In this document: positions 1-64,000 of the stretch, in pieces
How the letters are laid out: each line of letters opens with the position of its first letter
Position numbering within the stretch: position 1 is the first letter of the stretch
IMG/VR virus record: IMGVR_UViG_3300043438_000976
Location: 1-64,000 of that record
Length of the DNA: 64,000 bases
DNA from: a virus
Reading direction: 5' to 3' (one strand)
Notes under the pieces: generated by a model
What the model was told of the DNA's origin: nothing
Database searches by the model: none
What the model saw: the letters and a program-made list of their open reading frames with translations, nothing else
Translations under genes and position numbers: made by a program

Positions 1-248
1 TGATCACCTGCATGAACGGCTCCGTCGCAAAATAGCCGACCCATCTGCTCAACCTGCCGAGCTTTGTAGATGTTTGTGCCGCCAAAATTAAGAAAAGCCC
101 CAGGGGTAGTAGCACTAGGAATATCTGCGGGACCAGAGATAATTTGAACATTGTGTCCTGCCTTTCGTAAGAGATTAGGTACATGAGTCTTCCACTGACC
201 CGTGTACCTAGTCTCAACTGATTCTAAATCAACGAGAAAAACTGTCAT
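1..248 (-). CDS. Partial phage protein, possibly glycosyltransferase-like (3' end outside window)
   Basis: An open frame starts at an ATG at 248 and runs off the left edge, giving 82 codons of an N-terminus that begins MTVFLVDLESVETRYTG. The hydrophobic first strand (VFLVDLE), the later VQIISGP and the LNFGGTN segment look like the start of a Rossmann-type fold. I associate this type of start with glycosyltransferase-annotated proteins of marine T4-like phages, but that is memory of a family and no catalytic motif is visible here. It overlaps the end of the upstream 84-residue gene by 20 bases, so the two are probably cotranscribed. Its C-terminal part is needed to settle the function. Confidence 0.6.
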   Translation of the reverse strand, partial: MTVFLVDLESVETRYTGQWKTHVPNLLRKAGHNVQIISGPADIPSATTPGAFLNFGGTNIYKARQVEQMGRLFCDGAVHAGD

Positions 249-483
249 TTCTGTTGTATTGTGGACGAGGGTTTTTACCCTTGTATTCAGTGCGAGGCCG
301 ACGTTCACCTCCGCTGTTCCAACGCTGATAATTCTTGTATTCTGGAGAGCGATACAAGTCTGCTGGATTAAAATCCAACAAGTTGAAACGGCAATAATCA
401 AGCCACTTATCGAGATCATCAAAGATCTTTTCAACTTCGGGTTTCATGAACAGGGTTTTTTGAATGTAATTTGGCTGTGCCAT
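229..483 (-). CDS. Small basic phage protein, unknown function
   Basis: 84 residues. The first half is helical and acidic (KPEVEKIFDDLDKWLDYC) and the tail from about residue 55 is rich in Arg, Asn, Gly and Tyr (GGERRPRTEYKGKNPRP), so it is probably disordered and could bind nucleic acid. No named domain is recognised. It begins 15 bases after the upstream 127-residue gene and overlaps the next gene, so it sits inside a minus-strand operon. Confidence 0.7.
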   Translation of the reverse strand: MAQPNYIQKTLFMKPEVEKIFDDLDKWLDYCRFNLLDFNPADLYRSPEYKNYQRWNSGGERRPRTEYKGKNPRPQYNRNDSFSR

Positions 484-498
484 TTTTATAATACCTAA

Positions 499-882
499 TT
501 AAAGGGTTGAAGGAAATTTAATGAAGCAGCCATTCTCGCCGTCTTCACTTACGTCAATCCAAATCTCACGACCTGGATATCTTGCAGAAATAGTTCCGTG
601 AAGATCACGGCTTATCATTTCGCAGGATTTATGGTTAAGTTCGAGTGTGCCATCTGTGTAGCAGTGCTCTAACCAACGCTTAAACTGAATAAACTCAATA
701 TCACGATCATCGTGAAATACTTGAATATAGATTTTAAAATGGAAAATATGACGGTGCGGAGTACCAAGGAAGCTAACATCATACATGTCGCCTGTTTTAA
801 GTTTAGGATCTGTGGCCGCTGCGGGATACAGATGAACACCTTCCTTGCGAAAGGTAACCCAAATCATATTAAGATCAGTCAT
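499..882 (-). CDS. Conserved phage protein, weak resemblance to a tunnelling (T-) fold
   Basis: 127 residues. The centre has an HRHIFHFKIYIQVFHDDRD segment followed by IEFIQFKRWLEH, and near the C-terminus LNHKSCEMI then EIWIDVSEDGENG. The order HxH strand, acidic loop plus helix, polar helix and final strand is reminiscent of the QueD/PTPS tunnelling fold, but the zinc-site HGH and the catalytic Cys are absent. I therefore call it only a conserved phage protein. It overlaps the 68-residue gene upstream by 8 bases and lies two genes downstream of the TGT/DpdA-like enzyme, which is why the fold resemblance is worth recording. Confidence 0.7.
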   Translation of the reverse strand: MTDLNMIWVTFRKEGVHLYPAAATDPKLKTGDMYDVSFLGTPHRHIFHFKIYIQVFHDDRDIEFIQFKRWLEHCYTDGTLELNHKSCEMISRDLHGTISARYPGREIWIDVSEDGENGCFIKFPSTL

Positions 883-1081
883 TAACTAATTCCTTTGCAA
901 GAGATTTAATCTCTGAATCGGTTAGGAAAAATTGATAGTTTGAAGTAAAGTCAACTTCACCATCTTTGTTAAAACATTCTTGAATAAACTGTACATGGTT
1001 TAAATCTGTAGGAGTAAGACATTTTTTACTTTGTACTCGAAGTCTAAACGCTTTATTTTCTTTAACTGTAAACTCTTTCAT
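875..1081 (-). CDS. Small phage protein, unknown
   Basis: 68 residues, rich in Lys, Phe and Asn, with no recognised motif. Its ATG overlaps the stop of the upstream 172-residue gene in an ATGA junction, and its end overlaps the start of the next gene by 8 bases. This tight coupling is the main support that it is real. Confidence 0.65.
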   Translation of the reverse strand: MKEFTVKENKAFRLRVQSKKCLTPTDLNHVQFIQECFNKDGEVDFTSNYQFFLTDSEIKSLAKELVND

Positions 1082-1596
1082 TTTGCTATTTCGTCCTCTT
1101 TATATTGATCCCAATCGGTAAACTTATTACTATCCAACAAGTCGTGCAACCTATGCGTCCAAACTCCTGCATTAGTTGCTTCAAAATCTTTGTCGTCTAG
1201 CTTTATTGTAGCATTATAATTGAACTGTGTCAAGTAGGGTAGCTTAACAGAAATCATCGAAATGAATTTTCTTTGCTCATTCAGTCCCGTTTCCAAAATA
1301 TCTTCTGCATATTTGCAATCAAAATCTAGAGTACACCAAAAATCTTGTTTCAAAAGAGCCATAATCATTAGTTTCCAATTTTCGAGTTCTTCTGTACTTC
1401 TTGGTTTAAAACTTTGATTTGCTCCAAAGTATACATGTTTTACTTTTTCTTGTTTTGCAAGCAGTAATACTTCGGCTGGATTTTGGACACCTGTTACAAA
1501 CAAAGTGTCCATTCCATATGCCGCAGTATGTTCAATTTCTTTTCCTGTAAAGAAAATTACCTGATCACTAGTGCCCGTTGCATAATCACGATTCAT
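1078..1596 (-). CDS. Conserved phage protein of unknown function
   Basis: 172 residues with a regular alpha/beta character: TLFVTGVQNPAEVLLLAK and VKHVYFGANQSF look like alternating strands and helices. A conserved-looking C-terminal segment contains FNYNATIKLDDKDFEATN followed by WTHRLHDLLD. I know proteins of this type from marine T4-like phages but know no function. It overlaps the end of the DpdA-like gene by 11 bases, so both are translated from one message. Confidence 0.75.
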   Translation of the reverse strand: MNRDYATGTSDQVIFFTGKEIEHTAAYGMDTLFVTGVQNPAEVLLLAKQEKVKHVYFGANQSFKPRSTEELENWKLMIMALLKQDFWCTLDFDCKYAEDILETGLNEQRKFISMISVKLPYLTQFNYNATIKLDDKDFEATNAGVWTHRLHDLLDSNKFTDWDQYKEDEIAK

Positions 1597-3223
1597 TAAT
1601 AATTCCTTCTTCTAAAGAACGTAGGTCGTCATCGTCTGGATTTTCTAAATCTACTTCCGACGAAGTAGTAACTTCTTCAATTTCGAATAAGTTGTTAAAC
1701 TTGTTTTGAGCAGGACCGCCTTGCAAGCGAGAACCTTCTAAACTCTTTAAGAAAGGCATAGCTTGTTCGATCATTGCAAATGCTTCTGCTTTATCCTTAG
1801 TATTGAATAGATCCTCTACAAAGGTATTAAAGTATAACACATTTCTAGGAACCCAGTCACTGTGTTCGTCGCTCATATCAGAGCCCTTAACTTTTTTCCA
1901 ATGTGTCCAATGTAGCTTGCCGGAAGTCTTGGCAATCTCAATATCCATTAACTGTTGAGCACGTTGTACCGCAACAATATGACACTCAACATTATGACCC
2001 ATCATCAATGCATAGGCAAAACTATCCCACGATGTTTTGTTTGGAATCTTACCTAGTTTATTAAGTCTCGGCACAGTGTTATAGTGAGCAGGATTTAAGT
2101 GATCAAACTTAGCACCATTTAATTCTGCGTCAGTCTTTCTCTCGCCTAGATCATAGTAGGCAATATCCTTCATTGTTAGTCTGCGACCGATTGACGATTC
2201 GAATGGGAACGGGATATCTGATCCTGAAAGTGCTTTGTTATCTGGGGCTTTGTCCATAATAACACTCCACCTTTTTGGCGTGTGGACTGCGTTTGTGTAG
2301 ACAAGTCCGTGTGCTGTTGCGATGAACGGTGAGGCACAGTCAAAAGATATGGTAAGCTCTTCATTAATATGTTTCCTAATTTGTCGTTGAATCAAAGTTA
2401 AGTAACAACTCCAGTCGAGTTGTGCTGTACCCAAGAAGTGGATCCAGTTTTTGCCCTTCAGCAAACCATCTTCACGCAAGGTCATTAGACGCTTGAGTGT
2501 AATATCCATCTTGCACATATTGGCACCACCGAAGGCCCAACCTTCTGCTTCGCGACCTGCATACTTACCTTTAGGATCGCTGAATTCTTTTACACCTGCA
2601 TACCACTTTTCAGCAGTGTCCCAATCTGAACCTTGTAAAACATTGAGCCATTTAGTTTGGCCTAATCGATTCATTAGGAAGTAATCGTTGTTGTAGCGAG
2701 TCTTGTCTAAACAGTCATCGAATGTTTTTAAGCCTGTCTTTGGACTATGGATGTGATCGCAAGCCCATGTAGGAACGTCTAACATCATTGACCAGTCGGC
2801 TGTGAGCTCGAGCCATTCTAAAATACTTTGGCGTGTCTTAGTAGCACTTTTACCTTCAAAGTCTAACCAGTCAAACTTTAGAACGCCCTTACCAATTTGG
2901 TATCCGCCGGAGTCTCCCAGAATCATTGTATTCCCGCGATCACGTTGTTGGATCATTGACTCCTGCGTTATACTCTTATTCAAGTCCAACTGTGCGTGAC
3001 CCGCAGAGTATAGACCGTACTTGTATGTGAAATATCCTTGTTCAGGATTTAAAAAATTCATACCTTCAATACCACGATCAAATCCTGCCGGAACTCGAGC
3101 TTTAGGCACGAATTCTTCTAGTCGTTGTTTGGCAACATAGGTACTATAGAAACTACTAATAGCTGGCAAATAGACAGCATAGTCTTTCTGTAATGGTGTT
3201 AGGTTAACTTGTTGTTTCGTCAT
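1586..3223 (-). CDS. dpdA: TGT-like base-exchange enzyme, probable DpdA (7-deazaguanine DNA modification)
   Basis: 545 residues with the core signatures of the queuine tRNA-guanine transglycosylase fold. DSGGYQ at 104-109 corresponds to the TGT DSGGFQ acid motif, DVP at 149-151 to the second Asp region, FGGAN at 231-235 to the GGLAVGE substrate loop, and FDCASPF at 295-300 to the TGT segment FDCVxPTR that carries the nucleophilic Asp. The protein is much longer than bacterial TGT (about 375) and its C-terminus lacks a clear CxCxxC...H zinc site (only HNVECH is present). In phages, such long divergent TGTs are DpdA enzymes that insert 7-deazaguanines into DNA. The last 40 residues are very acidic. 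No folE, queE or queC is in the window, so the precursor may come from the host or from genes outside. A tRNA or other role cannot be excluded. Confidence 0.75.
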   Translation of the reverse strand: MTKQQVNLTPLQKDYAVYLPAISSFYSTYVAKQRLEEFVPKARVPAGFDRGIEGMNFLNPEQGYFTYKYGLYSAGHAQLDLNKSITQESMIQQRDRGNTMILGDSGGYQIGKGVLKFDWLDFEGKSATKTRQSILEWLELTADWSMMLDVPTWACDHIHSPKTGLKTFDDCLDKTRYNNDYFLMNRLGQTKWLNVLQGSDWDTAEKWYAGVKEFSDPKGKYAGREAEGWAFGGANMCKMDITLKRLMTLREDGLLKGKNWIHFLGTAQLDWSCYLTLIQRQIRKHINEELTISFDCASPFIATAHGLVYTNAVHTPKRWSVIMDKAPDNKALSGSDIPFPFESSIGRRLTMKDIAYYDLGERKTDAELNGAKFDHLNPAHYNTVPRLNKLGKIPNKTSWDSFAYALMMGHNVECHIVAVQRAQQLMDIEIAKTSGKLHWTHWKKVKGSDMSDEHSDWVPRNVLYFNTFVEDLFNTKDKAEAFAMIEQAMPFLKSLEGSRLQGGPAQNKFNNLFEIEEVTTSSEVDLENPDDDDLRSLEEGIINES

Positions 3224-3575
3224 GTTCTTTACTTAATATTATTGTAGCATCTAATTGTATCTTGGCCTTCTTTAAATTGCCCAAGGCAATATTAATAGCA
3301 GGATGTTCTCGGGCCAATGCTTCAAGTTGCAATTCTTCGTCACGCTTCTTTCGAGCCCAGTCAAGCAATGCTACTGCTTCACTGGTCATTGATACACTAG
3401 CATAGCTGCTGGCTAACTCTTGCCACGATGAACCGTCATACACTTCTATATTATGATTAGAGGTATTATATCTCATCATACCTGCTGATTGGTTTCCGGA
3501 AGGAATGTAAGGATTCATTGGACTGCCTCCAGTTACCTGGAGGTATAGTCCACTGTGGGTTAACCCTTTTATCAT
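3204..3575 (-). CDS. Small conserved phage protein with YNGSxW-type module
   Basis: 123 residues. Residues about 30-52 carry GMMRYNTSNHNIEVYDGSSW, a short beta module that recurs in phage fibre-type proteins and is also present in the fibre block of this window. The C-terminal half is a charged helix (LLDWARKKRDEELQLEALA). A virion or assembly role is plausible but not shown. It overlaps the DpdA-like gene by 20 bases and its start overlaps the clamp stop (ATGA). Confidence 0.7.
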   Translation of the reverse strand: MIKGLTHSGLYLQVTGGSPMNPYIPSGNQSAGMMRYNTSNHNIEVYDGSSWQELASSYASVSMTSEAVALLDWARKKRDEELQLEALAREHPAINIALGNLKKAKIQLDATIILSKEHDETTS

Positions 3576-4306
3576 GCCTGTGCTGGAATAATATATTTGT
3601 AAGTAGCTAGACCGCTATCTAATGTAATCTGCATAGCACCTTCATTGCTAAAACTAACTTTGGCATTGTTTGCATCGGCAATTTTAAGAATGCTCAATAC
3701 ACTTTGAACAGGCCATGTCCATCCTTTATTTAGGCTACCAGTAACACCTGTTGCAAAAATAAATTCACCACCGTGTGTACTTTGGTCACCAAATGTAAAC
3801 TTTAAATTACCACCATCAGTCTTTGCAAGGAATGTAGTGTGCTCGTTGTTTGCAGCCGCCTGGAACTGAAAACGTTGTACACTTTGAACGCTGGGCTCGA
3901 TCTCGACATCCCATCTAACTCCGCGAAACTTAACAGTCTTTAACTTTTCGTTAATGATGTCAGTGTTCATAAAACGGTAATCGTTCTTAAAATCCTTGGT
4001 CTTATTTTCAAAGTGCAAACCAGTTGGGATAGTATCGCCATTACGGTCTGCGGTAGTAACTTCAATCTTAGCATCTTCTTTATACTCAGGGCAATCTAGC
4101 AAATACTTGAGTTTGTTCATTTGTGGCATACCAAATACGCCAATCATATCTGGATATGGGTTAGCAGTTTCGGCGTACATGATAACTGAACGGTCATCTG
4201 CCATACTGTCAACGGAGGTCTTTTTATCGTCTCCAGTAATTTTCACAATGTTTAGGAAACCAAGGTTATGTGTGTGACCTACGATGTCTTGAAGAATGTC
4301 TTTCAT
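3572..4306 (-). CDS. 45: DNA polymerase sliding clamp (T4 gp45-like)
   Basis: 244 residues, close to the 228 of T4 gp45. Phage clamps form a trimeric ring that tethers the polymerase to DNA and, in T4, also activates late transcription. The sequence is mostly alternating strands with no catalytic motif, as expected, and ends in a TYKYIIPAQA strand. The assignment rests on overall resemblance and on position immediately downstream of DNA polymerase. It has its own sigma70-type promoter in the 53-base gap after the polymerase, and its leader carries an AAAAGGA ribosome-binding site. Confidence 0.85.
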   Translation of the reverse strand: MKDILQDIVGHTHNLGFLNIVKITGDDKKTSVDSMADDRSVIMYAETANPYPDMIGVFGMPQMNKLKYLLDCPEYKEDAKIEVTTADRNGDTIPTGLHFENKTKDFKNDYRFMNTDIINEKLKTVKFRGVRWDVEIEPSVQSVQRFQFQAAANNEHTTFLAKTDGGNLKFTFGDQSTHGGEFIFATGVTGSLNKGWTWPVQSVLSILKIADANNAKVSFSNEGAMQITLDSGLATYKYIIPAQA

Positions 4307-4323
4307 TTTAAATCCTTTTGTTT

Positions 4324-4352
4324 AGTATATTTAGAAATTTGTATAATGTCAA
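4324..4352 (-). promoter_or_regulatory. Sigma70-type promoter before the sliding clamp
   Basis: Read on the minus strand: TTGACA (4347-4352), a 17-base spacer, then TATACT (4324-4329). The predicted start lies about 11 bases before the clamp ATG. The same stretch holds a CTAAATA motif (4328-4334), so a late start may overlap the early one. Confidence 0.7.
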
Positions 4353-4359
4353 ATAAATT

Positions 4360-7029
4360 TTATTCAAAGCTGAATAAACTGCCGAATGTATTATTTTGTG
4401 TAGTGGATTCTAAATCCCACTCTAGTACTCCAATAAGGTTTTCTAGCTTATTGTTAATAATGGTTGCCTCCATCTCCCCATGATCAAACGGAAGTTCTTG
4501 GAACCATTTCGGTAAACGCATTTCGTCAACTGGATATGCAATTGAAGTGTATCCTAATGGATTGTCTTTCATCTTGCACACAATAACTTTCATGCCGTCT
4601 ACAATACCCATCGAGTATTTGTCACCGTTCATACGTTTAAGAGTATTCCAATTAATACTAGCACGAACATGTCCGGGCATGTTGGTTCTACCCGCTTTGA
4701 CTTCTTTGGCCTGATACTCTGCAATGTTATTTGCACGTTTAGGACTACCCTTCTCCCACCCAGGCCTCTGTTTGAATTCACTTCGGAACTCACCGATACG
4801 TTCTAGAATTTCTTCTTCTTGAGCATTGTTAAGAACTTTGGTTAAAATCTCGCTTAAAAAGTTTTGCATAAATTCAGGAGTATCACTACGTTTCAAATCT
4901 AAGCCCATGGCTTTGATTTTACCTGGCTTGCCATCTATATCTTGCCTCTTACCTTCCTTGTCAAAGTACAAGATAGCGTATCGCTTCTTGGTCATAAAGA
5001 TGCCTTTGATAGCAACAAATTCTCGACCGGCCTTAATAACATCTCCTCGAGTTTTTGGGCAATGAAAATCGTCCAACATAAATTGTGGAAATGTTCCATT
5101 TACTTCTTCAGAGATAGTATCGTATAGTTGAACGACAACTTCTTTGTTCCAGGGAATTACCCCTTTATTGATATCATTTTTTAAAGTAGTGTATGCACTA
5201 AAATATACAGAGTCAGTATCACCGTATATCACACTCTTGCCGGTGTAGTTATAGTCTCCAGTAATAACTTCATTTACTTTCGAAGCCATATGCCTGGCGA
5301 TCCGTCTACCAGTAAGAGTTGTGGATTGCCCAATACGATTATCAAAGAACCTACAACCAGCGTTAAGAATAGCACCGTATAAGCTATTAAGGTTAATCTT
5401 TTTAACCAGCTGTCTTTTATCCCAATATTCTTCTTCAACTTTATTCCCCGATGCAATACATTCTTTTAATTTTGCCTGCATTTCTTTACGTTCGGCATAC
5501 CAACGTTTCAACAATCCAGGAATGATCCCTTCTTTCTCATAGGTAAAGATAGTACCGTTTGCTGAGATAACCCACGGCTGATTACTTTCAAAAATCAGTT
5601 CATAAATTTGAGCCCCACTTAGCACATCAACTCTGCCATCTTCCCAATCAACTGTGATATCAGTTACACGATCTTTTGCCATGACAAGTTCGTATTCGTT
5701 ACTGCCGAACTTGCCTTCCCAAGAGGCTGCAAAGCTAGAACCCTTTGCTATCTTACCTTCAATTTCAGCTTTGGTATAAGATTGACGTAACTGCCCAACA
5801 ATAGTTTCTGGTCCCATGTTTAATGCACGAATAGCTGACGGATACAATGAGTTAATGTCCATTGATCCAATCCAGTCATGCAATCCTTTCTTAGGATATG
5901 CAACATACGCACCAGCGGCTTGTGTTTCTAAATCATCATCACGTTTAGGACGACCCGGAACAATTAGTCCTCGATGATGAGCTTCATTTACAATGGCCTG
6001 CTCAGTTACAGCCACAGCACCCATTGTGGTCTGTAACAACACAGTACATTCATGTGCTAGTGTATTTGCTAGGTCAATAAATTTTAATTTATTATCTAGT
6101 TTATTCAGCAATGCAGTATCTTGCCTGTTGTATTCAATAAACTTGCGGAAGTCATTGTTGTACAATTGATCTAGGGTACCTTCGTACTGCGTCTTAGTTT
6201 CACCTACCTCCATCTCTCCAATTGCATCCAATCGGTATGTATGTCGCTCTTCATAGGTGTACTTGCGGTACAACTCGAGACTGTCCAAATGAACACGACC
6301 AACAAGATCATAAGTAATAGCCTTTTTTCCATACTTCTCGTACTCCCGTTTCTTGGGGAACTGGTCCCATAGACATAACCTACGGGTATCTTCTTTGCTA
6401 AGAACTTTAATGATGCGGTTGACAGTATAAGGCATATCGTATCCTTCACTGTTCCATCCGCTTAAAATATCTGCATCTTGAATCAAGCCCAGGAATGTTT
6501 CCAACATTTCGTATTCTGTTTCAAACAGCATTGTGTTAGGAAAGTCTTTTACCTGCTCTACTGCTTGCTCCATTGTCAGTGTCTTTGGGGGGACTGCAAG
6601 ACATACTAATGTATCTAACCATTGTAGGTGGACAGAAATCGCAGTAATTGGCATGAACGCATCTTCAGGAGTACTGTAACCACGTTCTGGATCAAAGTCT
6701 ACTTCAATGTCCCAAAATGCTACATTGAGCTTAGGAGCATCTTTGCCTAAATAGTTTTCTTCTAGGCATCGGAATACAGGATTAATATCATTTTCAAAGA
6801 GTTTCTTTCCTGAATGAATTCGGGTTTCTTTTTGGAACTCTTTGTAATTTTTGACAGAAACTTTGCTAAGAGGATCACCGTAAATTGAACGATATTTTCC
6901 TTTAGAGTCTGGGTAGTATAATACATATTTGGCAGGATAATCTTGAAAGATTCTGCCTTTTTTGGGATCACGCTCAACGACGCGAATAACGTCCTTGTCG
7001 CGATCCCACATTGAATCGACGTAGCTCAT
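4360..7029 (-). CDS. 43: Family B DNA polymerase (T4 gp43-like) with 3'-5' exonuclease
   Basis: 889 residues (T4 gp43 has 898). Exonuclease motif I is DIE with D107 and E109, Exo II is in GWNSEGYD (193-198) and Exo III is YNRQD (300-304). Polymerase motif A is MDINSLYPS (D391), motif B is KKINLNSLYG (543-552) and motif C is YGDTDS (D604, D606). All catalytic acids are present, so both activities should be intact. The C-terminus ends FGSLFSFE, which resembles the hydrophobic clamp-binding tail of T4 gp43. It replicates the phage genome together with the clamp (gene downstream) and clamp loader (25.6 kb). An AAAGGAG site lies just before the ATG. An inverted repeat TTTGTAG/CTACAAA sits in the leader, but no clear consensus promoter was found. 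Confidence 0.97.
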   Translation of the reverse strand: MSYVDSMWDRDKDVIRVVERDPKKGRIFQDYPAKYVLYYPDSKGKYRSIYGDPLSKVSVKNYKEFQKETRIHSGKKLFENDINPVFRCLEENYLGKDAPKLNVAFWDIEVDFDPERGYSTPEDAFMPITAISVHLQWLDTLVCLAVPPKTLTMEQAVEQVKDFPNTMLFETEYEMLETFLGLIQDADILSGWNSEGYDMPYTVNRIIKVLSKEDTRRLCLWDQFPKKREYEKYGKKAITYDLVGRVHLDSLELYRKYTYEERHTYRLDAIGEMEVGETKTQYEGTLDQLYNNDFRKFIEYNRQDTALLNKLDNKLKFIDLANTLAHECTVLLQTTMGAVAVTEQAIVNEAHHRGLIVPGRPKRDDDLETQAAGAYVAYPKKGLHDWIGSMDINSLYPSAIRALNMGPETIVGQLRQSYTKAEIEGKIAKGSSFAASWEGKFGSNEYELVMAKDRVTDITVDWEDGRVDVLSGAQIYELIFESNQPWVISANGTIFTYEKEGIIPGLLKRWYAERKEMQAKLKECIASGNKVEEEYWDKRQLVKKINLNSLYGAILNAGCRFFDNRIGQSTTLTGRRIARHMASKVNEVITGDYNYTGKSVIYGDTDSVYFSAYTTLKNDINKGVIPWNKEVVVQLYDTISEEVNGTFPQFMLDDFHCPKTRGDVIKAGREFVAIKGIFMTKKRYAILYFDKEGKRQDIDGKPGKIKAMGLDLKRSDTPEFMQNFLSEILTKVLNNAQEEEILERIGEFRSEFKQRPGWEKGSPKRANNIAEYQAKEVKAGRTNMPGHVRASINWNTLKRMNGDKYSMGIVDGMKVIVCKMKDNPLGYTSIAYPVDEMRLPKWFQELPFDHGEMEATIINNKLENLIGVLEWDLESTTQNNTFGSLFSFE

Positions 7030-7099
7030 TTTTTTCTCCTTTGTAGTTTGTGGCCTACAAATACCAACATGATCATTTATGGCTGATCAAACCTTTCTC

Positions 7100-7387
7100 T
7101 TATATATTTAATAGTCTAACGTATCCAACAATGTCAATAGTGACTAATAGTAGATAGTTTGCAACCATGCCAGTACTCTTACGAGTCCAAGCAGCCCACC
7201 CGAATATTGCACATTGTAAAATGAATATAGGATATAGATAGAAAAATAAAGGATCAGTTGCTCCTGCGGCCAATGTTAAGGAACATCCGAGACTCATTAG
7301 CCAGGCAGCAATTTCTAATGAAAATCGAGTTGGCCACTCTCGATAATCAGTTCTCGCCCAATTATATATTTTTTGGACAAGGCCCAT
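7100..7387 (-). CDS. Small integral membrane protein
   Basis: 95 residues. A cationic amphipathic N-terminus (about 1-22) is followed by three hydrophobic segments near residues 25-42, 46-66 and 76-93, with a short WTRK loop before the last. No known family is recognised. Its ATG overlaps the stop of the DsbA-like gene by one base (TAATG), so it is coupled to it. Confidence 0.7.
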   Translation of the reverse strand: MGLVQKIYNWARTDYREWPTRFSLEIAAWLMSLGCSLTLAAGATDPLFFYLYPIFILQCAIFGWAAWTRKSTGMVANYLLLVTIDIVGYVRLLNI

Positions 7388-7656
7388 TAATCTTCCTTAC
7401 GAAAACTGTGACCGCTAATATCAACAATAGTTTCCAAATCATCAAACTCACGGAACACTTGATCCCATGTATCTTTTTGTGCAATCTTGATAGCCTTCTT
7501 GATAACGCTTGGCTTGACTTCAAGTTCCTCTGCAACAGCTTTGATTGTTTCATTCAATCCTTCTGTTAAGTCTTGAATTTCCTGCATAACTGTCATACCT
7601 TCTGCGACAATCTGCTTAATCTTTGCTTGCTCTGGTGCACCGAATGCTTTTGACAT
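7387..7656 (-). CDS. dsbA: DsbA-like double-stranded DNA-binding protein (T4 late-transcription regulator family)
   Basis: 89 residues, the same length as T4 DsbA, a small helical protein that binds double-stranded DNA near late promoters. The central LNETIKAVAEELEVKPS followed by IKKAIKIAQKD has the spacing of the T4 protein's YNELIKDI...ELGV...LLALYHKD region as I remember it. Similarity is modest, so the role is an inference. It has its own strong promoter (7680-7708) and an AGGAG site, consistent with early expression. Confidence 0.6.
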   Translation of the reverse strand: MSKAFGAPEQAKIKQIVAEGMTVMQEIQDLTEGLNETIKAVAEELEVKPSVIKKAIKIAQKDTWDQVFREFDDLETIVDISGHSFRKED

Positions 7657-7679
7657 AAATTAATCTCCTGTGAACATTA

Positions 7680-7708
7680 AGTATATACTAATGCAACCAC
7701 AGTGTCAA
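7680..7708 (-). promoter_or_regulatory. Sigma70-type promoter before the DsbA-like gene
   Basis: Minus strand TTGACA (7703-7708), 17-base spacer, TATACT (7680-7685). The expected start is about 17 bases before the ATG at 7656, and the leader contains AGGAG. Confidence 0.7.
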
Positions 7709-7712
7709 ACTT

Positions 7713-8348
7713 TTATTCGTAAGTTACTGTATCGGAGTCGCCCAATCGCCATTTGGGGTTTGTTTCTACAACCCATTTTTTTGTAGCAACTTTAAAATCT
7801 GGAAATAACATTTCTTTAGGGTTACTGGCTGCATCAAAGAATCTGCAACGATTATTGGGCTGTGCGGCATATTGTCCATTATCTAGTTGTATAAAGTTAA
7901 AACTTTTGTGATCTTCGGGCCACTCTGAGTAGCTAGTGTCTATAACATTGAGATCTGGACTAGCATTGTCTACGGTAAACATATAGTCGCCTTTGTGTAG
8001 CTGACGATCCTTGGCATAGAACTCGCAGGAAAGATTACGTAAGAACGCCTTTTGTATTACAGCAATATCATAGCTGAAGCAGTCCCATATTTGCAGTGTA
8101 TCGAGTGGTACAAACTTGTCTGGCTCTAAATCGGTGTTTCTGCTTACATAGGCATGTAAAGGTAGTTTGTCGTACAGTGCTCCGTATCTGGGCAAATAGC
8201 TTTCTATACGGAATGCTTGACTACGCAGGCTTTTGATTGACACCCATATGCACGGTTCGTATTCGCCCTGTCCTGACTTAAAATCATACAAAAATTCTTT
8301 GCGTACAAAACAATGCACCGGAGGTAAGTTTGCAACTAAGAAACTCAT
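7713..8348 (-). CDS. Conserved phage protein, unknown
   Basis: 211 residues. It reads as a beta-rich soluble protein with many aromatic residues (CFVRKEFLYDF, WVSIKSLRSQAF, QLDNGQYAAQPNNRCRFFD). I recognise the type from marine T4-like phages but no function is known to me. It ends within the spacer region of the dsbA promoter and starts one base before the end of the next gene upstream, so it belongs to the operon that begins in the 8-16 kb block. Confidence 0.75.
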   Translation of the reverse strand: MSFLVANLPPVHCFVRKEFLYDFKSGQGEYEPCIWVSIKSLRSQAFRIESYLPRYGALYDKLPLHAYVSRNTDLEPDKFVPLDTLQIWDCFSYDIAVIQKAFLRNLSCEFYAKDRQLHKGDYMFTVDNASPDLNVIDTSYSEWPEDHKSFNFIQLDNGQYAAQPNNRCRFFDAASNPKEMLFPDFKVATKKWVVETNPKWRLGDSDTVTYE

Positions 8349-8349
8349 T

Positions 8350-8766
8350 TTATTCTTCTAGATTAACAGCGTCGGTATTAAAAAATTCAGGGTTCGCTTT
8401 ATTAAATTTACGCATCACAATACCAGCTAGTTCGTGTGCTTGATTTTCTTCAGGGCTACCGGTAGCACCCGCACCTGGCTTCAGTCCAGTTTCTTCGTTT
8501 TGTTTGTAATGTACCATCTCGTGTGCAAGAGTTCTTAAAATATCTAAAGGATGTCTATCTTCAATTGCAATATTGATTATTTTAGTTTCACTGTTAAAAC
8601 TACCAAAACTAGGTTGATCATCTACGCTGCCAATACGTAAATGCATTTTAATTTTTGGAACAGATTTTAATTTAAGTTCATTGACTGCAAAGGGAAGAAA
8701 CTCCTGAAGTATTTTCATAAAATCAGGTTTTGAATTTACATCCTCTAATAGGTCTATGATTTTCAT
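8350..8766 (-). CDS. Putative zinc metallopeptidase with HEMVH motif and a capsid-targeting-like leader
   Basis: 138 residues from the ATG at 8766, chosen because it forms a one-base TAATG overlap with the upstream stop; an in-frame ATG 33 bases earlier would add a poor extension. The N-terminus MKIIDLLED matches the leader type shared by its neighbours. The central LRTLAHEMVHYKQNEETG contains HExxH, the zinc-binding and catalytic helix of many small metallopeptidases, and ENQAHELAG further on could supply the third ligand. Substrate is unknown. If it is packaged in the capsid it could act in the host right after injection. Confidence 0.7.
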   Translation of the reverse strand: MKIIDLLEDVNSKPDFMKILQEFLPFAVNELKLKSVPKIKMHLRIGSVDDQPSFGSFNSETKIINIAIEDRHPLDILRTLAHEMVHYKQNEETGLKPGAGATGSPEENQAHELAGIVMRKFNKANPEFFNTDAVNLEE

Positions 8767-9953
8767 TACTTGATAATTCTTCGATCTAATGCTGCCCATA
8801 GCTTAGATTCGTAAGCTGGCTCTTTAGCCTTGTGTTTTACATCACCTTGCTTTTGTGCTTTCTTTTTATCTTTGTGAGCACCTGCACCACTTTGTACTGC
8901 GTTCTTGGCAACAAAGTTTCTAGGCTTAACTGCATGTTTCACAGCACGTACACCTTTCTTGTTTTCTTCTACACTTTGTTCTTCTACTTTGCCGGCATTG
9001 TGTGCTTTCCATGCAGCACCGTATGCCTTGCTTTTTTCAGTTTTAGTTAACTTACCATCTTTAGCATATCCCTTTTTAATATGCTTGACCATGCGTTCGG
9101 CTTTGGCTCCCGGCGGTGCTACCTCCGCCACACCTTCATTGTTTTCATCTTCAGCATCAAAATCATATTTGTCGTATTGAATGTGACCGTCGTGTCCGAT
9201 GCCAGACAGCACCACCATAACATAGTCGTCGCCATAATCGGGTTCCCATCCTAATGCTCTTAATTCATCTGCATTGTCGCCGTCAGTCCAGTATTGGTAA
9301 GCCAATGGAAATAATTTTGCCTTGTATTTTTCCATACTTGGCAAGTATGATGGATCAAGATCAACTGGTTCAAATTCTTGTGTCGGCCACATCTCGTCAG
9401 CATCGCCTGGAGTAATTTTTCCAGTCATTTTTCTCATTGATTTATCAAATTTTTCGTCACCTGTGGCCTCCGCCACACCTTGCTTTTTATTATCCAATTT
9501 GGTAAACGCTTTAACAAAATTAGGACCACTTTTCATGCGTTTTGTGTCACTGCGTTTTGTGGGATCCATTCTGTGTTTAAGATTATCTTTATCTAATTTT
9601 GTTAGATAACTGGTTAGCGTAGCATCACTAACCTCCGCCACACCTTGCTTGTATTGTGTATCTAAGTGACGCTTGATCTTTTCAGCCTTTTGACGAGCAG
9701 CCTCACGCTTTTGTGGGCTTGTTTCATTCTTGCTCCAATGCACTGCGGTGTCATGGTCTTTCTTTAGTTGAGCAATCTTATCTTCCTTGCCTTCCGCAGC
9801 GTTAGTTTCTTGAAACAACTTTCCACTATCCAATGCATTGTCAGTAGGTTTCTGACGTTTAATCATTCCCTTACTGCCTTTTGCAACTGTTGCTACTGAT
9901 GCTGAGCTTGTGCCTCCAGTAGTTGCTGATTCTAAAAGTTGTTTAATTCTCAT
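8766..9953 (-). CDS. Modular basic protein with leader and three xGVAE linkers
   Basis: 395 residues. It starts MRIKQLLESA, of the same leader type as its neighbours. GVAE tracts at residues 104-107, 159-162 and 274-277 separate dissimilar modules: a Lys-rich helical part, a short basic part and an acidic, Trp-rich globular domain (about 165-270), then a basic tail (about 283-395) rich in Lys and Ala (KKGYAKDGKLTKTEKSKAYG). Such basic modules would suit binding to packaged DNA. No enzyme motif is visible. The linkers are also nearly identical as DNA (see the repeat entry). A one-base overlap couples it to the metallopeptidase gene. Confidence 0.7.
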   Translation of the reverse strand: MRIKQLLESATTGGTSSASVATVAKGSKGMIKRQKPTDNALDSGKLFQETNAAEGKEDKIAQLKKDHDTAVHWSKNETSPQKREAARQKAEKIKRHLDTQYKQGVAEVSDATLTSYLTKLDKDNLKHRMDPTKRSDTKRMKSGPNFVKAFTKLDNKKQGVAEATGDEKFDKSMRKMTGKITPGDADEMWPTQEFEPVDLDPSYLPSMEKYKAKLFPLAYQYWTDGDNADELRALGWEPDYGDDYVMVVLSGIGHDGHIQYDKYDFDAEDENNEGVAEVAPPGAKAERMVKHIKKGYAKDGKLTKTEKSKAYGAAWKAHNAGKVEEQSVEENKKGVRAVKHAVKPRNFVAKNAVQSGAGAHKDKKKAQKQGDVKHKAKEPAYESKLWAALDRRIIK

Positions 9954-10321
9954 TTTGTTAGTTTCTTTCTATCTGGTACAGGCCCGTATATATTAGTCGA
10001 GTCTAACTCGCAACTATCCATATCGCCGTGATTCATATCTTCATAACTGGCACCGGCAGCTTTGTATGCTGCTTTGAGCATGTCTGCTTCCACTTGAGTG
10101 TAAGGATGTGCAGTCTTTTTCTTTCCTGCCCAACTCTTTGAATCGATGTCTAATTTATTTTTTCCATCGCTCATAGCTGCGGCCATGCCTACTCTAAAGC
10201 TAACATAACCGCTATCTGCTTTTTCGGCGTCTGAATAACGATGCAGACCCCTAGTAGATTGTTGCTGACGTTTTGTTATCTTACCTTCTTTTCTTTCAGC
10301 GATGAATTCTTTTGCTCTCAT
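9950..10321 (-). CDS. Small phage protein with T4-IPIII-like capsid-targeting leader
   Basis: 123 residues beginning MRAKEFIAERKEG. T4 internal proteins begin MKTYQEFIAE, which directs them into the prohead and is removed after the Glu by the gp21 protease. Here M..KEFIAE matches with two fewer residues. The rest (KRQQQSTRGLHRYSDAEKAD, then an Ala-rich helix) is soluble and charged with no known enzyme motif. The leader is the reason to propose a capsid-internal protein. It overlaps the next gene by 4 bases (ATGA). Confidence 0.7.
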   Translation of the reverse strand: MRAKEFIAERKEGKITKRQQQSTRGLHRYSDAEKADSGYVSFRVGMAAAMSDGKNKLDIDSKSWAGKKKTAHPYTQVEADMLKAAYKAAGASYEDMNHGDMDSCELDSTNIYGPVPDRKKLTK

Positions 10322-10329
10322 AATGTTAT

Positions 10330-10596
10330 TTATTTTTTACCAAACCAAAGTTCGAACCAAGCCGGTGTACCCGGTTTAATTCCTTGTTCACGCATTATGC
10401 GAGCATTTTCATTACCGTGCTGACTATGCAAAGGTGTGTCTCTCTTTTTTAAGTATTCACGCATACGCTGTTCTGCACCTAACTCTCCTAACCAGTTACT
10501 AGATTGTAGTGCATGTATAGGATCATCTGGGCTTAGAGCACAGTCTGGATCAGTTGAAGTATCTACAGGAAATCCTGCTATTCGATATTGCTTCAT
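10330..10596 (-). CDS. Small conserved phage protein, unknown
   Basis: 88 residues, soluble, ending IKPGTPAWFELWFGKK. The C-terminal GNENARIMREQGIKPG plus PxWFxLWF pattern looks like a short module that recurs in marine phage proteins. Unlike its neighbours it lacks the leader (MKQYRIAGF). It overlaps the stop of the giant upstream gene by 4 bases (ATGA). Confidence 0.65.
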   Translation of the reverse strand: MKQYRIAGFPVDTSTDPDCALSPDDPIHALQSSNWLGELGAEQRMREYLKKRDTPLHSQHGNENARIMREQGIKPGTPAWFELWFGKK

Positions 10597-13500
10597 TTAT
10601 TACTTTCAAACAGCTTTAGAATAGCCAGGGTCATTTCAAGTTCGTAGGCTTCGCCAATTGGCACACACTTGTCTTTACCGTTCTTAGTACCTGCGTACTT
10701 ATAACCTTTCCAACAGGCTTTGCCGTCTGCACCTTTAATCTTTTCTTTTAAGTTGCCCCATTCGTCTTTACTGGTTCGATCATTCTTAGCAATCTGTGTG
10801 CCCATGTACTGACTATCGCGTTTCTTATCACCAGCTGCTCTAAGTTTGGCTGTCATTCCATCTTTAGGATCAGTTAAGCGTTTAGATACAGTATCTATAG
10901 CATTGCTGCCAGCCTCCGCCATACCTTGCTCTCTATGCTTTTTAGCATCATTATCAAACTGCTTGTTAGTTGCTTTAACAATTCCTTTGAAACGTTTATG
11001 ACCCTTAGCATAGTCGCCCGCTTTGTCTGCGGCAGTTGCTTGATCACCGGCGGCCTTTTTATATTGTCCTAATTTTTCATTGGACAACTCTGCGACAATC
11101 TGTCTTAAACTTTCTACAGCCTTGCTTTCGTTGATCTTAGGATCCATGCCCATTTCTTTTTGGCTTAACAAATAATCCCAGACACTGACCAACATCATTT
11201 CTGCTTTGGCAATCTTTTCTTGTCCCCATTCTGGCAAGTTATCGTTGCTCTTAATAGTTTTTAATAAACCATCAACTGCACGAGCCATTGTGCGTAGATT
11301 ACTCTGTGCCATTCCTGCTTCGTCGTCGTATTCGCCGTTGAAGTCTTCATTCTTAGCTTTTGCTTTACCTGCTTTCATATTTGCCATCCAATGTGCTAAT
11401 TGTCCTTTACGGCCGCCTTGTTTAGCTACTTTACGTAGATTGCTCACTGACGATTTTGTAGGAACGCCGTGACGTTTACTGTCGCCCTTGTCTTGTGGAT
11501 TACGTCCATCCGCAAAGTTTTCTGCTACAGATCGATCTCCGCTCTGTAAAAGAGATACAATTTTAGGTGCTCTTCTACCAACTTGTGAATACCATGCACT
11601 ATTTTTTAATGCATTTGCTGCTTGATCTATGTTTCCTGCTTGCATGGCTTTTGTAAAATTAGGCCAAGCCTTCCACCATCTTGGACCCATGTTAAATGTT
11701 AGATCAATTAGAGCAGCCTGTCCGTTCATGTTTAAATTACTAAATCCAGGAATTTTTTCTGCTGCCTGTTTATGATGCTGATAATCCTTTTTAAACAGAT
11801 TCATTATTTCTGCGTCTGAAAATGTTCTTTTCCACTCTGAAGGGAGAGTCTTGCCATCACCAATTAAGTGACCTACTCCTACAGTCCATAATCCTTTTGT
11901 ATCTTGGTATGGTTTATTTTTTACACCTTCATGATCTTTAACCATATTCATGATATCGTCTTCACTAGAAATTTTAGTAACAGCCGCTTTGGCCCTATCT
12001 CTTGCTGGTTGATCTATGTTTGTGTTAGGACCACTTCGAACTCCGGTTTGGGTTGGTTCGTCGGGCCGGACGGTTGCTGGATTAACGACCCCCCTGCCAC
12101 CACCCATTTCTGGTTTTTGTTGACCAACAAATGCCTGTGCTTTATCTCTTGTCGTTTGATCTATGTTAGAGTTTGGACCTTGTTTAACTGAGGGTTGGGG
12201 CATTGGAGAAGATTGATCTTTCACTTGTCTTGCCGCAATTGTAGACAGGGTATCTCCAGGCATTACTTTATAAGTTGTGCCGTTAGGCAATTTTAACATC
12301 TGCCCTGCATTAATTTTGTTCACATCTTTAATATTGTTTAATGATGCAATTTTTAACATTTGCCGTTTACTGTTGCTGTTGTCTTGTGGATTACGACTAT
12401 CAGCAAAGTTTTCTTGATTCATGCTCTCACCACCATCACTACCACCATCTCCACCGTTACCACTATAACCTGCATCAAATCCGTACCAACCATATGGCCC
12501 TGGACCCCATGCTGCACCTTTACTTTTTTTACGTTTACGTTCTTCAATAGTCTTTTCATTTACAATTTTTTTAGGACTCATTAGTGCATTAAACAATCTC
12601 ATTTCACCTAGTGCAGGTTGTTGAACAGTCTGCGGAGTAGGTAGTACAGCAGGCTTCTTAACTGCTGGCTTTGGTTGAGGTGTGCTCATTCCGGTCTTTG
12701 ACACATCCATTAAATGTTTAATCCATTGTGACGGTAATGGTTTTGCTCCATCCTGGCCGCCATTGAATGCATCATTCCACATTTGGAATGCTTGTTGCTC
12801 ATCTCCAGTTTTTAACACGTTACGTAGCTTAGTAAAGCTCATGCCAGTTCCTCTAGGAGTAACTTCTAATTGTACCTTAACATGCTCGTATCCAGGAAAC
12901 TTATTAACTGCCTTCATTAGGGCCTGTGCGATAGGCATCTTGGCCTGATCTTCACCTACCATAATAATAACATTATCGTAGCGTGGTGGCTTGCCTGGCA
13001 ACGGGTTGATTAACTCGTGCTTGATCTTTTGCATCAAAGATCCGCCCTCTTGTGTTACAGCACTGATATTGCCTGCATACTCGGGATACAATTGTTTCCA
13101 AGTTTTAATTTTGTCAGCAACTGGAATAGGATCGTCTGCACCTACTGCACTGCCCATAAACAGATAAGGATCGCCGCTGACTTCTTTTGCCTTATTAATT
13201 GTAAGACCAAATAGCTGTTGATGACCTTTGTGTCCCACAAAGCTACCGATAGCAACTACCGCAGTTTTGTTTTCACCACGCGGCTGTTCTGCACGAGCGG
13301 CAGCTTTGGCAGCGTTCTTTTGGGTAATAATATCTTTTTGTTGTTGGCTAGTAACTTTGATAGGGCCAAGACGACTGTTGATAACAATACCTTCGTAGTC
13401 TTGACCTAATATATCTTTGCCAATAATGTTAGGATCTGCATCAATTGCCTTTTCCAGTGCAATCTTAACAGGCATTAATTTTTCTTCTACTTCGCGTCTT

Positions 13501-15401
13501 AGTTGCAAACTGGCACGATCTCTTTTGCCTGCTGTGTCAGATACAATTTGTTTTAGTTCTTCGATATTATCTAAAGGATTAATAATCTCAGTAACATCAA
13601 GTCCGTCTTTTTGTACTAGACTATTACTAAGGAATCTAACACTTCCTTGTCCGCCTAATTTGCTTAGACTTGTAACAACATCGTTAGCATCAGGTACATC
13701 TTCTCCGGAACTAGCATCTACTACACGGAACGGCACAAGAACTAATTCTACACCTGGAGGAAACTTATCGTATTGAATTCCTACAAATTTTAATTTGCCC
13801 TCTGACGTTTCGGCTGCAAACGGCAAGAACAATACTTCACAGGTGACCTGTTTATTAACAAGAAAGTCTGCACCTAGCTTGCTATCAACCAATTTGATAG
13901 CGTTCATCATTTCATTAAACAGTTCATCAAACTTTTCTGCACGACCTAAAATTTCAGGATCAGTTGTGCCCTTGTCTTGATGATATTGTACAAATCCTGC
14001 TTTATATCTTGGAGGAGTATTGCTGGTAGCCATAAAAGGCTTGCCTTCTGCATCCTTACCAAAACGTCCGCCAAATCCGTCAATCTTAACATTTAACGGA
14101 ATGTTTTGTAATTTAAAATTACCATTACCATCGTGAATCTCGTCCAATAGATCTAAAAAGTCAATAGGCTTTAGATCACGTAGGTGTGGCATGTTCTTAC
14201 GGAACTGTGCTTTAACTTCTGCTTCTTGCAAACTTTCAGCAGTAACTCTGTACGATGCCTTGTATTGCTGCTTCATCTGTTCAAGATCACTAGGTGTCTG
14301 AACTCCTAATTTATTGATCATTAAATCCAATGCAGCAGATTTTTCTGCACTATCACGCTCTGGATCGCCTTTGTAAAGACCTTGGGCACCCTTGCCAAAT
14401 ATTTTGTCAATAAATGCAGACAACACTGACTGCTTTTCTTCTGGAGTTACTAGCGTATTCATTGCATCAACTAAACCAGTAAAGCTCCAGTACTTGCTTT
14501 CTAATTGTGCAGCTTGTTTAGGATTTAATCTCGAACCAAAGATAGATCCAAAAATCTTTCCAATGTCTTGTTCGTAACCAGTTGCTGGTAATGCCTGCAT
14601 AACTGGCATACCGTTACTAATTAAAGGCTGTCCGTTTGCATCTAATACTGGTTCGTATTTGGCACGTAGGCCGCCGCCTTCTTTACTGGATACTGCAAAG
14701 CTGACCATGTTATCAGTTGTAGGAACATCTTGTATTTCTTTGGCCTTGCCTCGTCCTACAGCTTTGCGTAGTAAGAAATCTTTTCTACTTAATGATGCTA
14801 GACTTTGAATTAAAAACTTGTGGAATACACCCTTAACTCCTGCGTTTAGATCATCCCAGCTGCTGCTATGACTAAATTTGCTCCATGGAGTGGGTTCGTC
14901 TTTGTCAAACTCTACAAATTCTAAGTCAATTTGCACTTTAATAGGTGGGTCTTGTAGCTCCCATAAACTGGAGAATTGTTCGTTGCCTCTTTGGAAACCT
15001 AAGAACTTGGCATTGCCTACCATCTTACCTTGACTAGCAGATAACCATTGTTCTAATTCTTGTTCGTTTTCTTTGTTGACCTGTGTGTCAATGTCGCCTA
15101 CTTTTGGTTTCTTTTCTACAAATTGTTGGTCAGTAATACCTTTGGTATTAAAGAAGTGTAGACTACTTCCACTTAGAAATTGTTTACTCTGTAGTAGTTG
15201 CGGATTCCACAAAGGTTTTTTGTATTTTTTTGCAAAAGAACTGTTGATATTAATCAACAGTGTATCTAAAATTGGTACAATGTAGGAACGATTATGCACT
15301 TTAAGATCGATTTGCTGTGCATCGTGCCCGCCAGGTAGCGATAAATTTCCACCTTCTGACACAACTTTCTTTTTGTTACTAAACAGCTCATTTAAATTCA
15401 T
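10593..15401 (-). CDS. Giant modular protein: nucleotidyltransferase, nucleic-acid-ligase-like, NMNAT-like, LysM and T4-type lysozyme
   Basis: 1602 residues. Leader MNLNELF resembles that of T4 Alt (MELITELF). Residues about 40-210 look like a polymerase-beta-type nucleotidyltransferase: GSS (78-80), GDID (D103, D105) and a later QIDLEF (D159). Residues about 430-690 carry ligase-type motifs: KIDG (K439), CEVLFLPF (521-528), YEGIV (669-673) and a terminal Lys at 682 in PIKVTS. Residues about 712-880 have GSFVGHKGH (HxGH at 724-727) and SFTKLR (855-860), the NadM/NMN adenylyltransferase signature. A Gly-rich linker (961-992) follows, then a LysM-like part (about 1015-1060) and a GH24 lysozyme (about 1145-1290) with the E1158-D1167-T1173 triad. 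The C-terminal 300 residues are short modules including ENFADGRNPQD and CWKGYK. A packaged and proteolytically divided polyprotein is my inference. Confidence 0.8.
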   Translation of the reverse strand: MNLNELFSNKKKVVSEGGNLSLPGGHDAQQIDLKVHNRSYIVPILDTLLININSSFAKKYKKPLWNPQLLQSKQFLSGSSLHFFNTKGITDQQFVEKKPKVGDIDTQVNKENEQELEQWLSASQGKMVGNAKFLGFQRGNEQFSSLWELQDPPIKVQIDLEFVEFDKDEPTPWSKFSHSSSWDDLNAGVKGVFHKFLIQSLASLSRKDFLLRKAVGRGKAKEIQDVPTTDNMVSFAVSSKEGGGLRAKYEPVLDANGQPLISNGMPVMQALPATGYEQDIGKIFGSIFGSRLNPKQAAQLESKYWSFTGLVDAMNTLVTPEEKQSVLSAFIDKIFGKGAQGLYKGDPERDSAEKSAALDLMINKLGVQTPSDLEQMKQQYKASYRVTAESLQEAEVKAQFRKNMPHLRDLKPIDFLDLLDEIHDGNGNFKLQNIPLNVKIDGFGGRFGKDAEGKPFMATSNTPPRYKAGFVQYHQDKGTTDPEILGRAEKFDELFNEMMNAIKLVDSKLGADFLVNKQVTCEVLFLPFAAETSEGKLKFVGIQYDKFPPGVELVLVPFRVVDASSGEDVPDANDVVTSLSKLGGQGSVRFLSNSLVQKDGLDVTEIINPLDNIEELKQIVSDTAGKRDRASLQLRREVEEKLMPVKIALEKAIDADPNIIGKDILGQDYEGIVINSRLGPIKVTSQQQKDIITQKNAAKAAARAEQPRGENKTAVVAIGSFVGHKGHQQLFGLTINKAKEVSGDPYLFMGSAVGADDPIPVADKIKTWKQLYPEYAGNISAVTQEGGSLMQKIKHELINPLPGKPPRYDNVIIMVGEDQAKMPIAQALMKAVNKFPGYEHVKVQLEVTPRGTGMSFTKLRNVLKTGDEQQAFQMWNDAFNGGQDGAKPLPSQWIKHLMDVSKTGMSTPQPKPAVKKPAVLPTPQTVQQPALGEMRLFNALMSPKKIVNEKTIEERKRKKSKGAAWGPGPYGWYGFDAGYSGNGGDGGSDGGESMNQENFADSRNPQDNSNSKRQMLKIASLNNIKDVNKINAGQMLKLPNGTTYKVMPGDTLSTIAARQVKDQSSPMPQPSVKQGPNSNIDQTTRDKAQAFVGQQKPEMGGGRGVVNPATVRPDEPTQTGVRSGPNTNIDQPARDRAKAAVTKISSEDDIMNMVKDHEGVKNKPYQDTKGLWTVGVGHLIGDGKTLPSEWKRTFSDAEIMNLFKKDYQHHKQAAEKIPGFSNLNMNGQAALIDLTFNMGPRWWKAWPNFTKAMQAGNIDQAANALKNSAWYSQVGRRAPKIVSLLQSGDRSVAENFADGRNPQDKGDSKRHGVPTKSSVSNLRKVAKQGGRKGQLAHWMANMKAGKAKAKNEDFNGEYDDEAGMAQSNLRTMARAVDGLLKTIKSNDNLPEWGQEKIAKAEMMLVSVWDYLLSQKEMGMDPKINESKAVESLRQIVAELSNEKLGQYKKAAGDQATAADKAGDYAKGHKRFKGIVKATNKQFDNDAKKHREQGMAEAGSNAIDTVSKRLTDPKDGMTAKLRAAGDKKRDSQYMGTQIAKNDRTSKDEWGNLKEKIKGADGKACWKGYKYAGTKNGKDKCVPIGEAYELEMTLAILKLFESNK
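11473..12414 (-). repeat. Duplicated module ENFAD(G/S)RNPQD within the giant gene
   Basis: Two 51-base segments, 11473-11523 and 12364-12414, share most bases and encode ENFADGRNPQDKGDSKR and ENFADSRNPQDNSNSKR. A second in-gene duplication encodes GPNSNIDQTTRDKAQA and GPNTNIDQPARDRAKA (residues 1075-1090 and 1124-1139). Both flank the LysM and lysozyme domains, suggesting these were inserted or shuffled as cassettes. Confidence 0.7.
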
Positions 15402-15402
15402 T

Positions 15403-15777
15403 TTATTTTCCTAATTGATATAGGCCTTTGAGAATGTCGCCGTTATAGTGTTCTGATAATCGAGTGCATAAAGACTCTCTAAACTCTTTAGAAAATAACT
15501 TTACAGGATCTTCTTTAAGATCAAATTTGTGATAAAATTTCATGCAGCCTTTGTTTGCCAATGGCATCCAAACTTTTGGAGTATGCTCATCAGTCGGTTT
15601 GTTTCCAATCTCTTCTGCGATTGGGAAGAAGACCTTTTTATGCAAATTGTCGTCATTTATGATATACTCTAGTATATCCTCTAACATCTGTGTTTCTTGA
15701 AGTTTGTCAGTTTCTTCATTTCTCGACGGCTTGTCGTTTTTGATGTTTAATCGTCCAAAGAATTCATTTAATAGCAT
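15403..15777 (-). CDS. Small phage protein with capsid-targeting-like leader
   Basis: 124 residues beginning MLLNELFGRLN, the fifth leader of the MxxxELF type in this block. The rest is acidic and helical (MLEDILEYIINDDNLHKKVFF) and ends in LYQLGK; no motif is recognised. It is the first gene of the block and is preceded by a 71-base gap with a CTAAATA motif, so it may head a late transcript that continues through the giant gene (1-base gap). Confidence 0.65.
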   Translation of the reverse strand: MLLNEFFGRLNIKNDKPSRNEETDKLQETQMLEDILEYIINDDNLHKKVFFPIAEEIGNKPTDEHTPKVWMPLANKGCMKFYHKFDLKEDPVKLFSKEFRESLCTRLSEHYNGDILKGLYQLGK

Positions 15778-15828
15778 ATGTTTATAGGCCCTAATATAAC
15801 CAATAGAGAGGCTAACGCTCTAGTAGAG

Positions 15829-15835
15829 TATTTAG
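15829..15835 (-). promoter_or_regulatory. Late-promoter-like CTAAATA motif
   Basis: Minus-strand CTAAATA lies 52 bases before the ATG of the first gene in the leader-protein block. It resembles the TATAAATA -10 element of T4 late promoters, which need no -35 box. The match is partial, so this is a candidate only. Confidence 0.35.
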
Positions 15836-15848
15836 CTGAAATGTTTGC

Positions 15849-16298
15849 TTAGTAATTGTAGCTGACTGAGGTCACAGCACCGGAATTTACAGCAAATATT
15901 GCACGTAACCATGCAAATTGTCCTGTAAAATTAAGGTGTTCTGTGCGAATAGGACCTTCAATGGCACCTACTCTAGCTGGAGGTATATAGCCCGGGCTAT
16001 TTGTAGTATAGACAAACTCCGCATTGTCTATATTGAACCAGTCAGTATCCGCCGGACTCACTGCTAACGTAGCTTGGATAGTTGCTGTTCCTACAAATGT
16101 AGGAGTAGTATTCACTATAAGCGTGTGTAAACCTGAAGTAGTTCCATAATAACCTGCTCCGTGTTCCGGAACACTGGTAAAGACTTGAGTACCTGTGGTA
16201 CCAATAGGATAAAGTGGGTATGCAACTGCTACACTGGTACCAGTTGATCCTATTCCTGTATATACGGTGAATTTAAAACTCTTACTTAGTGATGGCAT
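15849..16298 (-). CDS. Probable virion protein, unknown
   Basis: 149 residues, almost entirely small and beta-prone residues (GIGSTGTSVAVAYPLYPIGTTG, then TLIVNTTPTFVGTATIQATL). The composition is typical of phage head-decoration or fibre proteins, and the C-terminal GQFAWLRAIFAVNSGAVTSVSYNY looks like a closing beta hairpin. There is no signal peptide. A late-type motif lies 19 bases upstream, which supports late expression. Confidence 0.65.
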   Translation of the reverse strand: MPSLSKSFKFTVYTGIGSTGTSVAVAYPLYPIGTTGTQVFTSVPEHGAGYYGTTSGLHTLIVNTTPTFVGTATIQATLAVSPADTDWFNIDNAEFVYTTNSPGYIPPARVGAIEGPIRTEHLNFTGQFAWLRAIFAVNSGAVTSVSYNY

Positions 16299-16316
16299 AT
16301 TACGGCTCTAAAGCTA

Positions 16317-16323
16317 TATTTAG
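16317..16323 (-). promoter_or_regulatory. Late-promoter-like CTAAATA motif
   Basis: Minus-strand CTAAATA immediately overlaps the stop of the upstream gene and lies 19 bases before the ATG at 16298, the usual distance for T4-type late promoters. It is followed by TAGC rather than extending to the full TATAAATA. Confidence 0.4.
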
Positions 16324-17003
16324 CCCTTAACTAATGTATCTCGAGGTATGTATTCGTACACTTTACGAATGTTATTACCTAAGAACAAATGAGTCATGGT
16401 TAACATCTTACTGTCCTTGACATAAAAGAACGGATCTTGTTTATAAGAGTATCTTCCAGTCATCCATTTTTCGGTTGTGGGACTAATTTTAATATTGTCG
16501 CCGTATTTTTTAGCCCACTCGTAGAATTGAAATTTCACATTAGATGCTACACTTCGCATAACAACTTTATAAGCGTATTTTTCATATGGAATAACATCAC
16601 ATAAAATTCGTTTGTTTTCGTTATCTAATAAGAATGTTAATTGGTCCGGAGTTTCTGGTTCGGATATTGTCCATACCCAAGGAGATAAGTCTTTTACAAT
16701 ACTGTCATAGACAGCAGGGTCTTTACAGAAAAGGCAGAACTTACTGCCCTCTGCTCTGACCTGTATTTCTTCTTTGCGACCTAGGTAAGATATAACTGCC
16801 TTGGTAAATTCACGAAGTTTATCCTTGTCAACTGCAATCTTTGAATATCCCAGATTAGCAACCTTACCGTCACAATAATCTAAAACAGTGTCAGCACCAT
16901 ATCGAACTATTCTACTAGAGGCCGATACAAGACATTCAATCTTGTAGGGCCACTTGTTGTAGAATAGCTTATCGACTTTCTGTCGCTTTATCAATTTCAA
17001 CAT
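16320..17003 (-). CDS. Conserved phage protein, unknown
   Basis: 227 residues, soluble, beta and alpha mixed, with many Lys and Tyr. Segments such as KWPYKIECLVSASSRIVRY and KFCLFCKDPAVYDSIV have regular strand patterning, and the C-terminus MTHLFLGNNIRKVYEYIP may form a helix. No catalytic motif is seen. It overlaps the end of clpA by 35 bases, the largest overlap in this operon, so its first codons are read in two frames. Confidence 0.7.
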   Translation of the reverse strand: MLKLIKRQKVDKLFYNKWPYKIECLVSASSRIVRYGADTVLDYCDGKVANLGYSKIAVDKDKLREFTKAVISYLGRKEEIQVRAEGSKFCLFCKDPAVYDSIVKDLSPWVWTISEPETPDQLTFLLDNENKRILCDVIPYEKYAYKVVMRSVASNVKFQFYEWAKKYGDNIKISPTTEKWMTGRYSYKQDPFFYVKDSKMLTMTHLFLGNNIRKVYEYIPRDTLVKG

Positions 17004-19239
17004 TTTCTACTACGGGTAAAATTTCAGGATAAGTTAAGGTAAGATCATTACTGTTAGCACCTACTTCAACAACTCCACCGTTTACTAACCGACCAAATAA
17101 AATTTCCTTACTCAGCGGCTTCTTAATCATATCATCAATTGTACGTTGTAGTGGACGAGCACCCATCTTACGATTAAATCCTTTCTTGATTAACAATTCG
17201 GCAGCGTCAGCAGTTAACTTAACAGCAACATTCTTATCTTTCAACAAACTGTTTAGTTCGTCAATAAACTTCTTGACAATCTTAGCCATGGTATTGTGAT
17301 CTAGTTTACCAAACTTGATAATACCGTCTAATCGATTGCGGAATTCTGGTTTAAAGAAACTGTTAATTGCACCATCAGTTTCGTCACCTCTTTCTAAACT
17401 ACTAAATCCAACTGCATTACGATCGTTATCGGCAGCACCTAAATTACTAGTAAGGATAAGAATGGCATTTCGACCATCAGCCTTCTTACCATTAGATCCA
17501 GTAACATAACCATTGTCCATCATTTGTAGTAGTAAGTTAGCAACATCAGGATGAGCTTTCTCAATTTCATCAAACAGTAAAATAGCAGTTGGATGCTCTT
17601 GCAGTTTGGTAATCAACATACCTGCATTGTCTTCAAATCCAATATAGCCGGGGGGAGCACCAATAAACTTAGCAATTGAGTGTTTCTCTTGGAATTCACT
17701 CATATCAAAGCGAACTAGTTCTACTCCCATACTTGCAGCCAATACTTTTGCAGTTTCAGTCTTACCTACACCGGTTGGTCCTGTAAATAGGAAACTACCT
17801 ACTGGTTTGTTTAAGCTCTTTAAACCTGCTTGTGCAATAAAGATTTTATCTAACAATATTTCAATTGCAGTTTCCTGACCAAACACTTTGTTACGCATGT
17901 TCTTGTCAAGGTCTTTAAGATTCTTGTTTTCTTTTTGTGCAATTTGATCTAAAGGTAAGCCAGTTAACTTTGACACTTCAAATAAAATTTCATCGTGATC
18001 AACAATGCCTGCTTCTTCGTCTCTGACTTTGAATCTAGCACATGCACAGTCAATTAGGTCAATTGCTTTATCTGGCAGCTTCTTATCAGTCATATACTTG
18101 ATAGAATATTTTACGCTGTCAATAACTGCCTGATTAGTGATCTTAACACCGTGATGCTGTTCATAGTACTTCTTAAGACCTTTAAGGATTTTAATAGCAG
18201 TAGCTTCATCTGGCTCGTTAACTACAACACGTTGGAATCGACGCATCAGGGCACGATCCTTTTCAAAGTGCTTACGGAATTCTTCCCATGTAGTCGATGC
18301 CACAACTTTGATAGTACCTTTACCTAATGCTGGTTTCAACATATTTGCCATGTCATTAGATCCGCCACTTGCTGATCCAGCACCGTTCATCATATGTGCT
18401 TCGTCGATGAACAAGATACAGTTCTTTTTCTTTTCAAGTGCAGTAATAACCATCTTTAAGCGTTCTTCAAAGTCGCCACGATACTTACTGCCTGCTAGTA
18501 ATGCACTGATATCTAGACTGTAAACAGTATGACCTTGAATAAACTTAGGAACCTTGCCTTCTTCAATCTTGCGAGCAAGGCCCTCTGCAATAGCAGTTTT
18601 ACCTACACCTGGGTCGCCGATCAACATAACATTTGATTTTTGACGGCGTGCTAGTGCAAGTTGAATTTCTTCAATTTCTTTCTCACGACCGATAACAGGA
18701 TCAATCTTTTTCTGCTTGACCCTATTAGTTAAGTTTGCACAGTATTGAACAATCATTTTTTCTAGTTGATTGCTACCTACTTCGCTAGCCTCACCGTCTT
18801 CGTTTAACGCACTGTTATGTAGAAATTCAATAAACTTGTCTTTATCAATTTTAGCCTTGCGTAGAAAGAAGTTAGCAAAGCTCTTCTTTTCACTAAAAAT
18901 ACTAATAAAGCAGTCAATTGGTTCAATTACTGTACGGCCGCTAAACAACACTTGTGTAAAAGCACGATTCAACATACGCTCTACAGTGTTTGTTTTCTTT
19001 GGACGATAATTTTCTTTGTCAGTTTTAATATCGTTAAGATCATCTCGAATAAACTTTTCGAGACTCTTCTTTAACAACTCAACTTCGGCACCAAAATCTT
19101 TTAGCATCCCTTTGAAGTTTTCATCAGTTATCATACTGTACAAAAAATGTTCCAGCGTGATATACTCATGTTTATGTTTAGCGGCAACTTCGATCGCACG
19201 TTCAAACATTCCTTCGAGATCGTTATTTGGTTCCAGCAT
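16969..19239 (-). CDS. clpA: ClpA-type AAA+ unfoldase
   Basis: 756 residues from the ATG at 19239, chosen because it makes a TAATG overlap with the deformylase stop and gives almost the length of E. coli ClpA (758). The order is a Clp N domain (1-140), AAA module 1 with GDPGVGKT (about 208-215) and LFIDEAH, then AAA module 2 with GPTGVGKT (about 487-494) and LLFDEIEKAHPD. At residues 610-612 the tripeptide VGF sits where ClpA has its IGL loop, which docks into ClpP; ClpB lacks this loop and also has a coiled middle domain absent here. It should therefore feed substrates to a ClpP, either host or the phage one at 54.8 kb. Confidence 0.9.
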   Translation of the reverse strand: MLEPNNDLEGMFERAIEVAAKHKHEYITLEHFLYSMITDENFKGMLKDFGAEVELLKKSLEKFIRDDLNDIKTDKENYRPKKTNTVERMLNRAFTQVLFSGRTVIEPIDCFISIFSEKKSFANFFLRKAKIDKDKFIEFLHNSALNEDGEASEVGSNQLEKMIVQYCANLTNRVKQKKIDPVIGREKEIEEIQLALARRQKSNVMLIGDPGVGKTAIAEGLARKIEEGKVPKFIQGHTVYSLDISALLAGSKYRGDFEERLKMVITALEKKKNCILFIDEAHMMNGAGSASGGSNDMANMLKPALGKGTIKVVASTTWEEFRKHFEKDRALMRRFQRVVVNEPDEATAIKILKGLKKYYEQHHGVKITNQAVIDSVKYSIKYMTDKKLPDKAIDLIDCACARFKVRDEEAGIVDHDEILFEVSKLTGLPLDQIAQKENKNLKDLDKNMRNKVFGQETAIEILLDKIFIAQAGLKSLNKPVGSFLFTGPTGVGKTETAKVLAASMGVELVRFDMSEFQEKHSIAKFIGAPPGYIGFEDNAGMLITKLQEHPTAILLFDEIEKAHPDVANLLLQMMDNGYVTGSNGKKADGRNAILILTSNLGAADNDRNAVGFSSLERGDETDGAINSFFKPEFRNRLDGIIKFGKLDHNTMAKIVKKFIDELNSLLKDKNVAVKLTADAAELLIKKGFNRKMGARPLQRTIDDMIKKPLSKEILFGRLVNGGVVEVGANSNDLTLTYPEILPVVENVEIDKATESR

Positions 19240-19739
19240 TATTTGTATTTCCTTTTGATTGATTTCTTTACTGCCAACGCCCACTTGAGAGCACTTGTTC
19301 TATTTTGAAATGTGATTCCTTCTAGATGATCAAATTCATGTAAAAAGCATCGACACTCGTAACCAAAAAATTCAGCTTCTTGGGTCTCACCTTTTGAGTT
19401 TTGAAACCTAACAAGAATTCCTCTTGGTCTTTTTATTTTAGCATAAATGTTGGGAAAACTCAAGCATCCTTCCTCTTCTTCGAGCAAGTCGTCTGTTACT
19501 CTCGCAATGATTGGATTGAAAAATGCCTGTGCATGATCTCGATATTTCTGATGTCCCATAACAAACATACGAGTTCTAACACCTATTTGATTAGCAGATA
19601 ATCCAATGCCGCCATTGGCAAGCATAGCTTCAATCATGTCTTTTTCAAGTTGAACAGGATCGGTTAGTGGATTTTCAAAATCAAATTCTGGCATTCTTTC
19701 AGCCAATATTGGGTCTGGATTTTTTATAATTGTCAACAT
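19239..19739 (-). CDS. def: Peptide deformylase
   Basis: 166 residues. It removes the formyl group from nascent proteins. All three family motifs are intact: GIGLSANQIG (44-53), EGCLS with metal ligand C92, and HEFDHLEG with H134, catalytic E135 and H138. Phage deformylases are often shorter than this because they lack the C-terminal tail; here a basic tail (KWALAVKKSIKRKYK) is present. It is coupled to clpA (TAATG) and follows dnaJ by 8 bases, so three proteostasis genes form one unit. Confidence 0.93.
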   Translation of the reverse strand: MLTIIKNPDPILAERMPEFDFENPLTDPVQLEKDMIEAMLANGGIGLSANQIGVRTRMFVMGHQKYRDHAQAFFNPIIARVTDDLLEEEEGCLSFPNIYAKIKRPRGILVRFQNSKGETQEAEFFGYECRCFLHEFDHLEGITFQNRTSALKWALAVKKSIKRKYK

Positions 19740-19747
19740 AGTAATAT

Positions 19748-20581
19748 TTAAGATGCAATTGATCTCAGTGTATTCTTTTGATACTCTGTAAGGTTATTAG
19801 GAATTGATACTTTAATCAGTATCATATGATTGCCTTTAATACCGGGATTATTCATTACTGGCATTCCGTAGCCTTGTATTCGTAGGAACGAATCTGGTTG
19901 AGTGCCTTCTTTTATTTGAACAGTTAGTTTATCTCCTCCAACTGTAATTACTTCAAGGTCTTTGCCTAACATTGCATCCCAGGCAGTGATATTAATCTGT
20001 TCAACAAGATCATTTCCATTTCTCTGAAATCTTGAGTGAGGGCGAATTCTTACTGACAGCATAGCATCACCGGGAGGCATACCTGCAAATGAATTATCTC
20101 CTGCACCTGCAATCCTTAGTACTATTCCATCATTAATACCAGCAGGAATTTTAACTTCAAACGTTCTTTCTTGATGATTTATTAAACGATAGCTTGCAAT
20201 AATTTCTTTACCAGCAAATGCTTCTTCTAGACTAATAACTGTTTCAAGATTTATATTTTTATTACGCTGAGGCCTTCTGCCAAACACTGCACCCAGGTCT
20301 GGACCAAAGTGATGAAAGAATTGTTCAAATCCTTGCGGAACTCCGCCGGTATTTGCCTGTTGCCATCCTCCAAATGGATCTTGTCCAAACGGACTGGGAT
20401 TATCATATGCTGCTCGTTTTTCTGGATCTCCCAGTGTAGCATATGCTTCTTGAATTTTTTGAAAAGAGGCAGTATCACCTCCCTTATCTGGGTGATGTTT
20501 TGAAGCTAGACTACGAAACGCTTTTTTAATTTCGTCTTGTGTTGCTTCTTTTGAAATGCCTAAAGTTTTGTAATGGTCCAT
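19748..20581 (-). CDS. DnaJ-family co-chaperone (CbpA-like, no zinc finger)
   Basis: 277 residues. An N-terminal J domain (1-60) carries the HPD motif at 30-32, needed to stimulate DnaK ATPase. A short Gly/Phe-rich linker (about 62-100) follows, then the C-terminal substrate-binding beta domains (about 108-277). There is no CxxCxGxG zinc region, so it is of the CbpA/type II kind. It presumably works with host DnaK to help fold phage proteins. It has a perfect-consensus sigma70 promoter embedded in a palindrome, and the predicted leader of about 11 bases has no Shine-Dalgarno sequence. Confidence 0.92.
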   Translation of the reverse strand: MDHYKTLGISKEATQDEIKKAFRSLASKHHPDKGGDTASFQKIQEAYATLGDPEKRAAYDNPSPFGQDPFGGWQQANTGGVPQGFEQFFHHFGPDLGAVFGRRPQRNKNINLETVISLEEAFAGKEIIASYRLINHQERTFEVKIPAGINDGIVLRIAGAGDNSFAGMPPGDAMLSVRIRPHSRFQRNGNDLVEQINITAWDAMLGKDLEVITVGGDKLTVQIKEGTQPDSFLRIQGYGMPVMNNPGIKGNHMILIKVSIPNNLTEYQKNTLRSIAS

Positions 20582-20584
20582 AAG

Positions 20585-20627
20585 AAAAGGTATAGTTTAT
20601 TATACTATACCTTTTTCTAATTGTCAA
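20585..20627 (-). promoter_or_regulatory. Perfect sigma70 promoter inside a 12-bp palindrome before dnaJ
   Basis: Minus strand TTGACA (20622-20627), 17-base spacer, TATAAT (20599-20604): both boxes match consensus exactly. A perfect 12-bp inverted repeat (20585-20596 and 20604-20615, 7-base loop) covers the -10 box, the start site and part of the spacer. It could be an operator, or a terminator for the upstream gene whose transcript ends in a short U tract. Confidence 0.75.
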
Positions 20628-20633
20628 CTAAGA

Positions 20634-20837
20634 TTATTTCTTAGGTGCTTTTTCTGGAACTTTTGTTCCTTCGTGCTTTTCGTGTATTTTTACAGTTTTG
20701 CACTTTTCAACTTCTTTCTGAGTCTTTGCATCTGTGGTTTTAACACACACTTTTTTAGTTTCTGGTTTAGCTTCTTCAGCCTGGGCTCCTGTAGCTAATG
20801 CTAATGCTAGACCTGCGACAAAAATAATATTTTTCAT
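20634..20837 (-). CDS. Small exported protein with signal peptide
   Basis: 67 residues. A signal peptide (MKNIIFVAGLALALATGAQA, likely cut after AQA at residue 20) is followed by a highly charged Lys/Glu-rich mature part with two Cys (VCVK and EKCK) that could pair. The mature part is too short for an enzyme. It closes the lysis cassette and may act in the periplasm. Function unknown. Confidence 0.65.
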   Translation of the reverse strand: MKNIIFVAGLALALATGAQAEEAKPETKKVCVKTTDAKTQKEVEKCKTVKIHEKHEGTKVPEKAPKK

Positions 20838-20848
20838 AGTTTTTCCTT

Positions 20849-21382
20849 TTATAGTTCTGGATCTGGGCCCTGCATAGGACCCGGCTTACCGCTGCTTGAA
20901 ACAAATGTTGAGCTAGGAGTAAACGATGGTTGAGTTACTGGTGACCTTGCTGCTGGTGCTCCAAAACTTGGGCCTGCTGCCGGTGCTCCGAAACTCGGTG
21001 TTGCTGCTGGTGAACCAAAGCTACTGGGTGTGCCGAAGCCTCCTGCTGACGGCGAGCCAAATGCTGGACCGTTAGTTGATGGTACGGAGATGCCTCCATT
21101 GTTTGCTCCATTTAATTTCTCCTGAGTTCGACCAAATGCCGCAATACCTAAAACAGCACCCATTGCAATATGGAATAATCCAGCACCTTGCAGGGTTAAC
21201 GGATTCCATTGTGTGATTTGTGTGCCTGTTGTAGTTTGTAATAAACTCCACAGAATTGGAAATATAACCATGTCCATAGTACAGACAACCATATACATCC
21301 ATCCCATCATTGGACGCCACTTACTGTTCATCCAATCTTCTTTTTTCTTTTCGCTTTCGCTTTGTTTAACTTCTTCTGTCAT
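20849..21382 (-). CDS. Holin-like membrane protein (GTA/3TM holin type)
   Basis: 177 residues. A charged N-terminus is followed by KWRPMMGWMYMVVCTMD and two or three hydrophobic segments (about 24-48 and 65-83). The WRP start, the acidic residue in the first segment and the LQGAGLFHIAMGAVLG helix resemble 3TM holins. The tail from about 90 is a low-complexity repeat of FGxPxA units (SFGAPAAGPSFGAPAA), probably cytoplasmic and disordered. Position with endolysin and spanin genes supports a holin, the protein that opens the membrane at lysis time. Confidence 0.75.
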   Translation of the reverse strand: MTEEVKQSESEKKKEDWMNSKWRPMMGWMYMVVCTMDMVIFPILWSLLQTTTGTQITQWNPLTLQGAGLFHIAMGAVLGIAAFGRTQEKLNGANNGGISVPSTNGPAFGSPSAGGFGTPSSFGSPAATPSFGAPAAGPSFGAPAARSPVTQPSFTPSSTFVSSSGKPGPMQGPDPEL

Positions 21383-21391
21383 GATCGCCCC

Positions 21392-21928
21392 TTATAGTGA
21401 TAGTGGTAGCCACAGCCACAGGCCCTGACTTAGTAGTAGAGAACCAAATGCACCTACTGCAATACTGCCCCAAAACATGGGCATACTGACAGCTAGAATA
21501 CTTGCACTTAACAACACGATTCCTAGTTGGAAAGCCATGCCAGCAAATGTTAGCCACGGTGTATGTTGTTTAGCCTGATCTCGTTCTGCTTCGATGCTGA
21601 TAGCTTTGGCCATCAGTTCTTTCTTTCCTTCACCTGACTTAGGATCACTTTCGTATCGATCAATTTTAGCCTGTAGTGTGGCCTTACGTTGGGTATCATT
21701 AGTAGCTTCTAATTGACCTTCTGCAATACTTTGCTTGATACTTTTTGCCTGATAAAAGTTCCAAGTATCGTTAGCTTTAATAGTATTACCTAAAATTTTG
21801 CTACTAAATCCGCTAGCAACATATGTGTTGCCTGCTAGTAACAGAGCAATGACGGTAATGACCCATCCTGCTTTGTCTTTAATCTTTGCTTCACGCTCTG
21901 AACGTGATAGTGGTTTCACTTCTGACAT
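21392..21928 (-). CDS. DUF4337-type membrane protein in the lysis cassette
   Basis: 178 residues. One transmembrane helix lies near residues 22-40 and two near 125-175. The soluble middle begins NDTWNFYQAKSIKQ, the hallmark of the DUF4337 family, and continues as a charged helix. Function is unknown. Its place between the o-spanin and the holin suggests a helper in lysis timing or superinfection control, which is inference. A possible AATAAATA late motif lies at 21957-21964, 29 bases upstream. Confidence 0.75.
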   Translation of the reverse strand: MSEVKPLSRSEREAKIKDKAGWVITVIALLLAGNTYVASGFSSKILGNTIKANDTWNFYQAKSIKQSIAEGQLEATNDTQRKATLQAKIDRYESDPKSGEGKKELMAKAISIEAERDQAKQHTPWLTFAGMAFQLGIVLLSASILAVSMPMFWGSIAVGAFGSLLLSQGLWLWLPLSL

Positions 21929-21955
21929 TGTCGCTCCTAATAAGTGTAGTGTTAA

Positions 21956-22225
21956 TTATTTATTTGAATTATCAAATATTCGTTTTTGCTCAGTGTACCA
22001 TTCATTCCAACCTTCTACCTTCAAACTGCATTGATAATACAGTCCGTAATTTTCTACTACAGTTTTTAGCAAATCTGTTATAGCAGGCTTTGAAGGGTCT
22101 GCTTTTTGCAAAGCCTGGCACTTGTCTAAAAGTTCTTTAGGTGCCTCGGGCCATTTTTGTTTTACGGGTACCGCAGTAGAACACGCTGCTAGAAAAAATA
22201 CAAGTGCTAAAATACTGTATTTCAT
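21956..22225 (-). CDS. Probable o-spanin (Rz1-like outer-membrane lipoprotein)
   Basis: 89 residues with a lipoprotein signal: hydrophobic stretch then LAAC with Cys15 as the lipidation site. The mature part is Pro- and Lys-rich, as in Rz1-type proteins, then helical. Its ATG overlaps the stop of the coiled-coil membrane protein upstream (ATGA), the usual arrangement of an i-spanin/o-spanin pair. Together such proteins fuse inner and outer membranes at the end of lysis. The assignment depends on architecture, not on sequence similarity. Confidence 0.7.
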   Translation of the reverse strand: MKYSILALVFFLAACSTAVPVKQKWPEAPKELLDKCQALQKADPSKPAITDLLKTVVENYGLYYQCSLKVEGWNEWYTEQKRIFDNSNK

Positions 22226-22701
22226 TTCTTTGCTCCTTCTGCGGCTTTGTTCATTTCAGTAGCAGCATTATGTAGCTCAATAATTTCTTTTGGAACTGGA
22301 CAAGTTTCGATATATTTGACAATTTCTTCTTTCTTGATAATTTCTTTATCAATATATCTTGTAATATATTCAGTTTTGCCTTTGACAAATTCTTTTTGTT
22401 TTACAATCTTTTCTTGTATAACAGTATTTGTCTGTTTGCTTTCTTGTTCGGCTATTACTAACTTAGCTTCTAATTCTTTTACTCGTGCTTCCCACTTTGC
22501 TTCATTGGCAATTACTCCTTGAAAGTAAACTCCCACTAACAAAGCTAAAATACCGCCAACCTGTAAAGGCAAGCGGTATGTAGAAACAAAAGGAATGAAC
22601 TTGAGAACAAATGATGCTAGCACCGCCAGCACTCCTGCTATTAATACTAATGCCCAAAACCAATCAGGTAATAGACCTAGCATCCAAGTTAATTGCCACA
22701 T
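22222..22701 (-). CDS. Probable i-spanin (Rz-like coiled-coil membrane protein)
   Basis: 159 residues. Two hydrophobic segments (about 14-36 and 45-63) anchor it in the inner membrane, followed by a long charged coiled coil (about 67-130: KWEARVKELEAKL, then EIIKKEEIVKYIE) and a short tail with one Cys in ETCPVPKEI. This is the layout of i-spanins, although most have one membrane helix. It lies directly after the endolysin (1-base gap) and overlaps the lipoprotein gene. Confidence 0.7.
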   Translation of the reverse strand: MWQLTWMLGLLPDWFWALVLIAGVLAVLASFVLKFIPFVSTYRLPLQVGGILALLVGVYFQGVIANEAKWEARVKELEAKLVIAEQESKQTNTVIQEKIVKQKEFVKGKTEYITRYIDKEIIKKEEIVKYIETCPVPKEIIELHNAATEMNKAAEGAKK

Positions 22702-22702
22702 T

Positions 22703-23332
22703 TTAGTGTGCTCCTAGAACATGCAATGCGTGATTGTAATGCTTAATACGATCTTCTAAACCAATAAAACCGCCGTTGATTTTTTTGGTCATTGTTTTAA
22801 TATCGCCAGCATCTGCTTCTTTATTCAATCCAGTGCTTTCCCAGAACCAACACGCTGATTGTACAGCACCTTCAAATGTTGCCAAGTATTCAGGAACCTC
22901 TTCGACAGACATTTCTAAACTAGCAGCAAACCAAGAATAGTTTTCTTTACCAGTTAACTGAATTAATCCACGACCACAATAACGGAATCCGTCTCCGCTT
23001 GCTTCGCTACCGTTGCCCATACGATTCGCATAAACTCTGTTAGCAATTGCTTCTTGCTTGTTAGCGTATTGTGCGGCCATTTCATCACTTGTGAAATATT
23101 TAGGAAATACTTTCCTTAATGTCACTGCACGGTAGTTTAAGTTTTCTTTAAGTGCTCTAAAGCCGCCACTTTCGTGAGCACATTGAGCAACAAATGCTGC
23201 TACACGTTCTGGTGTGTTGATCTGGTATTCTGGCAAAATTGCATATAATGCATCATACCATTGATCCACATACGGATTGCCGTGAATCATTTCTTCTAGA
23301 TGTTCTTTTTTAAAATCAAATGTAAAGCTCAT
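22703..23332 (-). CDS. Endolysin, GH19 chitinase/lysozyme family
   Basis: 209 residues. AAFVAQCAHESGGFRALKEN (46-65) has the GH19 catalytic Glu in HESGG, and GRGLIQLTGKENY is the second family signature, followed by a C-terminal WFWESTGLN region. These enzymes cut the peptidoglycan sugar backbone. There is no signal peptide, so release by the holin is expected. A second, different lysozyme (GH24) is encoded inside the giant protein at 10.6-15.4 kb, so this one is the likely lysis enzyme. Confidence 0.9.
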   Translation of the reverse strand: MSFTFDFKKEHLEEMIHGNPYVDQWYDALYAILPEYQINTPERVAAFVAQCAHESGGFRALKENLNYRAVTLRKVFPKYFTSDEMAAQYANKQEAIANRVYANRMGNGSEASGDGFRYCGRGLIQLTGKENYSWFAASLEMSVEEVPEYLATFEGAVQSACWFWESTGLNKEADAGDIKTMTKKINGGFIGLEDRIKHYNHALHVLGAH

Positions 23333-23334
23333 TA

Positions 23335-23382
23335 TTACCTCTTATGTTTTCCGCCGCATTTAGGGCATTCTTCTTGATCCAT
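23335..23382 (-). CDS. 15-residue CxxC microprotein
   Basis: A 15-codon frame encodes MDQEECPKCGGKHKR. Its ATG forms a one-base TAATG overlap with the upstream stop and its own stop is 2 bases before the endolysin ATG, exactly the spacing seen for other real genes here. The CPKCGG knuckle followed by HK could bind zinc. It is far below usual gene-finder limits, so support is positional only. Confidence 0.45.
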   Translation of the reverse strand: MDQEECPKCGGKHKR

Positions 23383-24128
23383 TACCATCGTTCCTTTTTA
23401 AAAACTAACGCTGTATCTCCATTACGAACTAAAAATTTATCATTAATTTTATGTATTTCGTAAGGACCTAAATATTTTTCTAAAAAATTAACCTGACTTT
23501 GGCTAGCTTCGTCTAACTGAATAGCACCTTGTAAGCTGTCTTGTATTTCTTGATACGGCCCCATTGCTAATAGTTCTAAATTAACAGATCCTGAAAATGG
23601 CTTAGAAATAGTAACGCTGTGATTCTCGTCAATTTTTACAGAATCAAACGGAGTTCTATCAAAGAATTCTTTAATAGCGTCTCCTTTAATTTCTAGCATT
23701 TTATTTTTGTAATCTTCTTCAGACAACGGAATGTCTTCTTGGATTGCCTGTTCGCTAAACGCTCTGCTTTTTCCGCCTTTATGGTATCGGTATCTCCAAT
23801 CAACACTGTCGACCAGTTGACCAACGCCACTTAACAAATCTCTAATTTGTCCAGGCAAATGTTTAGTTCTTTGTATTTCTACAAACACTTGATATTTGCC
23901 ATCTCTCTCTTCTCCGCTGCTCATGTCAGCATCGAGTACAAAAGGATAGCCCTTTTCAATAAACTCCATCAAATCGATAGCAGGATGCTTATCGTTAACT
24001 TTAAATCCTAAGACTAGTACATCGGAGTCTTGCCCCATCTTGCTAGTATATTGATCAATAGTAAAAGTTGTATCTACAAATCCTTGCAGATCACCTCTCC
24101 TAAGACCTTCAAACAACTGGTGCTTCAT
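23382..24128 (-). CDS. Conserved phage protein, unknown
   Basis: 248 residues from the ATG at 24128, preceded by GGAGGAG at ideal spacing; an in-frame ATG 57 bases earlier is less likely. The start MKHQLFEGLRRGDLQGF is followed by a beta-rich domain (about 20-110) with FVLDADMSSGEERDGKYQVFV, and a C-terminal domain (about 170-248). I recognise the family from marine T4-like phages, without function. It overlaps the upstream gene by 20 bases and may share its late promoter. Confidence 0.75.
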   Translation of the reverse strand: MKHQLFEGLRRGDLQGFVDTTFTIDQYTSKMGQDSDVLVLGFKVNDKHPAIDLMEFIEKGYPFVLDADMSSGEERDGKYQVFVEIQRTKHLPGQIRDLLSGVGQLVDSVDWRYRYHKGGKSRAFSEQAIQEDIPLSEEDYKNKMLEIKGDAIKEFFDRTPFDSVKIDENHSVTISKPFSGSVNLELLAMGPYQEIQDSLQGAIQLDEASQSQVNFLEKYLGPYEIHKINDKFLVRNGDTALVFKKERW

Positions 24129-24669
24129 TAGGTGCTCCTCCTGCAACTTGGCCGCCTGCTGCGGCTTCTTCTCCACCTCCAGCAACAGCTGATTGATTTG
24201 CCTGCTGTAACTGTTCGTATTTTAGTGAATCTGCCAACGCACTATTCTCTCGATCTTCGTATCCTTGGAAGATATCCTGCATTAATTTTTTAGGAATAGT
24301 GATAGTCACAATCCAAACAGGATGTGCATCTAGTTTTCCTTTTTTAGTATTAGGTCTAAAATCATCTGGACTATATACTTTTCTAGGAACGAGTAGATTG
24401 TCTTTCTGATAAGTGATTTTGCAACCATAGTCTAACAATCTTTCGCCGCCACTAGGATCAGGCATCTCTTCACGAGGCCACATAAACTTGCAGGTAACTG
24501 AATACCTGTTTACAGTAGGACCTTCGATAAGTTCACCGTCTTCCCAGTTTTTAAACACATAGATATCTAACTCGTCGATTACACGTTCAAAATCTTTTAG
24601 GATTTGAAATGCAGTGTCGTTAGAGCTTAGAGTCTGTACGTTTTTAATAATATCTACAATATCGTGCAT
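24109..24669 (-). CDS. Conserved phage protein, possibly virion-associated
   Basis: 186 residues. Residues 1-140 look like one beta/alpha domain (YVFKNWEDGELIEGP, then RYSVTCKFMWPREEM and HPVWIVTITIPKKLMQDIF). The tail from about 155 is Gln/Ala/Gly-rich and disordered (AGGGEEAAAGGQVAGG). No known function. An exact TATAAATA element lies 18 bases before the ATG, so it is likely a late gene. Confidence 0.75.
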   Translation of the reverse strand: MHDIVDIIKNVQTLSSNDTAFQILKDFERVIDELDIYVFKNWEDGELIEGPTVNRYSVTCKFMWPREEMPDPSGGERLLDYGCKITYQKDNLLVPRKVYSPDDFRPNTKKGKLDAHPVWIVTITIPKKLMQDIFQGYEDRENSALADSLKYEQLQQANQSAVAGGGEEAAAGGQVAGGAPNEAPVV

Positions 24670-24686
24670 AGGGGTTCTCTTTGTAA

Positions 24687-24694
24687 TATTTATA
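24687..24694 (-). promoter_or_regulatory. T4-type late promoter, exact TATAAATA
   Basis: Minus-strand TATAAATA, identical to the T4 late -10 consensus, 18 bases before the ATG at 24669, with AAAGAG between as ribosome-binding site. It lies inside the loop of an inverted repeat (GGGTTCT/AGAACCC at about 24672-24710) between two divergent genes. Confidence 0.6.
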
Positions 24695-24777
24695 CGATTC
24701 GAAAGAACCCTATTTGATTAGCTTTTTTATACTCTTGAGTAAATATCTATGCAGGTCGCTCACAAAGGAGGCATAAT

Positions 24778-25518
24778 TTGTCTAGAGCAAAACGTAAGGA
24801 AAGAGTAATGGCTCGTCCCGAACAAGGTCAAAATCTGATTCAAATGAATCAATATCTGCGTAAAAAAACACAGGTCAATATAGTTCCGCGAAATCTTTCG
24901 CAGGAAACATACTTAGAACTGCTGAAAAATCCTCGAAAATACATTGTTTTTGCTATTGGTCCAGCCGGCACGGGTAAAACTATGCTAGCCGTTCAAATGG
25001 CCATTAAGTTGTTTAAAGAGGGTGCAATCAGTAAGATCATTGTAACCAGACCTGCGGTTAGCGTAGATGAGGAACACGGTTTTTTACCGGGTGATTTGAA
25101 TGCTAAGATGGCACCTTGGACAAGGCCCATTTTCGATGTATTTGAAGAGTATTACCATCCAAAAGAAATAGCAGAAATGCTAGAGGATGGAGCGATTGAA
25201 ATATCGCCGTTAGCTTATATGCGAGGCAGAACCTTTAAGAACGCCTTTGTCATTGCTGACGAAATGCAAAACGCCACACCGTCACAGATGAAAATGTTAT
25301 TAACTAGATTAGGCGACGGCAGTCGCATGGTAGTCACAGGAGATTTGAATCAAGCGGACCGTCCTAGAGAGAACGGCTTGCTAGAATTTTGCAGTTTATA
25401 CGCCCAAGGAGGTGAGTATCGTATGATTGCGATGGCAAGGTTTGAAACAAAAGACGTTGAACGTCACCCTGTAGTTCGAGAAGTATTAAAGATCTATAAG
25501 GAATCAGATAACGAATAA
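24778..25518 (+). CDS. phoH: PhoH-like P-loop ATPase
   Basis: 246 residues. GPAGTGKT (61-68) is the Walker A motif, FVIADEMQNATPSQMK the Walker B with following PhoH signature, and MVVTGDLNQADRP the conserved sensor region. PhoH proteins are ATPases with RNA-related roles, widespread in marine phages, but the exact job is unknown. The listed start is TTG with an ideal AAAGGAGG site 7 bases upstream; an ATG at codon 11 also has its own AAGGA site, so two N-termini are possible. It is one of only two plus-strand genes and is followed by a strong terminator. Confidence 0.93.
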   Translation: MSRAKRKERVMARPEQGQNLIQMNQYLRKKTQVNIVPRNLSQETYLELLKNPRKYIVFAIGPAGTGKTMLAVQMAIKLFKEGAISKIIVTRPAVSVDEEHGFLPGDLNAKMAPWTRPIFDVFEEYYHPKEIAEMLEDGAIEISPLAYMRGRTFKNAFVIADEMQNATPSQMKMLLTRLGDGSRMVVTGDLNQADRPRENGLLEFCSLYAQGGEYRMIAMARFETKDVERHPVVREVLKIYKESDNE

Positions 25519-25548
25519 ACACCACATTCGCTAAACATAAATCGTACG

Positions 25549-25597
25549 ATCAGGTAGTGTAACCGTTTATCCGGCCTGCACACTACCTGATTTTTTT
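25549..25597 (+). terminator. Rho-independent terminator of phoH
   Basis: An 11-bp stem (ATCAGGTAGTG at 25549-25559 with CACTACCTGAT at 25581-25591) is followed by seven T. The T run overlaps the stop codon of the convergent clamp-loader gene. On the minus strand the same stem lacks a U run, so it acts mainly for phoH. Confidence 0.85.
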
Positions 25598-26519
25598 ATT
25601 GTATTCTAGCTAATTTAATTATAGTTGCTGCCAGATTAATTTCTGGATCTGCAATAATAGTGTGGTCAACTAGTCCTTGTTTGATAATAAGGATAGCAGC
25701 ATCCTTAGTATCTTCGTCAGTGCTGAACAAGTCTAGGTTATCATATAGCCATCTAAAGATTTCATCAATCTCCTCAGGTCTAGCTTTACTACATACTAGT
25801 GTTCTTGCTTCTTTAAACTTTTTCTTTTTAAAGAGATCAACCATATCAATCTTCCAATCTGATGTAGTGGAAGTTTCTGACGTTGGCTTAACTAATTGTC
25901 CGCCCTGCACATGTTGTTGTACGGTATTAATACATTTACGCAAGTCCGGGTATGTTGCTTTGACGAAAGTATCAAGATCGTCTAATTCAAATTCAATATT
26001 CTCTTCTACCAGGATGACCGCAACTCGTCCGGTGAACTCGGTTTGATCGACTCTGTCGATGTGGAATCCTTGACATCTACTGTGGATAGCAGGGATAATA
26101 CGAGCAGGATAATTGCAAGTAAGTATGAAACGAGCGGTCGAAGCAAACTGCTCCATAACTCCGCGGAGGGCAGCTTGTGCATTAGGTGTAAGATAATCTG
26201 CTTCATCAAGTAGTACAACTTTAAAAGGTCCAAAAGGAATCATTGAAACAAAGTTTGTGATTTTGTCTCGAACATCTTCAACTGAGTTAGTACGACTGGC
26301 GTTGATTTCCAACACATCAAATTCTTCAATGCCTAACTCGTTAATTAATAATTTAGCCATAGTAGTCTTGCCGATTCCGGCAGTACCACTGAGCAACAGA
26401 TGAGGGATACTCTTGTCCTTAATCCATGTATTGACCTGCCTGCGTTGCTGTGCATCTTTGAACACATAGCCGTCAACTGTCTTTGGTCTGTATTTTTCTA
26501 CCCAGAGTTCTTTGCTCAT
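25596..26519 (-). CDS. 44: Clamp loader large subunit (T4 gp44-like AAA+ ATPase)
   Basis: 307 residues (T4 gp44 has 319). It opens the sliding clamp and loads it at primer ends. GTAGIGKTT (45-53) is Walker A, VVLLDEADYL (101-110) Walker B, FILTCNY the sensor 1 Asn, and IHSRCQ the SRC motif that supplies the arginine finger. The N-terminal WVEKYRP is typical of RFC-type loaders. The small subunit gp62 is not recognisable next to it; the 140-residue gene downstream does not resemble it clearly. It starts with a 4-base overlap with that gene. Confidence 0.92.
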   Translation of the reverse strand: MSKELWVEKYRPKTVDGYVFKDAQQRRQVNTWIKDKSIPHLLLSGTAGIGKTTMAKLLINELGIEEFDVLEINASRTNSVEDVRDKITNFVSMIPFGPFKVVLLDEADYLTPNAQAALRGVMEQFASTARFILTCNYPARIIPAIHSRCQGFHIDRVDQTEFTGRVAVILVEENIEFELDDLDTFVKATYPDLRKCINTVQQHVQGGQLVKPTSETSTTSDWKIDMVDLFKKKKFKEARTLVCSKARPEEIDEIFRWLYDNLDLFSTDEDTKDAAILIIKQGLVDHTIIADPEINLAATIIKLARIQ

Positions 26520-26938
26520 GATTTTAAATGTTCCATAGTAATAATCTTATCAATCTCTTTACCAAAATCTGCATCGTTGTTAATGACGTACAAACCGTTT
26601 GTATTGCGGTCTGTCTTCTTGTCATAGCGGCGTGTCTCAATAACTCTACCACCATTAGCATTATACACAGTGAATTGAATTGCACGTTCTGGCTGATCAA
26701 TATTTGGAGGGCCTACACTAATTAAAGAACCAGATAATCGACTTATTTTCTGTGCTGATTCACGTTCTTGATTCTGACGCTTTTCAAAATCGGCACCTTC
26801 TACCAACTTCTTCATGAGCCATCGAGAAAAGAATCCTGGCTTTTTAACTTTCTTTTTTTGTAGTGCAGATTCGATTCTGTACTCTACATCTGTTTCTTCT
26901 GCGTATTTTGCCGACGCTATTGCTGCACCGTAGTTCAT
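26516..26938 (-). CDS. Conserved phage protein, unknown
   Basis: 140 residues. The first half is basic and helical (KKKKVKKPGFFSRWLMKKL is partly shown by KKPGFFSRWLMKKLV), the second half beta (AIQFTVYNANGGRVIETRRYD) and ends in NNDADFGKEIDKIITME. The second half suggests a small beta domain. No function known. It is joined by ATGA to the clamp-loader gene downstream and by a one-base overlap to the gene upstream. Confidence 0.7.
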   Translation of the reverse strand: MNYGAAIASAKYAEETDVEYRIESALQKKKVKKPGFFSRWLMKKLVEGADFEKRQNQERESAQKISRLSGSLISVGPPNIDQPERAIQFTVYNANGGRVIETRRYDKKTDRNTNGLYVINNDADFGKEIDKIITMEHLKS

Positions 26939-27363
26939 TATTGATATTCCTTATCTAAGGTAGTGTTGGTAAGTCCGGCAATAACTTGGAAGTTATCCCA
27001 CGCTTTCTTAGCGGCTGGATTTGTTTCCAGTTCACTACTTGGCAAGACTGCTTCTAGCCAAATTTCAGGACGGCGGCGGGGATGAGCTCCAAACTGTCGA
27101 GGTTGATGCATCTTGCCATCTGCGTAAAGCATAATGCTGACGCTACGGAATTTGTCCTCGTCATCTTTACTATGAAAATCGTAATCACTCCATTCGGGAT
27201 TGCTCAGCCCGCCATAGCAATATCCAGACCAAATTCCTGCCCATTGTTCGTCATCACGTGGATCAAAATTTGTACGAGTAATTAAAACTAGTACATCTTC
27301 TATGCCAACTCGACCTTCTACAATGTCCAGGACACACCGGCTGTAACTTAATCCGATTTTCAT
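26938..27363 (-). CDS. Conserved phage protein, unknown
   Basis: 141 residues beginning MKIGLSYSRCVLDIVEG. The middle is rich in Trp, Tyr and acidic residues (DEQWAGIWSGYCYGGLSNPEW), and LPSSELETNPAAKKAWDNF is helical. I know this type from several phage groups without a function. Coupled on both sides by overlaps. Confidence 0.7.
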   Translation of the reverse strand: MKIGLSYSRCVLDIVEGRVGIEDVLVLITRTNFDPRDDEQWAGIWSGYCYGGLSNPEWSDYDFHSKDDEDKFRSVSIMLYADGKMHQPRQFGAHPRRRPEIWLEAVLPSSELETNPAAKKAWDNFQVIAGLTNTTLDKEYQ

Positions 27364-27512
27364 TTCTTTTCTCTCAGTAGTTCTTGCTTCATTCTATCCC
27401 GCCACCTAACTGCGTCTTCTTCGTAGTCAAAATGCGGGCTCAATTCTAAGTCTTCATTTAGGTCGTCAACCCAAACATATATTTCTTTATAGTCGTCACA
27501 GAGTAATTTCAT
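27360..27512 (-). CDS. Small acidic phage protein (50 residues)
   Basis: A 50-codon frame beginning MKLLCDDYKEIYVWVDDLNE and ending MKQELLREKK. It has ATGA overlaps at both ends (with the 153-residue gene upstream and the 141-residue gene downstream), filling what would otherwise be a 145-base gap. The coupling and regular codon use make it real; function unknown. Confidence 0.7.
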   Translation of the reverse strand: MKLLCDDYKEIYVWVDDLNEDLELSPHFDYEEDAVRWRDRMKQELLREKK

Positions 27513-27970
27513 TCTGCAAACCTTGCTTTACGTTTAGCTTCGTATTCTTCAAAATGTTTATCACATACATTCTTAATCCAACCCGATGTCTGTTTAGTAG
27601 CAGGTGAACCGCAATCTTCGCAAGATCTTTGTGCCCAGCTTTCTGCCATTCTAACCATTCCGCTAATTTCGTCGTCACCACCATCGTAGTAGAAACGTAG
27701 TCCGCCAAATTTTTCTTTAATTTGACGAACTACAACTTGTTCTACTTCGTCTGGAATATCGTGATTATACGGATTGTCTTCTAATAATTGAGCACGAGTC
27801 TTATTCTTCCAATCAATATGGCCCTGAATATTAACACACAATGCTTCAAGAATAGGCCACCAGCCTTCACCGCAGGCAAATCCACCGTATCCTTCTTCGA
27901 ACATTTTTGGAAAGCGAGTTTCCATTTGTTCAGCAAACACCTCATAAGGTTCTAGTTCTTCATCACCCAT
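27509..27970 (-). CDS. Conserved phage protein with zinc-ribbon-like C-terminus
   Basis: 153 residues from the ATG at 27970, chosen for its GAGGTG site and 1-base gap from the upstream stop. It contains YGGFACGEGWWPILEALC near the N-terminus, GGLRFYYDGGDDEISGMV in the middle, and CEDCGS...CDKH at the end, which could bind one zinc. The same architecture occurs in small phage and bacterial proteins of unknown role. Confidence 0.75.
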   Translation of the reverse strand: MGDEELEPYEVFAEQMETRFPKMFEEGYGGFACGEGWWPILEALCVNIQGHIDWKNKTRAQLLEDNPYNHDIPDEVEQVVVRQIKEKFGGLRFYYDGGDDEISGMVRMAESWAQRSCEDCGSPATKQTSGWIKNVCDKHFEEYEAKRKARFAE

Positions 27971-27971
27971 T

Positions 27972-28820
27972 TTACACCTCAAAAATAAAGTTATCATCAA
28001 ATTCTATTTCGCCAGGATAACCTCTAGGGTTGCATACAACTCTAGTGTCCCCTACCATATAGTCAAACTTCTGATGCATGTGGCCGTGTGTCCATACTTT
28101 GATTCTAGGATGATCTAATATAAACTCACTCAGATTACTTGCATAACCACCGTTCATCAATGTGTCATCTTTGTACTGCTCTCCGATACTGAGGAAAGTA
28201 GGTGCATGATGTGTACATACAACTACTTTAGCATCTTGAGGTAGTCCTTGTATAACTGTTTGAAGGTATTGCTTGGTCTTAATATGTTCAACTACTGCTC
28301 GCTTGGGCAAGAACTTTTTAAAGTTTTCGTTAGCAATGCGAATAATTCGGAAGTCGTTCATCATATTCTCAATATGATACAAAGTAAGTGCATCATGATT
28401 GTTCATGTCAGTCCACAAGGTTCCCCCAATGAAATGAACTCCGTCAATTTCTTTAGTGTTGTTGTCTAACAGATGAACATTGTCCAAACCCATACTAGTG
28501 AATTCGTCCCTCAAATAGGTTGCACTACGATCAAACTTACCATGATAGTGTTCGTGATTACCCATCACGTAGATAACATGAGAGAATTGAAAACTAACAC
28601 GCTTGAAGAAGTCTCGGAATCTTTGTGCTTTACCTGCTTGACGTTTAAGGTCTTCTAATGCTCCGGGGCTCCACGGATCAAACTGAGCCGCAGGATGATC
28701 ATGAAGATCCTGTGCTGTGCAAATGTCGCCAGACAGCACCAGTACATCTGCACCGTTTTGGTTTTGGAGATTCAAATCATGAAACTCTAGATGTAAATCT
28801 GACGCTAATTGGATCTTCAT
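27972..28820 (-). CDS. Calcineurin-like metallophosphoesterase
   Basis: 282 residues with the full metal-site series: DLHLEF (D8, H10), SGDIC (GD at the second motif), GNHEHY, THHAPT and GHMHQK. These ligands hold two metals for phosphoester hydrolysis. The substrate is unknown; related phage enzymes act on nucleotides or nucleic acid ends. It follows the cytidylyltransferase-like gene with a 4-base overlap. Confidence 0.9.
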   Translation of the reverse strand: MKIQLASDLHLEFHDLNLQNQNGADVLVLSGDICTAQDLHDHPAAQFDPWSPGALEDLKRQAGKAQRFRDFFKRVSFQFSHVIYVMGNHEHYHGKFDRSATYLRDEFTSMGLDNVHLLDNNTKEIDGVHFIGGTLWTDMNNHDALTLYHIENMMNDFRIIRIANENFKKFLPKRAVVEHIKTKQYLQTVIQGLPQDAKVVVCTHHAPTFLSIGEQYKDDTLMNGGYASNLSEFILDHPRIKVWTHGHMHQKFDYMVGDTRVVCNPRGYPGEIEFDDNFIFEV

Positions 28821-29275
28821 TTTTTACTTTCTGCTTCTGCCACACGTTTGCGTAGGCTGGATGAACTAAAACTGTGATCTCTACCGTTAAAAACTAAGTT
28901 AATGCCTCTTTGTAAGCAAATAGCTTTACCAGTAAATTCCTTCTTTTCGTACTCTATACCTAATATTCTAACATCAATTGGCAAAATGAGCAAGAGATCT
29001 TCAAGGTCTTTTTCAGTATTATACACCACAATTTCGTCCACGTACCGAGTTGCAGCCAATTGTATTTGTCGTTCTACAATACTTTGAATGGGCTCATTCT
29101 TTTCTGGACGATCCCACTTGGCATTGTTTTGCAAACCTGCAATCAGGTAATCGCAATGGTTGCGGGCCTCACTTAACATGGCAATGTGTCCTGCATGTAA
29201 CATATCAAATTGGCTAAAGGTAATGCCAATCTTCATTCCTTGCTTTTTAAGTTCTTGTATTTTGTTGAAGATCAT
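28817..29275 (-). CDS. Cytidylyltransferase-like nucleotidyltransferase (HxGH)
   Basis: 152 residues. FDMLHAGHIAML has the HxGH motif and the C-terminal SSSSLRKRV corresponds to the ISSTxxR motif of the superfamily, which includes glycerol-3-phosphate cytidylyltransferases and sugar-heptose adenylyltransferases. It would join a nucleotide to a phosphorylated sugar or polyol. The true start may be the internal ATG at 29236 (MKIGITFSQFD), but the first ATG forms an ATGA overlap with the upstream gene and is kept. Confidence 0.85.
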   Translation of the reverse strand: MIFNKIQELKKQGMKIGITFSQFDMLHAGHIAMLSEARNHCDYLIAGLQNNAKWDRPEKNEPIQSIVERQIQLAATRYVDEIVVYNTEKDLEDLLLILPIDVRILGIEYEKKEFTGKAICLQRGINLVFNGRDHSFSSSSLRKRVAEAESKK

Positions 29276-29445
29276 ACCACTTCCTCAACAATGCCTAGAA
29301 TTTCTGCTAGAATAAGCAAAGCACCGCACACAACTAATGACCCCATAATAAGGGCTGCACCTGCGGCAATACGTACTGCACTCTTACAAATGCTGACATA
29401 AAAATGTCCCTTGCTAGTATCTTTTGGTTGTACTTCAATTTCCAC
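29272..29445 (-). CDS. Small membrane protein with GTG start (57 residues)
   Basis: A GTG-initiated frame preceded by AAGGA encodes MEIEVQPKDTSKGHF, then one long hydrophobic stretch (about 25-50, ending LLILAEILGIVEEVV). The stop overlaps the next ATG (ATGA). It fills an otherwise unexplained gap. Probably a one- or two-helix inner-membrane protein of unknown role. Confidence 0.65.
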   Translation of the reverse strand: MEIEVQPKDTSKGHFYVSICKSAVRIAAGAALIMGSLVVCGALLILAEILGIVEEVV

Positions 29446-29587
29446 GTTTGAAAAATCCTTTAATAGTTTGTATTAGATTGTAAAATCTAAAATGATAATT
29501 TGTCAGCATAGGCTCACGATAGGGGCAGCGGCCCTGATTATAGTCGCAATCTGGTGCGATTTCTTTCCTACAAAAATTACACTTCAT
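29435..29587 (-). CDS. Small Cys-rich protein, zinc-finger-like (50 residues)
   Basis: A 50-codon frame beginning MKCNFCRKEIAPDCDYNQG, with Cys at CxxC and two further Cys (DCDYNQGRCP), enough for one zinc knuckle, then a basic helix (NLIQTIKGFFKRGN). The ATG overlaps the upstream stop (ATGA) and its end overlaps the next gene by 11 bases. Function unknown; nucleic-acid binding is plausible. Confidence 0.65.
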   Translation of the reverse strand: MKCNFCRKEIAPDCDYNQGRCPYREPMLTNYHFRFYNLIQTIKGFFKRGN

Positions 29588-29901
29588 TCTTCTTCCTTTA
29601 ACATTTTGTCAACAATTACATCTTCTCCAGGGAAGGTAGTAACATGATATTCTGTCTCACCAATTATATAGTACTCTGTAAAACTGTGCTGATTGTTAGT
29701 AGCCTTGAACGGCTCCATTAATGCTAACAACAATAAAACATTGTCCTTTTCTTTACCTTCCAACGTAATATGAGGCAGCCCCATAATTTTACGCAAAAAT
29801 GTTTTTAACCGTGCAGGGTCTTTTTGCAGTTCATCTGTAAATTCTTTATACAGGTTTATCTGTGCTAAGGATGTTAATGATCCGTTTTTGCTCTTGCTCA
29901 T
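29584..29901 (-). CDS. Small phage protein, unknown
   Basis: 105 residues, soluble and helical with a beta C-terminus (EYYIIGETEYHVTTFPGEDVIVDKML). No motif recognised. It overlaps the end of the 82-residue gene upstream by 56 bases in another frame, an unusually long overlap; the true start could be a later codon. Confidence 0.6.
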   Translation of the reverse strand: MSKSKNGSLTSLAQINLYKEFTDELQKDPARLKTFLRKIMGLPHITLEGKEKDNVLLLLALMEPFKATNNQHSFTEYYIIGETEYHVTTFPGEDVIVDKMLKEEE

Positions 29902-30094
29902 GTAACCATTCCTCTTCCGGACTAAATGTTGGACATTCTTTTAATAATTTGTCCAACTGCCATTTCAGTTGATACAGGTCTTGTTTAACACCCCAGGCAA
30001 CAAATCCGTCATTGCGTGGATTACTACACTCACGTGCCGCAGCACGTATTTGGTTAGTGGCTTCGATAATATCGTATGAATGTTTATATCCCAT
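29846..30094 (-). CDS. Small phage protein, unknown; probably leaderless mRNA
   Basis: 82 residues from the ATG at 30094 (MGYKHSYDIIEATNQ). The longer frame that begins upstream would run through the terminator hairpin and is rejected. The protein is helical with WGVKQDLYQLKWQLDKLL and EEEWLHEQEQKR. The promoter's -10 box ends 7 bases before the ATG, so the transcript should begin at or very near the start codon. Confidence 0.65.
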   Translation of the reverse strand: MGYKHSYDIIEATNQIRAAARECSNPRNDGFVAWGVKQDLYQLKWQLDKLLKECPTFSPEEEWLHEQEQKRIINILSTDKPV

Positions 30095-30100
30095 ACAAAT

Positions 30101-30137
30101 ATTGTAGAGATTAAAAAAGGGTCTGTCAAGACCCTTT
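30101..30137 (-). terminator. Terminator hairpin whose loop carries the -35 box of the next promoter
   Basis: A 9-bp stem (30116-30124 with 30129-30137, 4-base loop) followed on the minus strand by TTTTTT terminates the mazG transcript. The loop and right stem contain TTGACA (30124-30129), and 17 bases on is TACAAT (30101-30106). Terminator and promoter are thus one element. Confidence 0.75.
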
Positions 30138-30141
30138 GGTG

Positions 30142-30507
30142 TTATTTTACAAACGGTTTTAAATCCGGCGGCGTCCAACCTATTGGCTTGAGAACCTTAC
30201 CATCTTCACGTTTGCGAACCTTGCCAGTTTCTTTGTCAATCTTGGCAAAGTTTGTGTTCATGACTTCTTTCCATGCACCTTCGGCATCATAACCTGCACT
30301 GTGAATAGTACCAATAGTAACAACTAGAATGTCAATCAATGCATCTAGCGTTTCTAATTGATCATGATTATTAATAGCTTCTTTGAGTTCTTTATACTCT
30401 TCTTCAATTAATCCGAGATACATTTTAAATTGTTCTTGGTTAAACTCTTCGACCGTTTGGTCACAGGCCCGCATAAACTTTTCTTGATCACGAAATGGGT
30501 TGGTCAT
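30142..30507 (-). CDS. mazG: MazG-like nucleotide pyrophosphohydrolase
   Basis: 121 residues. EEEYKELKEA (36-45) and ETLDALIDILVVTIG give the Exx(E)...ExxD metal-binding helices of the all-alpha NTP pyrophosphatases. The C-terminal NTNFAKIDKETGKVRKREDG resembles the PRA-PH/MazG branch found in phages. It would hydrolyse (d)NTPs or signalling nucleotides such as ppGpp; the substrate cannot be told from sequence. It ends just before a strong terminator and overlaps the GroES-like gene by 4 bases. Confidence 0.85.
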   Translation of the reverse strand: MTNPFRDQEKFMRACDQTVEEFNQEQFKMYLGLIEEEYKELKEAINNHDQLETLDALIDILVVTIGTIHSAGYDAEGAWKEVMNTNFAKIDKETGKVRKREDGKVLKPIGWTPPDLKPFVK

Positions 30508-30884
30508 TGTTTTCCTACATTAGAAGTATTTTCAGCCGGTGCTCCTACTTGGAATGCAAATAATGCATCGTTAGGAACTTCGTCAGCTGACATTAGTATA
30601 GCAGCATTATCTACCATACGCAACTCGATCATCTCGCCATCTTCAAGTTCATATTCGATACTTCTGGTCCAACGGCCGTGCTCTACTAAAATCCATTCGC
30701 CTACTTTTACTTCTTTTTGTTCAGGACCGACTGCAAAGACCTTAGCCCATCGTGGATGAATGCCTTGCACCTTACCGTTGTCACTAGGAATGATAATACC
30801 TGAAAAAGTTTTCTGACTGTCAAAATTCATGTCCGACACAAGTACCTTGTCTCGAATAGGAACAATCTTTCCTATGACTTTCAT
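30504..30884 (-). CDS. GroES/gp31-like co-chaperonin
   Basis: 126 residues. IVPIRDKVLVSDMNF at the start and KVGEWILVEHGRWTRS in the middle fit the cpn10 beta-barrel, with TFSGIIIPSDNGK in the place of the mobile loop that binds GroEL. T4 gp31 replaces GroES to fold the capsid protein; this may do the same. The C-terminal 20 residues are an extra tail. Confidence 0.8.
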   Translation of the reverse strand: MKVIGKIVPIRDKVLVSDMNFDSQKTFSGIIIPSDNGKVQGIHPRWAKVFAVGPEQKEVKVGEWILVEHGRWTRSIEYELEDGEMIELRMVDNAAILMSADEVPNDALFAFQVGAPAENTSNVGKQ

Positions 30885-31099
30885 TTTTTACCTTTATTCA
30901 TAGTGGCGTTTGGATTACTTTCGTAATACGAATTAATAGTGTCTTCACGCTTCTTAACAATCCTGCCGCCTGGTCCTAATTCATCTCCACGAGCATTCAT
31001 TCGCACATTGCCTACTGCTGGCATTAGTTGATTTTTTTCTAGAAGTTGGTCCATGTCAACTTCTTTGCCCTTCATTGTTCTATATACTTTACGTGTCAT
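30881..31099 (-). CDS. Small conserved phage protein, unknown
   Basis: 72 residues, basic, with VGNVRMNARGDELGPGGRIV in the centre. I recognise this conserved segment from marine T4-like phages, always without a function. It is disordered-looking at both ends. Coupled by ATGA to the GroES-like gene. Confidence 0.75.
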   Translation of the reverse strand: MTRKVYRTMKGKEVDMDQLLEKNQLMPAVGNVRMNARGDELGPGGRIVKKREDTINSYYESNPNATMNKGKK

Positions 31100-31109
31100 T
31101 TTTGACTCC

Positions 31110-31634
31110 TTATTTTAAAAACTCATGTATATCGAGTTTGTATTTGATACTATCTACTTTATGGATACCTATTAGGTACAGCACATAACTGGCCACACTA
31201 CTGCCTCTGCCTACACCCCAAATTAGTTGATGTTCACGCATAGTGTCTACCAAGTATTTAAGGTAATACAATAGGTCCAGCATGCCATGCTGAATAAACA
31301 GTTCTAGTTCTGAACTTACTCTATCTCTTTGTTCGTCAGTTTTGCACATTCCGTAAATTTGTTGTATCAAATCCGGGCAGTAATTGTCGGGCATAAACCA
31401 ATTACTTTGATTAGTTTTGTCAAATAGCTCTACAGAATCAACATCTGCAGGTTGTTGGTAAATCTTTAAAAGGGCAGTATGTTCAAAGTTTTCCTTGACG
31501 GCAGCATTGAATTGTTTAATTTCTGCGGTATCGTCAAATAAAATCTTATCAAGACTTTTGATTTTACCAGAATACAATGCCTTAAATGCATCGTCTGTGT
31601 TTAATATTAACTGTCCGTAGTTGTCAGATCTCAT
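31110..31634 (-). CDS. DnaE-like (DNA polymerase III alpha) fragment, catalytic part missing
   Basis: 174 residues. The C-terminal half, RVSSELELFIQHGMLDLLYYLKYL then GVGRGSSVASYVLYLIGI and HKVDSIKYKLDIHEFLK, follows the bacterial DnaE palm segment (ELQVINQMGFPGYFLIV, GPGRGSGAGSLVAY, ITDLDPL, ERFL). It stops exactly before the catalytic PDFDVDF motif, so it cannot polymerise alone. It may be a conserved remnant or have a regulatory role against host or phage replisome. No adjacent frame continues the polymerase. Confidence 0.7.
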   Translation of the reverse strand: MRSDNYGQLILNTDDAFKALYSGKIKSLDKILFDDTAEIKQFNAAVKENFEHTALLKIYQQPADVDSVELFDKTNQSNWFMPDNYCPDLIQQIYGMCKTDEQRDRVSSELELFIQHGMLDLLYYLKYLVDTMREHQLIWGVGRGSSVASYVLYLIGIHKVDSIKYKLDIHEFLK

Positions 31635-31651
31635 TTAACAAGTTTAACATA

Positions 31652-31894
31652 TTAATCTACGTTAATCAAGTCGTCAATATTGCCATTATTCTTCTTAGTT
31701 GCACCCTGTAATGCTGCTTGATTCCGTTTGGCCATTTCTTCTCTATAGGTATTAAGCACAACAATAATTTGTGGTAATACCTGATTCATTCCTGTTCTTG
31801 CTGCAATACCGTACTTTCTAGAGAGATCTAAAATTCTTTGTTCTAGTTCTGCATCTTTTAAATCAGCAGGATTTGCCAGCAACGGGTTAAACAT
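31652..31894 (-). CDS. Small conserved phage protein, unknown
   Basis: 80 residues, helical (AELEQRILDLSRKYGIAARTG, then VLPQIIVVLNTYREEMAKR). It overlaps the start of the fibre block by 8 bases, so it may be a late gene. Function unknown. Confidence 0.65.
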   Translation of the reverse strand: MFNPLLANPADLKDAELEQRILDLSRKYGIAARTGMNQVLPQIIVVLNTYREEMAKRNQAALQGATKKNNGNIDDLINVD

Positions 31895-32465
31895 TAGTAT
31901 ATGTGCCGATAAACTTTATGAATACAGTGTCTCCTGCATCAGCAGTTGACATTTCAAATATGTGAGATACTTCTGTATTAGTTCCTAAAACGTGCGGTAA
32001 TGTTAAACTTGCTTCCTTCTTTAACACATTACTACCTTGTGTAAAACTGATAGTTCCTGTTAACGTAGTTGCGTTTAAGATTTCAAACCTTACTGTTGAA
32101 TATATGTTGCTATCAGATGGCCAGTTGATCACTGTTAAGGTTGCAGCACCGTCTACAGTAACTTTATGATATCCACCTAGTTGATAGTTTATTTGAGTAC
32201 TTGATGATATGTCATCAATAACTGTTCCTGCAATACCTGTTGCTTTGAGCACTCCTCGATATATGCTGCCTTCGTATCCGTAGTCATTTACATCGTTTAG
32301 TTTTACAGAAGTTAATTCTAGTTGAGTTAATTCTTGGGCCGCAGATTGCAGTGCATTTTTGATGCTGGCAAAGTTATCTCGAAATCCCTGAGTATCGTTA
32401 TCTACTCCTGGCACAGGATATAAAACATTGATATTGTTACTAAAATTGGTTACGGTGCTTGACAT
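31887..32465 (-). CDS. Virion fibre-associated protein
   Basis: 192 residues. The N-terminal module (residues 8-40, NINVLYPVPGVDNDTQGFRD then NFASIKNAL) is a fibre-attachment-type start also found in shorter form in two neighbours. The rest is a beta-rich, Thr/Ser-rich domain (HKVTVDGAATLTVINWPSDS). No enzyme motif. A GATAAATA late motif lies 25 bases before the ATG. Confidence 0.75.
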   Translation of the reverse strand: MSSTVTNFSNNINVLYPVPGVDNDTQGFRDNFASIKNALQSAAQELTQLELTSVKLNDVNDYGYEGSIYRGVLKATGIAGTVIDDISSSTQINYQLGGYHKVTVDGAATLTVINWPSDSNIYSTVRFEILNATTLTGTISFTQGSNVLKKEASLTLPHVLGTNTEVSHIFEMSTADAGDTVFIKFIGTYTNV

Positions 32466-32489
32466 ATGTTTCTCTCTAAGAACAGTAGA

Positions 32490-32497
32490 TATTTATC
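32490..32497 (-). promoter_or_regulatory. Late-promoter-like GATAAATA motif
   Basis: Minus-strand GATAAATA overlaps the stop of the protease gene and precedes the ATG at 32465 by 25 bases. It fits NATAAATA, the late motif reported for T4-like marine phages. Confidence 0.45.
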
Positions 32498-34067
32498 CGA
32501 AGATTGTGAGGGGTGTTGCAGAATTAAAAACCTGATACAATGCTTTAGCTGAGCCACCTTGTAAGCTGCCCCAGTTAGTGTAGCCAGAACCGCCGTAATA
32601 ACTTTCGTTAACTTTCCATGTGCTGCCTGTAGAAGTTGTCCAATTTAAACACTGTTGTTGAGTCATCTGTGGTCTTGCCTGTAACACATTGGCCAATACA
32701 CCCACTACCTGTGGACATGCTTGACTGGTTCCGGATACGGCATTTAGATAGTAATTAGAATTTCTAGGATCCGCTACCGCAGGATATGCATATGCACTAT
32801 TTGCATATGCACCCATAATATAATCTCCTGGGGCCCATATATCTACCCCGGGTCCTGTGCAGCTAAAATCTCGTTTATGTTCGGGATTAACCGCAGCAGT
32901 TGCATAGGCTGCAATTGCACCGACACAGATTACTCCATTAGTACCTGCAGGAGTTGATCCTCTATGGTAATAATAAGTAAAGCCCGTATATTCAGTCCAA
33001 TAGTTGTTATAATCGAGACCACCGCTGACATCAATTTTATGACGATCGTTACCGGCAGCAGCTACTACAATAACTCCGGCATTGATACAACTTTCTATTT
33101 CAGCATTTAATGCAGGATAGAAATATCCGTGTACACCTATGCCACCTTCGGGAATTCCGATAGTTCCGTATGCCGCAGTAGTAGTTGATACGGCATAGTT
33201 AGTACTACGATATCTAATACCTGTTACTCTTGTGTAGCTATAAAAGAAACCAAAACTGCAATTAACAATAGTAGGTCTCTTGTAACCAGTTGTGGGATCT
33301 ACAGACTTAGCTACATGAAATGCTCTGATAGTTTGCCAAACTTCAAAGTCATCTAACAGTCCTAATTCTCTGCCATCTGTTATATCGTATTCTGTTGCCG
33401 CACCTGAACCAACTGAACGTAGACTATAGATATTTGCACCCGGTGCCCAACCCTGTGTATTGCCTGCCGCAATGCTGGCACAGTTGCTGCCATGTCCATC
33501 GCAGTCCCCTAAGAACCCGCCTGTGGGTGCAGATGTAATAATTCCGTGCTGTGTCCAGTCGTAATCTACAACTCTGCTACCTCCAGTACCGTCTGCATTA
33601 ACTGCAAATTCTGGATGGTTAGGCTCGACACCTGTATCGATAATAATTATATCAACTCCTGAACCATTTAGATTAAAAGTAAATGGACCAGTACTAGACC
33701 CAAACCCTGTTGGAAAATTAGTCACTGTGCTTAGGCATCTAATCAAACCCCAATTTTTTGAAGTCTGAAAAGGCTCAACTGATTTGTTAAAAACACCAGT
33801 TCTAATACCTGTTGTTCTTTTCTTAACGCCCATTTCAACAGGATCTCTATGAACTTCTTTGATCCTAAGATCGGACATCAGTGCCGCCGCTTCTTCGTCA
33901 GTTAGCATCACAGTAGAATTGTGCTCACTGTGCAGCATTGGGTTAATGATTTCTACGGCACGTTCTGGAATGGCTTCGTCTGAATAATCCGTAGTCAAAT
34001 CTGCATGAACGCCGGGCTTGTCATTTGGATTTTCAACTACGACATAATATTTTCGTAACATTGACAT
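32493..34067 (-). CDS. Subtilisin-like serine protease (S8) in the fibre block
   Basis: 524 residues. The triad is complete: D144 in DIIIIDTGVEPNHPEF, H192 in CDGHGSNCASIAAG, and S448 in VSGTSQACP, with oxyanion N340 in VAAAGN. A 110-residue N-terminal region (MSMLRKYYVVVENPNDKPG...) carries the VxTDEEAAALMSD-type pattern of an inhibitory prodomain. There is no signal peptide, so it probably acts inside the cell or in the particle; its place among fibre genes suggests virion assembly or host-surface attack. It starts 4 bases after the collagen-like gene. Confidence 0.9.
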   Translation of the reverse strand: MSMLRKYYVVVENPNDKPGVHADLTTDYSDEAIPERAVEIINPMLHSEHNSTVMLTDEEAAALMSDLRIKEVHRDPVEMGVKKRTTGIRTGVFNKSVEPFQTSKNWGLIRCLSTVTNFPTGFGSSTGPFTFNLNGSGVDIIIIDTGVEPNHPEFAVNADGTGGSRVVDYDWTQHGIITSAPTGGFLGDCDGHGSNCASIAAGNTQGWAPGANIYSLRSVGSGAATEYDITDGRELGLLDDFEVWQTIRAFHVAKSVDPTTGYKRPTIVNCSFGFFYSYTRVTGIRYRSTNYAVSTTTAAYGTIGIPEGGIGVHGYFYPALNAEIESCINAGVIVVAAAGNDRHKIDVSGGLDYNNYWTEYTGFTYYYHRGSTPAGTNGVICVGAIAAYATAAVNPEHKRDFSCTGPGVDIWAPGDYIMGAYANSAYAYPAVADPRNSNYYLNAVSGTSQACPQVVGVLANVLQARPQMTQQQCLNWTTSTGSTWKVNESYYGGSGYTNWGSLQGGSAKALYQVFNSATPLTIFG

Positions 34068-34070
34068 TCC

Positions 34071-34904
34071 TTACGATATCACTGTTCTATCAGTGAATAG
34101 TCTCCAATTGGCTCCGTCATAGAAACAAGGTTGCCCACCGCCCGCAGCATCTACTACATAAAGTATTGCACCTTGTCGTGTAATTGCACCTAACGCAGAT
34201 AATTGTGCAGTAGTTGCAGTAGTTAATACAAAAGGACTGTTAACAGTAATTTGTCCAGCAGCCCGTAAATTAAGATCGTTGCCTGATTGAATAGTTGCAG
34301 CAGTGCTTACTCCGGTAACAGTTAGCGTTGAGATGTAAAGAGTCTGCACAGTGTAAGTATTGCCCACTACTGTAACAGCCCCAGTTGCTCCTAGATTACC
34401 TGTTGCACCAGTTAGTCCAGTTGAGCCAGTTAGGCCTATTTGACCCGTTGCACCAGTAATACCAGTAGCACCTGTTGCCCCTCTTAGACCAGTAGCACCA
34501 GTAGAACCGTCATTGCCAGTACCAGTAGCACCGGACGAACCAATTGCACCCGTAGCACCTGTGGCACCTTGACCAGTAGCTCCTTGTGGTCCGGTTGCCC
34601 CTTGAGGGCCAGTAGCACCTGTGCTGCCCTGTGCTGCCGCAGTTCCGGGGATTCCTTGCAATCCGGTAGCACCACCCGGTCCTGTTGATCCACTTTGCCC
34701 AGTTGCACCAGTAGCACCTGCAAACGCTACAGTTCCGTCTAATCCTCTAGGACCTGTGGCACCCGGCATACCAGTTGCACCTGTGGCACCTCTAGGTAAT
34801 GGGCCTGCAACCCATGCTGTTGATGTGCTGTTATAAACCCAAAGACTGCCGTTGTAAGTGTAAACTTGACCAGCTATCGGGCTTGATGGAAATTGAATTG
34901 CCAT
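34071..34904 (-). CDS. Collagen-like fibre protein (277 residues)
   Basis: The N-terminus has a beta module ([15 protein letters not shown]), then GATGxxG-type triplets from about residue 38 to 178, interrupted by PG(T/I)AAAQG. The C-terminal domain (about 180-277) includes [16 protein letters not shown] and ends [17 protein letters not shown], a closing module known from phage fibres. Collagen triplets with Gly at every third place should form a trimeric rod. Confidence 0.85.
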
Positions 34905-37900
34905 TGTGTATTCCTATATTTCTAATTACGCACCACGCATCATGCAGCCGTTAAACCATGTAATGTTTCCGCCAGCAACGGTAATATCTTTACTGCTGCC
35001 GCTAGTCTGTTGAATATAGACTTCAAAATAATCTCCAGTTCCGTTAGCATAAGCTATAGTGCTTACGCCCATGCTAAAGAAACTAGCACCTACTTCTGTG
35101 CCACTTGCATTCCAACCACGCTTATACTCTGATCCATTTTTCCAAATAACTAACATGCTTTCACCAGTACCCATAGTACCGCTTATGCGAACTGCGGCAT
35201 TTAGTTGATAATAACCTGCAACAGTGGGCGTAAATCTTGAACTGGCAAAATTTCCATTAGTGTCAAAATCTTCAAGTTGGAACAACACTTTTTGTTGTGT
35301 TCCAGAAGTAATTGTCTGCGTTACTCCCGAGTCTGGATAAACTGAGAATGCAGGGCCGTTTACAGCCTGACTATTATTGACTGAAATATTTCCGCCAACA
35401 TGTAAGTTTCCGCCAATGCCAGCACCACCTACAACTTGTAGAGCACCAGAGTTTGTTGAAGTTGCACTGGTAGTATTTGTAATTGTAAAGACGCTACTTA
35501 ATGGATTTGCAATTGCACCTGTTGCACCAGCAGGACCAGTGGCACCTGTAAATCCTTGAAATCCTCTTGCACCAGTAAGACTAATAGACCAATCTTTAAA
35601 TGTTCCCGGCCCGTTAATGGTATATGGAGCAATACCTATATTAGTGCCAGTATACCATTCAACGTAGCCGTCAATAACTGTGCTAAATGCAGTACTGGTA
35701 AATGCCACTGCACGAACACGAGTTGATGTTGTATACGCATTAGTTCCGTATGCTTTATCAACTTGAAATACAAAAGTCGAAGTACTGGTAGTTATAACTA
35801 AGGTAGTTGATGTAGAAATTAGTTGTAGGTATCCAGGTCCAGTTGATCCTGTTGGACCAGTGGCACCAGTAGATCCCCATAGACCAGTAGCACCAGTAGA
35901 TCCCCATTGCCCTGTAGCCCCAGTAGACCCAAACTGTCCGGCTGCACCTGTAGCACCGGTAGAACCACTACCAGTAGCACCTGCTGGGCCAGTAGCCCCT
36001 GTTGATCCTCTAGTTCCAGTCGGTCCTGTAGCACCTGTTGCTCCAAACGCTCCGGTAGTGCCTTGAATACCTGTAGCACCTGTACTACCGAACTCACCAA
36101 CGGCACCTGTAGCACCGATGAATCCAGTTGCACCAGTTGAACCTGTGGCACCCAGACCAGTTGAACCTGTTAATCCGGTTGCTCCTGTTGATCCTTGATC
36201 ACCTTGCGGTCCAGTTGAACCTGAAGCACCTTGACCGGTGGCACCGTTTTGTCCCTGTGGGCCTGTAGCACCCTGTGCACCGGTTGCACCTGTAGCACCA
36301 GATCCTGTAGCACCTGCTGGACCAGTAGCACCAGTAGCACCTGTTGCTCCAATAGCACCTGTCGCTCCAGTTGCACCTGCTCCGGTTGCACCAGTTGATC
36401 CCTGAGCACCAGTAGCACCAATATTTCCTTCAGATCCTTGAGGTCCAGTAGAACCTGTGCCGCCTTGCAATCCAGTTGCACCAGTAGATCCAATTTCTCC
36501 CTGAGCACCTGTTGCTCCTTGACCTGCAAACGTTCCAGGAATGCCTTGGGGCCCAGTAGCACCTTGAGGACCAGTAGCACCTGTAGCACCTGTAGCACCT
36601 GTTGAACCAACTGGCCCAGTTGCACCTGTAGCACCTGTAGCACCAGTTGATCCAATATTTCCTGTAGCACCTGTACTACCACTACCTGTTGCCCCTTGAA
36701 GTCCAGTAGCACCGGTAGCACCAGTAGATCCAATTTCTCCCTGAGCACCTGTAGCACCTGCACCAGTAGCACCTTGAGGTCCAGTAGCACCGGTAGCACC
36801 AGTAGATCCAATACCCGTTGCTCCGGTAGCACCATCCGGTCCTGTAGAACCTCTAGCACCTTGTCCGCCGACTAATGTTATAGTCCATGCTTGGAATGTT
36901 CCTGCACCAAAGCTAGTTAACGGTCTAATAGTGAGCTGATCTCCAATAAAACTTTCAACAATGCCGTCAAAGTTTGATAAAATATCAGCGTCCGCAGTAG
37001 CCCTTACTCTAGAACTTACTGTATACGCTACAGTACTAGACGATAAATGAGTTACGAAAGTTACAGTGTTTAAACTGATAGTTGCAGTAGTTTGAGAATA
37101 CAAAGGAATGAAACCAACTCCGGTTGCACCTGTGCTACCACTACCAGTTGCACCAGTTGCACCGTCTACGCCCGGCAATCCGCTTGCACCAGTAGACCCT
37201 TGACCTGCAAATGTGCCAGGAATGCCTTGGGCACCAGTTGCACCGGTTAAGCCTGTAGCACCTGGCCCGCCAGTAAATCCGGTAGCACCGGTGGCACCCT
37301 GATACCCAGTTGCACCCGTAGCACCGACTGAACCAGTTGCTCCCGTTTCTCCAACAGCACCACCAGGACTTGCTGATACCCAAACAGAACCGTTGTAAGT
37401 AAACAGTTGTCCTGTTTCTTGAGTATCAAGCCACATGTCCCCAGCCGCTGCCACCGATGGTCTTGAAGTTGAAATTACTGCGGTCAGTCTAGGACCAGTT
37501 GCACCAGTCGATCCTCTAGTGCCAGTTGCACCCCGAGCACCAGTTGCACCCATTGAAACTACATTGACTACACCTTCAACAATTTCTAAACCGTCGCCTA
37601 CTATAATTGTTCCTAGAGTAGAAGTAGTTGCAGTAGTAGCAACAGTTGTTACATTTAAAAATCCTTCTTGGTCAATATTTAAACCATCGCCAATTTTAAT
37701 TCCGCCAATAGTGCTAGTAGTTGCCGTTGACACATTGAATGTGACTAATTCATTATTAATGAATTCGCCTAACTGCCCTACAGTCATCTGTTTAGTTAGG
37801 TTGCCGTCAGCAACAGGCATACTAGTTGCCGTTGTTATTGAACCAATAACGGGTAGATTACTAATGGTACTCATTTAACTAAACACTCCACAATGCCTGA

Positions 37901-40270
37901 ACCGTTTTCTAATGCAAATGCAAATGGTTGTCGGCCATTGCTAGTTGTACTGCCTTTGCCATCCATGTACGGCCAAATAGGTTCGCCTTTTAACACGTAC
38001 CCTTCTACTTTAACTGGTACACGACCAGTTAACGCAATATATGTTCCGCCTTCTAATTCACTATTCATCATATATGCAGGCTTACCGGAGACTACACCGA
38101 TAACATAACAGTCACTAGTTGTTACCGCGGTAACTTCTGCAATGCCACCAACTGTCATCACAGTACCGACTGAGTATTCTCGGTCTGTTAGATATTTTTC
38201 TGCCAAGTCAGCATACACTGCAACAGTAGCAGTTCCTCTAAAGAACGATCCTCTAATATCACCTAGGTCATCTCTTGCAACAATAGTAGCAGTAATATTA
38301 TCTTCATATCCTTTAGCATAGTATGTAAATCCGCCTGCATAAGGCACAATTTCTAAAGCTGCGGCCTGTGCATTACTCGAACCAGTAGCACCAGTTAATC
38401 CAGTGGCACCAGTTGATCCTTGAGCACCAGTTGCACCCGATGATCCTTGAGCACCTGTGGCACCTGTGGCACCATCATATCCAGCAGGCCCAGTAGACCC
38501 CCACAAACCAGTTGATCCTGTACTTCCTGGAAGTCCGATATCTCCTTGTGGACCAGTTGCTCCCATTGATCCAGTTGCACCAGTTGCTCCGGTCGCACCT
38601 GTTGATCCTATTCCAGTAGCACCAGTAGCACCCATTACACCTTCTGCTCCAGTTGCACCTGTAGCCCCACTAGGACCAGTAGCACCGGTTATTGGACCAA
38701 CACTTATTACGGAAGCATCGCTTAATGTAAATTCAATTATTGTATTGCTAGAAGTTAATGTAGCAGTGGTAATATATTTGCCTTGAGGACCAGTTGCACC
38801 AGTAGCACCAGATGCTCCTTCACTGCCTTGTAAACCGACTGCTCCGGTAGCCCCAGCCGGCCCTGTCGCACCTGTCGCACCTGTAGTTCCCGGTATACTT
38901 GGACCTTCTGAACCAGTAGCACCTGCAGGACCAGTAGCACCGGTTGCACCGGTTGCACCTGTAGTTCCTAACGGGCCAGTTGCACCTGTGCTGCCTTGTA
39001 ATCCAGTAGCACCTGTTGCACCTGTTGCTCCAATGGCACCTGTTGCACCTGTAGCACCTTGTCCTGTAGCACCTGTAGCACCCGGCTCTCCTTGGTTACC
39101 AGTAGCACCTGTGGCACCAGTTGAACCAATGCCTGTAGCACCAGTTGAGCCTAACTCGCCTTGAATACCAGTTGCACCGGTAGCACCGTCACCGCCAATT
39201 GGTCCAGTTGAACCAGTAGCACCGTCTGGACCGGTAGCACCGTCTGCTCCGGTTGCACCTGTAGCACCTAATCCAGTTGATCCTTGCGGACCAGTTGCAC
39301 CTGTAGCACCTCGGAGTCCGGTAGCACCAGTAGCACCAAAGTTACCTGTAGCACCTGTTGATCCTAACGGACCAGTTGCACCTGTTGTACCTAAGTCGCC
39401 AGTCGGTCCTTGAATGCCAGTAGCACCAGTTGCACCAAAATTGCCAGTAGCCCCAGTTCCGCCAACTGGTCCAGTAGCACCCGGACTGCCTATACCAGTT
39501 GCACCTGTAGTTCCTTGTCCAGTAGCACCAGTTGCACCTGCACCGCCAAATGGTGCACCTGCACTCCAGTTACCATCTCCGTTTTGTTTAATGTATAATG
39601 TTCCGGTACCTAGTTCTAAAAATGCAAAACCAAACGGACGATCATCATATTGACTTCGTTCGTCGTACGGAGTTGGCCAATACCCTACAGCATCAATAAC
39701 AAATGGCTGACCAATTTCCCCTGTTGCACCTGTAGCACCTTCGCCTGTAGCACCAGTTGAACCAATTGGTCCAGTTGAACCCGTACCGCCTTGACCTGCA
39801 AATGTTCCAGCAATACCAGTAGCACCTTGGGGTCCTGTAGAACCTGTTGATCCTTGAGCACCAGTTGCACCTGTACCGCCTTGGCCGGGAATACCTTGTT
39901 GACCAGTGGAACCAGTACCGCCTTGGAATGCTGCTATTCCGGGAATACCCTGGAGACCGGTTGCACCTTGTTCACCGGTTGCACCTTGGGCACCTGTAGA
40001 ACCAGTAGCACCGCTACCAGTAGCACCTGCACTACCTGTAGCACCTGCACTACCAGCAGGCCCTTGACTTCCGGTTGCACCAGTTGCACCCATAAATGCA
40101 GCAGTACCTGGGATACCTTGCGGACCAGTAGCACCAGTTCCTCCGGGATAGCCAATATCACCTTTTGGACCAGTAGATCCAGTTGAACCACCTTGCCCCG
40201 TAGCACCAGTTGATCCGCTGCCTGTGGCACCTCGTAGACCAATCGGTCCAGTGGCTCCGCTAGCACCTAC
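34400..40270 (-). repeat. Collagen-encoding tandem triplet repeats
   Basis: Long stretches of near-identical 9-base units (plus strand (A/T)GCACCTGTA-type, coding Gly-Ala-Thr) fill most of 34400-34790, 35840-36840, 37130-37340, 38380-38690, 38790-39550 and 39720-40260. They produce long proline/valine-rich shadow frames on both strands and are prone to recombination or assembly collapse. Confidence 0.85.
34926..37874 (-). CDS. Collagen-like fibre with duplicated globular inserts and C1q-like head
   Basis: 982 residues. N-terminal module [20 protein letters not shown] plus a beta domain, then the [10 protein letters not shown] module (about 150-166), then G-x-y triplets. Two related globular inserts of about 90 residues ([10 protein letters not shown]... 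and [10 protein letters not shown]...) split the collagen rods. The C-terminal 140 residues match C1q-type heads: AFSVYPDSG, then [21 protein letters not shown]1q domains trimerise and cap the rod, and may be the receptor-binding tip. Confidence 0.85.
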
Positions 40271-40408
40271 CGCAGTTTCTCTACTAAAAAATGTTCCTAA
40301 TGTTTCTACAGTTACATAGTATGTTTGTCTGGTAGAAGTATCCGCTACTGGTATCAGAACAGCATTGGTTAGTGTGTTTAACGGTGGTAAATTACTTATT
40401 GTGCTCAT
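37871..40408 (-). CDS. Collagen-like fibre with DLAEKY-type C-terminal domain
   Basis: 845 residues. It begins [23 protein letters not shown], the same start as the neighbouring 982-residue fibre, then about 600 residues of G-A-T-rich triplets with one globular insert (about 225-290) and a second short one near 550. The last 165 residues contain [20 protein letters not shown] and [20 protein letters not shown], a domain shared with the C-terminus of the 2161-residue fibre. It overlaps the next gene by 4 bases. Confidence 0.85.
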
Positions 40409-40411
40409 CTT

Positions 40412-43141
40412 TTATTCAACTAGTAGTGCGTTTCCATCAGAGTCAGTAATAATGATACCGTCTGGACCAGCCAGCACATTTAATGGTTGTACATCATCAA
40501 CATTCTTAATTGGGAACTTGAGATATTTATCGCCACTGTAATCTAGTGTTTGATCAATAATTAATCTATCAACTTCGAAATCAATTAACTTAAAGTCAAA
40601 TCCATTAAGCTCAATCTTTCTTTTAATTTTATAGCCTTCGCCGGGTAATGCATAACAAATTGGCATCGCTTTAATAAATCCTAAAGGTGCTCCAGTTGCC
40701 TGTTGAATAGTACTCATAAATCTAGGACGTAAATATTCGTCTACTTTAATAGTTTCGCCGTATATTTGAACGCTTTCTAGACTCTTTTGCCAGTTTTCAA
40801 CGCTATTACTGTATAAATTAACCAGTCCCTGATTAATCAAGAAACTGATATTATCCGGACTTTTCCCTAATGTATTACTTTGGCTGTCAATAATGTCAAC
40901 GTAGACAAAGTCGTAAACATAATTTCCTTGAGCGTCTTCTGCAGGAATTGTCTTGACATCTCCAAAATAGAATCTCTTATTGTAGAAATAATTCTGTAGC
41001 CCTAAAACGTATTCAGCTAAGTTTAATCGCTCAATGCCGTACTCTAAAGTCATTCGAATATCTTTTTGTAGCCCGAATGCTGGATCCGATGGTCGGTATA
41101 ATACCTTTGGATCGAATACATCTCTATTGTTAATAAAATCTCTATAGACTTTTCTTCTATGTCGTGCCATGAACGGTCTCATGTACACGCTGCTAAACGG
41201 AGTTGGATCGTTGTCTCCAATAAGAATTGTAAACTCTTGATCAATTGTTGCCAGTCGATAGGCATTAGTAGCTTCTACTGTAAACGTATATGCACGGTCA
41301 AATGTAGTTCCGCCACCATCGATGGTAAATTCTGTAGGTTGGTAGTAATCAACTTCAGTAGTTCCACCATAAGGAATTTTCCCCACAATACTTCCGTCAT
41401 TCTTAAATTCTAAACCTGCAGGTAATTCACCTTGTACAAATCTGTATTGAATTCCTAAGTCGGGTAAATTTTCATGTTGTGCTACTACTGATAGCTCACT
41501 TTGATATCCTGCTGCAATTGTTCCTACGGTAGAGGTAGTAATCCATTGTAAATCAGTGTTTACACTGCCTTGTAGTCTTAATTGAAATACTCTATCGCTT
41601 TTACTTTGATCTCCGGTCTTAGGATCAGTTTTAATCATCCTAATAGTAAATTTGTAATCTTCACTATATGCAGGTATGTACGGAATTTGTCCGTATAGGT
41701 CTCCAGACGTTTCATTTAAATTAAATCCGGGCGGCTTTTGACTCTCACTTCCAACGAATAGAATAGTATTATCTGGAATGTCGTCTCTTAGTGTAGTGTC
41801 ATATACTACCGTATCGCCTACAAGTACTGGACTATGTTTAATACCAACTACACAAGTTGAAGTAGTTCCTGTCACTGAACTGATTGTATAAGTAGTATCG
41901 TATATTGCATCGGGCACATATGTGTCCAATCTAAGCAATTGTCCAACTTGAGGCAAGCTAGACAAGCTCTTTAAATGCACCTCACTCATACCAGCACGGT
42001 TATACTTAGGTAAGAAGTCTGCACTTTCCCAATCCGTTCCGTTCCACACATAGCTAACAGTTTCATCTACTACATTGTACAAATCACCGATGGTATTAAC
42101 TAACGGTAACTCAGCAAACGTATCAACTACACCTCTTACAGTTACAGGTAAGCCACTTGGTCCTGTATTGTACTGAGTATCAGCAATAGCTCGTACTTCC
42201 GGATTTACACTAATATTATCCCAGATCCAATTAACTGCACCTAGTTCAGGGTGCGGATCATATGTTTGTATTCTAACAATTTGATAGTTCGCGGCACGAC
42301 GAATACCCAAGTTCGCCGGACTTAGCCAAGCAGGTGCATACAAGTAACTGTCGCCTGCTTGAAAACATCTTGCATCTGCTGAAATATACCCAGTGTCTGC
42401 ACGTAAGCTGTTTACATCAACAACTTGCAATTTAAATAATTTACGACTGCTATTAAAACTGTCAGTGGCAGTTACATAGAATTGATAAATTTTCTTAATG
42501 TATTTTGGACGATTAGTTTTATTTTCAATAATGAAAGCACTATCATACGGATAACGGTCATATTTTTCAGTGTCGTATCCGTTGCCTGAAACTCCAACCG
42601 GCTCTTCTTGCACAGTTATTTCATCAATAACGCCAGTTAATCTACCGTCTTCAGTTAATTTAATCCCTTTGGGTAGTTGCCCGTCTCCGTCTGCAATGTA
42701 ATATCTTAGTTTCATATTTTCAAACAAGACATTAGCTACAGCAGACAATTGATAATCTACAATATGTTCGTTTACTGCAAAACACTCACCACTGGTTCCT
42801 ACTGCTAGGAATCCGCTAGGAGTTACCCATACTGGATCTTGATTGCTAGTTACATCTACTGAAAACGTACGGTCAGCTACACCCTGTGCATTTTTTGCAC
42901 GAACTACAAATTGACTTCTAATTGTAGAAGGCACGCTCATAGGGTTTCCAATAATAAACCCAGTTGTAGTAGTCGACGTAGCAGTAGTTACTAATTGTAA
43001 AACCATTCCGTCCGGAAGCTTCCCGCTTATAACACTGAATGTAGATCCAGTGCCTTCAACTGAAAATGGTATATTAATAGCAGTTCGTTCTGTTAACGTG
43101 CCCAGGAACCCCGCATTGGTAATCCATACTGGTGCTGTCAT
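40412..43141 (-). CDS. Large virion protein with Ig-like (He_PIG-type) repeats
   Basis: 909 residues. Recurrent segments of the LPxGLxxxxxGxIxGxP type, as in LPKGIKLTEDGRLTGVI, PPGFNLNETSGDLYGQIP and LPAGLEFKNDGSIVGKIP, mark putative Ig repeats, each followed by a beta strand such as YKFTIRM or YTFTVEATN. The last 230 residues form a different domain (VYRDFINNRDVFDPKVLYRP...). Likely a tail or baseplate-linked structural protein. Confidence 0.8.
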   Translation of the reverse strand: MTAPVWITNAGFLGTLTERTAINIPFSVEGTGSTFSVISGKLPDGMVLQLVTTATSTTTTGFIIGNPMSVPSTIRSQFVVRAKNAQGVADRTFSVDVTSNQDPVWVTPSGFLAVGTSGECFAVNEHIVDYQLSAVANVLFENMKLRYYIADGDGQLPKGIKLTEDGRLTGVIDEITVQEEPVGVSGNGYDTEKYDRYPYDSAFIIENKTNRPKYIKKIYQFYVTATDSFNSSRKLFKLQVVDVNSLRADTGYISADARCFQAGDSYLYAPAWLSPANLGIRRAANYQIVRIQTYDPHPELGAVNWIWDNISVNPEVRAIADTQYNTGPSGLPVTVRGVVDTFAELPLVNTIGDLYNVVDETVSYVWNGTDWESADFLPKYNRAGMSEVHLKSLSSLPQVGQLLRLDTYVPDAIYDTTYTISSVTGTTSTCVVGIKHSPVLVGDTVVYDTTLRDDIPDNTILFVGSESQKPPGFNLNETSGDLYGQIPYIPAYSEDYKFTIRMIKTDPKTGDQSKSDRVFQLRLQGSVNTDLQWITTSTVGTIAAGYQSELSVVAQHENLPDLGIQYRFVQGELPAGLEFKNDGSIVGKIPYGGTTEVDYYQPTEFTIDGGGTTFDRAYTFTVEATNAYRLATIDQEFTILIGDNDPTPFSSVYMRPFMARHRRKVYRDFINNRDVFDPKVLYRPSDPAFGLQKDIRMTLEYGIERLNLAEYVLGLQNYFYNKRFYFGDVKTIPAEDAQGNYVYDFVYVDIIDSQSNTLGKSPDNISFLINQGLVNLYSNSVENWQKSLESVQIYGETIKVDEYLRPRFMSTIQQATGAPLGFIKAMPICYALPGEGYKIKRKIELNGFDFKLIDFEVDRLIIDQTLDYSGDKYLKFPIKNVDDVQPLNVLAGPDGIIITDSDGNALLVE

Positions 43142-43142
43142 A

Positions 43143-43667
43143 TTATAACCTAAACAAACTTACTTGAGCACGCCAAGAAATTACATTAGTAGCAGTTAGT
43201 CCGGAAACATTATAGGCCTGTACTCTCACTCGATTGTCATAGATTGATGTATCTACAATGTCCCAGTTGGCATTATTGGTGCTACCGTTTTCAAATAAGC
43301 TCACAATTCCTGTACCTAACACATGACTGGTAGTGCTATTCCAGGTTACCATATAGCTACTTCCGGAATCCTGTGTATCAGTAGTTTGGTTCTCTGCTAG
43401 AATATCTATGCTAGCACCTCTATATATTCTTTTATCAAATTCAAAAAGTTGCACAGCCGTAGAGTTGTCGCCCGGTAAGGTAAATGTGCCACCAAATGAT
43501 TGTAGTTCAATTGCAGGCACTTCACCACTATCGCTGATAACAACAGATGACGTACTGGAACTTTGAACTTGTGAAAAGTTTTGATTAATTTTGTGGAATG
43601 CTACTCGGAGACTATCACCGTCTCCTTTGTTTGCACTTGTTCCAGTGTTGATGTATTGTAATGCCAT
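43143..43667 (-). CDS. Fibre-associated virion protein
   Basis: 174 residues. The first 35 residues, YINTGTSANKGDGDSLRVAF then HKINQNFSQV, repeat the N-terminal module of the 2161-residue fibre upstream (IINIGSEPNDGTGDSVYAAF, QKVNSNF). The rest is beta-rich (YRGASIDILAENQTTDTQDS). The shared module probably fixes both proteins to the same virion part. One-base overlap with the giant fibre gene. Confidence 0.75.
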   Translation of the reverse strand: MALQYINTGTSANKGDGDSLRVAFHKINQNFSQVQSSSTSSVVISDSGEVPAIELQSFGGTFTLPGDNSTAVQLFEFDKRIYRGASIDILAENQTTDTQDSGSSYMVTWNSTTSHVLGTGIVSLFENGSTNNANWDIVDTSIYDNRVRVQAYNVSGLTATNVISWRAQVSLFRL

Positions 43668-46600
43668 TAAATTCTCCCTACTACAACTTCAATGACGCCA
43701 ATTGTTTGACTATCATAATCTTCTAATGCTTTGCCAATTACTGAACCCATTGCAGGATTCTTTTCAGCAGTTGCAACACCCGGAGCACCACTAGAAATTA
43801 ACATATCGCCTTTGCGTACTTTACCTACAACTTTACATGGAACACGACCAGTAAGTGCAATAAAGACGCCACCTTCTAGTTCGGCATTCATTTTGAACGC
43901 CGGATTAGTTGCAACCACGCCGGCGATCCTGCGGTCCATGAATTCTACCGCAGCAGTAACTTCTTTTGCACCGCCAAATACTACAACAGTACCTGGCTCA
44001 TAATGTGCATCTGGCAAATATTTTTCTGCCAAGTCACCGTATTTTGCATAGTAAGCAGTGCCATAAACTGTTCCAAACAAGTTATCACTTTGACCAATGT
44101 CGCCAGTTCCGTTAGTGCCGCTCTTTGTGATGCTCGGAACAGTCGGAGTACCGGTTATGTTACCGCTAAATGTTGCAGTAACGGTCCCTGCACTAAAATT
44201 GCCACTACCGTCTCTAAAGACCAGTGTACTTGCACTATTAGAACTTGTACCGTTTGAAGTAACGGTGAATGTTTGAGTTTCTCCTGTTGTGCTACCGCTT
44301 AGACCATATCCGCTAGTTGCACCAGTAGATACATAATCTCCAGTTGTATCAGTACCTAATGCAACACTATTGTTTGATATAGTAGTCACAATGTTGATAC
44401 CACCTGCACCAGAGAAACTAGCACTACCAGTAACATCACCGCTAAGTTGAATAGTTACCGCAGCATCTAAGCTCTGTGCAGTAGTTGCAGTACCTTGGAA
44501 TCTGTTCGCATAGACATTAACGTATCGCTTGCCATTTTCACCAATGTCGTATGTTAAGTTAGCACTAGGTTCTAACTTTTGAGTAACTAACGTACCTACC
44601 ATAGTGTCGCCACTGGTATTGATATAGTTTAGGTTAGCCCATTGTCTGTTAACAGCATCTTTATCAGCTGCTGGATCGGCCATATTAACAATACGGTTGT
44701 CGCCCATCTTGATAGTATCGAGCATTTCTAAAACGCCGCCACGATCTAAGAATCCATTACCGATTGGACTGACACCTGCGGTAGTATTGTTTCTGTTTAG
44801 GCCTAATCTACTATTAACATATGTTTGTATAGCACGTTCAGTTGGAACGCTGTTATTACTGTTGCCGCCTAACGTACCGTCTACGCTAAACACCTGTACA
44901 AGAGTCTGCCCACGTTTAAAGCTAATGCCATCAACGTTAGTTAAACTAATCGGAGCACTGATACTCACAGTACCGCGACCTTGGTCTACGCTGAAGAACT
45001 TACCAACTTTAAAGTTACCGTCTTGGTCAGTAGTGGCATAGTATACACGACCTTTTCCTACCTCTTGAGTTTCTAATGCCGAGTCTGGAGGATTGCTTGG
45101 AGGGCCGTATAAATCGTTTGGATACTTACTGTCAGCATAGCCTCCTGTACCTACGTTCAACATGTCGTGTCCGGTAACACGCATTGTAGAAATACGTACA
45201 GTAATATCACCCGGTTGATTAGATGTAATACCTGCTTTTAATGCTGTAGCCAAAACTTGATGTTGTAATGTAGCACCATCACTAACTCTCTCAACAACAA
45301 TTTCTCCCCATTCATTATAAGTTTCGTCGCTGTTAATATAATCTGTAATTTTATACAAATTACCTGCATGACCAAATATATAATAGTAAGGAGTACTTGC
45401 AGTTAATCCCGCACCTATCCTTGCCTGATCATCTGCGTCAAGGTCTACAACTTTGATCCTGTTATTACCAGTTTCGCCATCTGGGTAAGCTGTTACAGTA
45501 GCTGTGGCAGATCCTCCAGTAATCGTGATATTACTAACACTGGTTCCGGCGTAGCCTGCACCCTGATTAGTTAAAATAACTTTAAAAATTTGTCCACTGC
45601 TGTTAGCCTTGCCGTAACCAACTGCCTGTGTTCCGGAGAATGTTAGGCCAGTACTGTTAGGCCATGTCCATGTTCGGTCAACTCTAATCTGTGTAGAACT
45701 AGAATTAACCCAAGTTACATAAGTTGCAGCACCGTTAGGATCAGCACCACCAGATGTTAAAGTTACACGACTACCTATCATTATAGTGCCGCTTGCACCA
45801 CTGATAGTAATTAAATCAGTATCTGTTGCAGTGCCATTAACTGATGCAGTTCCTGCGGTACTTGGTGCAGGAATTGTTGCAGTATAGTTTGTGGTAGTCG
45901 AACCAAATCCAGCACCGCCGCTGGTAATTGTTAATTTGCCTAAGCCTTGTCTGTATAAACCGTTACTCTCAGTCCACGGAGTTAGGTTAATATAGTTGTA
46001 AGGAGTATCACTTTCTGCAAGTGCAGTATCTCCGCCAAGGTCTGAATATTTTAATACACGATATACGTATGTTGGATCTTCGTCTAAAGTCAATACAGTA
46101 CTAGGACGGCTTAATGTTGCTGCATTTACATCTAATAATTCTTGATTGTAGTATATGCGTAACGTGGCTTTCTCACCGTTTGCAATAGCTGCCCTTAGTC
46201 CCTGTCCTTGCCCGTCATCTAATGATAGAGAATACACGGTACTATCAAATGTATCTTGTACTGCACTCTTGACATTATAAAGGACAACAGTTCCACTATG
46301 GTTAACTTCAAGTTGACTTTGTGCAATAGGTGCATAAGACAACCCAGTTACATACAAGGTTGCATCTTCAGCTTTGTTTGTGTATGTGCCTGCTGCGGTA
46401 ATTGTGGCAATCTGGCTAGTAGAACGTTTGTTTCTAACTGCAATTGGAACCTCTGTTGGATCGCTCCCCTCTGACTTAAGACCATTTAGACCGTAGGAAG
46501 TAGAACCAGCAATACTACGACATTGAGCACCATTTAAAGAATAGTACGCACTATAGCAGTAGTAAGTAAACATGGAAACGTTTTCTACTAAACCGCCGTT

Positions 46601-49600
46601 AGTTGCAAAAATACCGTAGCCTAAGTCGTTGATCTGTGTGAAGTCGTTAGCCAACATACTTCTATTACCAGCTGTGATTAATGTGATCTCGCTTGGTAAA
46701 GGATGTGCTGCGGTAACAATGAATCCAGGTTTAACTGTGGCCACATATGCTAACCCAGTACCAAATGTTACTGCCGGATCTGAATTATAGCCGCTGCCTG
46801 CTGTTCCAATAGTAATTGCAGTAATTGTACCATTGCCGTCTACACTGGCCACTGTTGCGGCAGCACTTGTACCACCGGAACTTGGGAAATTAATAACTGT
46901 GCCAACTGCGTATCCAACACCACCGTCGATAATTTCGTAACCAGTAATTGCACCTGAACTATTTCTAGTCCAACTAATTCGAGCACCACCAATAACAATA
47001 TTTGGGCAACCTTGAGTAGTTCCGAACGTGAATAATCCGTTTGTATACCCTGATCCTGGGAAGGATACAGAAACACTAGATACATTACCCGAAACTCCAA
47101 TCACCGCAGTACCTGTTGCATTTAGACCACCTGCCTGTGTCGGAGCACTGAATCTTACAGGTACTGTTCCTGCGTTAGCTTTAAATCCTGTAGCAATGTT
47201 TCCTGCATTAGTAATAGTGGCAATACCACCTGGACGTAACGGATTTAAGTTTAAACTACCTGTACCGTTTGTTGGATTAAAGTTACTAACAAAGCTGACT
47301 TCGTATGTAACACCGCTATGAACAAAGAAGCAAGGCACTTGGGGACGAATATATCCTTCACCAGGCACAACACTCGGACGTCCAATGCTGCCAGTAGTCA
47401 ATGCTGAATTAATTCTTACTGGATAGCCTGTTCCTGATGCAGTAGTAATGCTAGCAGGAGTCATCTTAGTATTGCCGGAGAATCCGTCAATAAACATACC
47501 ACCTGCAAATACGTGCCTGTTCTTGCTCTTAGAGAAGCTAGAAGCAGTTTGAGTATATGGGGACTTGGCAAGAATTTGACCGTCTGGGTCAAGTACTTTC
47601 ATGAAGCCGCCGTGTCCTTGACAACTAATATATCGATTAATTGTTGCATCGTTCATCAAGAACACATCCATTTGATCGTTATACTTGGGAGGATTAAAAT
47701 CAGGATCGTTGTTGACAATGCGTGAGCAGGCCTGCACTAAGTCTGCTAAGATTAAATCAGACCCACTACTAACTAGTGTACCACCAACTGGGTCAGTGAA
47801 CACTTGATCTTCGACCGCTTGATAAGAAGTAACAGGTTGTTGATTCTTAATAATTCGTTGACCAATAGTGTTAATATAGTTAATAGCCGCAACAGTCTCT
47901 GCTAGTTGGGATCCTTTAACTACTGCAACATTTCGATAGCTATCGCCTGCATTAATAGTTCTATTATTTCCACCGTTAGTTAAATCGTATGCAATTGAAT
48001 CAACAATAATACCGATGTCTCTTGCACATTTATCTTCATCAAATACAAAACTAGGGTATGTAGCATTTAGGAAGCCAATACATTCTGCTTTGATAAATTC
48101 TCGGTTGTCTAGTAGAATAGAACCGGCATTATTATAACCACCACTGTTAGTCTGAGTAGTTAATGTGTTAACTGGACGACTAGCATCTCTTAGGTAATGA
48201 TATCCGTATTTGAACGGTTCATATATATGCCATGCACCGTAAGCAATAGTATTGCCTACTGTATAATTGTAAGCACTCTTTTCAAAATTAACTTCGTTCT
48301 GTGCTAGAGAAACTGCAAAAGTATTGCTACTTACGGCTCGAACTTCACCTTGTGCAGAAACTGCACCGGTAGTTTTGAAAATCTTTCCAATCCAATTGGT
48401 GCTAACAACTCCTGCATCTACAGTAACAGTAACAGTTTGTGTAACTGAGTCATTATCAGTTGAGCTGATAGTAATACCTGCTGCACTTGCATAATCAGTT
48501 GCAGTGTTTAATTGTGTTACAATAATACCGTCAATTTGGGCATCTCTAAAGAAGTATGTATTAGCCCATTTAGAACTACTAATACCTGGAAGTCTTGTAC
48601 CTTCTAAAGGTGCAGGTTTAATAACACTTCGGCGGAATTCATCACCACGGATAGAACAGTTTTCCGGAACCTTAATTGGGTATTGATCGTTATGCTCACC
48701 CGACTCTACCATAATAGTAGATTGATTCTTGTTCTGTTTTTGGCCCCATTGTAGCTCTTCGTTTAATTCAAAGTCGGCAGCATAGACGTGCCACTTATCA
48801 TAGTCAACAACATCGCCATTTTGTAATCCGAGACCATCTCTAAACTCAACAACAATAGTGTCTCTAACGTTTTGATCGTCGTCTAGTTCTTGAATAATTC
48901 GAGAAATATATCCATAGCTTATGACACCGTAACTAGAATTAGTGATGACAAATTTGTAACCAATCCAAAAATCTGGAATGTCAATGCTGTCTGCTACGTC
49001 TAATAAGAACGCTACTTCGGTAATTTCACCACCACTGGTTACATACGCATTATAGCTGAACGGCTCTGGTTCAACTGCCATACGATATGGTTTAGCGTAA
49101 TCAACTGGAGTAATATCATAGTATTCATAGCCATTCACGTCATCGAGTGTAATAGCTTCAACTAGACCTACTGCTTCACTGCTTGCACCAATGATGTAGT
49201 TTCCTGGGAAAATACTTTTATTAATAAAGGGATCTGATCCAATATTAAAACTAGCTGGATCTAGTGTTAATCTTAAGCGGATACCAAAAGAGCTAGTGTC
49301 TAGCAATGTACTAGTGGTTATGTTAGTAACAACAGGATTTGCTGTGCCGTTACTCATCGAAACAGTTTTTTGGTACGGTCCTAGTACAATTTGACTTGCT
49401 GCAATAAATTGTTCTGCTGCTTCTGCGGCACGATTAACAGTTTTAAATGCATAGGCAAAGGCCCGCCCACGTTTATAGCTAGGTAAAGAATACTGATGAT
49501 CGTCACCACTTAAACTAACAAAGAAGTTTTGGCGACTTGCAAAACCACTGTTGTCAACAAGTTCGTCAACATATCCTTTGTTAACAATGTGAGTAGAACT

Positions 49601-50152
49601 TGTAGGACTTACTAATAATTCAACATTATCCCGAATCGTACTCATTCCGTCATATATGCTCTCACTTACACTAGTGTTATCATATCTAGTAATACCGTCA
49701 CGGTTAACAAAGTTCTCATAAACCCACTTACGACTAACTGCATCCCAATCTGCATGTGGACCTGTGTTATCCATGTTAATGATACTAAATGCATTCTCAC
49801 CGCTGATGTCTGCTGCTAGTGTTGGATTCTTATCACTTGATAGGCTAGATGCAGTATTAACGATCCTGATTTCAGTTGAACTTGTAACAAAGTCAATGTT
49901 AATACCTGTGCCAGCTACTAAAATTTTATTAAGAAATTTATTACCTTCTGCGTTAACTTGTAAAATAGCATTGGGTCTTAATGTGCTAGGAGCTTCCTTT
50001 AGTCTTAAAAAGCTGAATCCAGCACCAAAACCTAACAATGTATAGATGTCTGTAAAGTTAGAGTTAACTTTCTGAAAAGCTGCATAGACGCTGTCGCCTG
50101 TTCCATCGTTTGGTTCGCTACCGATATTGATAATCTGTTGATTTAGTGGCAT
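43667..50152 (-). CDS. Giant tail fibre / adhesin (2161 residues)
   Basis: N-terminal module (residues 1-40) as in the 174-residue neighbour. The interior includes a beta-helix-like part around VPENCSIRGDEFRRSVIKP and a long Ser/Thr/Gly-rich region. Near residues 1760-1850 it has a fibre-shaft signature (DTIKMGDNRIVNMADPAADK, DAVNRQWANLNY). It ends in the DLAEKY-type domain ([40 protein letters not shown]). This is the largest gene in the window and has two AATAAATA motifs upstream, consistent with late expression. Confidence 0.85.
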   Translation of the reverse strand: MPLNQQIINIGSEPNDGTGDSVYAAFQKVNSNFTDIYTLLGFGAGFSFLRLKEAPSTLRPNAILQVNAEGNKFLNKILVAGTGINIDFVTSSTEIRIVNTASSLSSDKNPTLAADISGENAFSIINMDNTGPHADWDAVSRKWVYENFVNRDGITRYDNTSVSESIYDGMSTIRDNVELLVSPTSSTHIVNKGYVDELVDNSGFASRQNFFVSLSGDDHQYSLPSYKRGRAFAYAFKTVNRAAEAAEQFIAASQIVLGPYQKTVSMSNGTANPVVTNITTSTLLDTSSFGIRLRLTLDPASFNIGSDPFINKSIFPGNYIIGASSEAVGLVEAITLDDVNGYEYYDITPVDYAKPYRMAVEPEPFSYNAYVTSGGEITEVAFLLDVADSIDIPDFWIGYKFVITNSSYGVISYGYISRIIQELDDDQNVRDTIVVEFRDGLGLQNGDVVDYDKWHVYAADFELNEELQWGQKQNKNQSTIMVESGEHNDQYPIKVPENCSIRGDEFRRSVIKPAPLEGTRLPGISSSKWANTYFFRDAQIDGIIVTQLNTATDYASAAGITISSTDNDSVTQTVTVTVDAGVVSTNWIGKIFKTTGAVSAQGEVRAVSSNTFAVSLAQNEVNFEKSAYNYTVGNTIAYGAWHIYEPFKYGYHYLRDASRPVNTLTTQTNSGGYNNAGSILLDNREFIKAECIGFLNATYPSFVFDEDKCARDIGIIVDSIAYDLTNGGNNRTINAGDSYRNVAVVKGSQLAETVAAINYINTIGQRIIKNQQPVTSYQAVEDQVFTDPVGGTLVSSGSDLILADLVQACSRIVNNDPDFNPPKYNDQMDVFLMNDATINRYISCQGHGGFMKVLDPDGQILAKSPYTQTASSFSKSKNRHVFAGGMFIDGFSGNTKMTPASITTASGTGYPVRINSALTTGSIGRPSVVPGEGYIRPQVPCFFVHSGVTYEVSFVSNFNPTNGTGSLNLNPLRPGGIATITNAGNIATGFKANAGTVPVRFSAPTQAGGLNATGTAVIGVSGNVSSVSVSFPGSGYTNGLFTFGTTQGCPNIVIGGARISWTRNSSGAITGYEIIDGGVGYAVGTVINFPSSGGTSAAATVASVDGNGTITAITIGTAGSGYNSDPAVTFGTGLAYVATVKPGFIVTAAHPLPSEITLITAGNRSMLANDFTQINDLGYGIFATNGGLVENVSMFTYYCYSAYYSLNGAQCRSIAGSTSYGLNGLKSEGSDPTEVPIAVRNKRSTSQIATITAAGTYTNKAEDATLYVTGLSYAPIAQSQLEVNHSGTVVLYNVKSAVQDTFDSTVYSLSLDDGQGQGLRAAIANGEKATLRIYYNQELLDVNAATLSRPSTVLTLDEDPTYVYRVLKYSDLGGDTALAESDTPYNYINLTPWTESNGLYRQGLGKLTITSGGAGFGSTTTNYTATIPAPSTAGTASVNGTATDTDLITISGASGTIMIGSRVTLTSGGADPNGAATYVTWVNSSSTQIRVDRTWTWPNSTGLTFSGTQAVGYGKANSSGQIFKVILTNQGAGYAGTSVSNITITGGSATATVTAYPDGETGNNRIKVVDLDADDQARIGAGLTASTPYYYIFGHAGNLYKITDYINSDETYNEWGEIVVERVSDGATLQHQVLATALKAGITSNQPGDITVRISTMRVTGHDMLNVGTGGYADSKYPNDLYGPPSNPPDSALETQEVGKGRVYYATTDQDGNFKVGKFFSVDQGRGTVSISAPISLTNVDGISFKRGQTLVQVFSVDGTLGGNSNNSVPTERAIQTYVNSRLGLNRNNTTAGVSPIGNGFLDRGGVLEMLDTIKMGDNRIVNMADPAADKDAVNRQWANLNYINTSGDTMVGTLVTQKLEPSANLTYDIGENGKRYVNVYANRFQGTATTAQSLDAAVTIQLSGDVTGSASFSGAGGINIVTTISNNSVALGTDTTGDYVSTGATSGYGLSGSTTGETQTFTVTSNGTSSNSASTLVFRDGSGNFSAGTVTATFSGNITGTPTVPSITKSGTNGTGDIGQSDNLFGTVYGTAYYAKYGDLAEKYLPDAHYEPGTVVVFGGAKEVTAAVEFMDRRIAGVVATNPAFKMNAELEGGVFIALTGRVPCKVVGKVRKGDMLISSGAPGVATAEKNPAMGSVIGKALEDYDSQTIGVIEVVVGRI

Positions 50153-50173
50153 AATTTCCTCTGTACTACACCA

Positions 50174-50233
50174 TATTTATTCTGGTAAAATTCTGTCAAA
50201 ATAACAGCAGGTAGTATTCTACAAGTATTTATT
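50174..50233 (-). promoter_or_regulatory. Two tandem AATAAATA late motifs before the giant fibre
   Basis: Minus-strand AATAAATA at 50174-50181 and again at 50226-50233, 22 and 74 bases before the ATG at 50152, which has AGAGGAA as ribosome-binding site. A TTGACA lies between them without a good -10 box. Confidence 0.5.
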
Positions 50234-50313
50234 TTAAGTTACTCAAAGGGTGTTAAATGAAATTCCTGTAATAGTAAATAAAGTATCGAGTTAATACTTT
50301 TAAGGAGATATCG

Positions 50314-50658
50314 ATGTTTAAAACAATTAAAGAATTCTTCCTAGGCAAGCCAGTTGAAACACCGGCAGCACCCAAGGTTGAAGAAACAAAGCCTGTACAT
50401 GCAAATGATGTGGTACTACAACCGGTAGTTGAGGAAGTGCAACCAGTAGTAGAAGCTAAGGTTGATCCGGTTTCAGTCGCATTAGATTTAGAACCAATGG
50501 ATTTTGCAACCGCTACTACTCCGGTAACTGCTAAGACGCCGCGTAAACCACGTGCTCCTAAAGCTGTGGTTGCAACTCCGGCAAAAGCCACAAAGCCTAA
50601 AGCAGAAAAAACTGCACCAAAAAAGGTAGCAGTAATTAAAGCAAAGAAGGTAAAATAA
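50314..50658 (+). CDS. Basic Ala/Pro/Lys-rich protein, histone-H1-tail-like
   Basis: 114 residues. A short amphipathic start (MFKTIKEFFLGKPVE) is followed by an acidic, Val/Pro-rich middle and a strongly basic tail (about 70-114) with KTPRKPRAPKA and KAKKVK, similar in composition to histone H1 or AlgP tails. It could condense DNA or recruit host factors. Plus strand, divergent from the giant fibre, AAGGAG site, own terminator, and a 7-bp hairpin (50280-50300) just upstream. Confidence 0.75.
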   Translation: MFKTIKEFFLGKPVETPAAPKVEETKPVHANDVVLQPVVEEVQPVVEAKVDPVSVALDLEPMDFATATTPVTAKTPRKPRAPKAVVATPAKATKPKAEKTAPKKVAVIKAKKVK

Positions 50659-50660
50659 AA

Positions 50661-50684
50661 AAGGGCTCCGAGAGCCCTTTTTTA
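50661..50684. terminator. Bidirectional rho-independent terminator
   Basis: Stem AAGGGCTC/GAGCCCTT (50661-50668 and 50672-50679, loop CGA) flanked by A runs on the left and T runs on the right, so it works in both directions. It separates the convergent basic-protein gene and the UV-endonuclease gene, and overlaps the stop of the latter. Confidence 0.85.
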
Positions 50685-51698
50685 ATTGGTTAAACTGTAA
50701 TCGTACAGTGTTTTAGAAGCTAGGTTTTTAGCTTTAGACTCGCACATAATGTCAAAGTCTTTTCTAAAAGTCAATGCCCAATCATTAACAGACTTGTTCC
50801 AATAGAAGTTGCTGTGTGCTCGCATCTTCTGTTTTTTGTAGCCGTTCTCTAGCAATAATGCATGATCAGGTAACGTAATTGGACAATGCCCTATTAACAC
50901 ATCTTCTCGGCTGACTGAATAATGAATAACAGGACGAACGCCACGCCACGATTCAATCACACGCTGACATCTATCGTCGGTGGCTTGAATGTAGTCTCCT
51001 GTACGGATCCAGTGGTGGTGTATATCAAGTACGAGGGCACAATGTTTTGCGAGTTCGATACTTGAGTCGATTCCCCAACAGTTTTCGTCGTTTTCGATTG
51101 TGATGCAGTTTCTTGCTTCTGGGGATAACTTTCCCAATGCGTCAATGATGCCTTCGGGGCCGCGTTTACCCGAGATGTGAACATTGATTTTAAGATCTTG
51201 GAAGGTCTTACCGAATCCCATCCAGCGGGCCATATCCACATGATATTCAAACTCCTCAATTGAACGTTCTACAATGCCGGGATTTTCACTAGCCAGCACA
51301 GTAAACTGACCAGGATGAAATGACAAGCGAACGTTATTAGTGCGAGCCAAAGCACCCACTTGGGCGAAGTGCTTTTCCGCATAAGCACGAACGTCTGGTA
51401 GACGCCAAAAGTAGCTATAATCAGGTTGGGTATAGACAGGAAGTATATCACTGCTAATACGTACCATTCGGAGAGATTCATCAAGTGTGCCTACTTTTTC
51501 TACTAGTTTGCGTACAGCTTCAATGTTGCCTTTCATTAGGTCCCACAGTTTTTCTTCTGCTACCTGTTGGCTTTGACGTTTGAGCCATGCCACAGTAGTA
51601 GAACCTGTGTTGTATTGTTTAGCATCGTCTGTAGGCTTAATACCGTCAATTTGTGCAGGATTATCAATCCATTTACATGCAAACCCAATCTTACCCAT
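50682..51698 (-). CDS. uvsE: UV-damage endonuclease (UvsE/UVDE)
   Basis: 338 residues from the ATG at 51698 (MGKIGFACKW); the 10-codon extension is read through the end of the upstream gene and is rejected. The TIM-barrel metal-site residues appear in LSFHPGQFTVLAS, KINVHISGKRG, ITIENDENCWG, ALVLDIHHHW and PVIHYSVSRE. The enzyme nicks DNA 5' to UV photoproducts, useful to a phage in sunlit water. It ends in a terminator. Confidence 0.92.
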   Translation of the reverse strand: MGKIGFACKWIDNPAQIDGIKPTDDAKQYNTGSTTVAWLKRQSQQVAEEKLWDLMKGNIEAVRKLVEKVGTLDESLRMVRISSDILPVYTQPDYSYFWRLPDVRAYAEKHFAQVGALARTNNVRLSFHPGQFTVLASENPGIVERSIEEFEYHVDMARWMGFGKTFQDLKINVHISGKRGPEGIIDALGKLSPEARNCITIENDENCWGIDSSIELAKHCALVLDIHHHWIRTGDYIQATDDRCQRVIESWRGVRPVIHYSVSREDVLIGHCPITLPDHALLLENGYKKQKMRAHSNFYWNKSVNDWALTFRKDFDIMCESKAKNLASKTLYDYSLTN

Positions 51699-51699
51699 T

Positions 51700-51870
51700 T
51701 TATTCTTTCTTAGAAAGTGAAAAACCACTGTCGTTATAATCTTTCCAAACTAGTACATCACCGTAGTCCCACCCCATTTGAGCCAATAGATCAGGAGGGA
51801 AAGGCATCATTAATTTTCCAGGATGCTCCGGATCTCCCTCTAGAGTAACAACCTGGCTAGTATCAGTCAT
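51700..51870 (-). CDS. AbrB-like small protein (56 residues)
   Basis: A 56-codon frame beginning MTDTSQVVTLEGDPEHPGKL with MPFPPDLLAQMGWDYGDVLV and SGFSLSKKE. It follows the swapped-hairpin AbrB pattern and parallels the N-terminal domain of the next protein upstream (MFPPELLEKAGWKEGDTIEW). It overlaps that gene by 8 bases and is 1 base from uvsE. Likely a small DNA-binding or dimerising protein. Confidence 0.65.
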   Translation of the reverse strand: MTDTSQVVTLEGDPEHPGKLMMPFPPDLLAQMGWDYGDVLVWKDYNDSGFSLSKKE

Positions 51871-52333
51871 TTACTTGTTCTTTCCAAGTTGTAAAAAAGT
51901 TTTTGATTTTTGTATCTTCATCCCAAGAAGTACCATAGTCGTTGTCTTTATCGCACAACGCCAGTGCTTCTTCCTTAGTAACAACACGATGAGACACAAT
52001 TTGTTCGCCGATATGTTCTTGGCTAAATTCTTTAGCTTCGTTCATTGTTACAGTATCTAATGCCCATAGAGTTTTATCTTTACCGTACTGGTCTACACCT
52101 ACTGGCACTTCAACCATATAGCGTTCACGAAATGTGCTAACACATTCAACTAGCACCCATTGAGTTGGTTCTTTCTTTTTAAGTTCCCAAGAACCGTCTT
52201 TACGATCAATCCACTCTATCGTGTCCCCTTCTTTCCATCCTGCCTTCTCTAGCAGTTCTGGAGGGAACATTAGGATAGCATCTCCTGTTGCGGGATCTTC
52301 TTCTATATTAAGTGTCCAGTGTTTCTGTTCCAT
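51863..52333 (-). CDS. Protein with N-terminal AbrB-like domain
   Basis: 156 residues. Residues 15-55 (ATGDAILMFPPELLEKAGWK, GDTIEW) form an AbrB/SpoVT-like domain, the paralogue of the small neighbour. The C-terminal 95 residues (WVLVECVSTFRERYMVEVPV...) are a second beta/alpha domain with many acidic residues. A transcription-regulator or antitoxin role is possible but unproven. It overlaps the DUF2693-type gene by 26 bases. Confidence 0.7.
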   Translation of the reverse strand: MEQKHWTLNIEEDPATGDAILMFPPELLEKAGWKEGDTIEWIDRKDGSWELKKKEPTQWVLVECVSTFRERYMVEVPVGVDQYGKDKTLWALDTVTMNEAKEFSQEHIGEQIVSHRVVTKEEALALCDKDNDYGTSWDEDTKIKNFFTTWKEQVND

Positions 52334-52616
52334 GATCTATTAATTTAACGGTTAGTACACGCATAGTTTTGAAACTACGCCATTCTTGTTTGTCTGTATC
52401 AAAAACCGGAACGGTTTCTAAATCTAGCAGACGGGTTTGATGATGTTCGCGAATTGCTTCACTAGGCATCCAATCTTTATGAAGCGTACACTTCATGACT
52501 CGAAGCTCGCCACTTACTTTAGTAAACTCAACTTCACAAACACCTTGATAGAGGATGTCTTTAATAACTTGATACTGTGTTTCCACAGGGTTAGAGGTAC
52601 CTGCAAAGTCAATCAC
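52308..52616 (-). CDS. DUF2693-like protein
   Basis: 102 residues. VIKDILYQGVCEVEFTKVSG then ELRVMKCTL is the typical small beta barrel of this family, and the C-terminal KQEWRSFKTMRVLTVKLID is the closing strand. Common in marine T4-like phages; function unknown. Coupled to neighbours on both sides. Confidence 0.7.
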   Translation of the reverse strand: MIDFAGTSNPVETQYQVIKDILYQGVCEVEFTKVSGELRVMKCTLHKDWMPSEAIREHHQTRLLDLETVPVFDTDKQEWRSFKTMRVLTVKLIDHGTETLDT

Positions 52617-52795
52617 ATTCTCACCTTTGAAAATTTATAGTTAACGTATACAAGAGCAAAGTTAACAAGTGCCCAAATGTAGTTACCGCGAGCAATACTA
52701 TCAATGCCGGCAAAAGTCAGCCATCCAATAATAAACCAAGTAATTTGATCTTGATTATAAATGTACCAATTACGAAATGAATTCCACATAAACAC
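52613..52795 (-). CDS. Small membrane protein
   Basis: 60 residues with two hydrophobic segments (about 17-33 and 39-55), starting MFMWNSFRNWYIYNQDQ. Own promoter just upstream. Function unknown. Confidence 0.7.
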   Translation of the reverse strand: MFMWNSFRNWYIYNQDQITWFIIGWLTFAGIDSIARGNYIWALVNFALVYVNYKFSKVRM

Positions 52796-52812
52796 CTTTC
52801 TAGTAATATCTT

Positions 52813-52841
52813 ATTGTACAGGATTTATGTAGCATTGTCAA
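52813..52841 (-). promoter_or_regulatory. Sigma70-type promoter before the 60-residue membrane protein
   Basis: Minus strand TTGACA (52836-52841), 17-base spacer, TACAAT (52813-52818). The leader to the ATG at 52795 is about 11 bases and contains GAAAGG. Confidence 0.7.
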
Positions 52842-53012
52842 TCACCAATGTCTAATAACACCAGCAATAATGAACAAATTGGTTATCATGTACACAGATA
52901 CAATTAGTGTACGAATAAGGGCAATACGATCAGCTTCTCGATCAGTATCGCCCATTTTTTCACCTAGGGCCTTGGCCCAAAGTCTCCATACTTTACGCAA
53001 ATAGATCTTCAT
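52842..53012 (-). CDS. Small membrane protein (56 residues)
   Basis: Start chosen at 53012 (MKIYLRKVWRLWAKALGEKM), inside the end of the QueD-like gene by 20 bases; the longer frame is less likely. A charged amphipathic N-half (DTDREADRIALIRT) precedes one transmembrane helix (about 33-53). Function unknown. Confidence 0.6.
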   Translation of the reverse strand: MKIYLRKVWRLWAKALGEKMGDTDREADRIALIRTLIVSVYMITNLFIIAGVIRHW

Positions 53013-53499
53013 TCCATTCACGATGACCTTCACGGAATGCCATGTTACTTTGGGTTTCACGTACTTCTACACGATAACACCAAAGACGTTTGCTTTCACC
53101 GTCACCCCACATGTCTGGAATGTAAACACCATTCACATACTTGTACAGCATATCGCTCAGTGCTTCGCAACCTAATGCTGGCAGTATTGTTAGCTTTGCT
53201 AACTTACGGCGTTCCATCTCTTTATAGAATTCTAGTTCTGGATCGTCGGCACTAACTAGGGTAGTGTGATCAAATTGATCTTCTAAGATTTTTTTAAGTT
53301 CTTTTAAGCCACCGTAGTCAGCCGCCCAATTACGAACGTCTAGGTCGTTAGTTCCAAAATAGAACTTCATTGAAAAACTGTATCCGTGATTTAGGTTACA
53401 GTGACTATCGGCTCTCCATTGGCGATATGCACATGGAAAAGCATCGTGATACTCTTTTGTCGAGGTGTACTTATATTGTACGGGTTGTAGATTTGCCAT
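52993..53499 (-). CDS. QueD/PTPS-like protein with altered zinc site
   Basis: 168 residues. Family features: FPCAYR (21-26) at the place of QueD FEAAHR, CNLNHGYS (C34, H38) at CxxxHGH, YGGLKELKKILEDQFDHTTL for DFxxLKxxxxxxLDH (FDH at 76-78), CE at 111-112 and RVEVRETQSN near the end. Two of the three usual zinc histidines are Tyr (Y25 and Y40), while the catalytic Cys and the LDH-type region stay. It may be a QueD acting on a modified substrate or without zinc. It joins the DpdA-like enzyme as the second sign of 7-deazaguanine metabolism. It has a perfect sigma70 promoter and an 80-base leader. Confidence 0.7.
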   Translation of the reverse strand: MANLQPVQYKYTSTKEYHDAFPCAYRQWRADSHCNLNHGYSFSMKFYFGTNDLDVRNWAADYGGLKELKKILEDQFDHTTLVSADDPELEFYKEMERRKLAKLTILPALGCEALSDMLYKYVNGVYIPDMWGDGESKRLWCYRVEVRETQSNMAFREGHREWNEDLFA

Positions 53500-53585
53500 C
53501 TCTAGTCTCCTTTGTAAGGTAGCAAGTTTGACGACATGCAGAATTTATAAAGCGGGGTGAAAGTCGTTAAAGACCGCTAGTAACT

Positions 53586-53614
53586 ATTATATAGGCAGAT
53601 ATTTATTCTGTCAA
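53586..53614 (-). promoter_or_regulatory. Perfect-consensus sigma70 promoter before the QueD-like gene
   Basis: Minus strand TTGACA (53609-53614), 17-base spacer containing AATAAATA (53600-53607), TATAAT (53586-53591). The ATG is at 53499, so the leader is about 80 bases, the longest here; it ends with AAAGGAG. A TATAAATT in the leader (about 53542-53549) might be a second, late start. Confidence 0.75.
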
Positions 53615-53618
53615 GTGT

Positions 53619-54698
53619 TTAAGCTCTAATTTCACCAAAATTCTTCCAAGTGCCCGGAGTGCCAGATCTGACACAGACCCAACCAATGAAGCCCTGTGGT
53701 AGAGGATTGTCATTCCATACAATGTCTCCTTGTTGGTAAGCACCTTGTGTTGGAGGTTCAACTCCACGCATCTGTAGCTTTCCGCCAATTCGAACATTCC
53801 CACCAACTTCAAATGCTTCAGTTGGATTCTTCACGTTGATGGCCAGTTTACCGTATGCACGAATAACTGTGCTGTCACGGAGTTCATGTCCAAATGTAAT
53901 ATGGCCCTGTTCATCAATACTTACGCGAACTTGGTCATCTGTAATAATGTCCAGTGCCTTGGTATTCAGAGTACCGATGCGGCCACGGCCTCGATCGTCT
54001 GAATCAATAACTACTTCAACATTATTTGGATAATCGTAAACTGTAAACAATGCAGTAGGAGCATCTTGTCCTAGGCTGAATCTATTAGCAATGGGGTTGT
54101 AAAAAACAAAGTCGTTAAAGTTTACAGCACCACTTACATTTAAGTCACGGAGTGTTCCTACAGTTTTTAAACTGGAATTAACAATGCTACTGCCCAGGCT
54201 TTCGCTAGTAAGTACACTGGCACCACCAATAAGATAGTTTCTGCCTTTGGCAATTTCGATGCTTTCTGTACTAAAGAATCGATCAGGACCAGCCATCAAC
54301 ACCAATTGTTTATTGTAAGGGGCACCTGGCCATAACAATCCTGTACCTACGTTTGTACCGCTTTCTCCGTGTGCAAACTCTAGATATTGCTTTTCATAAA
54401 TCTGATTTGTGATAATTTCTGTAGTACGAACAAATCCTGCATCTAGTACACCATAGATTTTAACATCCCCTCGGAATGTAGTGTTACCTTCGATGTTCTT
54501 TACATTCAGTGTCTGTACTGTAATTTTATCATCTTCTACAACTAACGTCTGTTTTGTAGCAAGATCTTTAATACCTGTGCTACCAAAATTGGTAATTGTT
54601 CCGCCATCAATAACATCGCCGCTAAAATCGTTTTCTACAATTAATAAGCTGCCGCGTGGAATATTTTCTAGATTACCTGCATCAAATGTCTTTACCAT
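53619..54698 (-). CDS. Fibre-like virion protein
   Basis: 359 residues. It is a beta-rich, shaft-like protein: GNTTFRGDVKIYGVLDAGFV, AINVKNPTEAFEVGGNVRIG and similar segments repeat the gXvXiXGxl pattern of phage fibres. The C-terminus QGDIVWNDNPLPQGFIGWVC is the YNGSxW-like end module. It may be a side fibre or neck appendage. Upstream lies a hairpin with a CTAAATA motif. Confidence 0.75.
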   Translation of the reverse strand: MVKTFDAGNLENIPRGSLLIVENDFSGDVIDGGTITNFGSTGIKDLATKQTLVVEDDKITVQTLNVKNIEGNTTFRGDVKIYGVLDAGFVRTTEIITNQIYEKQYLEFAHGESGTNVGTGLLWPGAPYNKQLVLMAGPDRFFSTESIEIAKGRNYLIGGASVLTSESLGSSIVNSSLKTVGTLRDLNVSGAVNFNDFVFYNPIANRFSLGQDAPTALFTVYDYPNNVEVVIDSDDRGRGRIGTLNTKALDIITDDQVRVSIDEQGHITFGHELRDSTVIRAYGKLAINVKNPTEAFEVGGNVRIGGKLQMRGVEPPTQGAYQQGDIVWNDNPLPQGFIGWVCVRSGTPGTWKNFGEIRA

Positions 54699-54721
54699 GG
54701 TGTTGTTCCGTAAATGTGAGA

Positions 54722-54760
54722 AGCCCCTAAGTGCTTTTGTGTATTTAGCACATAGGGGCT
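54722..54760 (-). promoter_or_regulatory. Long hairpin with late-type motif in its loop
   Basis: Arms 54722-54735 and 54747-54760 pair over 14 bp with one mismatch (AGCCCCTAAGTGCT/AGCACATAGGGGCT). No T run follows on either strand, so it is a poor rho-independent terminator. The loop and right arm contain minus-strand CTAAATA (54742-54748), 44 bases before the fibre ATG. Confidence 0.55.
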
Positions 54761-54777
54761 CTACAGTTTAGGAACGA

Positions 54778-55398
54778 TTATACGGGTCTATTTTCCACTA
54801 CTTGATCAGCAAGACCGTGCTGTACAGCCTCTGCGGCACTTAAAAATGTGTCAAACTTCATAGTTTCGAACATTTCTTCGTATGTTTTCCCAGCAGTATT
54901 GTGTTTGACATACAGCTGAGTCAGCCGTTCGTTTACTCGTTTAGATTCTTCAAAACTACGTTTAGCATCTTCAAATTGCAGATCTTGTACATGAACTGAT
55001 CCGCTTGTGCCCCGTGTTCCTGAACTAACACGATGGATCATTGTTCGAGCCTCTGGAAGTACAAATCGTTTACCCCTGGCACCTGCTTGTGCAAGGAAAG
55101 AGCCCATAGAGCAGGCTTGTCCCATAACATAAGTGCAGACATCTGGTTTGATAAACTGCATAACATCGTAGATGCTAAGTCCAGCGGTGACTACTCCGCC
55201 AGGACTGTTAATGTAAAAATGAATGTCTTTGGCTGCATCTTGACTTTCAAGATGCAGCATCTGTGCCACAATCAAATTGGCACTATGGTCATCAACTGGA
55301 CCATTTAAGAAAACAATTCGTTCGTTCAGCAGTCGACTAAAAATGTCAAATGCACGTTCTCCCGAACTTGTTTTTTCGATTACCATTGGTACTAGCAT
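54778..55398 (-). CDS. clpP: ClpP protease subunit
   Basis: 206 residues from the ATG at 55398, which has AAAGGA upstream; the listed longer start would precede the promoter. Catalytic residues are all present: S97 in [10 protein letters not shown]122 in TMIHR and D183 in [18 protein letters not shown]97 and H122 fall at the numbers of mature E. coli ClpP; the Asp is 12 residues later, so the handle region has an insertion near [12 protein letters not shown]. It can form the barrel for the phage or host ClpA/ClpX. It stands far from any capsid gene, so a prohead-protease role is less likely. Confidence 0.92.
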
Positions 55399-55414
55399 AA
55401 TTTTTCCTTTGTTT

Positions 55415-55443
55415 ATTGTAGCAGATTGTTTATTTGTTTGCAA
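55415..55443 (-). promoter_or_regulatory. Probable promoter of clpP
   Basis: Minus strand TTGCAA (55438-55443), 17-base spacer, TACAAT (55415-55420). The -35 box is weaker (4 of 6) than in the other promoters. It overlaps the end of the hydrolase gene and leaves a leader of about 10 bases. Confidence 0.5.
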
Positions 55444-56206
55444 CTAAATTTTTATCTAAAAATTCTTTTGTTCGTTTTCTTGAGAGCCTGTCTGCTTCTG
55501 AATTATACTCCATGTAATATCCGTATGCAACTCTTGATGGAAAATTCATATCAAACGCATGGGTGGCATTTTTATACATGTGTGATTCATATTTCTCTAT
55601 ATTTGTACATAATTCTGGCGGCGTCCATGTGTCCTTATCTCCAAAATGTATCTGCACAGGAAACTGTGGTCTTGACCAATCTCTTCCTATAAAATTGAAA
55701 TACTTATTGTAACAGCTCGGATAATATGCTATTGCGGCATCTACTCCGCTGACCCGATCGTTATTTGCTAGATTTAACACAGTACTGCCTCCGTGGCTAA
55801 ATCCTATTACTGCTATTTTTCCAGTATGCCAAGTTTGTTTTTTAATATAATCAACTAACTTGCCAATATCGTATGCCCGTAATTCGGGATTAACTGCATA
55901 TCCTCTATGACAGAGGTTAGAAAAACCTCTTGGCAAAAAAGAATCTACCATAACTCCATTGTAACCCCAACGACTAACTTGTACTAACCATTCTTTATAG
56001 GACTGATTTTGAGTGCCGTCACACCCGTGTGCAATGATAACAGTTGGCCTTGGAGTATTTTTTACTTCCTTAAAAACATACTTTTCCTCAATAGGAATTC
56101 CGTTAGTGTGATAGTTAGTGTCCTTTGTTGGATAATATGACTCAGGAACTGTAGTACATCCAACTGCCGCAGAGGCAAGACACATTATTAAAATAATATT
56201 CTTCAT
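55430..56206 (-). CDS. Alpha/beta-hydrolase lipoprotein (dienelactone-hydrolase-like)
   Basis: 258 residues. A lipoprotein signal ([17 protein letters not shown], Cys17) is followed by a hydrolase domain: IIAHGCDG (HG oxyanion loop), nucleophile S137 in GFSHGG, acid Asp in FGDKDTWT (190 or 192) and H216 in NATHAFD. This is the dienelactone-hydrolase type. It would be anchored in the outer or inner membrane facing the periplasm. The substrate is unknown: an ester of the envelope, a defence or competition function, or a nutrient role are possible. Unusual for a phage. Confidence 0.85.
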
Positions 56207-56421
56207 TTAGTTACTTTAATTTTTGTCGTACACGCATCAATTACTTGTACTACTACAGGTTTTAATCGAGGGCTAATTTCAAAACTTTCTTGAACTTCTT
56301 TACATATAGTCACACATCGATTGTTAGTTAACTCCACAGCCATGTTAATGTATTCTAGCTCTGGTCCAGTGTTTAAGTCAATGGAGTATTTCCTCCACAT
56401 AACTGTTTCTACAACATTCAT
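56203..56421 (-). CDS. Small conserved protein, unknown
   Basis: 72 residues, starting MNVVETVMWRKYSIDLNTGP, soluble, with three Cys. It has ATGA overlaps with both neighbours. No motif recognised. Confidence 0.65.
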   Translation of the reverse strand: MNVVETVMWRKYSIDLNTGPELEYINMAVELTNNRCVTICKEVQESFEISPRLKPVVVQVIDACTTKIKVTK

Positions 56422-57632
56422 TTAAACACCTTTAAAATCATAATGTCCACATTCATACGCCCGTTCATAATAGTCTCGGTAGCTTTAATCTTACCAAACC
56501 AATCTGTAACTCGTCTCTGAGTGTTCTGTTCTTTAAACTCACGTAGTTGATCTGCCGGCTTACGCAGAGTTTTCTGGAAGCTCTTTTCAGTAAACTCAGC
56601 AATACTAGTACCTTTGACACTCAGCCCGGCTGATGTCTTAGCAATATAGATACCAATTTTTCGAGTCTTGCTGTTGTAAATAACTGCCGCCTGTGCTCCG
56701 ATCAAGCCCGCAGCCGGCACTGACACTACACCTAGTTTATCGTCAATAGGTTTAAATTTGAGTTTTGCCACTAGCTCTTCTGCTGGCTTAACTTTCTTAG
56801 CACGTGGCTTCTTTAGAATTTTCTGTTCGGCGGCAATCTGTTCACATGCAGCCATAATCATTTCGTAGAACTCAATCAGTTTCTTAACATTCTTTCGACT
56901 GTTGTGCTTATACGCTTCACGCAACTGTTCATCGGCATTACCACTAGCCAGTTCGGCTAGTTCATCAAAGTTTCGCTGAAAATACTGTTTAATAAAACGT
57001 GAGTGGGCGGCCTTGGCACCTTTACTACGCAACAGATTAATAATCTTGATATCCTTGGGATTGAATGCTTCTGGGTCTAAGATCCAGCTGTCGATGGCGG
57101 CATCGAGTTCTTCGCTCATTGTGCCAGCAGCCTCACGCATACGATCTTGAATAGTAGGTTGTGCTACTGTAATTTTTGCAGATTTTATTTCTTTGTCATC
57201 TTCAACTTCGTCATCAGCACCTTGCTCAATTACCTTGGCAATTTCGTTTCGCAACCATTGTGCAGTGTCTCGACCTTGATTAAAGTCTTCATGAACTTCT
57301 GGCATACCACGAAGCAGGCAAGCGGCAACACTGCCCATAGTTGTACCGCAACGACTGTCCTTAGTGTCTTTAAATGCTTTGATGTCTGACTTGTCGTAGC
57401 CGTTTGCTGCCATCCAGTTGATAACTGCTGGCTTAAGATCCTTATTAGTCTTTTCCAAACGGTAGTAGGCCATAGCACCACGGAAGTGACGATTAAATTC
57501 TTCGCCAGTTAGCTCTGCGGTATTGTCCCACTTTGGGCTATAGTCACGTTTGGCATTCTCACGAATGCTTTGGCTAGTGATTTTTTCTTTTTTAACTTTG
57601 GGTTTGATCTTGATGCCTGCAACTGTTGCCAT
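56418..57632 (-). CDS. Conserved phage protein, unknown (404 residues)
   Basis: A soluble, Lys/Ala-rich protein. Residues about 35-120 contain FNRHFRGAMAYYRLEKTNKD and a Cys-containing patch (SRCGTTMGSVAACLLRG); the middle is helical, and 290-400 is a beta/alpha domain with VVSVPAAGLIGAQAAVIYNS. Its N-terminus is basic (GIKIKPKVKKEKI). I know the type from marine T4-like phages without function. Driven by a perfect sigma70 promoter, so early. Confidence 0.75.
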   Translation of the reverse strand: MATVAGIKIKPKVKKEKITSQSIRENAKRDYSPKWDNTAELTGEEFNRHFRGAMAYYRLEKTNKDLKPAVINWMAANGYDKSDIKAFKDTKDSRCGTTMGSVAACLLRGMPEVHEDFNQGRDTAQWLRNEIAKVIEQGADDEVEDDKEIKSAKITVAQPTIQDRMREAAGTMSEELDAAIDSWILDPEAFNPKDIKIINLLRSKGAKAAHSRFIKQYFQRNFDELAELASGNADEQLREAYKHNSRKNVKKLIEFYEMIMAACEQIAAEQKILKKPRAKKVKPAEELVAKLKFKPIDDKLGVVSVPAAGLIGAQAAVIYNSKTRKIGIYIAKTSAGLSVKGTSIAEFTEKSFQKTLRKPADQLREFKEQNTQRRVTDWFGKIKATETIMNGRMNVDIMILKVFK

Positions 57633-57663
57633 GTGTCGCTCCTTTGTGTTTCAGTATGTTATT

Positions 57664-57692
57664 ATTATATAGCCAATTGGGGGCTTTGTCAA
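57664..57692 (-). promoter_or_regulatory. Perfect-consensus sigma70 promoter before the 404-residue gene
   Basis: Minus strand TTGACA (57687-57692), 17-base spacer, TATAAT (57664-57669). The -35 box overlaps the stop codon of the upstream gene. The leader of about 25 bases contains AAAGGAG. Confidence 0.8.
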
Positions 57693-57967
57693 GAGTCGGT
57701 AATACCAGTTTTGTCCAAATATTCACTATATTTCAGCAGAAACATGGTGCGTTTTGGCTCGTTGTAAAAATCCAAGTGTATAGATTCTTTCAGGTATTTG
57801 TGTCCAAAATCTGAATCCGTTTTCCATACTGCATGTCTCCTAACAGTAAATCCTAAAACAGACTTCATCTTATCTCGAATAAGCATTACACTGGGAGGGG
57901 TATCTTTAGTCAGTTGAGAATGCAGACGGAGCCATTGCTCCAAATTTAATACAATTGGTTTGCTCAT
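57689..57967 (-). CDS. Small phage protein, unknown
   Basis: 92 residues, with many Lys, Arg and aromatic residues (VRRHAVWKTDSDFGHKYLKE). No motif recognised. One-base overlap with the upstream gene. Confidence 0.65.
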   Translation of the reverse strand: MSKPIVLNLEQWLRLHSQLTKDTPPSVMLIRDKMKSVLGFTVRRHAVWKTDSDFGHKYLKESIHLDFYNEPKRTMFLLKYSEYLDKTGITDS

Positions 57968-58503
57968 TAGAATTCATCATTTTGGTCCACGACTATCCAA
58001 CCAAGTCGTTTTAGGTCTTCTCGAATCTCATCAGTAACTACCTTTTCCGGAACATATCCGTTTGGGAACTTGATGTTTATTTCTGGATCATAATTGCCGT
58101 CGTTTCGAATACCCGAACAATACCAATCGATGTAGTCGCCCTCTTGACGCATATCTGCAATAATGCCCCCAGCCGATCTCCAACTGGCACTCCAAGTTTT
58201 TTCAGTTAGGATAGGAATGACTGCTAACTTTTGGAAATCGTTGTTGCAGATTGCGGCATAAAGATTTTGGGCATATGATTTGTTAGCACGAACTTTTGCC
58301 AAAATCCAATCAGTGGTTACTAGATCGTATTCCATGTTATCAATCTTGGACTCTGGAGTTTGCCATTTTAGATCAGCTTCTTCTAAAATCTTTTGAAACA
58401 TGTCCAAGTAGTCTTGACTAGGTTCTTCGCCTTTTTCTTTCATACGTTCGACATATCCTTCTTTTTGAAAGGTATGTCGGTCTGGACTTTTACTAGGTTT
58501 CAT
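57967..58503 (-). CDS. Conserved phage protein, unknown
   Basis: 178 residues. The conserved core TWSASWRSAGGIIADMRQEG then DYIDWYCSGI is a signature I associate with marine T4-like phages. It ends VVTDEIREDLKRLGW. No function known. ATGA overlap with the next gene upstream. Confidence 0.75.
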   Translation of the reverse strand: MKPSKSPDRHTFQKEGYVERMKEKGEEPSQDYLDMFQKILEEADLKWQTPESKIDNMEYDLVTTDWILAKVRANKSYAQNLYAAICNNDFQKLAVIPILTEKTWSASWRSAGGIIADMRQEGDYIDWYCSGIRNDGNYDPEINIKFPNGYVPEKVVTDEIREDLKRLGWIVVDQNDEF

Positions 58504-58685
58504 ATAGTTACTTGTTTTGAATCTGAACGAATCTTACGGCACTCTTCTTTAACCGCAATCGGGTAATCGGGATGAAACTCTGCAATTTCGCAGTTATAAT
58601 AATGCACTCTAGGCAACCTATTATTGACTAAAATCAATATAGGAATGCTTAGAACTATTGCAATAGTTATTATTCTTAGGATCAT
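58500..58685 (-). CDS. Small single-pass membrane protein
   Basis: 61 residues from the ATG at 58685, which forms an ATGA overlap with the upstream stop. One transmembrane helix (about 1-20: MILRIITIAIVLSIPILILV) then YYNCEIAEFHPDYP and KEECRKI, with two Cys outside the membrane. Conserved in marine phages; unknown role. Confidence 0.7.
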   Translation of the reverse strand: MILRIITIAIVLSIPILILVNNRLPRVHYYNCEIAEFHPDYPIAVKEECRKIRSDSKQVTI

Positions 58686-59518
58686 GTCCAAAGACTGTCA
58701 CGTGCCTTGATCAAACGGATCATCATGGCTTCGTCTTCAGCCGTATAGTCAGCTTCGATCTTTTGCAGTAGTTCATGTGAACGTGTGCTGAGTTCTTCAA
58801 GTTCGGGAGTCTTCTTGCTGCCAAAGAGTCTGCCATCGTTAAGTAACCGAGACTTTTCGCAGTATTCTGTCCAGCCACTTACATCGTAGGGGTCAGGACG
58901 ATTGCGATAGGTTACAGTCCACCAAACATAAAGCTCTTTAAGCTCTTTGGCACGGATAGCTTGTCCAGTGGGCTTGCCAAAGTTTAGATTGTCTTCTTCC
59001 ACACCCCAGTCTGAGCCCATGGTCAATGTCATGGCCCAGTCAAGGTGATCAAGGCCAGCTTGGGGACAACGCCAAGTTCTCCAACGCCACCAACCACTTG
59101 CATAGAATGGAGGATTGTATTTGGCACGAGCTTCTTTGTCGCCCCAAGCAATATGACTCCACGCTGATTCTATCTCAACAAAATCAACCAGCTCATTGAA
59201 TAGGCAAGGCAGAAAGCGGTTCCCCACGTCTTGCCACTGGCCAGGCTTAATATCCCGGGGATGAGCGGTAAGACTATGAGTCCGACTAACCCAACGGTTG
59301 TTAATGTAGTACTTGATAGCATGTAGTTTGTCCGGAATAAAATAAACAATTTTTTGTAAGTAATCTAAACCTTCTTCTGCTAACCAGTAGCGGAAGTTGT
59401 GTCGCATTTGTGCAGTAGTAGTCCATTCGTCCCATTCTTCTGATGTGCCAGCCTTGAGTTTGGCTGTGCCGCGGATCCAATCCGCAAACTTTGAGCATGT
59501 CCAATAGTGATTACGCAT
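58682..59518 (-). CDS. Conserved phage protein, unknown (278 residues)
   Basis: Unusually rich in Trp (about 17 residues), with patterns such as WCSK-like YWTCSKFADWIRG, SGWWRWRTWRCPQAGLDHLD and LYVWWTVTYRNRP. A single domain with a helical C-terminus. The family is known to me only from marine phages. It overlaps the upstream gene by 8 bases. Confidence 0.75.
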   Translation of the reverse strand: MRNHYWTCSKFADWIRGTAKLKAGTSEEWDEWTTTAQMRHNFRYWLAEEGLDYLQKIVYFIPDKLHAIKYYINNRWVSRTHSLTAHPRDIKPGQWQDVGNRFLPCLFNELVDFVEIESAWSHIAWGDKEARAKYNPPFYASGWWRWRTWRCPQAGLDHLDWAMTLTMGSDWGVEEDNLNFGKPTGQAIRAKELKELYVWWTVTYRNRPDPYDVSGWTEYCEKSRLLNDGRLFGSKKTPELEELSTRSHELLQKIEADYTAEDEAMMIRLIKARDSLWT

Positions 59519-59822
59519 TTACTTTTCCAAACTTTAAATAAAATTCTGACAGTTTTTTCTTTTCTAACTCAGCTATTATAGCATATTCGTGTCCCATTGT
59601 CAAGTGACTAATGTTCCTATGCCATTCTGGTTTATCTATAGCGTGTTCCATTACATATTGTCCAGCTTCGCTTTTTTCCCATTCCCATAATGGCTGAGCC
59701 GCATACAAGTCTGGGTCGTCAACATCACCCATCATAAATCGGTGTACTACTACTTTATGTATTTCTACTACTCGGCTAGTACCGTTTTCTTCAATAACTT
59801 GACATCTTACTGACATGACCAT
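59511..59822 (-). CDS. Small phage protein, unknown
   Basis: 103 residues. The start is either the first ATG (59822) or the third codon ATG (59816). VVEIHKVVVHRFMMGDVDDP and HLTMGHEYAIIAELEKKKLS are its most regular segments. It overlaps the upstream gene by up to 16 bases. Confidence 0.65.
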   Translation of the reverse strand: MVMSVRCQVIEENGTSRVVEIHKVVVHRFMMGDVDDPDLYAAQPLWEWEKSEAGQYVMEHAIDKPEWHRNISHLTMGHEYAIIAELEKKKLSEFYLKFGKVNA

Positions 59823-60154
59823 TTTAAATTGAATATGGTTAAAAATTTATCGGCGTCTTCACGTTTCCAAAACTTCCATTCTTGATAACTAAGGCGATTA
59901 ACTAACTTCCAATCTTTTAGTTGAGTAGCAGACCATTCGCATCTTGTATCTAAATTGCCGTAATCTGCTGTGTAATAAAGATACTGTTCGTCATCAGATA
60001 CGTGTTCCCAATCTTCTTCGATTCGCACACGCCATGCTAGATTAACTTTACGCAATACTAGTCTAATCTTAGGTGCGTGTTCTGACATATACTTAAGGTC
60101 TTGATAATTGGGCTCTAATTGCTCAAGGACACCAATCCAGGGATCACTATTCAT
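59807..60154 (-). CDS. Small phage protein, unknown
   Basis: 115 residues, rich in Trp, Asp and Glu (WRVRIEEDWEHVSDDEQYLY), ending in FLTIFNLKWSCQ. No recognised domain. One-base overlap with the gene upstream. Confidence 0.65.
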   Translation of the reverse strand: MNSDPWIGVLEQLEPNYQDLKYMSEHAPKIRLVLRKVNLAWRVRIEEDWEHVSDDEQYLYYTADYGNLDTRCEWSATQLKDWKLVNRLSYQEWKFWKREDADKFLTIFNLKWSCQ

Positions 60155-60636
60155 TATTTTTTCTTTTTAAAGTATCTACGCTTAGGTTTATCTGTTTTTA
60201 AATTTAGAGGTTGGTGCTCAGTGTCTTTTAAACTCTTATCAAGTGCTGCATGAATTTCTTCAATAGTTGGACCTTCGTCATTTCTAGCAAGCTCACTATT
60301 AATTTCATTGGCAATATCTTCAAGAGGATTTGGTCCATCTACTGGCATCTTAATGCCTACTTTATTCAAGTATCGTTGATTCTTTAGGATATCAGTTTTA
60401 CTATTCCTAAACAAATTAATGGGACCTCTAGCATCAGGACTAATCTGATCGTAATCTCTAACTTCGTAAACGTCGTCAATTCCTGTTTTAAGTTCGATAA
60501 TGTATAGTTCACGATCGGAACTATGTCCTTCTTTTAAATGTACTAGGTCAATAATTTCCACCACTCTACCTTCTACAAGTTTACGTTCACCTAAATGAAT
60601 CCAAACTCTGTCTTTAATGTTATATTCTTTTTTCAT
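60154..60636 (-). CDS. Phage protein with small N-terminal beta domain
   Basis: 160 residues. The N-terminal 65 residues (KDRVWIHLGERKLVEGRVVE) look like an SH3-type barrel; the rest is acidic then ends in a Lys-rich tail (KPKRRYFKKKK). No function known. Confidence 0.65.
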   Translation of the reverse strand: MKKEYNIKDRVWIHLGERKLVEGRVVEIIDLVHLKEGHSSDRELYIIELKTGIDDVYEVRDYDQISPDARGPINLFRNSKTDILKNQRYLNKVGIKMPVDGPNPLEDIANEINSELARNDEGPTIEEIHAALDKSLKDTEHQPLNLKTDKPKRRYFKKKK

Positions 60637-60989
60637 ACTATTAGTACTGCTACAATTACTAGGTAAACTAGTTGGTGGGCCATTTGGTCAAGTCCTAGAT
60701 GATTCCAGAACTGAGGAGTGGTGATGTCTCTATTGCCTTTATTCATTTTAGTCCAGTCAATATGATAATGCAATACGAAATCAATAAACCCCAATAAGAT
60801 TGCCCAACTTACTGGAGTGAATAAGAACAAGATAGCCGCAGTAGCAACTCCGTGTTTAAGACTATGCTTAACACCTAACCAATTAAGGTAAATTCCTTTG
60901 TGCTGTACTTCTTCAGTTGTTTGGTTAACAAAGTCGATGTACCAATGCTTGATCTGTAACAATGCCAATATGATTAATACTTCGATCAT
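60633..60989 (-). CDS. Membrane protein resembling DUF3307
   Basis: 118 residues with three or four hydrophobic segments (about 1-12, 47-58, 60-76 and 103-118). Charged residues between them include HWYIDFVNQTTEEVQHKG, HSLKHGVATAA and FVLHYHIDWTKM, with His and Asp at membrane edges as in DUF3307. It overlaps galE by 4 bases, so it may serve in sugar-related envelope work, but that is a guess. Confidence 0.65.
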   Translation of the reverse strand: MIEVLIILALLQIKHWYIDFVNQTTEEVQHKGIYLNWLGVKHSLKHGVATAAILFLFTPVSWAILLGFIDFVLHYHIDWTKMNKGNRDITTPQFWNHLGLDQMAHQLVYLVIVAVLIV

Positions 60990-61990
60990 GAATTACTCGC
61001 TAGTTCTTTGTAAAGGTCACTTGAATACCATTGAATAGCATCTTCTATAATTTTTTTAGCACTACTCATTTTTGGCTCCCAATCGAGAATGCTTTTTGCC
61101 TTGGCAATGTCTGCATAATTCATAGGGATATCGCCGGGCCTTCTTGGCGTTATGTTAACAGTGATTGCTTGGTCTTTTTGGTCTTGGTATTCGATTAACA
61201 TCTCTAAGACACTCTTGCCGGACCCTGCACCTATGTTAACTGCATCAGTTTTTCCGCCTGCATCAAGATACTGCAATGCTTTTAAATGTGCATCTGCAAT
61301 GTCCCATATGTGAGTAAAGTCACGAACAGCACTACCATCCTTTGTAGGATAGTCTACTCCGTAAATATCAAACGCATCCTTTTTTCCGTCGTATACATTT
61401 TGTATGCTAGGAATCAAATGCGTGGGTCTGTTACGAAATTCTCCGATCGTACCATCCGGACTAGCACCGCTGGCATTAAAATATCGTAAGCTAACTGACC
61501 TAATATTATGTGCTATGTCTACATCTCGTAGCATACATTCAACAGCCCATTTACTTGAGCCGTAACTAGTAACTGGAGTTTTAGCATGATCTTCTTTAGT
61601 AGGAAGATTATTGATATTGACCTCTCCGTAGACACTACTTGTAGAACTAAAAATAACTTTGGTTACGTTATGTTTTGCACAGGCTCGCAACAACTCGGCT
61701 GTTCCGCCTACATTGTTTTGATAGTATCTTAATGGATCAGTAACACTCGCACCAACTTCGCTACTAGCGGCAAGGTGTATAACTGCATCAAATTGCCACT
61801 GTTCAAATAACAAGTCTAATGACCATTTGTTGTTTATGTCTCCGCAAACAGCAGGCCAATGGGGACTTGCCCACGGCCTTGCTTTGGCCTGCATGTCAAA
61901 TACAACAGGAAAATACCCATGCTCGAAAAGCATTTTTGCAACATGACTACCTACGTAGCCACTACCGCCAGTGACTAAAATAACTTTCAC
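60986..61990 (-). CDS. galE: UDP-glucose 4-epimerase family (GalE-like)
   Basis: 334 residues, GTG start at 61990 overlapping the previous stop (GTGA). TGGSGYVGS (7-15) is the NAD-binding glycine motif, SSTSSVYGE contains the catalytic Ser/Thr, and YGSSK the YxxxK pair. FNASGASPDG and the C-terminal MNYADIAKAKSILDWEPKM are typical of GalE. It interconverts UDP-glucose and UDP-galactose, or a related sugar, and could supply the glycosyltransferase next upstream (separated only by the 52-residue gene). Confidence 0.9.
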   Translation of the reverse strand: MKVILVTGGSGYVGSHVAKMLFEHGYFPVVFDMQAKARPWASPHWPAVCGDINNKWSLDLLFEQWQFDAVIHLAASSEVGASVTDPLRYYQNNVGGTAELLRACAKHNVTKVIFSSTSSVYGEVNINNLPTKEDHAKTPVTSYGSSKWAVECMLRDVDIAHNIRSVSLRYFNASGASPDGTIGEFRNRPTHLIPSIQNVYDGKKDAFDIYGVDYPTKDGSAVRDFTHIWDIADAHLKALQYLDAGGKTDAVNIGAGSGKSVLEMLIEYQDQKDQAITVNITPRRPGDIPMNYADIAKAKSILDWEPKMSSAKKIIEDAIQWYSSDLYKELASNS

Positions 61991-62145
61991 TTTACGTTGG
62001 CTACCTTAGTTTCTAACAATTCTTTGATGAATTTCAAAGCCTTGCGGTCAGTATCGTATACAAACTCTTTTTCGTTGTTCTCGTCATCTCTGATTAGAAT
62101 AACAATACCGTTCTCGACTTTTCTCAATTCAATACTTTCGAACAT
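61987..62145 (-). CDS. Small acidic phage protein (52 residues)
   Basis: A 52-codon frame beginning MFESIELRKVENGIVILIRD and ending LETKVANVK, with a stop that overlaps the GalE GTG start. It looks like a small beta-beta-alpha domain. It fills the gap before the glycosyltransferase. Real gene likely; function unknown. Confidence 0.65.
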   Translation of the reverse strand: MFESIELRKVENGIVILIRDDENNEKEFVYDTDRKALKFIKELLETKVANVK

Positions 62146-62157
62146 GGTGATCTTTCT

Positions 62158-62856
62158 TTATTTAGGCACACTTAGGTTATAGTTGAAGTGGAATATGCCG
62201 ATGTGGCTTATTTCACGACTCAACTCTTGATCACACCAAACTTCATAACCTGCCTTCTGTGCCTGTTGACAGAAATAGATATCTTCACCGATCTCAAGAT
62301 TGAGCTCAGGAATATATTCTTGCAAGTAGTGAGGTTGAGGGATTTTTTCATAAACTGAACGATGTACTAATACACATCCGTGCGGTAGGACATCAATCAA
62401 TTCCATTGGAGGGCTATCATCTCTAGTTTCAAATTCACGGAACTGACCATTAGACCCTAGCATACCTGTAAAGTTAGCATTAGGGAAACGGCGTCGACGA
62501 TAGTTTACCCCGACAATTGGTTTGTTTCTCTTGAGCAAACGAATAGGTGCATCAATAGGAAACTTCATATCTGAGTCAACCCACCAAATATAATCGAAGT
62601 CGCTCTTGAGAAAGATATCAGTTAAGTTACGGCGAGCAATAGTAATAACTGAACCAATGTTGAATGCACAGTTAATCTTAATTCCGTTGGCAACAAGATT
62701 AGCTGCCGCCATTGCTAAGTGCTGTGCAAATTCAGCATTGACCATTTCCATTGCTGGAACAGCGATCATAATGCTAGGTGCTCTACCTTGTTGTGCCGGT
62801 GCAGCCGCAGGTGCTGCCTGTGCCGGCTTAACATTGAACTTGGGTTTGTTTTTCAT
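62158..62856 (-). CDS. GT-A-type glycosyltransferase
   Basis: 232 residues. After an Ala/Pro-rich N-terminus (about 1-26), MIAVPAMEMVNAEFAQ starts the nucleotide-sugar domain, and WWVDSDMKFP has the DxD metal motif. ELNLEIGEDIYFCQQAQKAG fits the acceptor-side acid, and the C-terminus has HIGIFHFNYNL. It could glycosylate phage DNA, virion proteins or host surface sugars; the neighbouring galE suggests use of UDP-sugars. Confidence 0.8.
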   Translation of the reverse strand: MKNKPKFNVKPAQAAPAAAPAQQGRAPSIMIAVPAMEMVNAEFAQHLAMAAANLVANGIKINCAFNIGSVITIARRNLTDIFLKSDFDYIWWVDSDMKFPIDAPIRLLKRNKPIVGVNYRRRRFPNANFTGMLGSNGQFREFETRDDSPPMELIDVLPHGCVLVHRSVYEKIPQPHYLQEYIPELNLEIGEDIYFCQQAQKAGYEVWCDQELSREISHIGIFHFNYNLSVPK

Positions 62857-62888
62857 GGGATCCTTTGTTTTATTCTTTTAATTATCTA

Positions 62889-62936
62889 AGATCAAGCACC
62901 TGCTATTACGTTCTTGATTATCGACGTGCTTGATCT
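62889..62936 (-). promoter_or_regulatory. Long-range hairpin across the stop of the lipoprotein gene
   Basis: A perfect 11-bp inverted repeat (AGATCAAGCAC at 62889-62899 with GTGCTTGATCT at 62926-62936) surrounds the stop codon of the LPP20-like gene. No T run follows. It may act as a weak terminator or an RNA stabiliser between it and the glycosyltransferase. Confidence 0.5.
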
Positions 62937-63514
62937 AAAACTTCAGTAGCAGTTTGATCTAGCGTTTTGCCGCCAACCCTACCTTCAAGTTTTACCTGCT
63001 TGTTTTGATCATAAGTAGCTGCCATGGCCTTAACATCTTGTTGACTAATTTTTAGCATAACAAATACTCTGAAGTTATTTGCTTCTGGATTAAAGATGAC
63101 CATCTTCTTTTCAACGCCGTAAGTACGTACTACACTTTCGGCGATCAAATTTACAATTACATCTTGGCTCTGAGCCCGACCTGATGGACGATCTGGGGAA
63201 CCGGATTCGTCGTATCGAATAATTGTACGATTATTCATTTCACCGTTAACTCGATCTGCAATTTTTGCTTTTGCCTTAAGTGTAGCTTTCTTCATGGCCA
63301 TTTCCATTGAAGGACTTACATCTTCGGCTACTGCATAATACATACCGTTTTGATCCCACGGCTTATACCATGCTTTCATTTCCGATCCTACATCAACATG
63401 ATCGATATACCAAGTAGGTACAGTCTTTTTCTCTAAATTCTCAGTCCTCAGTTCTGTCATAGACGAACATGCAGACAACGCTAGTACTGCTAGAACAATT
63501 GAAATACGCTTCAT
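62918..63514 (-). CDS. LPP20-like lipoprotein
   Basis: 198 residues. A lipoprotein signal (MKRISIVLAVLALSACSS, Cys16) is followed by a domain with AMKKATLKAKAKIADRVNG and VRTYGVEKKMVIFNPEANNF, the pattern of the LPP20 family, and FRVFVMLKIS. Such lipoproteins sit in the outer membrane; in a phage it may alter the host surface, for instance to exclude other phages. Function not proven. Confidence 0.8.
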   Translation of the reverse strand: MKRISIVLAVLALSACSSMTELRTENLEKKTVPTWYIDHVDVGSEMKAWYKPWDQNGMYYAVAEDVSPSMEMAMKKATLKAKAKIADRVNGEMNNRTIIRYDESGSPDRPSGRAQSQDVIVNLIAESVVRTYGVEKKMVIFNPEANNFRVFVMLKISQQDVKAMAATYDQNKQVKLEGRVGGKTLDQTATEVLDQARR

Positions 63515-63639
63515 TTTACATTCTCCTGAATGATAATTTTAGTTTGATCGACACCTCTGTCGATAATTTTTGCAATGCCAGATGCTCCAGCAGTGGCTAG
63601 GATAATTCCAAAGATTGTTCCTACAATAAAGTTTGTCAT
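63511..63639 (-). CDS. Small membrane protein (42 residues)
   Basis: A 42-codon frame beginning MTNFIVGTIFGIILATAGAS (one transmembrane helix), then a charged tail DRGVDQTKIIIQENVK. Its stop overlaps the next ATG (ATGA). Conserved-looking and coupled, so likely real. Confidence 0.65.
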   Translation of the reverse strand: MTNFIVGTIFGIILATAGASGIAKIIDRGVDQTKIIIQENVK

Positions 63640-63659
63640 AACTACTCTTTCTGTGTGTG

Positions 63660-64000
63660 TTAAAATTTATCAACTATGATCCATTTTGTAGGACCATATC
63701 TGCAAACAATTCCTTGAAACTGTGTAATGTCCTTGCCATTCCAGCCAGTTTCGAGATACCATCTACATTCTTCTCCGTTGTGGTAAAATGCATTGGGATA
63801 ATTTATATGGGCTCGTAATCTACGAACATCATCTATAATTGTTCCAATCTTAGGATTTAAAAGAGGTCTATCTTTTTCTTCCTGCTCTTTACAAACTACG
63901 AACGTCTCACTTGTTATTGTACTTGAATATAAGCCTGTGAGCAAATTTTTCTTTGCCAATTCAGTTGCGGCACCACAGGCTTTGGCATGACTATAGTCAC
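63660..64000 (-). CDS. Partial phage protein (5' end outside window)
   Basis: The frame is open to the right edge: before the candidate TTG start at 63959 lie further in-frame codons (ATEL, preceded by HAKACGA), so the true start is beyond 64000. The visible part is soluble with conserved-looking DVRRLRAHINYPNAFYHNGE and ECRWYLETGWNGKDI. No named domain. Confidence 0.6.
   Translation of the reverse strand, partial: DYSHAKACGAATELAKKNLLTGLYSSTITSETFVVCKEQEEKDRPLLNPKIGTIIDDVRRLRAHINYPNAFYHNGEECRWYLETGWNGKDITQFQGIVCRYGPTKWIIVDKF

What the first reader, a model, noticed from the sequence alone, without database searches (positions are those of the whole stretch)
8350..15777. A run of genes sharing a T4 internal-protein-like capsid-targeting leader
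Five of six consecutive genes start with closely related leaders: MKIIDLLED, MRIKQLLES, MRAKEFIAE, MNLNELF and MLLNELF. T4 internal proteins start MKTYQEFIAE and Alt starts MELITELF; in T4 these leaders carry proteins into the prohead and are cut after Glu by gp21. MRAKEFIAE is a near match. I infer that the block encodes a set of packaged, injected proteins: a metallopeptidase, basic modular proteins, and a giant enzyme polyprotein. An injected battery of this content would be new to me.
Basis: partly seen in the sequence, partly recalled or inferred. Interest (0 to 1): 0.88.

Follow-up and report, generated by a model that had tools for sequence, protein, structure and literature searches.

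The report
Capsid-targeted, protease-cut phage cargo genes
An uncultured relative of phage T4 appears to tag a block of enzymes and small proteins with a short peptide that sends them into the virus head, where the head-maturation protease would cut off the tag and chop two long chains into exchangeable pieces; if confirmed in virions, this is a ready-made payload delivered with the viral DNA.

Summary
In 72 related loci, found through a neighbouring gene, the leader pattern occurs in 101 of 342 ORFs on the island side and 0 of 442 on the other. Consensus: M-[RK]-[AIL]-x-E-[FL]-[ILF]-x-E; MRAKEFIAE shares EFIAE with T4 IPII/IPIII. A contig with the identical giant gene encodes T4-type gp21 and gp23. 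New: modules inside the long proteins follow an aliphatic/Phe-x-Glu site in 91 of 105 non-redundant contexts, against 7% of control positions. The first enzyme is preceded by such a site in 11 of 11 intact relatives (10 behind a leader, one internal), while cultured phages carry it leaderless, starting MGGN. Some relatives carry the enzymes as separate, mostly leader-bearing genes. Best reading: a variable island of T4-type capsid cargo, including gp21-cut polyproteins with a Pol-beta-like transferase, an RNA-ligase-like enzyme and a lysozyme. Packaging, cutting and injection are untested.

The parts
15403..15777 (-). 124-aa protein with leader MLLNEFF, first gene of the block; no aliphatic-x-Glu site close behind the leader
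   Evidence: leader kept in relatives (MKLLEFF, MKLYEFF, MLLNEFF)
10593..15401 (-). 1602-aa giant protein, read here as a cargo polyprotein
15354..15401 (-). leader of the giant, residues 1-16, MNLNELFSNKKKVVSE, cut predicted before GGN
   Evidence: aliphatic-x-E|GGN in 11 of 11 relatives with the domain start intact, 1 further one cut off by its contig end; leaderless homologues start MGGN
14226..15353 (-). Pol-beta-type nucleotidyltransferase-like domain, residues 17-392 (GSS...GDIDTQV...QIDLEF)
   Evidence: model pLDDT 89.6; best PDB rows are Pol beta/mu and terminal transferases, Foldseek E 3.8e-3, VIA Z 8.3, a marginal score
13287..14225 (-). ATP-dependent RNA-ligase-like domain, residues 393-705 (KIDGFGGRFG, DYEGIVI)
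   Evidence: model pLDDT 86.3; best rows are ligases, Foldseek E 2.1e-3, VIA Z 11.7
12597..13286 (-). HxGH nucleotidylyltransferase-like domain, residues 706-935 (GSFVGHKGH)
   Evidence: weak FAD_syn match, E 0.0042, below cut-off; relatives carry it as a separate gene with a leader-like start
12555..12602 (-). internal leader-like stretch MRLFNALMSPKKIVNE, residues 934-949, ending in an aliphatic-x-Glu site
11520..12410 (-). segment 998-1294 with LysM and phage lysozyme (PF00959, residues 1155-1279)
   Evidence: PF00959 E 1.1e-15, LysM E 1.1e-6
11352..11519 (-). NFADG module, residues 1295-1350, preceded by SVAE
   Evidence: 47 of 47 non-redundant contexts have Glu just before it
11127..11351 (-). 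EYDDEAG module, residues 1351-1425
   Evidence: 12 of 20 contexts with a site; in the window itself the residues before it read AKNE, without an aliphatic P3
10914..11087 (-). LSNEKL module, residues 1439-1496, preceded by IVAE
   Evidence: 6 of 6 contexts with a site
10743..10913 (-). SNAIDTV module, residues 1497-1553, preceded by GMAE
   Evidence: 3 of 4 contexts with a site
10593..10742 (-). KGADGK module (1554-1584) and C-terminal tail AYELEMTLAILKLFESNK (1585-1602)
   Evidence: 8 of 9 contexts with a site; similar tails in relatives
10330..10596 (-). 88-aa protein without the leader (MKQYRI...), conserved in the island
   Evidence: 40 matching ORFs in the fetched set; no family match
9950..10321 (-). 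123-aa protein with leader MRAKEFIAE, nearest match to the T4 IP leader
   Evidence: no match in the phage collection at E 1e-3
8766..9953 (-). 395-aa modular protein, leader MRIKQLLE|SATTGGTS; its six [LIVM]-x-Glu sites have Glu 8, 107, 162, 277, 325, 330
   Evidence: modules shared with other contigs
8350..8766 (-). 138-aa HExxH protein (AHEMVHYKQ), leader MKIIDLLED, ATG beside the stop of the gene before
   Evidence: DUF6782 putative metallopeptidase E 0.015, below cut-off
7387..7656 (-). conserved 89-aa regulator-like gene used as the independent anchor of the island
   Evidence: phrog_12534 E 3.9e-17; best 80 of 591 loci fetched

Best explanation
The block is a cargo island of a large T4-like phage. 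Each leader-bearing protein carries a T4-type capsid targeting leader (M-[RK]-[AIL]-x-E-[FL]-[ILF]-x-E) that binds the scaffold core and brings the protein into the prohead; gp21 then cuts after the Glu of an aliphatic-x-Glu site and frees the mature protein. The giant protein and the 395-aa protein are polyproteins: the same kind of site recurs between their modules, so one leader brings in several products (shown: the sequence pattern; inferred: targeting and cutting). Because modules begin at such sites, they can be joined to any leader or any other module, which explains the shuffling between phages. The products stay in the head and enter the host with the DNA (inferred by analogy with T4 IPs and Alt). 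The first product would be a Pol-beta-like nucleotidyltransferase with RNA-ligase-like and HxGH transferase domains, possibly an RNA-repair kit ready at time zero; the lysozyme/LysM piece and the small modules have no assigned role.
For: Leaders: 101 of 342 ORFs on the island side against 0 of 442, 86 of 252 against 0 of 389 after de-duplication. Site behind the leader: 58 of 70 distinct leaders against 80 of 389 control N-termini. Protease and shell: gp21 and gp23 in 5 of 20 records searched (one is Vibrio phage Va1), among them the 122-kb contig with the identical giant gene; its gp21 keeps EVDHP and GVSSRG where T4 has ELNHP and GVSSRG (their His and Ser are the catalytic residues as I recall), and its gp23 aligns so that the propeptide ends RKYLAE|SATAGATS, like the 395-aa protein's QLLE|SATTGGTS. 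Junctions: 91 of 105 contexts against 249 of 3424 control positions; NFADG module 47 of 47 Glu at P1, 41 of 47 L/I/V/M/A at P3, P2 free; the same module nearly alone behind leaders, MRIHELLSE|NFADG, MRINELLE|NFADG. G[VM]AE in 58 of 252 island ORFs and 0 of 389 controls. NTase start: aliphatic-x-E|GGN in 11 of 11 relatives with that end intact, once at an internal junction (L013, residue 143) instead of a leader end; leaderless MGGN in cultured phages. Enzymes as separate genes, mostly with a leader, in L042, L102, L105, L158. T4 rules (cuts after L/I-x-E, first 10 residues of IPIII suffice): PMC9026906, section 10 and passages.
Against: I saw no virion proteome for this lineage. gp21 and gp23 were not found in the window's own 164-kb record, a fragment, nor in 15 of the 20 other records. 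T4 sites have L/I at P3; many sites here have V or M. 12 of 70 leaders and the window's 124-aa protein have no site close behind; 14 of 105 junctions lack one, and the window's giant has none between its ligase and HxGH domains. [LIVM]-x-E as such is not enriched in island proteins (150 against 136.6 expected in 31 cluster representatives; controls 159 against 146.6): only its placement is special. Five of 17 GGN N-termini have only five residues before the cut (e.g. MQLNE|GGN), too short for a full leader. In cyanophage S-RSM4 a KxDG-bearing gene and a cytidyltransferase gene have no leader, and the polymerase relative Atu_ph07 has no leader island at the matching place (Phosso, the nearest, was not examined). 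A C-terminal tag pattern was not enriched (12 of 252 against 25 of 389). Module starts were chosen by me after seeing junctions.
Confidence: 0.82

Rival explanations
1. The proteins are capsid-targeted and cut, but serve head assembly or DNA condensation (core proteins, T4-like internal peptides) and are not injected effectors.
For: Modular proteins are more basic than controls (median net charge per residue +0.018 against -0.019); T4 gp22 and gp67 are core proteins cut into fragments by gp21 (PMC9026906 passages); two leader-like genes sit in the head gene region of G002.
Against: The cargo includes enzymes with recognisable motifs (Pol-beta type, ligase type, lysozyme, HExxH) and varies strongly between relatives, unlike assembly proteins.
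Confidence: 0.3
2. The aliphatic-x-Glu junctions are recombination seams or flexible linkers that help module exchange, and no protease cuts them.
For: QGVAE-type strings recur, and the NFADG module is shared between contigs at up to 95% identity in different settings.
Against: Across 47 differing contexts only P1 and P3 are constrained while P2 and the residues before are free, which looks like a protease site and not like a DNA seam; the same boundary appears behind leaders and, for E|GGN, equals the native start of leaderless homologues.
Confidence: 0.12
3. The leader is unrelated to packaging: a shared translation-start or regulatory feature of one operon.
For: Genes overlap or abut, so starts could share coupling signals.
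Against: The same leaders occur outside the block in the same phage record (MRAHEFINE, MRAREFLKE), and constraint is on amino acids typical of the T4 leader, with Glu at the gp21 position.
Confidence: 0.04
4. The lysozyme-bearing giant is a tail or baseplate protein.
For: Its lysozyme matches a baseplate-hub/tail-lysozyme family among others (phrog_13211, E 1.8e-9).
Against: No other baseplate domain matched, the lysozyme is fused to nucleic-acid enzymes, and the protein carries the leader and junctions.
Confidence: 0.04

Closest known systems
T4 internal proteins IPI/IPII/IPIII and Alt (capsid targeting sequence, gp21 cleavage)
   Same: Short N-terminal leader (EFIAE shared with IPII/IPIII), Glu at the cut, gp21 and gp23 of T4 type in the lineage, variable cargo; Alt is also cut at its C-terminus (PMC9026906 section 10)
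   Different: Many more members, in one variable island; long proteins with repeated internal sites; V/M often at P3; no match of the block to T4 internal-protein families in the Pfam and PHROGs scans
SPN3US ejection and head proteins cut by gp245 (and phiKZ gp175)
   Same: Head proteins cut after Glu of a short motif, large ejected load
   Different: There 13 of 14 sites found remove N-terminal propeptides and one the protease's own C-terminal one (PMC10052503 passages); here sites separate exchangeable modules
Polyvalent proteins of phages and conjugative elements (Iyer 2017)
   Same: Long multi-domain proteins with peptidase, lysozyme and nucleic-acid enzymes, predicted to enter with the DNA (PMC5512222 passages)
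   Different: No T4 leader or gp21 junction rule in the passages I read; different domain set
RlaP-type NTase with Rnl2-type RNA ligase for RNA repair in jumbo phages (PMC7824862 passages)
   Same: Pol-beta-like NTase next to an RNA-ligase-like enzyme
   Different: Here fused, leader-tagged and predicted to be packaged; RlaP membership not shown

Membership tests
T4-type capsid-targeted internal protein | N-terminal leader of about 10 residues like MKTYQEFIAE | tested here: met
   5 of 6 genes; consensus from 70 distinct leaders in relatives
T4-type capsid-targeted internal protein | L/I-x-Glu cut site at the end of the leader | tested here: inconclusive
   Met for MRAKEFIAE, MRIKQLLE, MKIIDLLE; the giant has V-S-E at residue 16; none near the leader of the 124-aa protein. 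In relatives 58 of 70 have an aliphatic-or-Phe-x-Glu site within residues 7-20
T4-type capsid-targeted internal protein | gp21 protease and gp23 in the same phage | tested here: met
   In G002, which carries the identical giant gene; not found in the window's own incomplete record
T4-type capsid-targeted internal protein | Present in the virion and cleaved | not testable with these tools
   no proteome of this lineage was available
T4-type capsid-targeted internal protein | Injected with the DNA | not testable with these tools
   needs an infection experiment
Prohead-protease polyprotein | Protease-type sites at module boundaries | tested here: met
   91 of 105 contexts against 7.3% of control positions; cutting itself untested
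Prohead-protease polyprotein | Modules also exist as separate targeted proteins | tested here: met
   NFADG, WSQKYKSS, NTase (MRIRELLSE|GGN, 321 aa), ligase and HxGH modules in other genes behind leaders
RlaP nucleotidyltransferase | Match to the RlaP family | tested here: inconclusive
   no RlaP row in the Pfam scan of the giant at E 0.1; fold resembles Pol-beta types only
ATP-dependent RNA/DNA ligase | KxDG nucleotidyl-transfer motif and ligase fold | tested here: met
   K-[IV]-DG in 12 of 12 rows; best VIA rows are RNA ligases, Z 11.7, rmsd 3.4 over 191 residues, though Foldseek gave none at E 1e-3 and PDB sequence search nothing; activity untested

The most novel reading that the evidence does not exclude
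Large T4-like phages of uncultured lineages run an open cargo system: one scaffold-binding leader plus one protease-site grammar lets them swap enzymes and small peptides freely among leaders and polyproteins, mature them inside the prohead, and deliver a multi-part payload at time zero, led by a Pol-beta-type transferase and RNA ligase that would repair RNA cut by host defence nucleases before any phage gene is expressed.
Probability: 0.3. Interest if true: 0.9.

Novelty: new variant of a known kind. Interest (0 to 1): 0.77.

Why it matters
Packaged phage proteins are mostly found by proteomics of cultured phages. A leader plus junction grammar would make them readable from sequence in uncultured phages and exposes a reservoir of likely early-acting proteins (two queries, the NFADG module behind a leader and the 123-aa protein, have no match at E 1e-3 among 50,697 GenBank phage records; the tool may leave out near copies of this genome). 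It turns T4-style packaging into a predicted polyprotein system that one purified protease could confirm or refute.

Tried and rejected
Leader counted in the window alone: circular, replaced by the anchor-based sample. That sample is the best 80 of 591 loci, so it is close kin; 8 of the 80 were dropped because my anchor pattern missed the gene. Single-linkage clustering merges 111 modular ORFs into one cluster, so 10 of 31 is conservative. General [LIVM]-x-E is not enriched in island proteins; only its placement at junctions and the GVAE form (8 against 0.4 expected) are. C-terminal tag pattern: not enriched. T4 late promoter TATAAATA (recalled): one site in the window, fewer than chance (5.4), 8.9 kb upstream of the block; no weight put on it. 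Sequence search of the two enzyme domains against PDB chains gave nothing for the ligase and two weak rows (E 0.15, 0.18) for the NTase. For Xanthomonas phage X1 the MGGN start is the annotated one only: its frame stays open upstream for 38 codons; in Va1, phiKT1024 and Ps15 a stop lies upstream in frame. The 395-aa protein does have partial matches in 14 cyanophage records.

Literature: six searches listed no description of this leader island or of prohead-protease polyproteins with exchangeable modules (open-licence PMC only; judged from titles and abstract starts). Passages were read in six papers and one section in full (PMC9026906 section 10). A paper on shuffling of protein fragments in phages, PMC10684548, was seen only in a listing.
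Full report
What is there. Six genes on the - strand, 8350-15777, of which five carry related N-terminal leaders. The window is part of a 164-kb virus record whose DNA polymerase is closest (51% and 47%) to those of the jumbo phages Phosso and Atu_ph07, and its first 20 kb have no near DNA match in the phage collection (the tool may leave out near copies).

Is the leader real? I located relatives through the neighbouring 89-aa gene at 7387-7656, chosen without regard to the leader (the best 80 of 591 loci). The gene was recognised in 72. On the island side 101 of 342 ORFs start with the leader pattern, on the other side 0 of 442. De-duplicated: 86 of 252 against 0 of 389; by cluster 10 of 31 against 0 of 46; internal methionines 4 of 1789 and 14 of 2822. 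The 70 distinct leaders give M-[RK]-[AIL]-x-[ED]-[FL]-[LIF]-x-E, with Glu most often at residue 9 or 8; 58 of 70 have an aliphatic-or-Phe-x-Glu site within residues 7-20, against 80 of 389 controls. T4 IPII and IPIII read MKTYQEFIAE, Alt MELITELFDE. In the rest of the phage's own record 4 of 152 ORFs match, three of them convincing by eye.

Does the phage have the machinery? The own record, a fragment, shows no gp21 or gp23. Of 20 other records searched, 5 have both, one of them Vibrio phage Va1; among the other four is G002, a 122-kb contig with the giant gene at 100% identity. Its gp21 keeps the motifs of T4 gp21 that hold, as I recall, the catalytic His and Ser, and its gp23 aligns with a propeptide ending RKYLAE|SATAGATS. 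The 395-aa protein reads QLLE|SATTGGTS at the end of its leader. In T4, gp21 cuts after L/I-x-E and the first ten residues of IPIII suffice for targeting (PMC9026906, passages and section 10).

Polyprotein junctions. Parts of the giant and of the 395-aa protein recur in different settings in other contigs. In 2152 distinct ORFs from 187 fetched loci I collected the upstream contexts of eight such modules and kept those that differ (at most 5 of 12 residues alike). A site [LIVMF]-x-E ends 0-4 residues before the module in 91 of 105, against 249 of 3424 control positions further upstream. For the NFADG module all 47 have Glu at P1 and 41 have L, I, V, M or A at P3; P2 is free. The same module stands nearly alone behind leaders in tiny genes. 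The motif as such is not over-represented in the proteins; its placement is what is special. Module starts were chosen by me after seeing the data, a bias that the free P2 and the leader cases reduce but do not remove. The weakest module, EYDDEAG, has the site in 12 of 20.

An independent check on the cut. The N-terminal enzyme of the giant starts GGN right after its leader. In the fetched set, 12 ORFs match that part of the giant; one is cut off by its contig end, and in the other 11 the residues before GGN are aliphatic-x-Glu. In ten of these the site ends a leader; in L013 it is an internal junction at residue 143, behind another domain. Some of the 11 are near-identical to the window. A wider pattern search found 17 distinct N-termini of 5 to 17 residues ending E|GGN, the window's own among them; that search could only find this form, so 17 is a list, not a rate, and five of the 17 have only five residues before the cut. 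In Vibrio phages Va1 and phiKT1024 and Stenotrophomonas phage Ps15 the homologue has no leader and starts MGGN with a stop upstream in frame; Xanthomonas phage X1 is annotated the same way but its frame is open upstream; in Campylobacter phages it starts MKLSELMFILE|GGN. Cutting at the predicted Glu would thus give the N-terminus that leaderless homologues have.

Split genes. In L042, L102, L105 and L158 the enzymes of the giant are separate genes: the ligase-like one with MRFREFVLKE, MKIRELIIE or MKIRELLSE, the HxGH-like one with an internal start MLLRQLFE, MFLRNIFE or MLLKNLFE; the NTase there has only a five-residue start ending in E|GGN, but a full leader (MRIRELLSE, MRIKELLTE) in L100 and L136.

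What the cargo is. Residues 17-392 are modelled well (pLDDT 89.6) and resemble Pol-beta-type transferases (VIA Z 8.3, rmsd 3.9 over 179 residues, a marginal score), with GS, DID and QIDLE motifs. Residues 393-705 (pLDDT 86.3) resemble ATP-dependent RNA ligases (Z 11.7, rmsd 3.4 over 191 residues), with K-[IV]-DG in 12 of 12 rows. Foldseek itself gave no row at E 1e-3 for either. Residues 706-935 carry an HxGH motif with a sub-threshold FAD-synthetase match. Then LysM and a phage lysozyme, then small modules; proteins with G[VM]AE are more basic than controls. Jumbo phages are known to pair Pol-beta NTases with RNA ligases for RNA repair (PMC7824862 passages), which suggests but does not show the role here. 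A ferritin-like gene occurs in the island of a relative.

Limits. No step of packaging, cutting or injection was observed. In cyanophage S-RSM4 a KxDG-bearing gene and a cytidyltransferase gene have no leader, and Atu_ph07 has no leader island at the matching place, so the system looks lineage-bound. Junctions with V or M at P3 go beyond the T4 rule, and the window's giant has no site between its ligase and HxGH domains.

Verdict. I rate it a new variant of the T4 internal-protein system.

Noticed in passing
L011:6483-6935: A ferritin-like gene (PF00210 E 5.8e-17) lies in the island of a relative; a 14-member cluster of island ORFs looks similar by eye. Its Dps-like look is recalled.
   Followed up: partly
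L211:18110-18394 and L212:4558-6246: Two further genes of the same phage record, outside the window, start MRAHEFINE and MRAREFLKE, so cargo may not be confined to the block.
   Followed up: partly
L091:12521-13432: Near the head genes of G002 a 303-aa protein starts MKIIELVETREPIEEG and ends ESVEFYSNFLGKII, with leader-like ends on both sides.
   Followed up: no
window 10593-10649 and 8769-8810; C-termini in L011, L124, L149: Recurring C-terminal tails behind a Glu (e.g. SEDIENKMSNLIRLLENK, AESNWYELRLARLLESDLKK) may be C-terminal targeting tags, as Alt is cut at both ends; a simple pattern test did not show enrichment.
   Followed up: partly
L091:4339-5448; L042:11232-11537; L074:10387-10602: gp22 of G002 ends DIRKLAGLK while some island proteins contain or start with MDELDYIKKLAGI or MDELAQLKRLAGV: a possible second leader type that mimics the scaffold's own C-terminus.
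   Followed up: no
window 24687-24694: TATAAATA, the T4 late promoter core (recalled), is rarer than chance (1 against 5.4 expected) and its only copy lies upstream of the co-directional run that leads to the block.
   Followed up: partly
L079:15380-16317: Cyanophage S-RSM4 carries single modules of this set (the GAKAERM-like one and KGxDGKACWKGYK) in small genes, one starting MKTFKQFREE, close to a cytidyltransferase gene.
   Followed up: partly
L100, 155-aa ORF MAKYETKQH...: An ORF that looks by eye like an HNH endonuclease sits in the island of one relative, a possible driver of its rearrangement.
   Followed up: no
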